Origin: an uncultured Methanomicrobiales archaeon | GTDB lineage: Archaea; Halobacteriota; Methanomicrobia; Methanomicrobiales; Methanospirillaceae | DNA length: 37,481 bases | NCBI GenBank assembly: GCA_903828975.1 | Contig: CAIKOD010000103.1 | Location: forward strand, 1 to 37,481 | Direction: 5' to 3' | Shown here: piece by piece, positions 1 through 37,481 of the stretch | How positions within the stretch are numbered: position 1 is the stretch's first letter | Layout of the letters: every line of letters starts with the position of its first letter | Notes under the pieces: model-generated | What the model was told of the DNA's origin: nothing | What the model saw: only the letters and a program-made list of their open reading frames with translations | Databases searched by the model: none | Made by a program: the position numbers and the translations under genes

Positions 1-202
1 AGAGATGGCTGATAATTTTGATAGAAAACGATACGGTCAACGTAACAAGGTTGAAACTGTTCTCTCTGTTATTAAACGAAGGTTTGGGGATGAAATTAAA
101 AGCAGACTCTATAGAAGTCAGGTTAAGGAATTAAAGCTTAACTGCATCGTTTACTCGGTTGACAGATTCTTGAAAAAACAGAGGATTTTCATTACTGACT
201 AG
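1..202 (+). CDS. IS transposase, C-terminal part (cut by window edge)
   Basis: This is the C-terminal end of a DDE-type transposase of the broad IS4/IS5 superfamily; the reading frame is open to the left edge of the window, so the rest of the gene lies outside. The visible piece has the basic segment KRYGQRNKVETVLSVIKRRF, which is the usual region around the last catalytic glutamate (R...E...F..K) in these enzymes. It aligns by eye with the C-terminus of the neighbouring transposase at 233-1161 (NF..KY..R..VE..FSV.KR.F...KSR.Y...KE) but is clearly not the same copy. It ends in TAG at 200-202, just before the motif TTTCTACAGAGC (205-216), which recurs at the end of the second element. Whether the complete gene is intact cannot be seen. 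Confidence 0.75.
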   Translation, partial: EMADNFDRKRYGQRNKVETVLSVIKRRFGDEIKSRLYRSQVKELKLNCIVYSVDRFLKKQRIFITD

Positions 203-204
203 GG

Positions 205-216
205 TTTCTACAGAGC
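205..216 (+). repeat. Probable IS right-end motif, copy 1
   Basis: TTTCTACAGAGC lies three bases after the first transposase stop codon. The identical 12-mer occurs at 1104-1115, at the end of the second transposase, and alone at 8274-8285. I infer that it is part of the terminal inverted repeat of this IS family. The matching left-end sequence (GCTCTGTAGAAA) was not found in the window. Confidence 0.5.
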
Positions 217-1116
217 TGAGATAAATAGAAAATTGTCGAGCTGGAATATCAGGTTTATCCGAGCAGCCATTTCGATCGTAAAGGCAACAAGTATTACACC
301 ATATTCCTGTAAATATTCTAAAAAGAATTACACCCAGTACCAACTACTCGTTCTCATACTCTTCAAAGACTACCGGAACCAGCATTATCGGGAGTTTATT
401 GAAGATATCGAAGGTATGGAATCAATTCAAAAGGAACTGGAACTTTTAGCCATACCCCATTTTACTACGCTTCAGAAATTCTTTTGTAGGATAAAAACCC
501 TATACCTCCGTTACGCGTTCAGGAAAACCCTGAACCTGTTTTATTCCGAAAATGATTCAATTCCGGTAACGGCAATCGATTCATCTGGGTTTACCAGCGG
601 ATTTCCAGTCAATATTACTCAGTCAGAACCGGCAAGATTCGAAAACATTTCCTGAAAATTTCGATCTCCGTTGATACCGATCAACAGGTTATCACCGGGT
701 TCATTGCTTCGAAAAGCCGTGTCAATGATACCAGACACGCACGCAGATTGATCCGACAATGTCACAAAATACGAAAGTCTGATTGTTATGTTATGGATAT
801 GGGATACGACTCTGAAGAGATTCATCGTCTGATTCGAGAAGACCTTCATGCTGACTCAATCATTCCGATTCGTTCATGGAATAATGAAGTAATAGGGGGA
901 TATTACAGACAGGAAATGGCTCTGAATTTCGATGATGTCAAATACAGAAAGCGCCAACAGGTTGAAAACAGGTTCTCAGTCCTGAAAAGAAAGTTCAGTG
1001 GGGATTTAAAATCACGGAAATACTTTATTCAGATTAAGGAAATCACCGGAAAAATGATTGTATGTAACCTTCACAGGTTCTTACAAATTCTCTTCTTTGG
1101 GGTTTTCTACAGAGCA
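217..1116 (+). mobile_element. Degenerate insertion sequence (approximate limits)
   Basis: The element carries the frameshifted transposase and ends near the TTTCTACAGAGC motif at 1104-1115. The left limit is set only by the right-end motif of the preceding element (205-216); no left inverted repeat or target duplication was found. The element abuts a related IS, so this looks like a small IS graveyard at the boundary with the next gene. Confidence 0.45.
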
Positions 1117-1161
1117 AAAATTTGTAATGATTTGAACATTCGTGCCAGAAATCATGACTAA
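233..1161 (+). pseudogene. IS4/IS5-type transposase, frameshifted
   Basis: A transposase in two frames. The first part (233-about 600) holds the N-terminal region ending in the first catalytic aspartate motif (AIDSSGFTS). The reading then has to move to another frame near 593-601, where [17 protein letters not shown] begins. It continues through [12 protein letters not shown], the second aspartate region ([15 protein letters not shown]) and the glutamate region ([19 protein letters not shown]). The shift is equivalent to -1 (one base lost); no slippery heptamer is evident, so a disabling mutation is more likely than programmed frameshifting. The first frame has only a TTG start (233), so the N-terminus may be damaged too. 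The ORF reads through the IS-end motif at 1104-1115 and stops at 1159-1161, probably beyond the element. Confidence 0.75.
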
Positions 1162-1297
1162 ACACAGTTATCTTTTTCAACGGTGCAAGGCAGATTTCCG
1201 CTCCATATTATAGCAATACCTGACATTGCAGGAGGGGCAATTCAAGCTTTATTAATACAATACAGGTACTCCAGTCATTAGGGGTGAATGAGAGTCT

Positions 1298-3451
1298 ATG
1301 CAAAAAATATCGTCAGTAGGTATTTTCATCTGTGTTATGGTTGCAGTAATCCTTCCGATAGTGGCGGTATCAGGACAGGCAGGAAATACCGCAGGACCTG
1401 ATTATTATGGCAAGGTTGTTGAGCTCAAGGACACAATTCTGTACATAAGTCCGGTAAAGCCGATGGTGGGCGGAACTATAACGTTTACCCTGCAGGGAAC
1501 TTTTCCATCCGGGACATGGTTTGATTGGGATTTTGGGGATGGGGGGACCACTCATACTCAGGCAAGCTGGGTGGATTATCTCTACAAAAAAACGGGAATG
1601 TACAATGTAACTGTTTCCGTTAATTCAGAACCTGTTGCCTCATGCTCCCTTGACCTCACGTTACAGAAGGGAGACATCCTGGTACATGCAGGTTCGGGGA
1701 CACTCTCGCAACTCATACCCGGACCATGGTCACATGCAGGTCTCTATATCGGGAATGACACAGTCCTTGAATCCACCAGCGAAGGTGTGCATATAAGTCC
1801 ACTCTACCCGGTCTGGTCATATCCGAATGATACCTGTGATGGGGTATTCCGGCTGTCAGGCCTTGATGACCAGACGCGGGAACGTATTGTTACATGGGCA
1901 CTCGCAAAAAACGGGGCACCGTATGATTATCTATCACTAATTCCACCGGGATTTAAACAGGCTGATTGTCAGGATGTAAACCTGAAACCTCTCTGTTATT
2001 CTTACTACTGTAGTGAACTGGTCTGGGCCGCATATTACAGGAATGGAAACGATCTCTACCCGAGATACTTCCTGGTACTCCCATCTGCCCTGGTCACTGC
2101 CAATTATTATTCTACAGACCTGATAGGCACTCATATTGAAAAAATTCCTGACGGTAGGTCTCAATATACAGGGTATTATTCCCAGGTTCTCGCCGGGAAA
2201 AATCCGCCCTATGACCCCACCTCATCCAACGGGAATGCAGATTACGAATTGATCCTGGTAGGAAATAACCCCGGTCCAGGAAATGATGTATCTGAAGGGG
2301 AATCAATTAGTAATACGCCCCTTCAGAACCAGGATCAGGCACCAGGAGTCATTGAGATGACGATCACGGATCCGGTCGGGAAGGTGCTGTCAGGTACTAT
2401 TAGTACAATCCACAATTCATCGGTTGAGAAGATAGATTATGATGCGGACGGATATTACAATGATAAACTGGCTTGTTTATTCAACCCGGTTCAGGGAGAA
2501 TACACCCTCCGGCTGGCATTACCGGGCCAGATGGGCGGAACTGGCAGGATCTCTCTACTTGTCGGCAGCTGGGATGAGGACCAGTACGCCTGGGTCATCC
2601 CCTGGAATAAAGTTCAAACCGGTTCCGTTCCCGAGATTGTCCACTTCAGGATAGATGAACGCGATCAGACCAGGTTCATCACGATCCCCAGCCGGGGGGC
2701 CGCTCCCCTCAATGTCTCAGTCATTGCCCTCTCACCTATGGAGAATTTTCACGACTCCTGGGACTTTGGTGACGGGACAATTATTTCAGATAATCAGGCC
2801 GTCTCACACCTGTATACCGTTCCAGGGACATACATGGTCCGGGTGACAGTCTGGAACAGTACTGCCACATCATCGGTGAACATTCCGATCATCGTAGACG
2901 CGAATCCAGTCCCACTTCAAGCAAATTTTATGGTAGACAGAACTTCGGGTTTTCTTCCCCTCACGGTAACATGCATCGATAAATCCACGGGTAATCCGAC
3001 CAGGTATAATTACAATTTTGGAGACGGTTTCAACTCGGCAGATAAAAATGCGAGCCATACATACCGGTTCCCTGGTATTTACACAATTACCCTGACTATT
3101 ATGAAATATAACCCCGGGTCAAATTCCATAATAAGCAGTGTTGAAGCAAAAACGAACGTCATTACGGTGAACCGTGTTCCATCTATACCCCTGGTCGCGA
3201 AATTCACTGCATCGCCAACCAACGGAACAGTACCGCTTACCGTCACTTTTACGGACAAGTCGAGTGGGGACCCGACCCGGTATAATTATGATTTCGGGGA
3301 TGGTGTCAATATGACCGGGCCAAACCCCGTCCATACCTACCGGCATGCAGGAGTCTACAATGTTACCCTGCTGGTCCTTAAAAATGATGCCGTCAATGGT
3401 TCAATTGTTAGTAATGCGTCTGTTCAGAAGGGCCTGATCCAGGTCAATTAA
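1298..3451 (+). CDS. Secreted PKD-domain protein with permuted papain-like amidase domain
   Basis: A 717-residue exported protein. Residues 1-28 form a signal peptide (hydrophobic core followed by VSGQA). A first PKD-like domain spans about 47-115 (WDFGDG at 77-82). Residues 122-265 resemble the YiiX/LRAT/NlpC-P60-like permuted cysteine amidase fold: GDILVH, then WSHAGLYIGND with His146 as candidate catalytic histidine, and YYCSELVWAAY with Cys238 as candidate nucleophile. A linker and beta-rich region (345-450) follow, then PKD domains at about 462-533, 541-623 and 634-717, each with a DFGDG/NFGDG motif and a HTY or HLY signature. PKD domains are typical of archaeal surface proteins. The substrate is unknown: pseudomurein is not expected in this order, so a protein or lipid amide is possible. 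It stands alone after the IS remnants; an AT-rich stretch near 1247-1260 could be its TATA box. Confidence 0.8.
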   Translation: MQKISSVGIFICVMVAVILPIVAVSGQAGNTAGPDYYGKVVELKDTILYISPVKPMVGGTITFTLQGTFPSGTWFDWDFGDGGTTHTQASWVDYLYKKTGMYNVTVSVNSEPVASCSLDLTLQKGDILVHAGSGTLSQLIPGPWSHAGLYIGNDTVLESTSEGVHISPLYPVWSYPNDTCDGVFRLSGLDDQTRERIVTWALAKNGAPYDYLSLIPPGFKQADCQDVNLKPLCYSYYCSELVWAAYYRNGNDLYPRYFLVLPSALVTANYYSTDLIGTHIEKIPDGRSQYTGYYSQVLAGKNPPYDPTSSNGNADYELILVGNNPGPGNDVSEGESISNTPLQNQDQAPGVIEMTITDPVGKVLSGTISTIHNSSVEKIDYDADGYYNDKLACLFNPVQGEYTLRLALPGQMGGTGRISLLVGSWDEDQYAWVIPWNKVQTGSVPEIVHFRIDERDQTRFITIPSRGAAPLNVSVIALSPMENFHDSWDFGDGTIISDNQAVSHLYTVPGTYMVRVTVWNSTATSSVNIPIIVDANPVPLQANFMVDRTSGFLPLTVTCIDKSTGNPTRYNYNFGDGFNSADKNASHTYRFPGIYTITLTIMKYNPGSNSIISSVEAKTNVITVNRVPSIPLVAKFTASPTNGTVPLTVTFTDKSSGDPTRYNYDFGDGVNMTGPNPVHTYRHAGVYNVTLLVLKNDAVNGSIVSNASVQKGLIQVN

Positions 3452-3502
3452 TTTTTAAAAAAAAGACTGCAGATCAGCACCAACCATGAAACCTGATCGT
3501 AT

Positions 3503-3787
3503 TCAGGGGAGGTTGCCGTCCCCCGAACATCCACGCTGCCATTCTTCGCTCATTTCGATCAGGATTAACATAATCCTCTGGACATGAACGGGGTTGATTT
3601 TGTGCTCGACAGCATAATCAAACGAGGACTCAAGGACTGCCTTTACCCGTTCCTCGTCATGGACCGGGAGACCCCCGGTGAATTTCACTTTTGCAATTTT
3701 TCCGGCTACCGCCTGACGTTTAGCGATCAGCCGGATTATCTCCCGATCAATCCTGTTGATCTCTTCCCTGAGTGACTCGATTGGCAT
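3503..3787 (-). CDS. Chorismate mutase, AroQ type
   Basis: A 94-residue all-helical protein of the AroQ chorismate mutase class, which converts chorismate to prephenate for phenylalanine and tyrosine synthesis. The N-terminus (SLREEINRIDREIIRLIAKR) is the classic first helix, with the conserved LR..I..ID..I..L...R pattern that supplies an active-site arginine. K31 in the AGKIAKVK region and the VHDEERVKAVL segment match helix 2. The length is typical of monofunctional archaeal enzymes. The gene is single and convergent with the PKD gene. Upstream on its own strand are two TTTAAA boxes (3806-3819), suitable as TATA elements about 20-30 bases before the start, which suggests a very short leader. 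No other aromatic-pathway gene lies in the window. Confidence 0.88.
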   Translation of the reverse strand: MPIESLREEINRIDREIIRLIAKRQAVAGKIAKVKFTGGLPVHDEERVKAVLESSFDYAVEHKINPVHVQRIMLILIEMSEEWQRGCSGDGNLP

Positions 3788-3805
3788 AGTACCTACTTGC
3801 AGCAG

Positions 3806-3819
3806 TTTAAAGGTTTAAA
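3806..3819 (-). promoter_or_regulatory. Candidate TATA element of chorismate mutase gene
   Basis: Two TTTAAA boxes separated by GG lie 19-32 bases upstream of the ATG at 3787 on the minus strand. The position fits an archaeal TATA box serving a short-leader transcript. This is positional inference only. Confidence 0.35.
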
Positions 3820-3996
3820 TGTGTGCCCCTGGCAGGCATCCGGACCGGGTATCGGTGATCCCCTGCAATCCTGCAGTCCGGGAAACCATACCTGATAGAT
3901 CCCGGTTATTTTTTGTTCGCATGCAGGAACAAATCGGTGTTATGGGCCATCCGAAGCAAATAAGCCCCGGGAACTACCACCAGTACAGGACAATTT

Positions 3997-4632
3997 ATGC
4001 TCGAACTGATAACTCGAAGGGAGCGCTTTGATCTCTTCATTGCGTGGCTTGGGATCACGATTGCGTTCACCCTTGCAATCGTGCTCTCCAGTTTTAATGG
4101 GAAAATAGACCCCCTGTTCTTCCTCTACATCTTTGGGATATCCTGCCTGACGGTGGGTATTGGTTTTGTACTGCATGAAATGGCCCACAAGTTTACTGCC
4201 ATGAAGTACGGCTATTACGCAGAATTCAGGAAAGATAACGTCATGCTCCTGATGTCTGTTGTTTTAGCGGCACTGGTGCACGTCGTATTTGCAGCTCCCG
4301 GCGCCACGGTCATTTATGGGGGCGGGCTGTCGAAGGAACAGAATGGAAAGATTTCTGCAGTCGGCCCTGCGACGAACCTCGTGCTCTGCATCCCGTTTGG
4401 GATCATGGTGCTTATGACTCCCTTTATCACCGGATGGGGGCCCGTAATCGGCTTCATCGGGATGATGGGACTCCAGATTAATGCAATGATTGCCGCATTC
4501 AACCTTCTCCCCATCAGTGTCCTTGATGGTAAGAAAGTACTCGAATGGAACTCGCTCATATTCGTGGTTATGATTGCAGTTTCCTTTGCGGTATTGTTTG
4601 TTTCACTTACCATGGTCCCATCTTACATCTGA
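3997..4632 (+). CDS. M50-family (site-2 protease-like) membrane metalloprotease
   Basis: A 211-residue polytopic membrane protein with the zinc-protease signature HEMAH (His60, Glu61, His64) inside a transmembrane segment, and the third-ligand motif LLPISVLDGKKV with Asp177. Together these define the M50 site-2 protease family, which cleaves substrates within the membrane. It is a compact form with about six hydrophobic segments (15-31, 40-60, 80-100, 123-142, 147-172, 185-208) and no PDZ or CBS domain. Between the motifs is a short loop (IYGGGLSKEQNGKISAVGPA) seen in archaeal relatives. An AGGA ribosome-binding site lies six bases before the ATG. It is monocistronic between the chorismate mutase and cobalt genes. 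Its substrate cannot be inferred from context. Confidence 0.88.
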   Translation: MLELITRRERFDLFIAWLGITIAFTLAIVLSSFNGKIDPLFFLYIFGISCLTVGIGFVLHEMAHKFTAMKYGYYAEFRKDNVMLLMSVVLAALVHVVFAAPGATVIYGGGLSKEQNGKISAVGPATNLVLCIPFGIMVLMTPFITGWGPVIGFIGMMGLQINAMIAAFNLLPISVLDGKKVLEWNSLIFVVMIAVSFAVLFVSLTMVPSYI

Positions 4633-4739
4633 TACATTTTTTCCGGAACAAAAAAATTCCATGTCCTACAGTGCACATGTCTGTTTGGAATAAGTATGCC
4701 GTTATTTTTGGGATTTGGATGGGATGAAAAAAACCGGAA

Positions 4740-4756
4740 TTGATAATTAGTATCAA
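4740..4756. promoter_or_regulatory. Perfect inverted repeat upstream of cbiM, candidate operator
   Basis: TTGATA-ATTAG-TATCAA is a perfect 6-bp inverted repeat with a 5-bp spacer, 57 bases before the cbiM start. An AT-rich stretch (4763-4775, AATATTAA) just downstream could be the TATA box. The position suits a metal- or cobalamin-responsive regulator of the cobalt transporter. The regulator is unknown, and I see no cobalamin riboswitch, which archaea usually lack. Confidence 0.45.
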
Positions 4757-4812
4757 ATAGTAAAGTAATATTAAGTTAAAACAGATTTTATTGATTGGAG
4801 AAATTGAAACAT

Positions 4813-5505
4813 ATGCATATCATGGAAGGCTTTTTGCCGTTGCAATGGGCTGTTTTCTGGTGGCTGATCGCCCTCCCGTGCCTGGTTTACGGCGTGTACC
4901 GGTTGAAAAAAGTGATGGATGCCGATCGCGAAGCGCTCCCCCTCCTTGGTGTGACTGGCGGGTTTATTTTTATTCTCTCCTCCTTAAAACTCCCGTCCGT
5001 CACCGGTAGTTGTTCCCATCCGACCGGGACCGGTCTCTCTGCGATCTGCTTCGGCCCATGGATAACATCCGTTGTATGCGCGATTGTCCTGCTGTTCCAG
5101 GCGCTCTTTCTTGCACACGGCGGACTTTCGGTCCTCGGGGCAAATGTCGTCTCGATGGGGATAGTAGGCCCCCTTGCGGGTTATGCCGTGTACCGGGCCC
5201 TCCGTGAAACCCGGGTCAACATGTTTCTCACGGTGTTCCTTGCCTGTGCGCTCGCAGATATGTTCACCTATATCACAACGTCGCTGGAACTGGCACTGGC
5301 ATACCCGGCTGAAGTTGAAGGTGTCGGCAGTTCTTTCGTCCTATTTATGGGGATCTTCGCTATTACGCAGGTCCCGCTTGCCATCGTCGAAGGTGTTGTT
5401 CTCGCACTGGTGTTTAAGTATATTGTCCAGCTCAAACCTGATATTCTTCTCCGGATGAACGTGTTCCCGGAGGAAAAAATTAACGCCGCAAGGGATGATA
5501 CCTGA
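4813..5505 (+). CDS. cbiM: Cobalt ECF transporter substrate-binding membrane protein CbiM
   Basis: CbiM is the substrate-capture membrane subunit of the group I energy-coupling-factor cobalt transporter. I chose the start at ATG 4813, not the in-frame TTG at 4795, because CbiM proteins begin MHIMEGFLP: the N-terminal Met-His is part of the metal site and must be at the extreme N-terminus. GGAG at 4797-4800 can act as ribosome-binding site. The protein (230 residues) has about six membrane segments, and the conserved GSCSHPTGTGLSAICFGPW loop holds a further metal-ligand histidine. Its stop overlaps the cbiN start (TGATG). Methanogens need cobalt for corrinoid methyltransferases. NikM nickel transporters are close relatives, but the adjacent CbiN favours cobalt. 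Confidence 0.93.
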   Translation: MHIMEGFLPLQWAVFWWLIALPCLVYGVYRLKKVMDADREALPLLGVTGGFIFILSSLKLPSVTGSCSHPTGTGLSAICFGPWITSVVCAIVLLFQALFLAHGGLSVLGANVVSMGIVGPLAGYAVYRALRETRVNMFLTVFLACALADMFTYITTSLELALAYPAEVEGVGSSFVLFMGIFAITQVPLAIVEGVVLALVFKYIVQLKPDILLRMNVFPEEKINAARDDT

Positions 5506-5816
5506 TGGTATTCAGGTACAGGCTGGAGATTCTCGCAATTGTTGCCGTCCTGACATTCTGTGCCCTGTTCCTCTATACGAGTTCGATGATGGGTAACGCA
5601 GAATTTGCGGGTTCTGACACGGTCGGATCGGCAAAAATAGCGGAACTGGCGGGAGTGCCGGTGGATGAAATTCAGCCATTAATACCGCAATGGGTCCCAC
5701 CTAGTGGAGAGGTTGAATCTGCCCTGTTCGCCCTGCAGGCTGCAATAGGCGGGATAATGGTCGGCCTGGTCTTCGGCTACTGGATCGGCCAGAAAAAAGG
5801 AACAAAAAGCACCTGA
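5505..5816 (+). CDS. cbiN: Cobalt transporter accessory protein CbiN
   Basis: A 103-residue protein with two membrane helices (about 8-27 and 74-94) and an exported loop between them (GSDTVGSAKIAELAG, then the IQPLIPQWVPPSGEVESALFALQ segment typical of CbiN). CbiN partners CbiM and is needed to load cobalt; nickel-specific systems use different partners, so this is the best evidence that the operon transports cobalt. It overlaps cbiM by one base and is followed by cbiQ after 14 bases. Confidence 0.92.
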   Translation: MVFRYRLEILAIVAVLTFCALFLYTSSMMGNAEFAGSDTVGSAKIAELAGVPVDEIQPLIPQWVPPSGEVESALFALQAAIGGIMVGLVFGYWIGQKKGTKST

Positions 5817-5830
5817 AATGATGTACTGCC

Positions 5831-6619
5831 ATGTATGAAGAGTTACTGGAGGATATCGCCCAGACGAACGGGTTGCGGGAGGTCAATACCTACCTGAAAC
5901 TCGTGACCGGGCTCGGGGCAATCCTCCTCTGCCTCCTCTCCACGAGTTTCATCGCGCCACTTTTTATTGCGGTCCTGCTTTCAGGGGCGATCATCCTTCT
6001 TGCGCGGGTTGAGGCGAGGACATACGCGGAACTCTTTATCGTGCCCTTCTGGTTTGCAGCCATGAGTGTTCTCGTGATCATCCTCCTGTCCGGGGGGAGC
6101 GAGGTATACTGGAGCTGGAACCCGTTTTCATGGCTCTCAATATCCATATCACGTGAAAGCCTCAACGAGGGTATTTTTGTATTCTGCAGGGTCATAGGGG
6201 GGATGTCGGCTCTGATTTTTATCGCCCTCACCACCCCGATGACCGACCTCTTTATCGTGATGAGGCGGTGCCGGATCCCTGATGCGGTCCTGGACCTGAC
6301 GATGATGATCTACCGGACTATCTTTATGATCATGCACCTGCTTGTTCAGACATACCAGGCCCAGGTGATGCGCCTCGGGTACTCCTCGTTCCGTGAATCG
6401 ATTGTGTCCTTTTCCACTCTGTGTGGTTCGGTATTTATCGCCAGCTGGGATGCAGGGGAAGACCTGGTCCGGGCCATGGACGCACGTTGTTATGCTGGAA
6501 AATTTGCCCTGCTCGGGGAAACCGGCCCGGCGAATTGTTATTCACTGGCGGCAGTGGGATTATTTCTCCTGGTATCGTCAGTGATCGTGGTTATTACACG
6601 AAATATTGTCATGATATAG
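5831..6619 (+). CDS. cbiQ: ECF transporter transmembrane (T) component CbiQ
   Basis: The 262-residue T component couples ATP hydrolysis by CbiO to movement of CbiM. It has several hydrophobic segments in the N-terminal half and the conserved coupling region with the Ala-Arg-Gly-type signature here reading VRAMDARCYAG (about 213-223), which contacts the ATPase; MRRCRIPDAVLDLTMMIYR is the usual second cytoplasmic segment. The gene lies between cbiN and cbiO with short spacers (14 and 10 bases), as in other methanogen cobalt operons. Confidence 0.92.
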   Translation: MYEELLEDIAQTNGLREVNTYLKLVTGLGAILLCLLSTSFIAPLFIAVLLSGAIILLARVEARTYAELFIVPFWFAAMSVLVIILLSGGSEVYWSWNPFSWLSISISRESLNEGIFVFCRVIGGMSALIFIALTTPMTDLFIVMRRCRIPDAVLDLTMMIYRTIFMIMHLLVQTYQAQVMRLGYSSFRESIVSFSTLCGSVFIASWDAGEDLVRAMDARCYAGKFALLGETGPANCYSLAAVGLFLLVSSVIVVITRNIVMI

Positions 6620-6629
6620 GTTTTGTCCC

Positions 6630-7793
6630 ATGAGCAGCATCATTCTTGAAGCAAGGGAGATCCGGTACCGCTACCCGCGGGGGATGGAAGCAGTCCGGGG
6701 TATCAGTTTTCATATACGGAAAGGGGAAAAAATAGCCCTTGTAGGACCCAACGGTGCCGGGAAATCCACGCTCATGCTGATGTTAAACGGGATGATACGC
6801 CCTGATTCAGGCATCATACTCTTTGACAACGAACCGGTCAGCTATGATAAGGATTCGTTGCGGAAATTACGCAAACGAGTGGGTTTTGTCCTCCAGAACC
6901 CGGACCGGCAGATTATTGCACCAACGGTATACCAGGATGTGGCATTCGGGCCTGTTAACCTGGGGTACAGCGAAAGCGAGGTTAAATCGGCAGTCCGGGA
7001 GGCGCTCCGGTACGTGGGACTCGAGGGGTTCGAACGCCGCCCTCCCCATCTCCTTTCCGGTGGAGAGAAGAAACGCGTTGCAATTGCAGGGGTGCTTGCG
7101 ATGGACCCTGATCTTCTCGTATTTGATGAGCCAACCAGCGGTCTTGATCCATCAGGTTCAGAGGACATCATGGAACTCCTTGATGAACTCAATCACCAGG
7201 GCAAGACCATTATCATATCAACACACGACATTGAGCTCGCGTACCCGTGGGCCGACCGTGCAATCCTCCTGTTAGAGGGCAGGATTCTCCAGGAGGCCAT
7301 ACCGGATGTGGCATTTGGCAGACCCGAATATGTCAGGCAGGCGCACCTGTCGATGCCGATCCTGCTTGATATTTATTTTGAACTTGAAAAGAGGGGTTAT
7401 TCACTGCCTGAGAGAAAGCCAAGGACTGTCCTTGACATGCTTCAGGTGATAGATGTGGCGTTTAAGAAAACACCCTGCTGTCATGCGTCTCCCGGAACAA
7501 TCAGCGTTTTTGATGTCGATTCATCCCTGCATGATTCATTACCCGGGTGGCTCGCGTCGCACCCGGGAGTATCAATAGGCGCAATGGGGACCCGTGCGAA
7601 ACAGCATGCTGCAGATAATCACATCGTTCTTGATTTTACCTATGGTGTGATTGACAAGTGCATTTTACGAGCGATTATTGGGGAGTCCTCGTTGATCCTG
7701 ACGAGTACCGGGATGGTCCGGAGGGTAGAACACCGGGCCCTCGAATTTGCTACCGTGAGTGGTATCAGTGTGCCAGTCAGGTTAATGGATTAA
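6630..7793 (+). CDS. cbiO: Cobalt ECF transporter ATPase CbiO with C-terminal extension
   Basis: ABC ATPase that powers the CbiMNQ complex at the inner face of the membrane. Visible motifs are Walker A GPNGAGKST (39-47), Q-loop VLQNPDRQ (87-94), signature LSGGEKKR (142-149), Walker B LLVFDEPTSGLDP (162-174) and the switch histidine in STHD. At 387 residues it is about 100 longer than the usual 270-290. The ATPase part ends near residue 265, followed by a linker and a separate domain (about 285-387) with VSIGAMGTRAKQHA, DFTYGVIDKCILRAI and LILTSTGMVRRVEHR. I do not recognise that domain; its location suggests a regulatory or corrinoid-linked role, but this is not shown. It is the last gene of the operon, followed by a repeat-rich gap. 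Confidence 0.92.
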   Translation: MSSIILEAREIRYRYPRGMEAVRGISFHIRKGEKIALVGPNGAGKSTLMLMLNGMIRPDSGIILFDNEPVSYDKDSLRKLRKRVGFVLQNPDRQIIAPTVYQDVAFGPVNLGYSESEVKSAVREALRYVGLEGFERRPPHLLSGGEKKRVAIAGVLAMDPDLLVFDEPTSGLDPSGSEDIMELLDELNHQGKTIIISTHDIELAYPWADRAILLLEGRILQEAIPDVAFGRPEYVRQAHLSMPILLDIYFELEKRGYSLPERKPRTVLDMLQVIDVAFKKTPCCHASPGTISVFDVDSSLHDSLPGWLASHPGVSIGAMGTRAKQHAADNHIVLDFTYGVIDKCILRAIIGESSLILTSTGMVRRVEHRALEFATVSGISVPVRLMD

Positions 7794-7848
7794 ATAAAAG
7801 GTTTACCGGAGATCTTACCAGATGTCAGAAAAAGCGGGTTACAAAGGC

Positions 7849-8005
7849 AGGAGGTGGTCTCACCCCCTCCCTACCCTACCTGAGGAAACATAAACTATCG
7901 GGCAGGGTTTACCTGGATTTTCAGAGATTTTGGGTTTGTTGAAACCCGGCATATTAAAAAAAAAGAGCAGATATGTAAGACTAGGAGGGGGTTTCACCCC
8001 CTCCC
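7849..8005 (+). repeat. Two tandem hairpin repeats, 134-bp period
   Basis: The units start at 7849 and 7983 with AGGAGG(T/G)GGT(C/T)TCACCCCCTCCCT, and both are followed after roughly 40-70 bases by GGCAGGGTT. The second is a perfect 9-bp hairpin, GGAGGGGGT-TTC-ACCCCCTCC (7984-8004); the first (7850-7870) has one mismatch. They begin 56 bases after the cbiO stop, so the first could act as a terminator or 3'-end structure, but two diverged copies suggest an intergenic repeat family. Confidence 0.6.
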
Positions 8006-8186
8006 TGCCCCACCCCCGATAAGATATTCATTGGCAGGGTTCAATTGGGACATTCAAGGAAATTTCAGAGATTAAAGAGATCATTCCTTATCCCAACCGG
8101 TGTCGCCAAAGCGGCGGGCCATGAGCCCCGGGAGCGTGACGAAATTTTGGAATTACCAATCTGCAAAATAGATTTGAGAGGATTTC

Positions 8187-8245
8187 CCATGAAAATGTCC
8201 GAACGAGCCGTAATCTAAAGAGATTTGAAACAGGCATTTTCATGG
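8187..8245. repeat. 11-bp inverted repeat in intergenic region
   Basis: CCATGAAAATG (8187-8197) and its exact reverse complement CATTTTCATGG (8235-8245) enclose 37 bases. A small hairpin GGGTG-TGAA-CACCC follows at 8249-8262. Both lie between the two CGCCAAAGCGGC elements and just before the orphan IS-end motif. Confidence 0.4.
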
Positions 8246-8273
8246 TTGGGGTGTGAACACCCGTTCATGTGTG

Positions 8274-8285
8274 TTTCTACAGAGC
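8274..8285 (+). repeat. Orphan IS-end motif TTTCTACAGAGC
   Basis: The 12-mer is identical to those at 205-216 and 1104-1115, which end two transposase genes. There is no transposase here, so this could be an IS scar or the end of a small non-autonomous derivative. Confidence 0.4.
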
Positions 8286-8472
8286 CGAAATTTAAAAAAA
8301 AACGTTTCTGTTCCAGTCGGGGCCGCCAAAGCGGCCTCGGAGAAGCCACGGGAGCGTAAGAAAATTTCAGGGACCCGTTACATATGCAAGGAAGATGTCA
8401 GAGGGTGTCAACGAAGCAAACAAACGGTGCGATGCCCGACCATCAGCACTGAAAAGATCCATCTTCCGGTTG

Positions 8473-9078
8473 TTAATTACTCCCGAGCGATTCAATAACC
8501 CTGACTACTTTTTCCCCTTTTGTGAATGCCTCAGTCAGTGCAGTCGGGTGCCCCCGGATCCCCTTATAGGTGTCCATATCATTGGCAATGATATTGTCAT
8601 AATATTCGATGCCAAGCGTGTTGAAAAATGCCGTGATCGCCGGAAATGCCGCATCAAAAACATTCTCCCACGGGAGACCGGCGGTTGAAATGAATACGCC
8701 TTTATGGCGTCGGATTACATCATCCTGGTAAAAACGGGTCTTTAAAATAAATTTCTGTGCCCAGATATACTGGGCCCGGTCGATCAGCCCCTTCAGTTCT
8801 GCAGTAATCCCCATGCTGTAGATTGGCGAGGCAACGGCAAGGCTGTCACAGGACATGACCCGTTCAATAATTATCTCGGCGTCGTCCTGGACAATGCATT
8901 CCCCGGTCTTATGACAGGCATTGCATCCCCGGCACGGCGTGTAATTCATGGATCGTAAAATAATCTTGTCAGTTTCCGCACCGGCGTGTGCAGCACCGTC
9001 GAGAAAACTATCCAGCAGTGTCTCGGTATTTCCGTGCCGGTGCGGGCTGCCCGAGATCCCGATGACTGTAACCGTCAT
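8473..9078 (-). CDS. Iron-sulfur flavoprotein (Isf-type NAD(P)H:FMN reductase fold)
   Basis: A 201-residue flavodoxin-fold protein of the methanogen iron-sulfur flavoprotein group. The FMN phosphate loop is GISGSPHRHGNTETLL (7-22). The compact cluster motif is C49-x2-C52-x2-C55-x5-C61 (CRGCNACHKTGEC), typical of Isf, which binds a [4Fe-4S] cluster next to FMN. SPIYSMGITAELKGLIDR is the second flavin loop. Characterised Isf proteins from Methanosarcina accept electrons from ferredoxin and reduce O2 or H2O2, which agrees with the neighbouring peroxiredoxin and rubrerythrin genes. Six bases separate it from the upstream paralogue at 9085-9699, so the two are probably co-transcribed. Confidence 0.88.
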   Translation of the reverse strand: MTVTVIGISGSPHRHGNTETLLDSFLDGAAHAGAETDKIILRSMNYTPCRGCNACHKTGECIVQDDAEIIIERVMSCDSLAVASPIYSMGITAELKGLIDRAQYIWAQKFILKTRFYQDDVIRRHKGVFISTAGLPWENVFDAAFPAITAFFNTLGIEYYDNIIANDMDTYKGIRGHPTALTEAFTKGEKVVRVIESLGSN

Positions 9079-9084
9079 GCACTC

Positions 9085-9699
9085 TCACTCTGGAGTCCTG
9101 CCCCTCAGTTCGGCGATAACCTTTGGGCCGAGCTGTTCCGCATCTGTTTTTGCCGTTGGGTGTGAAAGGATTGCACCTTTTTCATCAACTCCCCTGATGA
9201 ACAGGTACCGGATATCGCGGTCCCGTACCTCGATCACATGAAAGAGACATTTGACCGACATGATCGCCCCGTCAAAAACATTCTCCCATGTCTGTCCTGC
9301 GGTCCCCAGGTAAATGCCCATCCGTTTACCTTTGCGCTCCGGGGGGACGACCGGGAGTTTCAGGACGTATTTTCGTGACCGGAACACCTGTGCACGGTCG
9401 ATTAAGGATTTTCCCTGTGCAGGGATCCCCATGCAGAAGATAGGTGATGCAAACACGATGATATCTGCCTCGATTATTTTATCATGAACACGGTCCATAC
9501 CGTCCCTCTGGACACAATAGTTGAGTTTTTCGCAGGCATTGCATCCCCGGCAGGGATTAATATCCGCATCAATGAGTACAATCTTCTCGACGGTCACATC
9601 GCTCTCGCGACTTATTGATTCAAGCAGCCAGTCTAGGAGCGTCTCAGAATTCCCGCCCCTCCGCGGGCTCGACGCGAATGCAAGGACCTTTATAGGCAT
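9085..9699 (-). CDS. Iron-sulfur flavoprotein, second copy
   Basis: A 204-residue paralogue of the 8473-9078 protein. It has the FMN loop ASSPRRGGNSETLL, the cysteine motif CRGCNACEKLNYC (C-x2-C-x2-C-x5-C) and the second loop SPIFCMGIPAQGKSLIDR. I chose ATG 9699 because the protein then begins MPIKVLAFASSPRRGG as in the family. The frame runs 30 codons further upstream, but that extension overlaps the peroxiredoxin gene and looks non-homologous. The C-terminus is basic and differs from the first copy (KTDAEQLGPKVIAEL), so the pair is an old duplication. It probably serves oxygen or peroxide detoxification, or electron transfer to the adjacent peroxiredoxin. Confidence 0.88.
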   Translation of the reverse strand: MPIKVLAFASSPRRGGNSETLLDWLLESISRESDVTVEKIVLIDADINPCRGCNACEKLNYCVQRDGMDRVHDKIIEADIIVFASPIFCMGIPAQGKSLIDRAQVFRSRKYVLKLPVVPPERKGKRMGIYLGTAGQTWENVFDGAIMSVKCLFHVIEVRDRDIRYLFIRGVDEKGAILSHPTAKTDAEQLGPKVIAELRGRTPE

Positions 9700-9748
9700 G
9701 AATGAGCCTTTGGTGGCGTAGGATAAAAAAAGATTGTTGATGAATTTT

Positions 9749-10396
9749 TCAGACTGACTTAAAACAGAGGTACCAGTCTTTGCAATCATAACCCTCTGTC
9801 GGCCTCTTTGCCATTTCAGCCGCGGTCTTTGGGGGCGGGACTACGACCTTGTCACCAGGCTGCCAGTTTGCAGGTGTTGAAACCTTGTTCTTATCGGTCA
9901 TCTGGAGTGCTTTGACGAGCCGGATGATCTCCGGGATATACCTCCCGTTCTGCAACGGGTAGTAGATCATCGCCCTCGTGATCCCCTTGTCATCGATAAA
10001 GAATACACAACGGACTGTTGCGGTGGTGCTCTGTCCCGCGTGGATCATGCCATAACTCTTTGCAATATTCATCGAAAGGTCTGCGATGATCGGGAACGGG
10101 ATATCCACCCCCATCTTCTCCTTCACTGCATGCACCCACGCAAGGTGGGCAGATACGCTGTCCACCGAAAGGCCGATTAACTGCGCATTCATTGCCTTGA
10201 GCTCGTCATTGACAGCTGCGAATGCCAGGAACTCGGTCGTACAGACCGGCGTGAAATCGGCAGGGTGTGAGAACATGACGACCCACTTCCCTTTCAGGTC
10301 AGAAAGTTTAAGCGGGCCCTGCGTGGTCTCGGCAGCAAAGTCAGGTGCCGGTTCGCCGATAACAGGCATCCGGCCTGACCCAATTTCTCCACACAT
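9749..10396 (-). CDS. Peroxiredoxin (Prx6-type, archaeal)
   Basis: A 215-residue thiol peroxidase of the AhpC/Prx6 group that reduces H2O2 and organic peroxides. The peroxidatic cysteine is in DFTPVCTTE; the conserved threonine two residues before it and a downstream arginine (TVRCVFF) complete the active site. The long C-terminal arm ends with YDCKDWYLC, supplying two cysteines in the position of the resolving cysteine in archaeal enzymes. An excellent ribosome-binding site (GGAGGAG) lies six bases before ATG 10396, deciding this start over the internal ATG at 10369. It follows the AhpD-fold gene by 12 bases, giving the order desulforedoxin, AhpD-like, peroxiredoxin. Confidence 0.94.
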   Translation of the reverse strand: MCGEIGSGRMPVIGEPAPDFAAETTQGPLKLSDLKGKWVVMFSHPADFTPVCTTEFLAFAAVNDELKAMNAQLIGLSVDSVSAHLAWVHAVKEKMGVDIPFPIIADLSMNIAKSYGMIHAGQSTTATVRCVFFIDDKGITRAMIYYPLQNGRYIPEIIRLVKALQMTDKNKVSTPANWQPGDKVVVPPPKTAAEMAKRPTEGYDCKDWYLCFKSV

Positions 10397-10408
10397 ATAG
10401 TCTCCTCC

Positions 10409-10753
10409 TCACTTCTTCATTACTTCATCAAGCTGTGCTTTTCCATAGACATATGCCGGCATGCCGGCAAGCAGGAATGCGACCCTGAGTGCCTCTTCCA
10501 CTTCTTTTTTTGTCACTCCGAGGCTCTCGGCACCAATCAGCTGCGCATGCACGGCATGCTGGTCACGGAGTGATGCCGCAATTGCAATTGCGATAAGCTT
10601 CTTGGTCTTTTTTGTCAGTGCACCGTCGTCCCAGATATGGCCCTCAAGTTTCATCACCATATCAAACATTACGGGGTCTTTGTCAGTCAGTTCCCTGAAG
10701 AATTTCGGGACTTTTCCTATTTTCTTTTCAAGTTCATCCATATCTTTTGTCAT
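10409..10753 (-). CDS. Carboxymuconolactone decarboxylase/AhpD-fold protein lacking catalytic cysteines
   Basis: A 114-residue helical protein of the CMD/AhpD family. KKTKKLIAIAIAASLRDQHAVHAQLIGAESLGVTKKEVEEAL fits the family core, where the usual sequence is a CxxC followed by a histidine (C..C...H). Here both cysteine positions are replaced (DQHAVHA), so it cannot work as an AhpD-type disulfide reductase. Start: ATG 10753 has GGTGA five bases upstream; a GTG at 10762 is the alternative and would overlap the desulforedoxin stop. Its place between desulforedoxin and peroxiredoxin points to peroxide defence, but its chemical role is unclear. Confidence 0.85.
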   Translation of the reverse strand: MTKDMDELEKKIGKVPKFFRELTDKDPVMFDMVMKLEGHIWDDGALTKKTKKLIAIAIAASLRDQHAVHAQLIGAESLGVTKKEVEEALRVAFLLAGMPAYVYGKAQLDEVMKK

Positions 10754-10758
10754 TTCAT

Positions 10759-10887
10759 TCACCCTTCTATAAGTTTCATAGGCTCACCGCAACAGACGAG
10801 TTCTCCCCCGCCTACTGCCTTTACTACCACTACATTGCCACAGATCTCGCACTCGTAGACCTGTCCTTCTTTCGATACATTTACCAT
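10759..10887 (-). CDS. Desulforedoxin-like 42-residue iron protein
   Basis: A short gene easily missed by length cut-offs. The protein starts [20 protein letters not shown] and ends [17 protein letters not shown]. It contains C-x2-C (residues 13 and 16) and an adjacent Cys-Cys pair followed by GEPM, which is the signature of desulforedoxin and of the N-terminal Fe(Cys)4 domain of desulfoferrodoxin. The superoxide-reducing C-terminal domain is absent, so this is the stand-alone electron-transfer form. GGAGGG lies nine bases before the ATG. Its stop abuts the AhpD-like gene, placing it first in the operon with peroxiredoxin, to which it may pass electrons (inference). Confidence 0.85.
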
Positions 10888-10937
10888 CTCTTTAATCCCT
10901 CCAGAATGGTCTGATAAGGCAGATTGCCTTTCCGGTC

Positions 10938-10967
10938 ATGAAAAAGATCTGCTGTGGATCTTTTCAT
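10938..10967. promoter_or_regulatory. Imperfect inverted repeat upstream of desulforedoxin operon
   Basis: ATGAAAAAGATC (10938-10949) and GATCTTTTCAT (10957-10967) can pair with one bulged A around a 7-base loop. It lies 51-80 bases before the desulforedoxin start, so it could be a regulator site or leader hairpin for the peroxide-defence operon, or the 3' hairpin of the zinc-ribbon gene upstream on the same strand. Confidence 0.35.
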
Positions 10968-11018
10968 TTACCGGTGTTCGTATGTCCTGACAGGCTCGGA
11001 ATGAAGAAAAAAATTGTA

Positions 11019-11258
11019 TTACTGGTTGCTCTGGCCACGCTTTGGTGGGTTCTTCGCGTCTTCCGGAGTTTTTACATCCGGCCTGATGTGAGTCATCGGT
11101 AAACACTGGTACTCTTCACAGGCGCATGCAGGGCACTTGCGGAGGTCCTGTTCACTCTTGTCAAGATCATATTCCTTCCCGCAATCGAGGCATACATATT
11201 TCCCAGGGCCGACCTTTGAGCCTGCTTTGTACTGTTTGTTTTCGGTCAAAACTTTCAC
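11019..11258 (-). CDS. Small zinc-ribbon protein
   Basis: A 79-residue protein with a rubredoxin/zinc-ribbon knuckle pair: C23-x2-C26 (YVCLDCGKEY) and C42-x2-C45 (RKCPACACEEY), plus Cys47 and Cys52. The N-terminal segment (YKAGSKVGPGKYVC) resembles the start of rubredoxin-like zinc ribbons; the C-terminus is polar and probably disordered (PEDAKNPPKRGQ). It could bind Zn or Fe. It is encoded upstream of the desulforedoxin operon on the same strand, separated by about 130 bases. Role unknown; the redox neighbourhood suggests an electron carrier or a redox-sensitive zinc protein. Confidence 0.7.
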   Translation of the reverse strand: MKVLTENKQYKAGSKVGPGKYVCLDCGKEYDLDKSEQDLRKCPACACEEYQCLPMTHIRPDVKTPEDAKNPPKRGQSNQ

Positions 11259-11413
11259 CTATTTTTGTAATAGGTGCAGGGAATTATTTATTAGTTGTGT
11301 TTGTTCTCTTAAATTGGCAGAATTTCATAGAACTACCCGATCTTTGGGGAAAACCGGGCCACACCCGGGTGACACATCAGGGATATCGTACCGTTTGTGG
11401 ATATGTAGCTATC

Positions 11414-11482
11414 ATGGGAATGAAGATAATCGGCCTTCTTGGCAGTCCCCTTGAAAAAGGGAATACTGCCAAAACTACCTGA
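11414..11482 (+). pseudogene. Remnant of an iron-sulfur flavoprotein gene (N-terminus only)
   Basis: The frame MGMKIIGLLGSPLEKGNTAK is the FMN phosphate-loop start of an Isf-type flavoprotein (compare GISGSPHRHGNTET in the gene at 8473-9078). It stops at TGA 11480-11482, with no recognisable continuation in any frame before radC. It is on the plus strand, opposite the two intact copies, so it derives from a separate insertion or inversion. With the preceding zinc-ribbon gene it occupies the 11259-11578 gap; nothing else was seen there. Confidence 0.6.
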
Positions 11483-11578
11483 CCAGCCACTCCGGGAATA
11501 TTCGACTCTCCATGTCATCAACAGGGTAATAAAAAGGAACATGAAAACCGGCAAATCGACGTGGGCAAAACAAATTGT

Positions 11579-12247
11579 CTAAATGTATCCTCTCTCTTTC
11601 ATCGAGAGGTGACCATCTTTTGTCACAATAAGGTGGTCAAGGAGCCGGATGCCGAGGATTGCCCCCGCTTCTGTCAGCTGCCTCGTAACCTCAAGGTCCT
11701 GCGGGCTTGGTTCAAGTGTCCCGGACGGGTGGTTATGGACACAGATTATCGATGCAGCCCGGTCCGTTATCGCATCGGCAAAGACCTCTCTCGGGTGGAC
11801 AAGGCTGTGGTTCAGCAGTCCGACGGTTATGATCCGGTTCCCGATTACCTCCCCGGCGCCGTTCATGGTAATGCAGATAAAATATTCCTGCTTTTTATTT
11901 GATATTCCATGGAGCAGGGGCAGTGCGTCTTCCGGACGGGATATTTTATGGGCCGCTACCTCTTCTTTCACCGGGTACCGGCGTGAAAGTTCGAAACATG
12001 CAGAAATTTGTGCCGCTTTTGTCGGCCCGACCCCCTGGATCTCTTCCAGTTTTTCATAGGTGAGGTGCTCCCTGCCGGAACTGAGCTCTTTCTCAATATC
12101 TCCTGCCACCACCAGCACGTCTCTTCCCGGGATACCCCTGCCGATAATTGCCGCAATTAAGTCCCTGTCAGAGAGCGCCCCGGGACCAAGGCGACGTATC
12201 CGTTCCCTTGGCCGGTCATGTTCCGGCAACTGCTTCATCTTTTTCAT
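11579..12247 (-). CDS. radC: RadC-family JAB/MPN protein
   Basis: A 222-residue protein of the RadC family. It has an N-terminal helix-hairpin-helix region (RIRRLGPGALSDRDLIAAIIGRG, then EIQGVGPTKAAQI) and a C-terminal JAB1/MPN metalloprotease-like domain with the JAMM motif HNHPSGTLEPSPQD (H-x-H-x10-D) and an upstream glutamate candidate. The true function of RadC is unsettled despite the DNA-repair name; DNA processing linked to mobile elements has been proposed. Start: ATG 12247 has GGAG seven bases upstream; a TTG two codons earlier is less likely. It is unusual among redox genes and is convergent with the Isf remnant. Confidence 0.9.
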   Translation of the reverse strand: MKKMKQLPEHDRPRERIRRLGPGALSDRDLIAAIIGRGIPGRDVLVVAGDIEKELSSGREHLTYEKLEEIQGVGPTKAAQISACFELSRRYPVKEEVAAHKISRPEDALPLLHGISNKKQEYFICITMNGAGEVIGNRIITVGLLNHSLVHPREVFADAITDRAASIICVHNHPSGTLEPSPQDLEVTRQLTEAGAILGIRLLDHLIVTKDGHLSMKERGYI

Positions 12248-12501
12248 ACCCAAGCTCCATCGTCCTATTGCCCGGTAGTGTCATCAACCGGCCGTTTTGT
12301 AAACGAATGGCTCCGCCGGCAGAGATCCAGATATCAGCGTGGTGTGCTGATAATGTAAAAGGGTTCCGGAATACTATCCGATTATTTTTTTACCGTCAAC
12401 AGTCCCGGTTACAATTCTGTGAAAATGGTATCAACCAAATTGACCCTCCGGAACCAGAACGATGAATACAGTTATTACCAATTTTGTCCCACTAGATGAT
12501 C

Positions 12502-13002
12502 ATGGCAACAAAAGAGAATGCAATGGAGGCGTTTGCCGGGGAATCACAGGCAAACCGAAAATATTCGGCGTTCGCTGAGAAGGCAAAGGATGAAGGGTTT
12601 ACCAATGTCGCGAAACTCTTCACCGCGGCATCAGAAGCGGAAGCGATCCATGCAAAGCGGCTCCTGAAAGTGCTCGGGTCAATCGGGAAGACCGAAGACA
12701 ACTTAAAAGGGTCAGTTGCGGGCGAGACCCACGAGTATACCGAGATGTACCCAGGCTTCGTTAAGGAAGGGGACGCAGAGAAACAGAGTGATGCAGTCCT
12801 TGCCTTCACGTATGCAATGAAAGCAGAAGAAGTCCACGCGAACCTTTACAAGGAGGCATTAAAGGCGATCAGTGGAGGTCATGACCTTTCCGGGCAGAAA
12901 GTCCTGCTCTGCCCTATTTGTGGGAATATCTTCCGTGGCGAACCACCGGAGAGATGCCCGATCTGCAGTGCATTCAAAAAAGTCTTCAGGGAAATTGAAT
13001 AG
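12502..13002 (+). CDS. Rubrerythrin
   Basis: A 166-residue rubrerythrin, a non-heme di-iron peroxidase that reduces H2O2 in anaerobes. The ferritin-like domain carries the two metal-binding helices (FAGESQANRKYSAFA; SEAEAIHAKRLL) and the second pair (GETHEYTEMYPGF; AMKAEEVHANLY), giving the E...ExxH and E...ExxH ligand pattern. The C-terminal rubredoxin-like domain has CPICGNIF and CPICSAF knuckles (two C-x2-C) that bind the Fe(Cys)4 centre. Start: family members begin MATKEN, so ATG 12502 is preferred over ATG 12496; neither has a clear ribosome-binding site, so the mRNA may be leaderless or short-leader. It closes the peroxide-defence island. Confidence 0.94.
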   Translation: MATKENAMEAFAGESQANRKYSAFAEKAKDEGFTNVAKLFTAASEAEAIHAKRLLKVLGSIGKTEDNLKGSVAGETHEYTEMYPGFVKEGDAEKQSDAVLAFTYAMKAEEVHANLYKEALKAISGGHDLSGQKVLLCPICGNIFRGEPPERCPICSAFKKVFREIE

Positions 13003-13026
13003 CGAGTACAATAAAACCCAGAATCG

Positions 13027-13089
13027 TTTTTTTAGAAATCCCTGGCTTTAGGGACCCCCCAATAAAGTACTGGGGTTGTGGGGGGACCC
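13027..13089 (+). terminator. T-run and hairpin after rubrerythrin
   Basis: A run of seven T (13027-13033), a common archaeal termination signal, follows the rubrerythrin stop. A GC-rich inverted repeat, GGGACCCCCC (13051-13060) with GGGGGGACCC (13080-13089), follows and pairs over nine bases with one A-A mismatch. It sits between convergent genes and could serve both directions. Confidence 0.5.
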
Positions 13090-13113
13090 CGGTTATCCAC
13101 AGGAACGCTGGGT

Positions 13114-14439
13114 TCAGGTTGTTCCCGGCTGGTACCAGTTAGGAAGAACAAAGTTACCCTGGCTCAGTTCGGCGGGATAGATAATATCCGGCCTGAGTTC
13201 CTGGAGAGTTTCATTCCATGTAAGCTGCTCCATGTAGAGGTTGAAGGAAGCCTCACGGGCGTCTCTTGAGAAAGTGATGTTCCCACCCTTCATTGCCTCT
13301 ATTGTCTGAGGCATGTTTGTTGCCCCAAGGGCATCCCTGATCTTTGCTTTGTCAAGCGAGCCCGCCTGCCCGACTGCATTTGCGACAATTTGTACTCCCT
13401 CATAGGTGGTGGCGCCCATCATCCCCGGGAGCCCGCCCCATTTTTTCTGGTAGGAATTCTTGAATGCGACGGCAGCATTGGATGTTGATCCTTTTGGAAC
13501 CGAATAAGGGCTGAAATGGCTTTCAATGACTGATCCTTCGCCATACCTGCTGAGACTCTTATAATAATCCGGATCATCGTTACACTCGACCACCACGAAC
13601 AGGGTATTCAACCCCACATCCCGCCTGGCCTGTGTGATCATGGGGCCCTGTTCATTCAGGAAGGCCGCAGAATAAATCACGTCAGGTTGTGCACCTTTTA
13701 CATTGGTGAGCAATGTCCTAAAATCGGTCTCCCCCATTTTAAACGATTCGTTACTCACAATCCGGACAGGTAGATTCTCCTTCTTGATCGTGTTTTCAAC
13801 CGCCGTGAGGACGCCTTTGCCGTAAGGACTGTCCTGGTAAATAATTGCGAGCCGCAGGGGCCGGTCTTCATTGAAATTAAACTTCCTGTAAATGGCAGGC
13901 CTGAGTAAATTGCTGATGAACATGGTCGTCTGGCCCCCGTAATCATCCGTAGTCGGGCAGAAGTGGTACATGTAGGTCGTATCAATATCCGTTCTCCTCG
14001 TGATGGTCGGGCTCGATGCACCGGTTATGACGTAGGGTACCTTGTGTTCGGCAACAACAGACAGGTGTGCCGTTGTCACGGCGCTCGAAAAACCACCGAC
14101 GAGGGCGTCGACGTTATCAGATGAAATAAGTTTTGTAACGGCTTTCTGTCCACCTTCACGGGTCGATTCATCATCACCGACAATTAGTTTTACAGGGATT
14201 TTCTTCCCAAATTCCTGTACATAAACCCCTCCATCGGCATTTATTTCATCGGCAGCAATTTGTGCCGATTGCCACATGTCCTTCCCTGTCGCGCTTGCGG
14301 GGCCGGTCAGTGAGGCAACCACCCCGATCTTAACTTCATTTGGCGATGTAGAGGCTTGCTGGGTGCATCCTGAAATGGCAACACCCCCGAGGATAAGCCC
14401 CACCGCCAATAATAACAGAATAATCGTGCTGGTTCTCAT
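13114..14439 (-). CDS. ABC-type amino-acid/urea substrate-binding lipoprotein (LivK family)
   Basis: A 441-residue exported solute-binding protein of the periplasmic-binding type I family (branched-chain amino acids, urea, amides). The N-terminus is a lipoprotein signal (hydrophobic stretch to ISGC, lipobox Cys25). The mature protein opens with EVKIGVVASLTGPASATGKDM, typical of LivK-type ligand loops, and contains DEINADGGV, KLISSDNVDALVGGFSSAVTTA and GATTYEGVQIVANAV. GGAGGA lies before the ATG. No permease or ATPase genes (livHMGF) are adjacent, so it works either with a transporter elsewhere or as a sensor-associated binding protein. Ligand unknown. Confidence 0.9.
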   Translation of the reverse strand: MRTSTIILLLLAVGLILGGVAISGCTQQASTSPNEVKIGVVASLTGPASATGKDMWQSAQIAADEINADGGVYVQEFGKKIPVKLIVGDDESTREGGQKAVTKLISSDNVDALVGGFSSAVTTAHLSVVAEHKVPYVITGASSPTITRRTDIDTTYMYHFCPTTDDYGGQTTMFISNLLRPAIYRKFNFNEDRPLRLAIIYQDSPYGKGVLTAVENTIKKENLPVRIVSNESFKMGETDFRTLLTNVKGAQPDVIYSAAFLNEQGPMITQARRDVGLNTLFVVVECNDDPDYYKSLSRYGEGSVIESHFSPYSVPKGSTSNAAVAFKNSYQKKWGGLPGMMGATTYEGVQIVANAVGQAGSLDKAKIRDALGATNMPQTIEAMKGGNITFSRDAREASFNLYMEQLTWNETLQELRPDIIYPAELSQGNFVLPNWYQPGTT

Positions 14440-14609
14440 CAGAATGTCCTCCGGGCTGAAAGATTCCTGCAGGCCATACCATCGGCGAGAGGGGCAGTGT
14501 GCCCGAAAGTAATACTGCCGATCCGCCTTTTTGCCTCATTACTTGGGATACGAAAAATTTTACACATGATAAAAACACCATCCGGTAAACTCTCTATAAT
14601 GCCTATACA

Positions 14610-14636
14610 GGGGATCCGGCTATAGCCCGGGTCCCC
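14610..14636. repeat. GC-rich hairpin in divergent intergenic region
   Basis: GGGGATCCGG (14610-14619) pairs with CCGGGTCCCC (14627-14636) over ten bases, including one G-T pair, around a 7-base loop. It lies in the 425-base gap between the divergent substrate-binding and Grx-TrxR genes. Beyond this and the palindrome at 14717-14729, nothing gene-like was seen in 14440-14864. Confidence 0.4.
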
Positions 14637-14716
14637 TACCTAAAGAAGAAAAAGGAGGAGCCTGTTACCTGCACAATATCCGTGCCTCTCCTGCATATTG
14701 TAACAGACATAAGTTT

Positions 14717-14729
14717 ACCTTAGTAAGGT
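14717..14729. promoter_or_regulatory. Perfect palindrome ACCTTA-G-TAAGGT, candidate operator
   Basis: A 13-bp palindrome with 6-bp arms in an AT-rich stretch, about 136 bases upstream of the Grx-TrxR start. It resembles a dimeric repressor site (DtxR- or MarR-like in size), but no regulator can be assigned. Confidence 0.35.
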
Positions 14730-14864
14730 TTTTGATTCCGGAATACTTAATCCTTGCTATGCTATGACATGGCAGTGCGGGGTTGGATTGTACTATTCTT
14801 TTTAAATTAATCCCGGGTCTTCCAGCATCTTTATATCCGGACACGTCTGAAATGCAGGGTATCA

Positions 14865-16016
14865 ATGCCACAGGTAACCGTATATTCCACAAAAAACTGT
14901 CCCTACTGCAGGATGGCAAAGGCATTTCTCGAAAAACACTCTATCCCGTATACATCAATCGATGTCGGGGAAGACGAGGAAGCAGCAAAGCACATGATCG
15001 GGATCTCCGGCCAGCGTGGTGTCCCCGTCATCACCATTGACGACGAGATAATTGTCGGGTTTGACGCCCAGCGGCTCAACGAGATTTTTGGTACCGGTAC
15101 CGAAGGTGACATTCTTGATGTAGTCATTATCGGTGCAGGGCCCGCCGGCCTGACCGCTGCCGTGTACTGTGCGAGGAAGCTCCTCACTGCCGTGGTCATC
15201 ACTGAAAATATCGGGGGCCAGGCCCTTGAAAGCTGGACCATCGAGAATTACATGGGGTACCGGATGATCACCGGCGATGAGCTGATGAAGAAATTTGAGG
15301 ACCAGGTAAAAGAGCAGAAAATCAGTCTCGAGCTCGACCATGTCCGGGAAATTACCCCCTCTGATGGAATATTCACAATCCACACCGCCACGGATACGAG
15401 TTACCTTGCGCGTGCGGTTATCCTTTCACCAGGGAAACAACCGAAAAAACTCGGTGTCGATGGAGAGGAACGTTTTCTCGGCAGGGGCCTGTCGGTCTGT
15501 TCAACCTGTGACGGGCCGCTATTTAAAAATAAGGTCGTGGCTGTTGTAGGCGGCGGAAATTCCGCCCTGCAGACCGCGGTGGAAATGAGCAAGATAGCCA
15601 GAGAAGTCCACCTGATTGTAAGAAGTACTATCCGGGCTGACGAAGTGTATGTCAAGCTGTTCGAAGTACAAAAAAATATTATCCTCCATTCCAATTCGGT
15701 CGTGACCGTACTTCACGGGGATAACCTCCTTAATGCAATAACCATTAAAGACCGGCTCACCAGCGAGGAATCAAAAATTACCCTCGATGGAGTATTTGCT
15801 GAGATCGGCTGGTCACCTAACACGGATTTTGTCTCAGACCTGTTGAAGCTCAATGACCAGAAAGAGATCATTATCGATATTAACTGTCACACCAGTGTCC
15901 CTGGAATTTTTGCTGCAGGAGATGTAACGAATATCAAGGGCAAACAGATCATCATTGCAGCAGGGGAAGGGGCCAAGGCAGCGCTGGAAGCCTATGAATA
16001 CCTGGTCCAGCTGTGA
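14865..16016 (+). CDS. Glutaredoxin-thioredoxin reductase fusion
   Basis: A 383-residue flavoprotein disulfide reductase with an N-terminal glutaredoxin. Residues 1-80 are a glutaredoxin/NrdH-like domain with CPYC (12-15) and GVPVITID, the cis-proline region. From about residue 84 comes a low-molecular-weight thioredoxin reductase: FAD site VIIGAGPAGLTAAVYCARK, redox motif CSTCDG (usually CATCDG), nucleotide-binding GGGNSALQTA, and the C-terminal FAD motif GIFAAGDVT. Electrons would pass from NAD(P)H or another donor via FAD and CSTC to the attached CPYC. After the nucleotide motif the usual HRRxxxR pattern for NADPH is replaced (HLIVRSTIRA), so cofactor preference may differ; F420H2-dependent relatives are known in methanogens. 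Monocistronic, followed by a T-run. Confidence 0.9.
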   Translation: MPQVTVYSTKNCPYCRMAKAFLEKHSIPYTSIDVGEDEEAAKHMIGISGQRGVPVITIDDEIIVGFDAQRLNEIFGTGTEGDILDVVIIGAGPAGLTAAVYCARKLLTAVVITENIGGQALESWTIENYMGYRMITGDELMKKFEDQVKEQKISLELDHVREITPSDGIFTIHTATDTSYLARAVILSPGKQPKKLGVDGEERFLGRGLSVCSTCDGPLFKNKVVAVVGGGNSALQTAVEMSKIAREVHLIVRSTIRADEVYVKLFEVQKNIILHSNSVVTVLHGDNLLNAITIKDRLTSEESKITLDGVFAEIGWSPNTDFVSDLLKLNDQKEIIIDINCHTSVPGIFAAGDVTNIKGKQIIIAAGEGAKAALEAYEYLVQL

Positions 16017-16045
16017 AATACTGATAAGCACGGTCAGAGAAACAA

Positions 16046-16055
16046 TTTTTTTTTT
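16046..16055 (+). terminator. T-run terminator after Grx-TrxR
   Basis: Ten consecutive T begin 29 bases after the stop codon. Runs of T without a hairpin are the usual archaeal terminators. Confidence 0.6.
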
Positions 16056-16126
16056 ATATAATCCCGCCCTCATTGGTGTTTTTATTAATGAAATTCCGTC
16101 CTAAAAAAGGGGTGACGATTTGAGCA

Positions 16127-16777
16127 TTATTCATGAACATTTTTTCCCCGTATCCAGTTCCGTACTAAGGTAATACCTGAATAGAGGAACGTAACAATCA
16201 ACGCGAGAATTACCATGACAAAGAGAATATTGAGGTTGTCCTGGATAATATTGAAATTTCCAACATAATACCCGAGAAACGTCACGATACCACACCACAA
16301 CACAGCCCCGGCAAAGTTCACGATGATATAATGAATATAATTCATGGATTTCAAACCAGCATAGAATGGGGGGAGGTTCAGTATCGGGATAAAGCGACTG
16401 ATAATAATGGACAGGGGGCCGAATTTATTGAATAATTCCTCGGCTTTTCCAATATTTTCCTTATCGAAGATATGAGGGCATGTTTTCCGACATGCTGTAA
16501 AATTGAATAAACGCCCACTCCAGTAATTCAGGTCGTAACCGAAATACGCAGCTGCAATTGCGGTAATGATTACCCATTCAAGCGATACCTCATGGTTAAC
16601 TGCCATAACAACAGCGACGAAAAGCAGCGAATTAACCGGGAAAGGCGTTACGATGAATACCGACCCCAGGAAGATGACAATGAAAACAAGGGCATAAAAC
16701 CATATCCCCTGCTGATATGACGGGTTTAACAGTACCGAAGTGCTATTCATCAATATATTGGAAATATCGGGGAGCAC
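16127..16777 (-). CDS. DedA/VTT-family membrane protein
   Basis: A 216-residue polytopic protein of the DedA (SNARE-associated/VTT) family, implicated in lipid flipping and envelope homeostasis. It has four to five hydrophobic segments (26-45, 48-62, 68-85, 150-170, 177-200). The family signature appears as AYFGYDLNYWSGRLFNF, followed by an amphipathic stretch and GPLSIIISRFIPILNLPPFYAGLKSMN, the conserved F.RF.P.....P..AG segment with re-entrant loop. GTG 16777 has GAGG six bases upstream and is the best start. A C-terminal basic tail (RNWIRGKNVHE) fits a cytoplasmic end. It is divergent from the winged-helix gene; no functional partner is evident. Confidence 0.85.
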   Translation of the reverse strand: MLPDISNILMNSTSVLLNPSYQQGIWFYALVFIVIFLGSVFIVTPFPVNSLLFVAVVMAVNHEVSLEWVIITAIAAAYFGYDLNYWSGRLFNFTACRKTCPHIFDKENIGKAEELFNKFGPLSIIISRFIPILNLPPFYAGLKSMNYIHYIIVNFAGAVLWCGIVTFLGYYVGNFNIIQDNLNILFVMVILALIVTFLYSGITLVRNWIRGKNVHE

Positions 16778-17058
16778 GATAACCCTCTATACATCAGGAT
16801 CTATTAAGATGTTCGGGCTTTTATTTGGTCAAAATATCTAAACCCTGGAATTCTTTTCTGAAGAAATTAAAATACGACTATTATCCATCTACATCACGGT
16901 TTTAATCCTCCTGACTATGATCTGGCTCCATGAAAGGTCTCTTTGTAAAATAACGATTGTTAATTTTAATCTATGTTCATTATTGCCAGTCCGGATAACC
17001 CTTTTATTACCCTCAATATCACAATAGGATATATCAGCCCTGGATTTGGAGTGTCGAA

Positions 17059-17361
17059 GTGAAACAATTACTGTGGTGGTTGATCGCTGGATCAAAAGGA
17101 GGCATTAACAGGGCCCGGATAATTCAGGTACTCCATAAACGGCCATATAATGCCAACCAGTTAACCTCTTTGTTCAGCCTTGATTATAAAACGGTCCGCC
17201 ACCACCTTGATGTTTTGAAAAAGCACCAGATTGTCCGATCAATGGGGGAGGGATACGGGACCATGTATTTTCTCACTGACCAGATGAACACCAGATATGA
17301 AGACTTCATGGAGATCTGGAAGCAGGTCGATGTACCAGATGAAATAAGGGAGGAAAAATAG
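17059..17361 (+). CDS. Small winged-helix transcriptional regulator
   Basis: A 100-residue ArsR-like winged-helix DNA-binding protein. NRARIIQVLHKRPYNANQLTSLFSLDYKTVRHHLDVLKKHQIV is a clear helix-turn-helix followed by a wing (GYGTMYFLTD). No metal-binding cysteines and no sensor domain are present. The start is GTG 17059 with GGAG upstream. One base separates its stop from the next gene, which encodes a small membrane protein, so the two are almost certainly a unit. Regulator plus membrane partner pairs are common in archaea and may sense envelope state (inference). A similar membrane protein, without a regulator, follows the phosphoesterase gene at 21803. The 280-base region upstream (16778-17058) holds AT-rich sequence but no recognisable element. 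Confidence 0.85.
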   Translation: MKQLLWWLIAGSKGGINRARIIQVLHKRPYNANQLTSLFSLDYKTVRHHLDVLKKHQIVRSMGEGYGTMYFLTDQMNTRYEDFMEIWKQVDVPDEIREEK

Positions 17362-17362
17362 A

Positions 17363-17830
17363 ATGGAGAAAAAAAACCTTGTTGTATTAATTCTTATTTC
17401 GGTGATTGTAGTAGTACTTGCCAGCTTAATAATCCCGATTATTTTCAAAACACCACAACCCGGCCCCGTGCAAAACCCTATACAAAACCCCGTACAAAAT
17501 CCAACTCCAACTCCCCTGCAGCAGGCACGACCCAGCCAGCAACCCCCGACACCGATGGAGAATCTCAAAACGGTAATATCATTCATCAATATCGGCCTGA
17601 TTATCCCCCTGTTTATTATTTATGCAGGGATATACCGGAAGATGCGAAGCTCGTTTACCCTCGGCCTGATGGCGGTAATTTTCGCCCTGGGTATGTACGC
17701 AGTCACTTCCAACCCGCTACTCGTGAGTCTCCTCGGGGGTCGTCCGGACTTTATCGGGGTGTTCCAGATAGTCCCCGACCTTTGCGCAACGGCAGCCCTT
17801 GTAATCCTCATCTGGATCAGCCTTGAATAA
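17363..17830 (+). CDS. Small membrane protein, copy 1 of a paralogous pair
   Basis: A 155-residue protein of unrecognised family. It has an N-terminal membrane anchor (8-29), then an external Pro/Gln/Asn-rich linker (33-66, with repeats of QNP), then three further membrane segments: TVISFINIGLIIPLFIIYAG, SFTLGLMAVIFALGMYAVTS and the C-terminal ATAALVILIWISLE. The C-terminal about 85 residues are nearly identical to those of the protein at 21803-22276, whereas the linkers differ. It is translationally adjacent to the winged-helix regulator, suggesting that they act together. Function unknown; not a known transporter or enzyme by motif. Confidence 0.75.
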   Translation: MEKKNLVVLILISVIVVVLASLIIPIIFKTPQPGPVQNPIQNPVQNPTPTPLQQARPSQQPPTPMENLKTVISFINIGLIIPLFIIYAGIYRKMRSSFTLGLMAVIFALGMYAVTSNPLLVSLLGGRPDFIGVFQIVPDLCATAALVILIWISLE

Positions 17831-17955
17831 TTTTTAATTTGGGTATGATTTGGGTGTAATCCGGGGCAAATTCTGGCATTTCCTTATCTCTTTTCCTGAT
17901 TAATCTGCATAATAACCCTGATTTTGGGATAAACCAGAAAAGGAGAATGTCAACA

Positions 17956-20163
17956 ATGAACATATCAAAGAAGATAGGCCTTGTTATCGCCGTGTTCTGT
18001 ATTATGGCACTGATGGTCGCAGCCGTCAGTGCGGCAGGTACCGCCGGCGCACCTGGTCAGCAACCCCTAGGACCCGGTAAGCAACCGGGAACCGGACAGG
18101 GGCAGCAACAGCAGGGAACAAATAACAATGCAAACAATCCTGTTCAGACCCAGGTTGGAACTGGAAACGGCGGTACAAACAAAGGACCGGGACAAGGACA
18201 GGGGCCTGTACAGGGGACAGCCGTTAACCAGGTGTATACCATGGAACAGACCCTTTCCGACCAGGGCCAGCAGGCAACGATTGCGTTTGATGCACTTGCG
18301 TTCCTCACCGGCCAGGCATGCAGCGACACGTTCCTGCCACCCGGAAAAGTCGCTGATTATGCAGGTTTCCAGTACCTCCGTGATAACGATGTCACGGAAA
18401 TGGGACATAATACTGATTTTGTCACCCGGGTTTCAGACAATGTACTGTCGGTCCTGAATGACGACCAGCTGGTTCAGTTTATTGCACTGTCAAAAACCGA
18501 AGCTCCCCTTTCAAGCCAGCACGGGTACATGCGGTTCCCCCTGACCAAGGCGTTCCGTGCCCAGCTTGAAGGAACGATTCCCACCGGGAGCACCGGCCTT
18601 GACAAGGCAGCCGTGATGGCCTACTCGGCGAAATTATATGATGTTGATGCAAGCATCAGCCTGGATCGGGCTAAGACCTATGCCAGCGTGATCCGATCCC
18701 TTAACCAGACCCAGCGGGCATACCTTGACAAGATGGCGTCAGGGGGGATGCTCTCGATGCCTGAAGTGGATGCTTCGGAAGTGCTGAAAAACAGCGGCCA
18801 GGACAATTCGGTTGCAATGAGGACTTATGCCAGCGAGATGTTTGCATGGTATGGGGGCGATGTCACTTCCGACGTGTACTTCTGCCCTGAGCGGCAGGCG
18901 ACCTACTTCGGTTCATTCTACATGAAAGACCGCCCGGCAATGGGTAACCCTGACTATTCCATCAGTACTACCCTGACTGGTGATTCCGGGGAGAACTTCC
19001 TAAATGCATTAACCGACACCCAGCGGGAGAAAATCACAAGCCTTGTGGACCTCCAGCGTGCTGATCTCAACGAGATCGTTGCAAAGCGGACGGCAATTGC
19101 AACCGAACTGCGTACTGCGTTAACCGGGGATACCATTGACGAAAGTCTTGTCCGTTCCCTATCGGCACGGTACGGGGAACTTGATGGTGAGATATCGTAC
19201 AACTACGCAACACACTTCGCAGATGTGGGAAAGACGACCACAAGCGAACAGAAAAAGCAGATGGTTGCACTGCGGAACCTTGCAAATTTCACCTGTGACG
19301 GGGCATACCTGTACTCACAGCCAATTAGTATGCCGCAAAACGTACCGTCTGATTTCCTCTTCGGTGTCGGGCAATACGACAGCGCAAAAATATCTGCATG
19401 GTTACAGGGGTTGCAGAAGACGACCGTGGGCCCTGTCCCGCCAACCACGCCAAAGGTAGTACTCACAAAAGTTCCGTTAGTACATCCGACAGTACCAATT
19501 CCCGCAACCACACCAAAAGTAGTGGTTACAAAGGCACCATTGGTACGTCCGGCAACACCAACTCCCTCAACCACGCCAAAAGTAGTGGTTACAAAGGCAC
19601 CATTGGTTCTCCCGACCCCCACACTCCCTTGGTGGTTACAGCGGGGAATATCAACCACAAATCATTTTCTGAATATACAAGCAAACCAAATCGCACAGAC
19701 ACAGGTTTTCTCGCTTATCAGCGATGCTGGTATTGACGGCGGCACAATACCCGTAGAATATACGTGCGATGGATCGGGCTCAACTCCTGCACTTTCCTGG
19801 TCGGGTGCACCTGCAGGCACAAAAGAGTTTGCCCTGATGATGACAACCATACCCGTAGATGGTCAGACCAGGTGGAACTGGGTCCTGTACGGTATCCCGG
19901 GATCTGTGACAAGCCTTGCTAAGGATAGCTCCGGGATCGGTACCCTAGGGACGGGCAGTCACGGAACGATCAGGACCTACGATCCCCCATGTCCGCAGGG
20001 CCCCGGCGAAAAGGTTTACACCTTCACCTTGTATGCACTGTCAGATTCGCCAAATTTGCCTGAAAATCCCGCCCAGGTCACCGGACCTGTGCTAAGCGAT
20101 TCGATCTCATCCCTGACCCTCGGCAAAGTGTCCCTGAACCTGAACTACGGCCGATCTGAATGA
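17956..20163 (+). CDS. Secreted protein with internal helical repeats and C-terminal PEBP (YbhB-like) domain
   Basis: A 735-residue exported protein. The start is taken at ATG 17956 because AGGAG (17941-17945) is ten bases upstream; ATG 17947 is too close. A signal peptide (cleavage near AVSAAG) is followed by a Gly/Gln/Asn-rich stretch (to about 90). Residues about 95-450 are a large, mostly helical region of unknown family that looks internally duplicated: one part has CSDTFLPPGKVADYAGFQYLRD ending LNDDQLVQF, the other SDVYFCPERQATYFGSFYMKD ending LTDTQREKI. A Thr/Pro linker with three copies of TTPKVV(L/V)TK.PLV follows. The last 165 residues are a PEBP/YbhB domain (TCDGSGSTPALSWSGAP; WNWVLYGIP; YDPPCP). 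It probably acts at the cell surface; function unknown. Confidence 0.8.
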   Translation: MNISKKIGLVIAVFCIMALMVAAVSAAGTAGAPGQQPLGPGKQPGTGQGQQQQGTNNNANNPVQTQVGTGNGGTNKGPGQGQGPVQGTAVNQVYTMEQTLSDQGQQATIAFDALAFLTGQACSDTFLPPGKVADYAGFQYLRDNDVTEMGHNTDFVTRVSDNVLSVLNDDQLVQFIALSKTEAPLSSQHGYMRFPLTKAFRAQLEGTIPTGSTGLDKAAVMAYSAKLYDVDASISLDRAKTYASVIRSLNQTQRAYLDKMASGGMLSMPEVDASEVLKNSGQDNSVAMRTYASEMFAWYGGDVTSDVYFCPERQATYFGSFYMKDRPAMGNPDYSISTTLTGDSGENFLNALTDTQREKITSLVDLQRADLNEIVAKRTAIATELRTALTGDTIDESLVRSLSARYGELDGEISYNYATHFADVGKTTTSEQKKQMVALRNLANFTCDGAYLYSQPISMPQNVPSDFLFGVGQYDSAKISAWLQGLQKTTVGPVPPTTPKVVLTKVPLVHPTVPIPATTPKVVVTKAPLVRPATPTPSTTPKVVVTKAPLVLPTPTLPWWLQRGISTTNHFLNIQANQIAQTQVFSLISDAGIDGGTIPVEYTCDGSGSTPALSWSGAPAGTKEFALMMTTIPVDGQTRWNWVLYGIPGSVTSLAKDSSGIGTLGTGSHGTIRTYDPPCPQGPGEKVYTFTLYALSDSPNLPENPAQVTGPVLSDSISSLTLGKVSLNLNYGRSE
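19440..19614 (+). repeat. Coding tandem repeat, Thr/Pro linker
   Basis: Three near-identical units of CCAAC(C)AC(G/A)CCAAA(G)GTAGT..., encoding TTPKVV(L/V)TK(V/A)PLV, lie between the helical and PEBP domains of the 17956-20163 protein. The period is 63 bases. This is a surface stalk-like linker, and its copy number may vary. Confidence 0.7.
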
Positions 20164-20261
20164 AAGGGGACAGCATGGACGTGAATGAGGTCCATAACTT
20201 TTAGCTGGATGACAGATAATGGTAAAAAATGAGGGCGGAAACCCATAAAAGGACTCACGCT

Positions 20262-21788
20262 ATGATCCCAAAAAAATTCCATATCATCCCCGTCCTGGCA
20301 CTGGTCATCGCACTCATCATCACGGCCGGATGTACGAGCCGGCCGGAAAAAGGGCTTGCGAATGGTCTGGGTGACGAGCAACCCCCGGTTGCCGCATCTG
20401 GCCATGCTACCCGCAATATAGTTCCACCGGTCCCTTTAGTTACTGGTACCAGTAATTCCTCGTTTATTATTCCAACACCTCTGCTAGGTCGTCCCACCGA
20501 CAAATCAGTTAATTTGAATATAGTACCTGTGGAAACCCTCGAGATATTTCTCGAATACCGGGAGAACAACAATACCTCGATCCTCAAAACTCCTGCCGGA
20601 ATTGCAGAGGCCGGGATACCAAAGAACATCGAAATTTCCGGTCTTGCACCTGATACCGGTTACATCTACAAACTCTGCTATCGCAAACCCGGTGACACTA
20701 CGGTAAGGTGTAGTCCGGATTACACGTTCCATACACAGAGGGGTCCCGGTTCCTCGTTTGTATTTAATGTCCAGGCAGACTCTCATCTCGATGAACGTGC
20801 CAGCGGAGACCTCTATCAGCGTACCCTCTCCAACGAACTTGGTGACAAACCTGATTTCTTAATCGACCTCGGTGACACGTTTATGACTGACAAACTTCCT
20901 GTAAAAAATAAGGAGACTTACTTAAACCAATACCTGGAGCAACGCTCTTTTATCGATACAGCAGGCCACTCAGTACCACTTTTCCTGGTAATCGGGAACC
21001 ATGACGGGGAGGCAGGGTACGCAGTAGACGGCAACGGCAACAATATTGCTGTTCAGTCCCTGCAGTTCCGGAAACAATATTTCCCCAACCCGGAACCTGA
21101 CGGTTTCTACACTGGTAATTCAGTAAATGATGAGGTTACTGGGATGATGCAAGACTATTATGCATGGGTGTGGGGAGACGCACTCTTCGTTGTGCTAGAT
21201 CCCTACTGGTATACGACAACAAAGCCCGGGGGAAAAACCGACGGTTGGGGCTGGACTCTTGGCGAGACCCAGTATCATTGGCTGAAACAGACGCTGGAGA
21301 ACAATCAGGCACCATACAAGTTTGTCTTCGCCCACCAGCTGGTCGGCGGTGACTTACAGGGGAGGGGTGGTACTGAATTTGCGTCCCTGTATGAATGGGG
21401 CGGAAATAACCTGGATGGGAGCTATGGATTTGACCAGCACCGCCTTGTCTGGGGAACGCCAATACACCAGATCCTTGTTGACAACAACATCACGGCCTTC
21501 TTCCACGGTCACGACCACTTCTTTGGAAAGCAGGAACTCGATGGCGTTACCTATCAGGAAGTCCCTCAGCCTGCGACATTCAGCTCCCCAAAAGACCGTC
21601 CCGGTGCGGAATACGGGTATACCAGTGGAGTGCTGCTGGGGAGTCCCGGGCACCTCAGAATAACGGTATCTCCTGAATCGGCCCGTGTTGATTATATCAG
21701 GTCGAAACTTCCCGGAGATAATAAAAGTGGTGAACAAAACGGGGCGGTAGTATATTCCTATTCGCTTACCCCTGAAGTGACCACCTGA
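20262..21788 (+). CDS. Exported lipoprotein metallophosphoesterase (purple acid phosphatase-like)
   Basis: A 508-residue lipoprotein. The start is ATG 20262 (AAAGGA eight bases upstream; the upstream ATG at 20229 lacks one and would add a charged leader). The signal ends in the lipobox ITAGC. After a low-complexity linker, an Fn3-like domain (about 95-165; EISGLAPDTGYIYKLCYRKPGD) precedes a calcineurin-like phosphoesterase: QADSHLD (D-x-H), DLGDTF (GD), VIGNHDGE (GNHD), FVFAHQ and FFHGHDHFF (GHDH), a complete set of metal-ligand motifs. Fn3 plus this fold is the purple acid phosphatase layout, though an exported nucleotidase or phosphodiesterase is possible. It follows the PEBP gene and precedes the second small membrane protein by 14 bases. 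Confidence 0.88.
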   Translation: MIPKKFHIIPVLALVIALIITAGCTSRPEKGLANGLGDEQPPVAASGHATRNIVPPVPLVTGTSNSSFIIPTPLLGRPTDKSVNLNIVPVETLEIFLEYRENNNTSILKTPAGIAEAGIPKNIEISGLAPDTGYIYKLCYRKPGDTTVRCSPDYTFHTQRGPGSSFVFNVQADSHLDERASGDLYQRTLSNELGDKPDFLIDLGDTFMTDKLPVKNKETYLNQYLEQRSFIDTAGHSVPLFLVIGNHDGEAGYAVDGNGNNIAVQSLQFRKQYFPNPEPDGFYTGNSVNDEVTGMMQDYYAWVWGDALFVVLDPYWYTTTKPGGKTDGWGWTLGETQYHWLKQTLENNQAPYKFVFAHQLVGGDLQGRGGTEFASLYEWGGNNLDGSYGFDQHRLVWGTPIHQILVDNNITAFFHGHDHFFGKQELDGVTYQEVPQPATFSSPKDRPGAEYGYTSGVLLGSPGHLRITVSPESARVDYIRSKLPGDNKSGEQNGAVVYSYSLTPEVTT

Positions 21789-21802
21789 GGTGAAAAGACC
21801 GG

Positions 21803-22276
21803 ATGGATAGAAAAAAAATTGTATTAATCATTCTTATTTCAGTGATTGTTGTAGTTATTGCCAGCTCCATTATTCCCATCTTCGTTAAAATCCCGCGTCC
21901 TGACTTGGAACAAAATCCGGTGCGGCCTCCGCAGGCAGACACCATCCCGCAATCAGACCGGCAACCTGCACAACCCCCGCCATCACAGGGATCAGATGAA
22001 AACAAGCAGATCAAGACCCTGATATCTTTCATCAATATAGGCCTGATAATCCCCCTGTTTGTCATATATGCAGGGATATACAGGAGGATGCGGAGCTCAT
22101 TCACTCTCGGCCTTATGGCTGTAATCTTTGCCCTCGGCATGTATGCCGTCACGTCAAACCCCTTAATTGTGAGCATTCTCGGGGGACGAACAGGGGATGT
22201 CGGGCTGTTTGAGATTATACCTGATATCTGTGCAACCATAGCACTCGTGGTCCTCGTTCGGATCAGCCTTGAGTAA
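21803..22276 (+). CDS. Small membrane protein, copy 2 of a paralogous pair
   Basis: A 157-residue paralogue of the protein at 17363-17830. The same N-terminal anchor (LIILISVIVVVIASSIIPIF), a Pro/Gln/Asp linker of different sequence, and a nearly identical C-terminal half (ISFINIGLIIPLFVIYAGIY, SSFTLGLMAVIFALGMYAVT) are present. It lies 14 bases downstream of the phosphoesterase gene and is probably co-transcribed with it. No winged-helix gene accompanies this copy. Conservation is concentrated in the membrane helices, so the shared function is in the membrane; the linker is free to change. Family unknown. Confidence 0.75.
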   Translation: MDRKKIVLIILISVIVVVIASSIIPIFVKIPRPDLEQNPVRPPQADTIPQSDRQPAQPPPSQGSDENKQIKTLISFINIGLIIPLFVIYAGIYRRMRSSFTLGLMAVIFALGMYAVTSNPLIVSILGGRTGDVGLFEIIPDICATIALVVLVRISLE

Positions 22277-22385
22277 ATATCCAGATTTTCCAAGAAAAAT
22301 TTCCGTTACTCTGGTATCGGGTCAGGTGGTGTGACTCCACTTACCCTGGCTTCACTCTTGGTGCTCATGATCAGAATTTTTGTCC

Positions 22386-23681
22386 CTAATCTTTCTGGAA
22401 TAATACAATCCTGTTGGTATTCGTCCCGGAATTGTTGTTCCCGATGCCCCAGATGTTGGATGTCTTGGTAAATTCCTGCTGGTTTATCAGGATGCATTCA
22501 CACCGGAACCCAGCTGAAATACCCACAGGGATGACATATTCGTCGAGGCAGACGGTCCCCTTCTTTACTTCCCCCACCTCAAAAGCAACCCAGCCGCCGG
22601 GCCGGGTGATCCGGAACAGTTCATGGAACACACCCGTGATCATGGCTACCCAGACATCGAGGGAATGTGTCATCGTGATCTTCTTTCCGATAGCGGTATC
22701 GTCGATTGCATTAAACCAGCACCTGAGCCAGTTGTCCTTTGAATACTGGACAATATTGAGAAACGGGGGTGAGGTAACCGTCAGCTGGACAGAATTGTCC
22801 CGGATTTCCGGTGTCGAGGCGGCATGACCGGTAAGAAAAATGCCGGAGTCCCCTGCGTTGCGGAGCCTTTCACGCTCGTTAATAGTGAGGTTACGGGTAA
22901 GGGTCCTGGTCTTTTTCACAATGATTTCGTGGGTATCCCGGTAAGGTGGTACCTGCTGCCGCTTGATGTTGATCTTTGACTGGGCGTCCGGGGATACTGC
23001 CTGGTTTGGGGGGAGGGTGTATACCGAAAAAAAACCACTGGAATGCCCGGTGAGCCGGTTCGTTGCTACCATCCTGATCCATGCATCGATTTCGTCATCT
23101 TCCCCCTGGTGCTTGCGTCCCGTGAGGAATTCACGGAGGGCGAGTATCTCCTTCTCGGTTGCGGGATGGTAAAACATTGAAAGGTCAAGTTGGGGTGACT
23201 TTTCAAAGTCACGGGGGACCAGCGAAAGGCGGTCGATGACCGCCTCTTTGGCGGGAACAAAAAAACGTGGTCTTGTCAGCAGGGCAGAGAGCGGGTTAAT
23301 GTCGTTTTGCACAACCATGCGGCCGAGAAGTCCAGCTTCAATAGCTGTTGTCCCTCTCCCGCCAAAGGGGTCATAAACGAGGTCTCTCTCCTCCGAAAAC
23401 CGTTCAATAAAAAAGGCTGCAAGTTGTGGCTTGAAACAGGCACGGTATGATATTTCATGGATGGATGAGGCCTTTCTCTGTCCTGAAGTCCACAGTTCCG
23501 CCGAATACCGCCAGACCACCAAATCCCCAACCTGGACATTGTCAATGGTCACCTGCCCGGGCAGGTAGTGCTGGATTCTGTCGGAATGACCATCAGCCCC
23601 AGATATTTCAGGAACCCCCTCAAAACAAGGTAATGTTTCCCGGTCTGGAATCATTTCCTTATTTTTCAATTGATGGGTCAT
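22386..23681 (-). CDS. DNA methyltransferase, probable N4-cytosine type, no visible restriction partner
   Basis: A 431-residue Rossmann-fold DNA methyltransferase of the N-4/N-6 group. The SAM-binding motif I DPFGGRGTTAIEAG is followed by VVQNDINPLSALL, and the catalytic motif is TSPPFLNIVQYSKDNW. Ser-Pro-Pro-Phe favours N4-cytosine over N6-adenine methylation. Motif I precedes the catalytic motif, unlike the common class beta order. The middle (about 150-290) probably holds target recognition (FSVYTLPPNQAVS). No endonuclease gene is next to it, so it is an orphan methylase or serves a distant enzyme. Start is uncertain: ATG 23681 (used), ATG 23654 four bases after a possible small ORF, or TTG 23750 with AGGA upstream. 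Confidence 0.85.
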   Translation of the reverse strand: MTHQLKNKEMIPDRETLPCFEGVPEISGADGHSDRIQHYLPGQVTIDNVQVGDLVVWRYSAELWTSGQRKASSIHEISYRACFKPQLAAFFIERFSEERDLVYDPFGGRGTTAIEAGLLGRMVVQNDINPLSALLTRPRFFVPAKEAVIDRLSLVPRDFEKSPQLDLSMFYHPATEKEILALREFLTGRKHQGEDDEIDAWIRMVATNRLTGHSSGFFSVYTLPPNQAVSPDAQSKINIKRQQVPPYRDTHEIIVKKTRTLTRNLTINERERLRNAGDSGIFLTGHAASTPEIRDNSVQLTVTSPPFLNIVQYSKDNWLRCWFNAIDDTAIGKKITMTHSLDVWVAMITGVFHELFRITRPGGWVAFEVGEVKKGTVCLDEYVIPVGISAGFRCECILINQQEFTKTSNIWGIGNNNSGTNTNRIVLFQKD

Positions 23682-23787
23682 CTTCAATGTTATATTCGTC
23701 AGCCCGGTCAAAATATTCTCTGTTGTGCATCCTTTGCCAGGGAGGATCAACCATTAATCCTGCAGGATCATAAAAATAAGAATGCAT
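23659..23787 (-). CDS. Possible 42-residue small protein upstream of the methylase
   Basis: A short frame from ATG 23787 to TAA at 23659, encoding a polar, Tyr/Asp/Glu-rich peptide with GLMVDPPWQRMHNREYF. It overlaps the first bases of the divergent 23782 gene, and its stop is four bases before ATG 23654 of the methylase, so it could be a leader or coupling ORF. There is no clear ribosome-binding site at 23787; ATG 23754 has AGGA but only three bases of spacing. No family recognised. It may be non-coding. Confidence 0.25.
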   Translation of the reverse strand: MHSYFYDPAGLMVDPPWQRMHNREYFDRADEYNIEDDPSIEK

Positions 23788-24339
23788 GAAGTGCTCAGGA
23801 AGGTCGTCCACCTCCTCATCGGGCTCAGCATCGCGATAGCAATCCCGCTGGTCGATATGCAACTGGTCCTCATGGCATTTGTACTCGCCATTTTTGCCGG
23901 GTTTATCCTTTCTGATGCGATATCAAAGGGCTATAAACTGCCCCTGATATCACGTGTGGTACTGCTGCTCGAAAGAGAGGACGTGATGCCCGGGAAAGGG
24001 ACGCTGTATTTTGCAATCGGTGTTTTTTTCGTCCTGGTCTTCTTCCCGCTCCAGGTCGTTATCCCGGCAATAATCTGCCTTGCCGTCCTCGACGGTGTGG
24101 CCACCCTCGTCGGGATCCACTACGGGCAGCATAAAATATGGAAGTCCAAATCCCTGGAAGGGACACTTGCAGGGATAGGTACCACGATTGTGGCCCTCCT
24201 CGTGCTCACACCGCTTTCGATCCCGTTGGCTGCAGCGGCTGCGGTCACGACGGGAGTTGTCGAGCTCCTGTCACCGGTTGATGATAACCTTACGATCCCG
24301 TTGAGCGTGTGTATAGTCCTGACCCTGTTATTCCGCTGA
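23782..24339 (+). CDS. Dolichol/diacylglycerol kinase-like membrane protein (SEC59/DGK family)
   Basis: A 185-residue polytopic protein of the SEC59/VTE5/CTP-dependent lipid kinase group. EVLRKVVHLLIGL is the conserved R.K..H...G opening, and the GKGTLYFAIGVFFV region corresponds to the family's P.KGT nucleotide-site motif. LAVLDGVATLVG and KSLEGTLAG match the D..A...G and KS.EG(T/S)..G motifs. Such enzymes phosphorylate dolichol, diacylglycerol or phytol in archaea and eukaryotes; here the product likely feeds polyprenol-phosphate or archaeal lipid recycling. About seven membrane helices are predicted. It starts at ATG 23782 and is divergent from the methylase. Substrate is not determinable from sequence. 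Confidence 0.85.
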   Translation: MHEVLRKVVHLLIGLSIAIAIPLVDMQLVLMAFVLAIFAGFILSDAISKGYKLPLISRVVLLLEREDVMPGKGTLYFAIGVFFVLVFFPLQVVIPAIICLAVLDGVATLVGIHYGQHKIWKSKSLEGTLAGIGTTIVALLVLTPLSIPLAAAAAVTTGVVELLSPVDDNLTIPLSVCIVLTLLFR

Positions 24340-24434
24340 TTAATAAGGCATTTTCTGAATATGGCGTTGTAATGCCATGATCGGCCCCACTCCGGGCAGG
24401 ACTAAAAACCCGGACCCTAAAAAAAGTGGCTGTT

Positions 24435-25886
24435 TCAAGGCTTTTCTTTTTCTTTGTAACCGTTAAGGAGAAGCGTTGCCAGGTGCTGAACCGGCTTATC
24501 GGTGTGTCCCGCAATATGGAACTCGCAGAACGGGCAGCAGGTGACCACCATTTCTGCCCCGGTTTTTTTAATCTCCTCTCCCCGGCGTTCACCGAGCGCT
24601 GCTGCCTCATCCGGGAACCCCGACCTGACACCACCCCCGGACCCGCAACAGATCGAAGGCATCTCCGTAATATCTGCAACCTTCCGGAGGATAACACGGG
24701 GCTGTTCTGTTATACCCTGGCCCCTGGCAAGGTGACAGGGGTCATGGTAGGTAACATTAAGTCCAAGGTGTGCCGGTGACCCGAAACCGGTCTCAGTGAG
24801 CAGTTCAGAGAAATCCATGACTTTAAATGGAGTTTCATAATCATGCTTGAGCGTTGAGCCGCATCCGGCGCACATGGTCACAACGGTATCGATGCTGAGT
24901 GCTGTGAAAGCCGCAATATTCCGGGCTTTTAAGGTATCGACATATTCAGTCTGGCCGGTCCGGATGAGCGGGGAACCGCAGCAGATCTGGTCCCGGGGAA
25001 TGATAACCCTGACCCCGTTCCTCCTGAGCACCTCGATTGCGTCCAGCGCAGTCTTTGGAAGCCGCAGGTTATACATGCACCCTACAAAGAACCCGACTGA
25101 CTTTTTCACAGGGCCGTAGGGTTCCATGACCTCCGTCGTCAACTCGAGGAATGAGGGTGCGGTCCAGGTGACACTCCGTCCGGTCTCCTTAATAAGGGCT
25201 GCGACCTCCGCATGGCGCGGGAGTGAGTGGCCCTTGTAATGCGCAAGTTCCCTGAGTTTTTCAATGGCTTTTCCGGGTATCTGTATCTCTTTCGGGCAGA
25301 CTTTCCAGCATGCCTGGCAGCTAGTACACCGGAAAAGGCCCTCAGTTACTGCTTCAGACTCCCTGTCCTTCGTATCCCGCGGGTCAAGGGTAAGACGCAT
25401 TTCCTGCCTCATCACCGTAGGTCCCCCAAAGTCTGAAACGGCAAGGGCCGGGCATACCGAAACACAGGCCATGCAGCCGATACAGCTCCGGAGTGGCTTC
25501 ATCGTCTCAACCAGATCTTTCCCTGGCATTTGTGCGGTTGCTGTCGTTTCCGGGCAGATTACCGGCAATGCCTCAATATAGGGAAGGAGATCAACGGCGA
25601 GGTCTTTGATCACAGGGATCTCAAGTGGTTCAACAGAAATTCCGTCCCGGGCCTCCTCCATGCAGGCGAGCACCGGTTCCCCGTTCACCCTGACGGCACA
25701 GCTCCCGCACTGCCCCGTCCCACAGCAGTAGCGGTAGGTGAGGGTCGGGTCGCAGTCATCGTGGATCGCATGAAGGGCATGGAGCACCCTTGCACCTTCA
25801 TGGACCTGGATGGTGTAACTCTCGAAATGCGGTGCATCGTCGTTTTTGGGATCGAACCGTAATACCCGGAGGGTCAGTTGTTTCAT
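24435..25886 (-). CDS. tfrB: Thiol:fumarate reductase subunit B
   Basis: A 483-residue iron-sulfur subunit of the CoM/CoB-dependent fumarate reductase, which reduces fumarate to succinate while forming the CoM-S-S-CoB heterodisulfide. The N-terminal part is succinate-dehydrogenase-like, with a [2Fe-2S] site (YRYCCGTGQCGSCAVRV and a later Cys) and two [4Fe-4S] motifs (CIGCMACVSVCP; CTSCQACWKVCP). The C-terminal half has two CCG cysteine-rich domains (CCGSPL; then HDPCHLARG with CCGSGGG), as in heterodisulfide reductase HdrB, where the thiols react. Start ATG 25886 with GGTGA upstream overlaps the tfrA stop (ATGA). This subunit layout is specific to methanogens. Confidence 0.93.
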   Translation of the reverse strand: MKQLTLRVLRFDPKNDDAPHFESYTIQVHEGARVLHALHAIHDDCDPTLTYRYCCGTGQCGSCAVRVNGEPVLACMEEARDGISVEPLEIPVIKDLAVDLLPYIEALPVICPETTATAQMPGKDLVETMKPLRSCIGCMACVSVCPALAVSDFGGPTVMRQEMRLTLDPRDTKDRESEAVTEGLFRCTSCQACWKVCPKEIQIPGKAIEKLRELAHYKGHSLPRHAEVAALIKETGRSVTWTAPSFLELTTEVMEPYGPVKKSVGFFVGCMYNLRLPKTALDAIEVLRRNGVRVIIPRDQICCGSPLIRTGQTEYVDTLKARNIAAFTALSIDTVVTMCAGCGSTLKHDYETPFKVMDFSELLTETGFGSPAHLGLNVTYHDPCHLARGQGITEQPRVILRKVADITEMPSICCGSGGGVRSGFPDEAAALGERRGEEIKKTGAEMVVTCCPFCEFHIAGHTDKPVQHLATLLLNGYKEKEKP

Positions 25887-27505
25887 CTGCTCACCTTCCC
25901 GATCCCCCGGCAACCCCGGGAAATAAAGGTATGTCCAAAGGGTGATGTTTCCATTGTCCAGTCCTGTGCAATGTCTTTCCTGACATGGGCACCCCTCGAC
26001 TCAGGGCGGAGGAGCGCGGAGTCGACGATAAGTGAGGCAGTAGTAAGCATGTTCCTCACAGTACAGCATTCCACCAGGTTTTCTGCCGTCATGGCACGTA
26101 GTTGCAGGGACTGGAGGTGCTGGATCACCGAGCGGGTCTGCTGCAGGGCAGGCAGGGTCCGGAAGATCCCGGCTCCTTCCCACATCGATAGTTTCAGTTG
26201 TCTCCATACTGCTGCAGGGTCAGACGTCCCGGTGAAGTATTTCCCGAGCCTGTTCCTCTCGCCCTCCACCTGGGCAGGATCGTGGCTCCTGCCGTGGACT
26301 GCCGCTTTACCTGCAGTTTCTCCGGCCCGCTTTCCAAATACCTGTGTTTCCGCGAGTGCATTCCCCCCGAGGCGGTTGGCCCCGTGGACGCCTCCGGAAA
26401 CTTCCCCGCAGGCAAATAGTCCTTTTAGGGTAGTGGAACAATCAGGCCGGATGCGAAGGCCTCCCATGATATGGTGTGCCGTGGGGGCCACTTCCATCGG
26501 CTCCACCCGGATATCAACCCCGAATTTCAGGAACTGCTCGAGCATTACCGGGAGACGGCTCTCGATCTGGGAAGCAGGGAGGTGGGTGACATCGAGATAG
26601 ACACCCCCGTGCTCCGTGCCCCGCCCGTCCAGTATTTCTGTGGCAATTGAACGGGAGACCACGTCACGGGTGGATAATTCCATCCGCTCAGGGTCATACC
26701 TGGTCATGAACCGCTCCCCGAGCTTGTTTTTAAGCAGGCCCCCTTCACCGCGGACAGCTTCGGTCACCAGCCGGCCCCTTGCGTCATAGGGGTACACTGC
26801 ACCGGTAGGATGGAACTGTATCTGTTCCATGTCGATTACTTCAGCACCGGCCCGGTAACCGAGTGCGTACCCATCCCCGGTACCACTCGAGGAGTTGGTC
26901 GAGATATCATACACCCGGGTCCCTCCGCCCGTTGCGATGACCGTGCTGTCCGAACGGAACAGCATGACCTCGCCATTACGGTCAAGCCCCATGGCCCCTG
27001 AGACTCGTCCTTCGTATTCAAGGAGCGAAATAATCGAGACTTCCTGGTAGGTCTCCACCTCCGTGTCAGCCATACGCTCGGTGAGGGTGGTCATCATCTC
27101 GTGGCCTGTCCGGTCCCCCGCGTAGCAGGTCCTCGGGAACCTCTGGCCCCCGAACGGGCGCTGGGCGACACATGCGCAGTCATCCACGTCGAAGACGGCA
27201 CCCCAGCGGATGAGATCGGCCATCCTGTCTGGTGCCTCGTCAACCAGTACCCTGACCAGGCCGGGGTCGTTTAAGTACGCTCCACCACGCAGGGTGTCCT
27301 CATAATGGCCCTCGCAGGAGTCCAGTTCTTTGAGCACTGCATTATAGCCGCCTTCGGCCATCGTTGTGCACCCTCCCTTGCCAACAATGGTCTTCGAGAC
27401 AAGCACGGTATCACCGTACTGGTCGGCTTCAATCGCGGCTCGTACGCCTGCTCCACCGCTGCCGATTACGAGGACATGACAATCGACCACTTCATCTGAC
27501 CGCAT
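25883..27505 (-). CDS. tfrA: Thiol:fumarate reductase subunit A (flavoprotein)
   Basis: The 540-residue catalytic flavoprotein of TfrAB, homologous to SdhA/FrdA. The FAD site is VLVIGSGGAGVRAAIEA near the N-terminus. HPTGAVYPYDARGRLVTEAVRGEGG and the RDVVSRSI segment are the substrate-site signatures of fumarate reductases, with the catalytic arginine expected there. HHIMGGLRI and CGEVSGGVHGANRLGGNALAE are the later FAD and active-site motifs. The cytoplasmic enzyme supplies succinate for biosynthesis in methanogens that lack a complete TCA cycle. It starts at ATG 27505 and is divergent from lysC, with only about 50 bases between the genes. An AT-rich TATA-like stretch (27530-27541) can serve both. 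Confidence 0.93.
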   Translation of the reverse strand: MRSDEVVDCHVLVIGSGGAGVRAAIEADQYGDTVLVSKTIVGKGGCTTMAEGGYNAVLKELDSCEGHYEDTLRGGAYLNDPGLVRVLVDEAPDRMADLIRWGAVFDVDDCACVAQRPFGGQRFPRTCYAGDRTGHEMMTTLTERMADTEVETYQEVSIISLLEYEGRVSGAMGLDRNGEVMLFRSDSTVIATGGGTRVYDISTNSSSGTGDGYALGYRAGAEVIDMEQIQFHPTGAVYPYDARGRLVTEAVRGEGGLLKNKLGERFMTRYDPERMELSTRDVVSRSIATEILDGRGTEHGGVYLDVTHLPASQIESRLPVMLEQFLKFGVDIRVEPMEVAPTAHHIMGGLRIRPDCSTTLKGLFACGEVSGGVHGANRLGGNALAETQVFGKRAGETAGKAAVHGRSHDPAQVEGERNRLGKYFTGTSDPAAVWRQLKLSMWEGAGIFRTLPALQQTRSVIQHLQSLQLRAMTAENLVECCTVRNMLTTASLIVDSALLRPESRGAHVRKDIAQDWTMETSPFGHTFISRGCRGIGKVSR

Positions 27506-27521
27506 CTTATTATTATCTGCA

Positions 27522-27541
27522 TCCTATAATTACATAAATAG
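27522..27541. promoter_or_regulatory. Shared promoter region of divergent tfrA and lysC
   Basis: TATAATTACATAAATAGCTA lies between starts only 52 bases apart. The TATA-like boxes fit short-leader or leaderless transcripts in both directions: about 25-30 bases upstream of both the tfrA ATG and the lysC GTG or ATG. Positional inference only. Confidence 0.45.
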
Positions 27542-27557
27542 CTAGGGAATTGTAAGA

Positions 27558-28967
27558 GTGGCCAGAATGAGGTTTTTAATGAAATTTGGCGGCACTTCTG
27601 TTGCGGATGCCGCAAGCATTTCCCGCGTCACTGGTATCATACGGCAGTATCACGCAAGCGGGAACGAGGTGGCGGTCGTTATATCCGCACAGCGCGGGGT
27701 AACGGACCAGCTTATTGCGGTTGCCACGGAGGTCGTGAACAGTCCTGACAGTGTCATGGTCGGGCCTTTTATCGAGTCCCTCCGGGTACGGCATATGAAG
27801 GCCCTGGAAGGTTCAGCTAAGGACTACGTAGCTGAAGTTGCCCCGCTCATTGAAGACCGGCTTGAGAAACTGCAAAATATCCTCTATGCTGTCCACAACC
27901 TGAGGGATCTCACCCCGAGGTCAAAGGACTATATCATCACCTTTGGCGAACGCCTCAATTCACTGGTGGTAAGTGCCACCTTCCGGCAGCAGGGGATCCC
28001 GTCGAGTGTCCTTGACGGGTGCGAGGCAGGGATCCTGACCACGGCCCAGCATGGCGAAGCGATGGCGCTACCGGAAGGGGAGAAAAAGATAAAAAGCTCT
28101 ATTGTCCCTCTCCTCTCCAGCCAGGTACCGGTAATCATGGGGTTCATGGGATGTACCGGGAACGGTGTCCTGACCACGCTCGGCCGGAGTGGTTCTGATT
28201 ATTCCGCAGCGATTATCGGTGCCGGGATTGATGCAGACGAGATCTGGATCTGGACTGACGTGGACGGGATCATGACCTCAGACCCGAGAGTGATCAACGA
28301 TGCCCGTGTCCTCGACTCGGTGTCCTACCTCGAGGTCATGGAGCTCTCGTTCTTCGGGGCAAAAGTGATGCACCCACGTTCGATTGAACCGGCGATGAAG
28401 AAGGATATCCTTGTCAGGGTGAAGAACACCTTCAACCCCGACCATCCAGGGACCTGCATTGTCAGGAACGTCCGCGATGACAGCCGCGTTGTCAAGGCAA
28501 TCACCTATATAGAAAAAGTTGCTGCCATCAATATCAACGGTGCCCAGATGATCGGCAGGCCGGGTGTCGCGAAAGCAATATTTTCAGCCCTGTCCGATAG
28601 TGAAGTCAACGTGATGATGATCTCGCAGGGGTCGTCGGAGGCGAATATCTCGCTCATTATTGACGAGGCACAGGCAGCAGCAGCATCAGAATCGCTGGCA
28701 GCACTTGCCAAACGGGGGATTGTCCGCGAGGTTACACTCGACCGGGATGTCTGTGCCGTGGCAGTCGTTGGTTCAGGAATGGCAGGAGCGAAAGGGACCG
28801 GCGGGCGGATCTTTACGGCCCTCGGCCGGGAGGACATCAATGTACGGATGATCTCACAGGGGTCATCAGAAGTCAATATATCATTTGTTGTGAAGCAGGA
28901 GGACGGGCCTCGTGCAGTGCGGGTACTGCATGACGAGTTCAGGCTGTCAGAGGAATGTGATGACTGA
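27558..28967 (+). CDS. lysC: Aspartate kinase
   Basis: A 469-residue aspartate kinase that phosphorylates aspartate in the first step of lysine, threonine and methionine synthesis. The N-terminus has the kinase signature MKFGGTSVADA, followed by VVISAQRGVTD and FGERLNS. GRSGSDYSAAIIGAG and TDVDGIMTSDPR are ATP/aspartate site motifs. The C-terminal part has two ACT domains (about 325-400 and 405-469), each with a near-identical ISQGSSE(A/V)NISF/L segment, which implies feedback control by an amino acid such as threonine or lysine. The start could be GTG 27558 or ATG 27567 (MRFLMKFGG); a clear ribosome-binding site is absent. Its last eight bases overlap purM. Confidence 0.94.
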   Translation: MARMRFLMKFGGTSVADAASISRVTGIIRQYHASGNEVAVVISAQRGVTDQLIAVATEVVNSPDSVMVGPFIESLRVRHMKALEGSAKDYVAEVAPLIEDRLEKLQNILYAVHNLRDLTPRSKDYIITFGERLNSLVVSATFRQQGIPSSVLDGCEAGILTTAQHGEAMALPEGEKKIKSSIVPLLSSQVPVIMGFMGCTGNGVLTTLGRSGSDYSAAIIGAGIDADEIWIWTDVDGIMTSDPRVINDARVLDSVSYLEVMELSFFGAKVMHPRSIEPAMKKDILVRVKNTFNPDHPGTCIVRNVRDDSRVVKAITYIEKVAAININGAQMIGRPGVAKAIFSALSDSEVNVMMISQGSSEANISLIIDEAQAAAASESLAALAKRGIVREVTLDRDVCAVAVVGSGMAGAKGTGGRIFTALGREDINVRMISQGSSEVNISFVVKQEDGPRAVRVLHDEFRLSEECDD

Positions 28968-29952
28968 GGACGCATACCGGGAAGCGGGGGTTGATATCGA
29001 CCTTGAAGCAGCGGCAGTAAAATCGCTGATCAGCAATCTCAGCTACCGGCGTCGCGGGCAGAACCGGATGCTTGGCAGTGTTGGCCATTATGCCGGCCTG
29101 ATCGATTTTGGGGAAAAAGTCCTCGCTCTTACCGTGGATGGCGTAGGGACCAAGATGCTTGTTGCCGACCACATGCACGACTGGAGCACGGTCGGTATCG
29201 ACTGCATCGCAATGAACGTGAACGACCTCTACGTGATGAACCTCGAACCCATAGCTTTTGTCGATTACGTTGCAACCGACCGGCTCGATACCGGAAAAAT
29301 GGCACAGATCGGTACCGGGCTGAACGAAGGGGCAAAGCTGGCAAACATCGATATTGTGGGCGGCGAGACTGCGACGCTCCGTGGCCTTGTGAATGGCCTT
29401 GACCTCGCCGGTACGTGTCTTGGGATCCAGGACAAGAACAAAGTTGTGAACGGTGAAACAATACAGCCCGGTGACCTGATCGTCGGGGTCCCTTCAAGTG
29501 GTGTCCATAGCAATGGTCTCACCCTCGCCCGGAAAGTCGCAGAAGAGCATGGCGGTTACGAGGCAAAGCTTGGGAATGGCAGGACTCTCGGTGCTGAACT
29601 CCTTACTCCTACGAGAATCTACCACGAGAGCCTGGATGTGAACCGCAAGGTGGCGGTACATGGGATGTGCCATATAACGGGTGGGGGACTGCTCAATTTC
29701 ACCCGCCTTTCCCGGTATGGATTTAATTTCAATGACCCGCTGCCCCCGCAGGAGATATTCCGCTGGATACAGGAGAGTGGGAAGATACAGGATTCTGTAA
29801 TGTACCGGACCTTTAACATGGGAATGGGCTATGCCTACATTGTTGCTTCGGCCAGTGCAGGGGAGGTCATCCGCGAGTTACCGGGTGCGAAGGTAGTGGG
29901 AGAGGTAACCAAACAACCGGGTGTCCTGTTGCATGGTAAGCATGTGACGTGA
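28960..29952 (+). CDS. purM: Phosphoribosylformylglycinamidine cyclo-ligase
   Basis: A 330-residue AIR synthetase of purine biosynthesis, converting FGAM to AIR with ATP. It begins MTEDAYREAGVDIDLEAA, then shows the typical VDGVGTK substrate motif, MNVNDLYVMNLEPIAFVDY (D in the nucleotide site) and VGGETATL. GVHSNGLTLARK and HITGGGLLN complete the PurM fold signatures. I chose ATG 28960 with GAGG five bases before it; the frame is open further upstream only as a shadow inside lysC. It overlaps lysC by eight bases, so the two are co-translated although their pathways differ. purF lies about 2.4 kb downstream. Confidence 0.95.
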   Translation: MTEDAYREAGVDIDLEAAAVKSLISNLSYRRRGQNRMLGSVGHYAGLIDFGEKVLALTVDGVGTKMLVADHMHDWSTVGIDCIAMNVNDLYVMNLEPIAFVDYVATDRLDTGKMAQIGTGLNEGAKLANIDIVGGETATLRGLVNGLDLAGTCLGIQDKNKVVNGETIQPGDLIVGVPSSGVHSNGLTLARKVAEEHGGYEAKLGNGRTLGAELLTPTRIYHESLDVNRKVAVHGMCHITGGGLLNFTRLSRYGFNFNDPLPPQEIFRWIQESGKIQDSVMYRTFNMGMGYAYIVASASAGEVIRELPGAKVVGEVTKQPGVLLHGKHVT

Positions 29953-30043
29953 ACGCCTGACCTGATATGGAGAGTGAATTTCCTCCACCCTTCGCCCCGG
30001 TTTCATCAATTTTTTCGAAAAAGAGTCGGTTAAAAGCGCCGGA

Positions 30044-30634
30044 CTATCTAAAAAGGGACTTTCCAATAGAATGTTCTGGTGGACTTTCAGAACCGCAGTC
30101 CTCTTCTCCCTCATCCCCTTCTTCCGGATAAGGAAGTTTTTTGGTTTTCTCAGAAATAATAGCACTGTTTCCGGAAGGGTCATCGATAATGAGAGTCACC
30201 GGGCGCTCCCCTCTCTTAACCGCCGCTACATCTTCGAGGAATTTTTTTGCATTTTCCCGTTCTGTTTCATCCCCATGGGCGATTACACCCTCCACAGCCT
30301 CTGTGACCCGGTTAAGGACACCTTCAATATTGGAGACGAACCCCTCGCAGGCCGGACCGGGATCGATCCTGACCCCGAGTTCCGGTATCATGACAATCCC
30401 CTCCATGCTCCGTACAACCCGGACATCTATATCGTCAGGAGTCGCAATACGGAACTCCTGCCGCCCTGGCGCCTGGGTGGTCAGCACCTGGGTATCGACA
30501 TACCGGTAGCCGCACTTGGTACAAAGGGCACGGATAATAATAATATCAGAGAAATAAGGGATATTATCCGTCTGGTACAGGTACTCGATCTCAGCATTAC
30601 ATACCGGGCATGGACCGGGGACAATGGTCAGCAC
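30044..30634 (-). CDS. ZPR1-type zinc-finger protein
   Basis: A 196-residue archaeal homologue of the eukaryotic ZPR1 zinc-finger domain. The zinc site is C9-x2-C12 (PGPCPVCNAEIEY) and C38-x2-C41 (RALCTKCGYRYVD). The hydrophobic region of the ZPR1 fold contains TPDDIDVRVVRSMEGIVMIPELGVRIDPG. The C-terminus is acidic (EEGDEGEEDCGSES). Eukaryotic ZPR1 acts in eEF1A folding; the archaeal role is unproven. The start is GTG 30634, overlapping the stop of the upstream SepF gene by one base, so both are translated from one message. Confidence 0.88.
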   Translation of the reverse strand: MLTIVPGPCPVCNAEIEYLYQTDNIPYFSDIIIIRALCTKCGYRYVDTQVLTTQAPGRQEFRIATPDDIDVRVVRSMEGIVMIPELGVRIDPGPACEGFVSNIEGVLNRVTEAVEGVIAHGDETERENAKKFLEDVAAVKRGERPVTLIIDDPSGNSAIISEKTKKLPYPEEGDEGEEDCGSESPPEHSIGKSLFR

Positions 30635-31002
30635 TAGACGGCTCCGATCTTGTCACGCGAGATCCTGACGCCCCCGGGTGCCAGGACAACGTAACGCTGG
30701 TCGCCAAGGCCGATAATGTCCCCGTTTACATCCTTTGTGACTTCTTTTAAGTCCCTGAGCACCCGCTCGTACATGATCTTGTCCATCTTTAACCTGCTGA
30801 TATCGACGATCACGATATTACCATTATAGATTTCATCCTTGACTTTAGGGCTGTCCTTGATATCGGAAATAGTTGCTATTTTTATAAGTAGTACCGGGGC
30901 ATCCTCAGTGCCTTCATAGTCCTCGAGATTGAGTTCCATGTAATCGCCTTCATCGGCCGGGGTGCTGGACTTCCCAAGAAGAGAATCGAATATTTTTCCC
31001 AT
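30634..31002 (-). CDS. sepF: Archaeal SepF cell-division protein
   Basis: A 122-residue protein of the archaeal SepF family, the membrane anchor of FtsZ in most Euryarchaeota. The N-terminus MGKIFDSLLGK is the amphipathic membrane-targeting helix. A short acidic linker follows, then the globular core (VLLIKIATISDIKDSPKVKD, GNIVIVDISRLKMDK, LGDQRYVVLAPGGVRISRDK), which dimerises and binds FtsZ. Length and layout match characterised archaeal SepF. It is co-transcribed with the ZPR1 gene. No ftsZ lies in the window. Confidence 0.92.
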   Translation of the reverse strand: MGKIFDSLLGKSSTPADEGDYMELNLEDYEGTEDAPVLLIKIATISDIKDSPKVKDEIYNGNIVIVDISRLKMDKIMYERVLRDLKEVTKDVNGDIIGLGDQRYVVLAPGGVRISRDKIGAV

Positions 31003-31136
31003 AAAAAAATGGTATATTGAATTTTATTTAATAGTATCTATTCAGAAAAACGGCGGATTTTTCTTTTTGGTTGTAATGTCCGGATTTCTGTTGAGAATGA
31101 ACTGTAACAGAATAGTAAAAAATGGAGTAATCCTGG

Positions 31137-31634
31137 TCAGTATTCAAGTGCCCATATTTCGTCCCCGACATGGTGGATGTTCCTGCACATCTTTCCGGTT
31201 GTTTTCCCGCGTAACTCACCGGCATCAAAAAGGGGTATGCAGATCGCGATCGGCTTCCCGTGCCGCTCCTCCACCACCTGGGCAGGGGAACCTGCTTTTA
31301 TGTCATCGGAAACCGAAACGATCCCGGGGCGCATAACATCCGCACCGTTCACGACATAAGAGACCGCGCCGGAATCGACCACGATACGCCGTTGCAGGAA
31401 GGGTTGCTCGAGGAGCCCTCTCAGCGTGGGAAAAATTACCCCGTCCAGGTCCATGAGGAGCGGTTTCTTGTCGACCATATAGAGCTTGAGCGAGGAGCTC
31501 GTCTCGACTATCTCAAGCTGGTCACAATAGAACCGGGACTCTGCCTCGCCAATCTCCGATTGTAATCGTGAATAGATGACAGATACCTGGGACTTTCTCA
31601 GGGTATGTCTTTTTTTCAGCTGGATCTTTGACAT
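31137..31634 (-). CDS. PUA-domain RNA-binding protein (MCT-1-like)
   Basis: A 165-residue archaeal protein with an N-terminal pre-PUA region (MSKIQLKKRHTLRKSQVSVI) and a C-terminal PUA domain (about 80-160): RRIVVDSGAVSYVVNGADVMRPGIVSVSDDIKAG, with the typical G.DVM.PG motif, and KPIAICIP...GK. Relatives include MCT-1/Tma20 and archaeal PUA proteins that bind ribosomal or transfer RNA. It is divergent from the lsm-L37e cluster by about 240 bases, an RNA-metabolism setting that agrees with this assignment. Exact RNA partner unknown. Confidence 0.88.
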   Translation of the reverse strand: MSKIQLKKRHTLRKSQVSVIYSRLQSEIGEAESRFYCDQLEIVETSSSLKLYMVDKKPLLMDLDGVIFPTLRGLLEQPFLQRRIVVDSGAVSYVVNGADVMRPGIVSVSDDIKAGSPAQVVEERHGKPIAICIPLFDAGELRGKTTGKMCRNIHHVGDEIWALEY

Positions 31635-31814
31635 GTTCGTCCCGGCTTATTGGTATGTTGCCAGGTGAAAGAAAATGTATCTCTCTCATCCCTCGTATTT
31701 TTTGGTTACATGAATCAAAGATTTACTATAGAGGCATGGTGGATCCCTGTCTGTCAGGGGGAATCCCCGGGTATCTGTTTTTCGTGACAGAGGTGATGGA
31801 AATGATCATGGACG

Positions 31815-31825
31815 TTATATTTAAG
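31815..31825 (+). promoter_or_regulatory. Candidate TATA box of the lsm operon
   Basis: TTATATTTAAG lies 64-54 bases before the lsm start and predicts a transcript start near 31847-31850, a leader of about 30 bases. The upstream gap (31635-31814) shows no other element. Confidence 0.5.
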
Positions 31826-31878
31826 TATCCTCCTCACTCACATATATTACTCCAAAGCTATGTAAACAGGGTAATTGT

Positions 31879-32109
31879 ATGACTAAAAGGCCGTTGGATA
31901 TTTTGGACCTGGTGCTGAATCGTCAGCCTGTTATCGTATCTCTCAAAGGGGGAAGGGAACTTCGAGGAATCCTTCAGGGGTATGACGTGCACATGAACCT
32001 TGTGCTTGAAAAAGCCACAGATGTGGAGAACGATGTATCGAAAAATGTCGGGACCCTCATTGTACGTGGAGACAATGTGATCTATATATCACCCTCAGTT
32101 GAACAATAA
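31879..32109 (+). CDS. Sm-like (LSm) RNA-binding protein
   Basis: A 76-residue archaeal Sm-like protein that assembles as a heptameric ring and binds U-rich RNA. Sm1 is visible as [30 protein letters not shown] (with G.L.GYD.HMN), and Sm2 as [14 protein letters not shown] (the I(V)RG.N(V) motif). It is 27 bases upstream of ribosomal protein L37e, an arrangement common across archaea, and purF follows. It is probably the first gene of a small operon. Confidence 0.96.
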
Positions 32110-32136
32110 GTGGAACATTTTTCCAGGTGAAATGCT

Positions 32137-32319
32137 ATGTCAAAGGGAACTCCCTCAATGGGAAAGCGGAACAAGAAGACCCACATTGCGTGCAGGCGCT
32201 GCGGCAGTATATCCTATCACTGCCGGCACAAGTCCTGCGCTGCGTGCGGTTTCGGTAAAAGCAGCAGAATGCGCAGTGTAAGATGGCTGGATAAGCGACC
32301 AAAAGTGCCTACTCATTAG
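32137..32319 (+). CDS. rpl37e: 50S ribosomal protein L37e
   Basis: A 60-residue ribosomal protein L37e. The N-terminus [23 protein letters not shown] and the later [18 protein letters not shown] show four cysteines arranged C-x2-C and C-x2-C around the basic RNA-binding loop, forming the zinc finger. It is archaeal and eukaryotic only. It is co-transcribed with lsm and precedes purF by 11 bases. Confidence 0.96.
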
Positions 32320-32330
32320 AGAGTTCTGAC

Positions 32331-33764
32331 ATGTGCGGTATCGTTGGCATCGTGGATGCTGGCGGTGTATCTCTTTCTTTATACTACGCCCTGTACGCAC
32401 TCCAGCACCGTGGGCAGGAGAGTGCAGGGATCGCAACCTTCGATGACGAAGGCCGCCTTTATAAACATAAGGCGTCCGGGCTTGTCGCCGACGTGTTCAA
32501 TACGACCATCCTTTCAACCCTGAAGGGAAAGGTGGGCCTTGGGCATGTCCGGTACCCGACAACCGGTGCAAACCGTCCGGAAAATATACAACCTTTTAAT
32601 TTCCATTTCCAGAACCACGAAATCTCGATTGCCCATAACGGGAACCTGGTAAATACTGCTGAACTGCGGGACTCCTATGAACAGCGCGGCCAGATTTTTT
32701 CCACGACAACTGACACCGAGATCATTGCGAAGCTCATCACCGAGGAGATCAGGGGGTCAGGGGGAGTGGAGGACGCGGTGCTCCACTGCATGCGGACACT
32801 CAGGGGGTCCTACTCGGTTATTCTCATGGTGGACGGAGTCCTGTACGGGTTCCGTGACCCGCTGGGCATCAAACCTCTCTGTGTCGGGAGGCTGAAAGAG
32901 GGATATATCATTGCTTCAGAGAGCGTTGGAGTCGATGCCCTCAACGGGATGTTTATCCGGGACGTGAAACCCGGGGAACTGGTCAGGATCGACGGGCAGG
33001 GGATGAGATGTACCCAGATAGCCGTGGCCAGCCGGCACGCCCATTGCATTTTTGAATATGTATATTTTTCACGGGCCGATTCGGTCATAGACGGGGCACT
33101 GGTATATGATGTACGCAGGAACATCGGGGCGAAATTATTCGAGGAGGACCCGATCATAGCTGACAGTGTTGGTGCTGTTCCGGACTCGGGCACATCCTAT
33201 GCGATCGGGTATGCCCAGCGCTCTCACATTCCGTTTGTAGAAAGCCTTATGAAAAACCGTTATATGGGCAGGACATTTATCATGCCCTCCCAAAAACAAC
33301 GGGAAAATGCGGTCAGGATGAAATTAAACCCGATCAGGGAGCACCTCCGGAACAAATCGGTGGTTCTCGTGGATGACAGTATAGTCCGGGGGACAACCTC
33401 ACGCCGAATTATCGAGATGATGCGGGACTCGGGGGCAAAAGAGATCCACATGCGGATTGGGTCTCCCGCTATTCGTGCACCCTGCTATCTCGGGGTTGAC
33501 ATGCCAACCCGGGGTGAACTGATTGCCAGTAACAAGGCCGAGGAGGAAGTGAGACACAGTATTACGGCTGACTCCCTTCACCACATCTCCATCGAGGCAC
33601 TTGTGGCCGCAATCGGGGAGGAAAAGGGTCACCTGTGCATGGGGTGCCTGACTGGGTGCTACCCGGTCCCAATCGAAGGTGAACAATCTCATGAAACCGT
33701 GGTTGATTTTGTAGAAGGCACCTACCAGTCGAGGCTTGAGTCATTCGGGGGAGAGGGTTCATAA
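32331..33764 (+). CDS. purF: Amidophosphoribosyltransferase
   Basis: A 477-residue enzyme of the first step of purine synthesis: glutamine plus PRPP to phosphoribosylamine. The N-terminal Ntn glutaminase starts MCGIVGIVD, with Cys2 as nucleophile and no propeptide. HRGQESAGIATFD, GHVRYPTTG and AHNGNLVN are conserved glutaminase motifs. The C-terminal phosphoribosyltransferase domain has the PRPP loop VVLVDDSIVRGTTSRRI. Cysteines near the C-terminus (HLCMGCLTGCYP) are in the region that binds a [4Fe-4S] cluster in the Bacillus-type enzymes. It follows L37e after 11 bases. Confidence 0.96.
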   Translation: MCGIVGIVDAGGVSLSLYYALYALQHRGQESAGIATFDDEGRLYKHKASGLVADVFNTTILSTLKGKVGLGHVRYPTTGANRPENIQPFNFHFQNHEISIAHNGNLVNTAELRDSYEQRGQIFSTTTDTEIIAKLITEEIRGSGGVEDAVLHCMRTLRGSYSVILMVDGVLYGFRDPLGIKPLCVGRLKEGYIIASESVGVDALNGMFIRDVKPGELVRIDGQGMRCTQIAVASRHAHCIFEYVYFSRADSVIDGALVYDVRRNIGAKLFEEDPIIADSVGAVPDSGTSYAIGYAQRSHIPFVESLMKNRYMGRTFIMPSQKQRENAVRMKLNPIREHLRNKSVVLVDDSIVRGTTSRRIIEMMRDSGAKEIHMRIGSPAIRAPCYLGVDMPTRGELIASNKAEEEVRHSITADSLHHISIEALVAAIGEEKGHLCMGCLTGCYPVPIEGEQSHETVVDFVEGTYQSRLESFGGEGS

Positions 33765-33962
33765 CCCACAAAAGGTCCCATTTTGTAGCTATCTTCATAG
33801 TTCAGCCTTGAAAAATCTGCAGTCCGGGATACAATGATACTGCACAAGGAATACAACGTACCCGTCCTTTGGAAAGGAAACAGACCTGCTACGGGTCATA
33901 AGCATACATATGCATGAAAATGGCGGAGACGTTTTCAATAACAAACAGGAAGTGGGAATTTC

Positions 33963-34640
33963 ATGGAACATATCAGGGACGCATTTGACACGGTTGCACA
34001 GGAGTACGATGCCCAGCGTGTACACATTATACCCGATCTCCACCAGTATTATGGTGCAGCGGTATGGGCGGCAATTGCACAGGATAATAAACCCGCCATT
34101 CTCGATATCGGTGCGGGTACGGGCCTTATGAGCGCACTGGTCCTTGAAAAATTCCCCGGCGCCTCCCTCACCCTGCTGGACATTTCTGAGAACATGCTGG
34201 CAGTGGCACGTCTACGGTTCTCTCACCGGGACACTATCCGGTACGTGGTCAGCGATTATAGCAGATCCCCGCTTGGCGGACCATACGACCTGGTATTTTC
34301 TGCCTTATCGATTCACCATCTTACCAGCGATGACAAACGCCAGCTGTTCCATAGGATTTTCACGGCCTTAAAACCGGGCGGGATGTTCATCAATGCTGAC
34401 CAGGCAGACGGGGAGACGCCCCTGTTCCAGCAGATGTACCTGGATTACTGGAATGATTTTGTTGCAAACGGCCCCCTCAGCGAGAAGGAACATATCGAGA
34501 TAATCAGGCGGAGAGATACTCTGGACCGTAACGAAAAACTCTCATCTCAGCTCTGCTGGCTGCAGGAGTGCGGGTTTTCCGATGTCGATGTTGTGTACAA
34601 AAACCGGACGTTTATCGTGACAGTGGCAAGGAAAGGATGA
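33963..34640 (+). CDS. Class I SAM-dependent methyltransferase
   Basis: A 225-residue Rossmann-fold methyltransferase. Motif I is ILDIGAGTGLMSALVLEKFPG, motif II acidic end LTLLDISENMLAVAR, and motif IV-like segment YDLVFSALSIHHL. The C-terminal region (MFINADQADGETPLFQQMYLDYW) is like that of small-molecule methyltransferases related to UbiE/TrmR-type enzymes. No partner gene shows the substrate. The start ATG 33963 follows GGAAGTGGGAATTTC. It is isolated: 198 bases lie upstream of the start and the tRNA lies downstream. Confidence 0.88.
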   Translation: MEHIRDAFDTVAQEYDAQRVHIIPDLHQYYGAAVWAAIAQDNKPAILDIGAGTGLMSALVLEKFPGASLTLLDISENMLAVARLRFSHRDTIRYVVSDYSRSPLGGPYDLVFSALSIHHLTSDDKRQLFHRIFTALKPGGMFINADQADGETPLFQQMYLDYWNDFVANGPLSEKEHIEIIRRRDTLDRNEKLSSQLCWLQECGFSDVDVVYKNRTFIVTVARKG

Positions 34641-34903
34641 GCCGGACCCGGACTCTTTGGAATTGTCAAAACATTCCTGTAGCAATTGATGCCCCGGATC
34701 AGATGAATCAGAAATGGTAGGGGATTGGGGATACCCCTTTCCGGTTTTGGGATTATCTCATTCCCATGTGAACCGGGGAATGCCAATTACCGTATTGCAT
34801 ACGCTATACACTCTGTCTCTGGTCCTGTTGTAAAATACCAGGCTGATAATCGTCTTTTTTCAGGCATATCAGCTTCTATAAAAAAATTGTGTAAAAGAAA
34901 CAG

Positions 34904-34978
34904 TAGCGAGGGATGGATTTGAACCATCGGTCTACGGGTTATGAGCCCGTCGGGATATCCTGACTACCCTACCTCGCT
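34904..34978 (-). tRNA. Initiator tRNA-Met (anticodon CAU)
   Basis: Reading the minus strand, AGCGAGG (7-bp acceptor) pairs with CCTCGCT. The D-arm region, anticodon stem ACGGG/CCCGT around CTCATAA (anticodon CAT, 34941-34943 on the plus strand) and T-arm GATGG-TTCAAAT-CCATC are all present. The A1-U72 pair and three G-C pairs in the anticodon stem are marks of an archaeal initiator tRNA. The discriminator is A; CCA is not encoded and no intron is present. The 263 bases upstream of it (34641-34903) hold no gene that I can see. Confidence 0.95.
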
Positions 34979-35040
34979 GCTCTGGAGGTTATTATATACC
35001 CTCTCTGCGCTCTTATAGTTTACTCACATCCCTTTTCCTG

Positions 35041-35508
35041 ATGGGGGCCGGCATGGAGGAGGGATTAATAATTCGGGCGGACTATACCGGAGATATGGAT
35101 GATGAACTCGGGAAGATCAGGCAGAAGAAACTGATTGAAATGCAGGAGCGGATAAAAACGCAATCCGAAGGGAAAGTCCTGCCTCTTGACCAGGGCAATT
35201 TCACTGCACTATTGCACGCGCATCCGGCACTTGTGGTGGATTTCTGGGCAGAGTGGTGTGGTCCCTGTCGCATTGTAGGCCCGGTCATAGAAGAACTGGC
35301 TCGGGAATTTGCCGGTCATGTGACATTCGCCAAGTGTAATACCGATGATAACCCGATCCTTTCACGCCAGTTTACAATATCAGCGATCCCCACGCTCCTG
35401 TTCTTCCTGCAGGGGAAACTGGTTGACCGTGTTACCGGTGCCTATCCGAAAGAAGCCCTGAAAAAGCGGGTGGAAACGGCGTTTGTTCCTGCAGGGAAAC
35501 GGCCCTGA
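35041..35508 (+). CDS. Thioredoxin with charged N-terminal extension
   Basis: The C-terminal about 100 residues are a classical thioredoxin with the active site WAEWCGPCRIVGPV and the cis-proline ISAIPTLLFF. Before it is a charged helix (DDELGKIRQKKLIEMQERIKTQ) resembling the N-terminus of the DNA-binding PDCD5 family. The start is uncertain: ATG 35041 gives 155 residues, with TATA-like TTATAGTTT about 25 bases upstream suggesting a leaderless transcript; ATG 35053 and ATG 35095 (MDDELG, 137 residues) are alternatives. It could be reduced by the Grx-TrxR at 14865 or by another thioredoxin reductase. Confidence 0.9.
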   Translation: MGAGMEEGLIIRADYTGDMDDELGKIRQKKLIEMQERIKTQSEGKVLPLDQGNFTALLHAHPALVVDFWAEWCGPCRIVGPVIEELAREFAGHVTFAKCNTDDNPILSRQFTISAIPTLLFFLQGKLVDRVTGAYPKEALKKRVETAFVPAGKRP

Positions 35509-35614
35509 ACCTTTTTCGGGCCACCCGGATTTAGTTTCCTTATTCCCCAGTGGTTATAACGCCTGATGCTCATGGACCTTTCCTGATAACCTGCCTGATT
35601 TTGATTGTCCCTGT

Positions 35615-35738
35615 GTTACTACCATGAATATCTGACCACAAAGGCAAGATATCACCTTCTAAATATGATAGTAACAAAGATGATATGAAAATACACCCCT
35701 GATTACGAATTGATATCACGCAAAAGTAGGTGTTACTA
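35615..35738. promoter_or_regulatory. Three TGTTACTA-type sites before the HTH-FHA gene
   Basis: GTTACTA occurs at 35615-35621 and 35732-35738, each preceded by TG, and its reverse complement TAGTAAC lies at 35669-35675. The three sites span the 228-base gap upstream of the HTH-FHA gene and may be sites for autoregulation. GATATCAC also recurs, at 35649 and 35712. No gene was seen in the gap. Confidence 0.3.
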
Positions 35739-36529
35739 TAGAAGAAAAAGGTACAGACCAGAGCCAGACAATTGTCCTCGAGGACAATGATGATTATTAT
35801 ATTGAGCTCTCCGAATACCTCGAGGTCCTATCAAATAGCCAGCGTTTGAAAATTCTGAAGATACTTGAGAAGGGCCCGAAAGAGGTCAGGAAAATTGCTG
35901 CCGAGATTGATACCAGTTATGAAAACACGAAAAAGCACCTGGACAAACTCCTCAGCACAGGGCTGATAAAAAAAGAGGCAGGGCTTGGGCAGGCAACCTC
36001 AAAAGGCGTCCATCCTGTATGGAAATACTCGCTTATCCCCGGGGCAATGGAAGCAATTGTCCGGAACCTCGGGCTTTTCTCCAATATCAGGATCAACCCC
36101 GCTGATACCGAGCTGCGGAACAAGCTCGATGTGGTCAGGGGGAGAGTGGCAGAAGAGCTCCTCGCCCCCACGCCATCGGTCGTAATGCTCGGCGGTCCCG
36201 AGGACGGGAAGGTCTTCCGGCTGTCCGGTATCGAAGTGCGTATCGGCCGTGTTGACCCCCGCAGACCTGGCAGTTATGATCCTGACCAGGATGTCATATT
36301 CTCTGCAGAGTACACGGCGGTCAGCCGGGTCTCAAAACCGCACGGGAAATTCATTGAAGAAGGTGGGCAGTGGTATATCGAGGACGCAGGGAGCACGGGT
36401 GGGACGATGGTGAATACGGTTGTCGTTACACCCGAAAAGCGCGTAGCCGTCCGTGACGGCGACCTGGTTGAACTGGCAAAGGGGATATACGGTGCAAAAC
36501 TCCTCGTCATCATGCCGAATACTACCTGA
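35738..36529 (+). CDS. Winged-helix/FHA fusion regulator with non-standard start
   Basis: A protein of about 263 residues. It is clearly coding from at least 35738: IEEKGTDQSQT...DYYIELSEYLEVLSNSQRLKILKILEKG is the start of an ArsR-like winged helix (EVLSN..RLKIL..L), continuing KEVRKIAAEIDTSYENTKKHLDKL and a wing (WKYSLIPG). A linker leads to a C-terminal FHA domain (about 160-255): FRLSGIEVRIGR, SRVSKPHGKF and DAGSTGGTMVN, ending VRDGDLVELAKGIYGAKL. FHA domains bind phosphothreonine, so this could be a phosphorylation-controlled transcription factor. In frame there is no ATG, GTG or TTG between the upstream TGA (35711-35713) and TTG 35846, which lies inside the HTH. The best initiation signal is AGGTG (35728-35732) five bases before ATA 35738. 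Confidence 0.8.
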   Translation: MEEKGTDQSQTIVLEDNDDYYIELSEYLEVLSNSQRLKILKILEKGPKEVRKIAAEIDTSYENTKKHLDKLLSTGLIKKEAGLGQATSKGVHPVWKYSLIPGAMEAIVRNLGLFSNIRINPADTELRNKLDVVRGRVAEELLAPTPSVVMLGGPEDGKVFRLSGIEVRIGRVDPRRPGSYDPDQDVIFSAEYTAVSRVSKPHGKFIEEGGQWYIEDAGSTGGTMVNTVVVTPEKRVAVRDGDLVELAKGIYGAKLLVIMPNTT

Positions 36530-36564
36530 AGAGGCATAAATCAATTACCGGAATTTTACCCAAT

Positions 36565-37481
36565 ATGAATCATCAGTTTCGAAAACGGTCCGATCCCACC
36601 CGGGTACTCCTGTATATCCTGATAATCGGGGTGATGCTTGCGGTTTCAGTGACAACCGCGGTATCCGCATACACAATTATCGCGACGGCAGGGAATAATG
36701 GGCAAATTTCCCCGGCAGGCGCGATCTCCGTTGCCTCGGGTGGTGATTTCCTGTTTAACATCGTCCCGGATAACGGGTACCATATAGAGGAAATGACCAT
36801 TGACGGAGAGGTTAATCCGAAGGCGTCTGGTGCGTCACAGTATATGCAACCGTTTACAAACGTCAATGCCGCCCATTCCATCTCTGTTACGTTTGCTAAA
36901 GACACCGGATCCCTCACGGTCAATTCAGAACCGGGTGGAGCTACAATTTATATTGACGGGATCTCTTCCGGTAAGACAACCCGGGATACTGTGAGCGATA
37001 TCACCGTAGGAAATCACGAATTAAAGCTTACTCTTGCTGGGTACAATGATTATACCAGTTCGGTGATCGTGGAGAAAGACCATACGAACAACGTCCAGAA
37101 GGCGAACCTTGTCCCTGTCACGCCCAACGTACCAACCACAACTCCGATATCGGTGAGTTCCACGCCACCTGGTGCGACAGTGTATCTTGATGGAACTAAT
37201 ATGGGAATATCACCTCTCATGATACCATCTGTTTCATACGGCACCCATACCTTGAGAATCACTTACTCCGGATATCAAGATAGTAGCAATACGGTTGCCG
37301 TTTCTGGAAGTTCAAACACCTACGCATACATATTAACGCCCAACGTACCAACCACATCTCCGATATCGGTGAGTTCCACGCCATCTGGTGCATCGGTATC
37401 TCTAGACGGTGTTAATAAAGGGACGACGCCCGTGACGATACCGTCAGTACCCTATGGGACACATACCCTGTTACTCACCTA
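36565..37481 (+). CDS. PEGA-repeat surface protein, 3' end beyond the window
   Basis: A partial gene with 305 codons visible and open at the window edge. It begins MNHQFRKRSDP, followed by a membrane/signal segment (VLLYILIIGVMLAVSVTTAVSAY). Residues about 38-112 are a bacterial-repeat-like beta domain (IIATAGNNGQISPAG; MTIDGEVNPKA). Then come at least three PEGA domains of about 70 residues (GSLTVNSEPGGATIYIDG, SVSSTPPGATVYLDG and SVSSTPSGASVSLDG, each with a GTH or GNH and a YSGYQD-like ending), joined by Pro/Thr linkers (TPNVPTTTPI). PEGA proteins are abundant on methanogen surfaces; function unknown, probably adhesion or S-layer association. It starts 36 bases after the HTH-FHA gene on the same strand, so may be co-transcribed. 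Confidence 0.85.
   Translation, partial: MNHQFRKRSDPTRVLLYILIIGVMLAVSVTTAVSAYTIIATAGNNGQISPAGAISVASGGDFLFNIVPDNGYHIEEMTIDGEVNPKASGASQYMQPFTNVNAAHSISVTFAKDTGSLTVNSEPGGATIYIDGISSGKTTRDTVSDITVGNHELKLTLAGYNDYTSSVIVEKDHTNNVQKANLVPVTPNVPTTTPISVSSTPPGATVYLDGTNMGISPLMIPSVSYGTHTLRITYSGYQDSSNTVAVSGSSNTYAYILTPNVPTTSPISVSSTPSGASVSLDGVNKGTTPVTIPSVPYGTHTLLLT
37120..37384 (+). repeat. 216-bp tandem repeat unit in the PEGA gene
   Basis: ACGCCCAACGTACCAACCAC followed by (A)(A/T)CTCCGATATCGGTGAGTTCCACGCCA starts at 37120 and again at 37336, a period of 216 bases (72 codons). The linker DNA is almost identical while the PEGA cores have diverged, which points to recent recombination between units. More units may lie beyond the window. 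Confidence 0.75.

Follow-up and report, generated by a model that had tools for sequence, protein, structure and literature searches.

The locus at 17059-22276 of a 37,481-nt contig from an uncultured Methanomicrobiales archaeon (the window, that is, the whole stretch of DNA analysed) raises the question of whether five neighbouring plus-strand genes form one system, and if so, which of its parts are conserved and what they control. An earlier note made from the sequence alone had proposed a surface-sensing or surface-remodelling system, in which a regulator-membrane protein pair controls secreted effectors. All five ORFs that it had called in these 5.2 kb are open (Table 1). What is conserved, we find, is not the five-gene layout but a core of two genes, which encode an ArsR-like regulator and a 4-TM protein (MEM).

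Table 1. Features of the locus, in window coordinates
Feature	Position	Strand	Basis
ArsR-like winged-helix regulator (HTH), 100 aa	17059..17361	+	GTG start; HTH_5/ArsR E 1.4e-6
MEM1, 4-TM protein	17363..17830	+	hydropathy; AF2 helices
Predicted operator, four 11-bp direct repeats ATTTGGGTATG ATTTGGGTGTA ATCCGGGGCAA ATTCTGGCATT	17837..17880	+	matrix score
Putative TATA-like segment TCCTTATCTCT, directly 3' of operator	17881..17891	+	position and conservation among relatives
Exported LTXXQ-PEBP target protein, 738 aa	17947..20163	+	ORF; PBP E 1.4e-19; operator upstream
N-domain of LTXXQ-PEBP protein (aa 100-477)	18244..19377	+	LTxxQ-like motifs; PF07813 in a homologue (L022)
PBP/PEBP (YbhB-like) domain, variable C-terminal cargo	19744..20148	+	PF01161
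Lipoprotein metallophosphoesterase	20229..21788 (start probably 20262)	+	PF00149 E 4.5e-8; motifs intact
MEM2, second membrane-protein copy without own regulator	21803..22276	+	identity to MEM1

The regulator and its membrane partner

The regulator scores 28.5 bits against PF01022 (HTH_5; gathering cut-off 22), and its recognition region is LDYKTVRHHLDVL. It falls below the cut-offs of the NCBIfam models for ArsR/SmtB metalloregulators (NF033788, 34.6 bits; cut-off 55) and for SdpR (NF033789, 33.0 bits; cut-off 100). Its nearest solved structures are ArsR repressors of the CzrA type (CzrA E 2e-4 to 8e-4). Neither it nor the 4-TM protein matched a kinase or response-regulator family in Pfam or NCBIfam.

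MEM1 starts one base past the regulator stop codon, and MEM2 begins 14 bp past the phosphoesterase gene. These are the only two MEM copies in the genome; at 64% identity over their full length (E 5e-57), and 76% DNA identity over 266 nt, they are true paralogues. The duplication noticed earlier stands, although the description of the C-terminal halves as nearly identical was somewhat generous (70 of 91 residues, 77%). The AF2 model of MEM1 (pLDDT 63), used solely for helix boundaries, places helices at 3-27, 64-94, 97-115 and 133-154; a Pro-rich extracytoplasmic linker spans aa 28-63, and the conserved loop YxxxYRKMRSSFTLGL is probably cytoplasmic. MEM1 has no Pfam family at E<0.1, and no family relation of MEM, to SdpI or otherwise, was detectable in Pfam or NCBIfam. 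Weak Pfam matches of SLAC1 to MEM2 (E 6e-4, below cut-off and absent for MEM1) were set aside as due to hydrophobicity and chance.

The regulator is present in exactly eight of the 232 genomes of the order (HTH at 1e-8), with MEM adjoining in all eight. Outside the order, relatives turn up in further families of its phylum, in Methanobacteriaceae and on one contig labelled Micrarchaeota; MEM is encoded in 56 of 394 phylum genomes. The earlier note had named MEM homologues in unrelated contexts, lacking the regulator or the exported proteins, as evidence that would count against its proposal. In the loci examined, the regulator lies immediately 5' of 48 of 56 MEM ORFs (-65 to +163 bp); the others are mostly second copies in the same loci, so that the arrangement of MEM2 recurs elsewhere, and at one locus (L108) a single MEM ORF stands with no regulator detected. 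HTH and MEM distances are correlated (r 0.905, n=45, 0/2000 permutations), a relation to which shared ancestry contributes. Weak MEM matches in two further genomes (G037 and G105) lack the regulator, those in G105 contain stop codons, and a match on a viral contig (L017) is a low-complexity repeat; all were rejected.

A phased repeat upstream of exported-protein genes

The 116-bp spacer between MEM1 and the PEBP gene houses the predicted operator, a four-unit direct repeat that the earlier note missed. It consists of four copies of ATTTGGGTRTA, 11-bp phased, just 5' of the TATA-like site. The array scores 48.2 bits in a leave-one-out matrix search, where no unrelated site of the window exceeds 6.0, and it is the sole copy in its genome at <=3 mismatches. 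At the same threshold the eight genomes contain 14 matches, all in HTH-MEM loci (control matches 0). The exact double repeat TTTGGGTNNNATTTGGGT gives 39 matches against 3 for the reversed control. Of the 394 phylum genomes 23 contain it, and MEM is encoded in 22 of these 23 (Fisher 7e-20; counted by genus, 12/13 vs 20/123, 5e-8), with many of the element counts coming from genomes of one family (f10).

The matrix built from the order recovers the element in independent loci, namely the Micrarchaeota-labelled contig (L040), Methanobacteriaceae (L041), families f10 and f16, and haloarchaea; in most haloarchaeal loci it is weak (12-19 bits), and in one (L106) near control level. Beyond the locus, distant members sit on other contigs, there too 5' of LTXXQ genes (L145-L147). 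A dedicated predicted operator stands before exported-protein genes, almost only in pair-bearing genomes, and the pair is kept across several archaeal groups; the control of such genes by the pair, as first proposed, is strongly supported. As to where the regulator would bind, a site upstream of about 17956 had been predicted and was found; one upstream of 17059 had been predicted as well, and a conserved site 5' of the regulator gene, sought by alignment in this order, was not found. Since the element lies 5' of targets and not of the regulator gene, the classic autorepressor layout of the SdpR type is absent in this order.

Targets and variable cargo

The strongest operator link is to the gene directly downstream, whose product combines a signal peptide, an LTXXQ-like N-domain, Thr/Pro linker repeats and a PBP (PEBP) domain (71.2 bits against PF01161; gathering cut-off 24). 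The LTXXQ/Spy-like N-domain went unnoticed in the earlier note, where the protein was described from its PEBP part. The N-domain is exactly 378 aa long in all seven homologues and here has LTxxQ-like motifs at aa 170, 252, 355 and 431. Against PF07813 (LTXXQ; gathering cut-off 24.3) the window's domain scores 16-21 bits, one homologue (L022) 36.0 bits in two stretches, and a haloarchaeal target (L093) 24.6 bits. In the order the domain is found in exactly five of 232 genomes; all five have the pair, and every copy lies within the locus. Its AF2 model was unusable (pLDDT 37.8), the paired long helices 260-296 and 302-332 being only suggestive of the four-helix cradle fold of Spy/CpxP-type proteins. 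With hhalign the two halves of the domain align in register at 25% identity over 56 columns (probability 7%), and the second half aligns with f10 LTXXQ proteins at probability 1%; at best this hints at a tandem duplication and at common descent with the f10 targets.

The phosphoesterase (34.2 bits against PF00149; cut-off 21.5) has intact motifs ADSH, LGDT, GNHD, FAHQ and HGHDH and a lipobox ITAGC; with the later start its signal sequence probably opens MIPKKFHIIP. Its gene has no operator of its own. The PBP domain and the phosphoesterase are confined to close relatives, and gene order outside the pair differs from genus to genus; the five-gene layout is not conserved as a system, and its PEBP and phosphoesterase members are lineage-specific cargo. 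N-domain homologues carry TIG/fn3, Cys-rich or other C-termini in place of PBP, and elsewhere the cargo consists of Lcl_C, CotH, LTXXQ, DADGDGVCDN-repeat or ABC-transporter genes (Lcl_C and CotH in family f6). Targets in f10 and haloarchaea are exported proteins with LTEEQ/LTDEQ motifs; MacB ATPase/permease genes and, weakly, an HtrA-like protease are also among the targets.

Comparison with known systems

In Bacillus subtilis, SdpI sequesters SdpR at the membrane on meeting its extracellular ligand (PMC1626106). In the archaeal pair, too, a gene for an ArsR-like regulator is followed in the same two-gene operon by one for a polytopic membrane protein, but MEM shows no detectable family relation to SdpI, the regulator falls below the SdpR cut-off, and the operator arrays lie at separate targets rather than at the regulator's promoter. 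Among bacterial envelope-stress systems, Cpx and Bae induce Spy, while Cpx and sigmaE induce DegP (PMC8144458); the output here is similar in its exported LTXXQ proteins of the Spy/CpxP type and, possibly, in an HtrA-like protease, whereas the HTH-MEM pair has a one-component ArsR-like regulator in place of a histidine kinase and response regulator, and its operator and core promoter are archaeal. The regulator shares the winged-helix family PF01022 with CzrA and SmtB; unlike these, it has an obligate membrane partner and direct-repeat rather than palindromic sites, and an alignment of the order's regulators shows neither Cys nor an evident pattern of metal ligands. An archaeal HTH is also coupled to the membrane in Sulfolobus ArnR/ArnR1, where a single protein contains both the HTH and the TM segments and controls the archaellum (PMC13286277); here they are split between two proteins, and the targets are exported-protein genes. 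CsmR, MM2440-MM2441 and the 'dark matter' survey, considered as earlier descriptions of the pair, do not match it.

Alternative interpretations

With the same element and partner, the regulator could instead act as a repressor, which MEM would hold at the membrane when a signal arrives, just as SdpI holds SdpR. Most ArsR-like proteins are repressors; archaeal activators, however, usually bind upstream of the TATA box, and the array ends 5' of the TATA-like box, not on it. The regulator's weak SdpR-family match and the sdpRI-like gene order (PMC1626106) are consistent with repression, but its own promoter has no array and therefore no autorepression is expected in this order; on balance we find a repressor rather unlikely. 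That the element is instead an RNA signal or terminator of the MEM 3' end, unrelated to the regulator, might be suspected because it begins right past the MEM stop codon in many loci. Yet it also occurs in the opposite orientation (L040, where elements on both sides face outward, one at 9600 minus), 5' of the whole operon (L041 and haloarchaea), 5' of the gene on the regulator's far side (L021, 11574) and before LTXXQ genes on other contigs, and it always points at a gene start, with TATA-like sequence following. On this orientation and placement we reject the reading of the operator as an RNA element and consider such a role very improbable. A chance neighbourhood of five functionally unconnected genes, to which the changing gene order between genera might point, is scarcely credible given the co-occurrence of element, pair and N-domain; these statistics contradict it for the regulator, MEM1 and the PEBP protein, and it may still hold for the phosphoesterase.

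Other alternatives concern what the switch answers. It may respond to metals or redox state, the LTXXQ/Metal_resist proteins being metal buffers like CnrX/ZraP: six f10 targets have Metal_resist matches (E 9e-4 to 3e-6, below cut-off and partly from the signal peptide), a P-type ATPase-like protein (C27) adjoins the pair in three loci, and the nearest solved structures are of the CzrA type. The lack of Cys and metal-site pattern in the regulators, and the many non-metal cargo proteins, make this unlikely. We are equally doubtful of a surface-remodelling or adhesion locus, in which the pair's targets would be variable surface proteins that serve attachment or syntrophic contact, and not the parts of a stress response. 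The varied C-termini of the N-domain proteins, the f6 cargo and the patchy distribution of the pair would fit, but the part that recurs across lineages is the LTXXQ type with MacB transporters, not adhesins. Because this recurrent target is of the Spy/CpxP type, the surface system suggested by the earlier note is better supported in an envelope-stress role than as surface remodelling. The Lcl_C, CotH and DADGDGVCDN cargo has no known stress role and counts against the envelope-stress reading.

A proposed membrane-coupled switch

The computational analysis shows the pair and the element, that they occur together, and what their targets are; we think it probable that the locus is one case of a widespread archaeal membrane-coupled one-component switch that induces exported proteins. 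This regulator would bind the 11-bp-phased array on one helix face, directly 5' of the BRE/TATA of nearby exported-protein genes, a position that points to activation. MEM, the proposed sensor and partner, made from the same transcript, would sense the state of the cell envelope and hold the regulator, its conserved cytoplasmic loop YRKMRSSFTLGL capturing or releasing it; the signal may be envelope stress (unfolded exported protein or metal). The switch would induce exported LTXXQ (Spy/CpxP-type) proteins, joined in one lineage or another by ABC exporters, by an HtrA-like protease or by different surface proteins. Here it would drive the LTXXQ-PEBP protein, with the phosphoesterase and MEM2 probably driven by read-through. 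The best reading by analogy is a switch SdpR/SdpI-like in its logic and Cpx-like in its output.

For the Cpx, Bae and sigmaE envelope-stress systems of bacteria we know of no described equivalent in archaea, and none was found in open-access literature. The pair and its shared repeat signal suggest a previously undescribed archaeal way to sense and answer cell-surface trouble. More tentatively, this may be a dedicated envelope-stress response, common to Halobacteriota, Methanobacteriota and perhaps Micrarchaeota, in which a membrane-coupled ArsR-like activator acts through a deeply conserved operator code of its own (ATTTGGGTRTA arrays with 11-bp phasing, next to BRE/TATA) and its targets are chaperones of the Spy-like kind, exporters of the MacB type and proteases similar to HtrA, which it induces, and MEM founds a new sensor family. 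Should the proposed switch be real, regulator, membrane partner, operator and targets are now named as a set, and archaeal sensing of damage outside the membrane therefore becomes testable; the regulator and its DNA code would be an example of two parts kept in company across archaeal groups as the genes under their control were exchanged, and the element would provide a sequence handle for other envelope-stress genes in unannotated archaeal genomes.

Conserved core and membrane partner

The five plus-strand genes described in the earlier note are all present in the window, and the conserved core of the locus is two of them, the regulator and the membrane protein (here MEM). The regulator has an ArsR-like winged helix (HTH_5, E 1.4e-6), and one base separates its stop codon from the start of MEM1. 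The duplication of the membrane protein is real, since MEM1 and MEM2 are paralogues with 64% identity; they are the sole MEM copies across the 2.58-Mb genome.

Features of the locus and its upstream neighbors
Feature	Position	Strand	Description
Glutaredoxin fusion	14865-16016	+	N-terminal glutaredoxin domain fused to thioredoxin-reductase-like flavoprotein
DedA/VTT-family protein	16127-16777	-	membrane protein immediately upstream of the locus; NCBIfam PRK10847, 115 bits, under cut-off
Regulator	17059-17361	+	winged helix
MEM1	17363-17830	+	membrane protein
Operator	17837-17880		four 11-bp direct repeats ATTTGGGTATG ATTTGGGTGTA ATCCGGGGCAA ATTCTGGCATT
Exported protein	17947-20163	+	738 aa, C-terminal PBP domain
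Phosphoesterase	20229-21788	+	lipoprotein, metal motifs intact
MEM2	21803-22276	+	membrane protein

At E 1e-8 the regulator occurs in eight of 232 Methanomicrobiales genomes, with MEM immediately downstream in all eight. A MEM profile search found relatives in 56 of 394 Halobacteriota genomes, and matched one Methanobacteriaceae genome and a contig labelled Micrarchaeota, a label that depends on this one binned contig. The neighborhood analysis proposed for the membrane protein family upheld the coupling: of the 56 MEM ORFs at the loci read, 48 carry the regulator directly upstream. Among the remaining eight, seven are additional copies whose locus or genome contains the pair as well, and L108 is the single case in which no regulator was detected. 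The regulator and MEM distance matrices correlate strongly (r 0.905, 45 pairs; 0/2000 permutations as high), indicating co-inheritance rather than contact, because common descent alone would give a high value too.

MEM has no family match in Pfam or NCBIfam. Its hydropathy profile has three core helices, to which a long form adds an N-terminal fourth helix and a Pro-rich linker; an AF2 model places the helices at the same positions with low confidence. Helices 2 and 3 are joined by a conserved loop of positive charge, YRKMRSSFTLGL, which the positive-inside rule predicts to be cytoplasmic; this loop probably contacts the regulator.

Several neighboring features were also observed. The glutaredoxin fusion adjoins the locus in a second genome (G126) as well. 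In G127 (C197:2786-3007; L015, L019) a third MEM copy has decayed, with an in-frame TGA, and an intact operator and N-domain gene still come after it. In G120 of family f6 (L023 2166-10792) multiple Lcl_C lipoproteins come after the pair, along with another copy of MEM and a protein with a CotH domain, which gives this pair a different set of exported cargo. In a viral contig, IMGVR_UViG_3300009155_000044 (L017 2741-8357), both strands carry long stretches of low-complexity VRDSVRDSV/YRIPYRI repeats.

A repeat element precedes exported-protein genes

The 116-bp spacer that separates MEM1 from the exported-protein gene contains the operator, which is directly followed by TCCTTATC. The operator scores 48.2 bits against a matrix built without the window's copy; the best unrelated site across the 37 kb reaches 6.0. 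The 11-bp self-match of the spacer was equaled in 4 of 20,000 shuffles (maximum over lags 9-12); the whole window shows similar self-match counts at other lags too, so the case for the operator rests on conservation, not periodicity alone. No element was found upstream of the regulator, phosphoesterase or MEM2 in the window.

Across the eight pair-bearing genomes (~24 Mb), all 14 element matches (<=3 mismatches) fall in the pair's locus; the reversed control gave none. Exact TTTGGGTNNNATTTGGGT occurs 39 times, in 23 of the 394 phylum genomes (control 3). MEM is encoded in 22 of these 23 genomes (Fisher 7e-20, inflated by relatedness in family f10); by genus the figures are 12/13 vs 20/123 (5e-8). 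The order-derived matrix recovers the element in independent loci: on both sides and outward-facing in L040, upstream of the operon in L041, and facing the divergent ABC-2 transporter in family f16. The independent loci also include haloarchaeal ones (families f13, f17, f21 and f23, so called on GC-rich, acidic proteins and Tat-lipoprotein neighbors), where exported genes follow the element. Two double repeats resembling the operator (L138 1501 and L133 1501) lack an evident target ORF; one belongs to G504, outside that genome's MEM locus, the other to MEM-less G411.

Among relatives, the element precedes N-domain genes; in f6 it stands before Lcl_C genes, and in G200 before the gene of a small exported protein that is unrelated. 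The N-domain (LTXXQ-like) of the window's exported protein has four LTxxQ-like motifs; it is exactly 378 aa in 7/7 homologues, with variable C-termini. It occurs in exactly 5 of the 232 genomes, all five having the pair and every copy lying in the locus. PF07813 (LTXXQ) scores under cut-off in the window copy and exceeds it in L022, a homologue of the window protein (36.0 bits, two stretches), as well as in L093 of the haloarchaea (24.6 bits). Exported proteins after the element have LTEEQ or LTDEQ motifs (L145, L146, L081, L093, L095, L098) or the variants LTEGQ (L147) and LTEEE (L105). Further targets are DADGDGVCDN-repeat proteins and MacB-type ABC ATPases adjoining a MacB/FtsX permease. 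One haloarchaeon has an HtrA-like Trypsin_2-PDZ lipoprotein after a weak element (12.6 bits). In three genomes (G307, G440, G376) some targets sit on contigs apart from the pair's.

Relation to known systems and proposed mechanism

We found no earlier description of this system in the open-access literature. The regulator belongs to the ArsR family but misses the metalloregulator cut-off; it also scores under the SdpR cut-off, and MEM has no detectable relation to SdpI, so that the pair, although it may work like SdpR/SdpI, is not a member of that system.

Building on the gene pair, the element, their association and the identity of the targets, all established computationally, we propose that the regulator would bind the phased array on one DNA face, adjoining the BRE/TATA of target promoters; the position of the array upstream of TATA favors activation. 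MEM would report envelope state and hold or free the regulator, for which SdpI, which holds or frees SdpR, is a precedent (PMC1626106). The output of such a switch would be similar to that of Cpx/Bae, but the pair has neither a kinase nor a response regulator. Taken together, the LTXXQ-class proteins, exporters and possible HtrA protease found here correspond to what envelope-stress systems induce in bacteria (PMC8144458).
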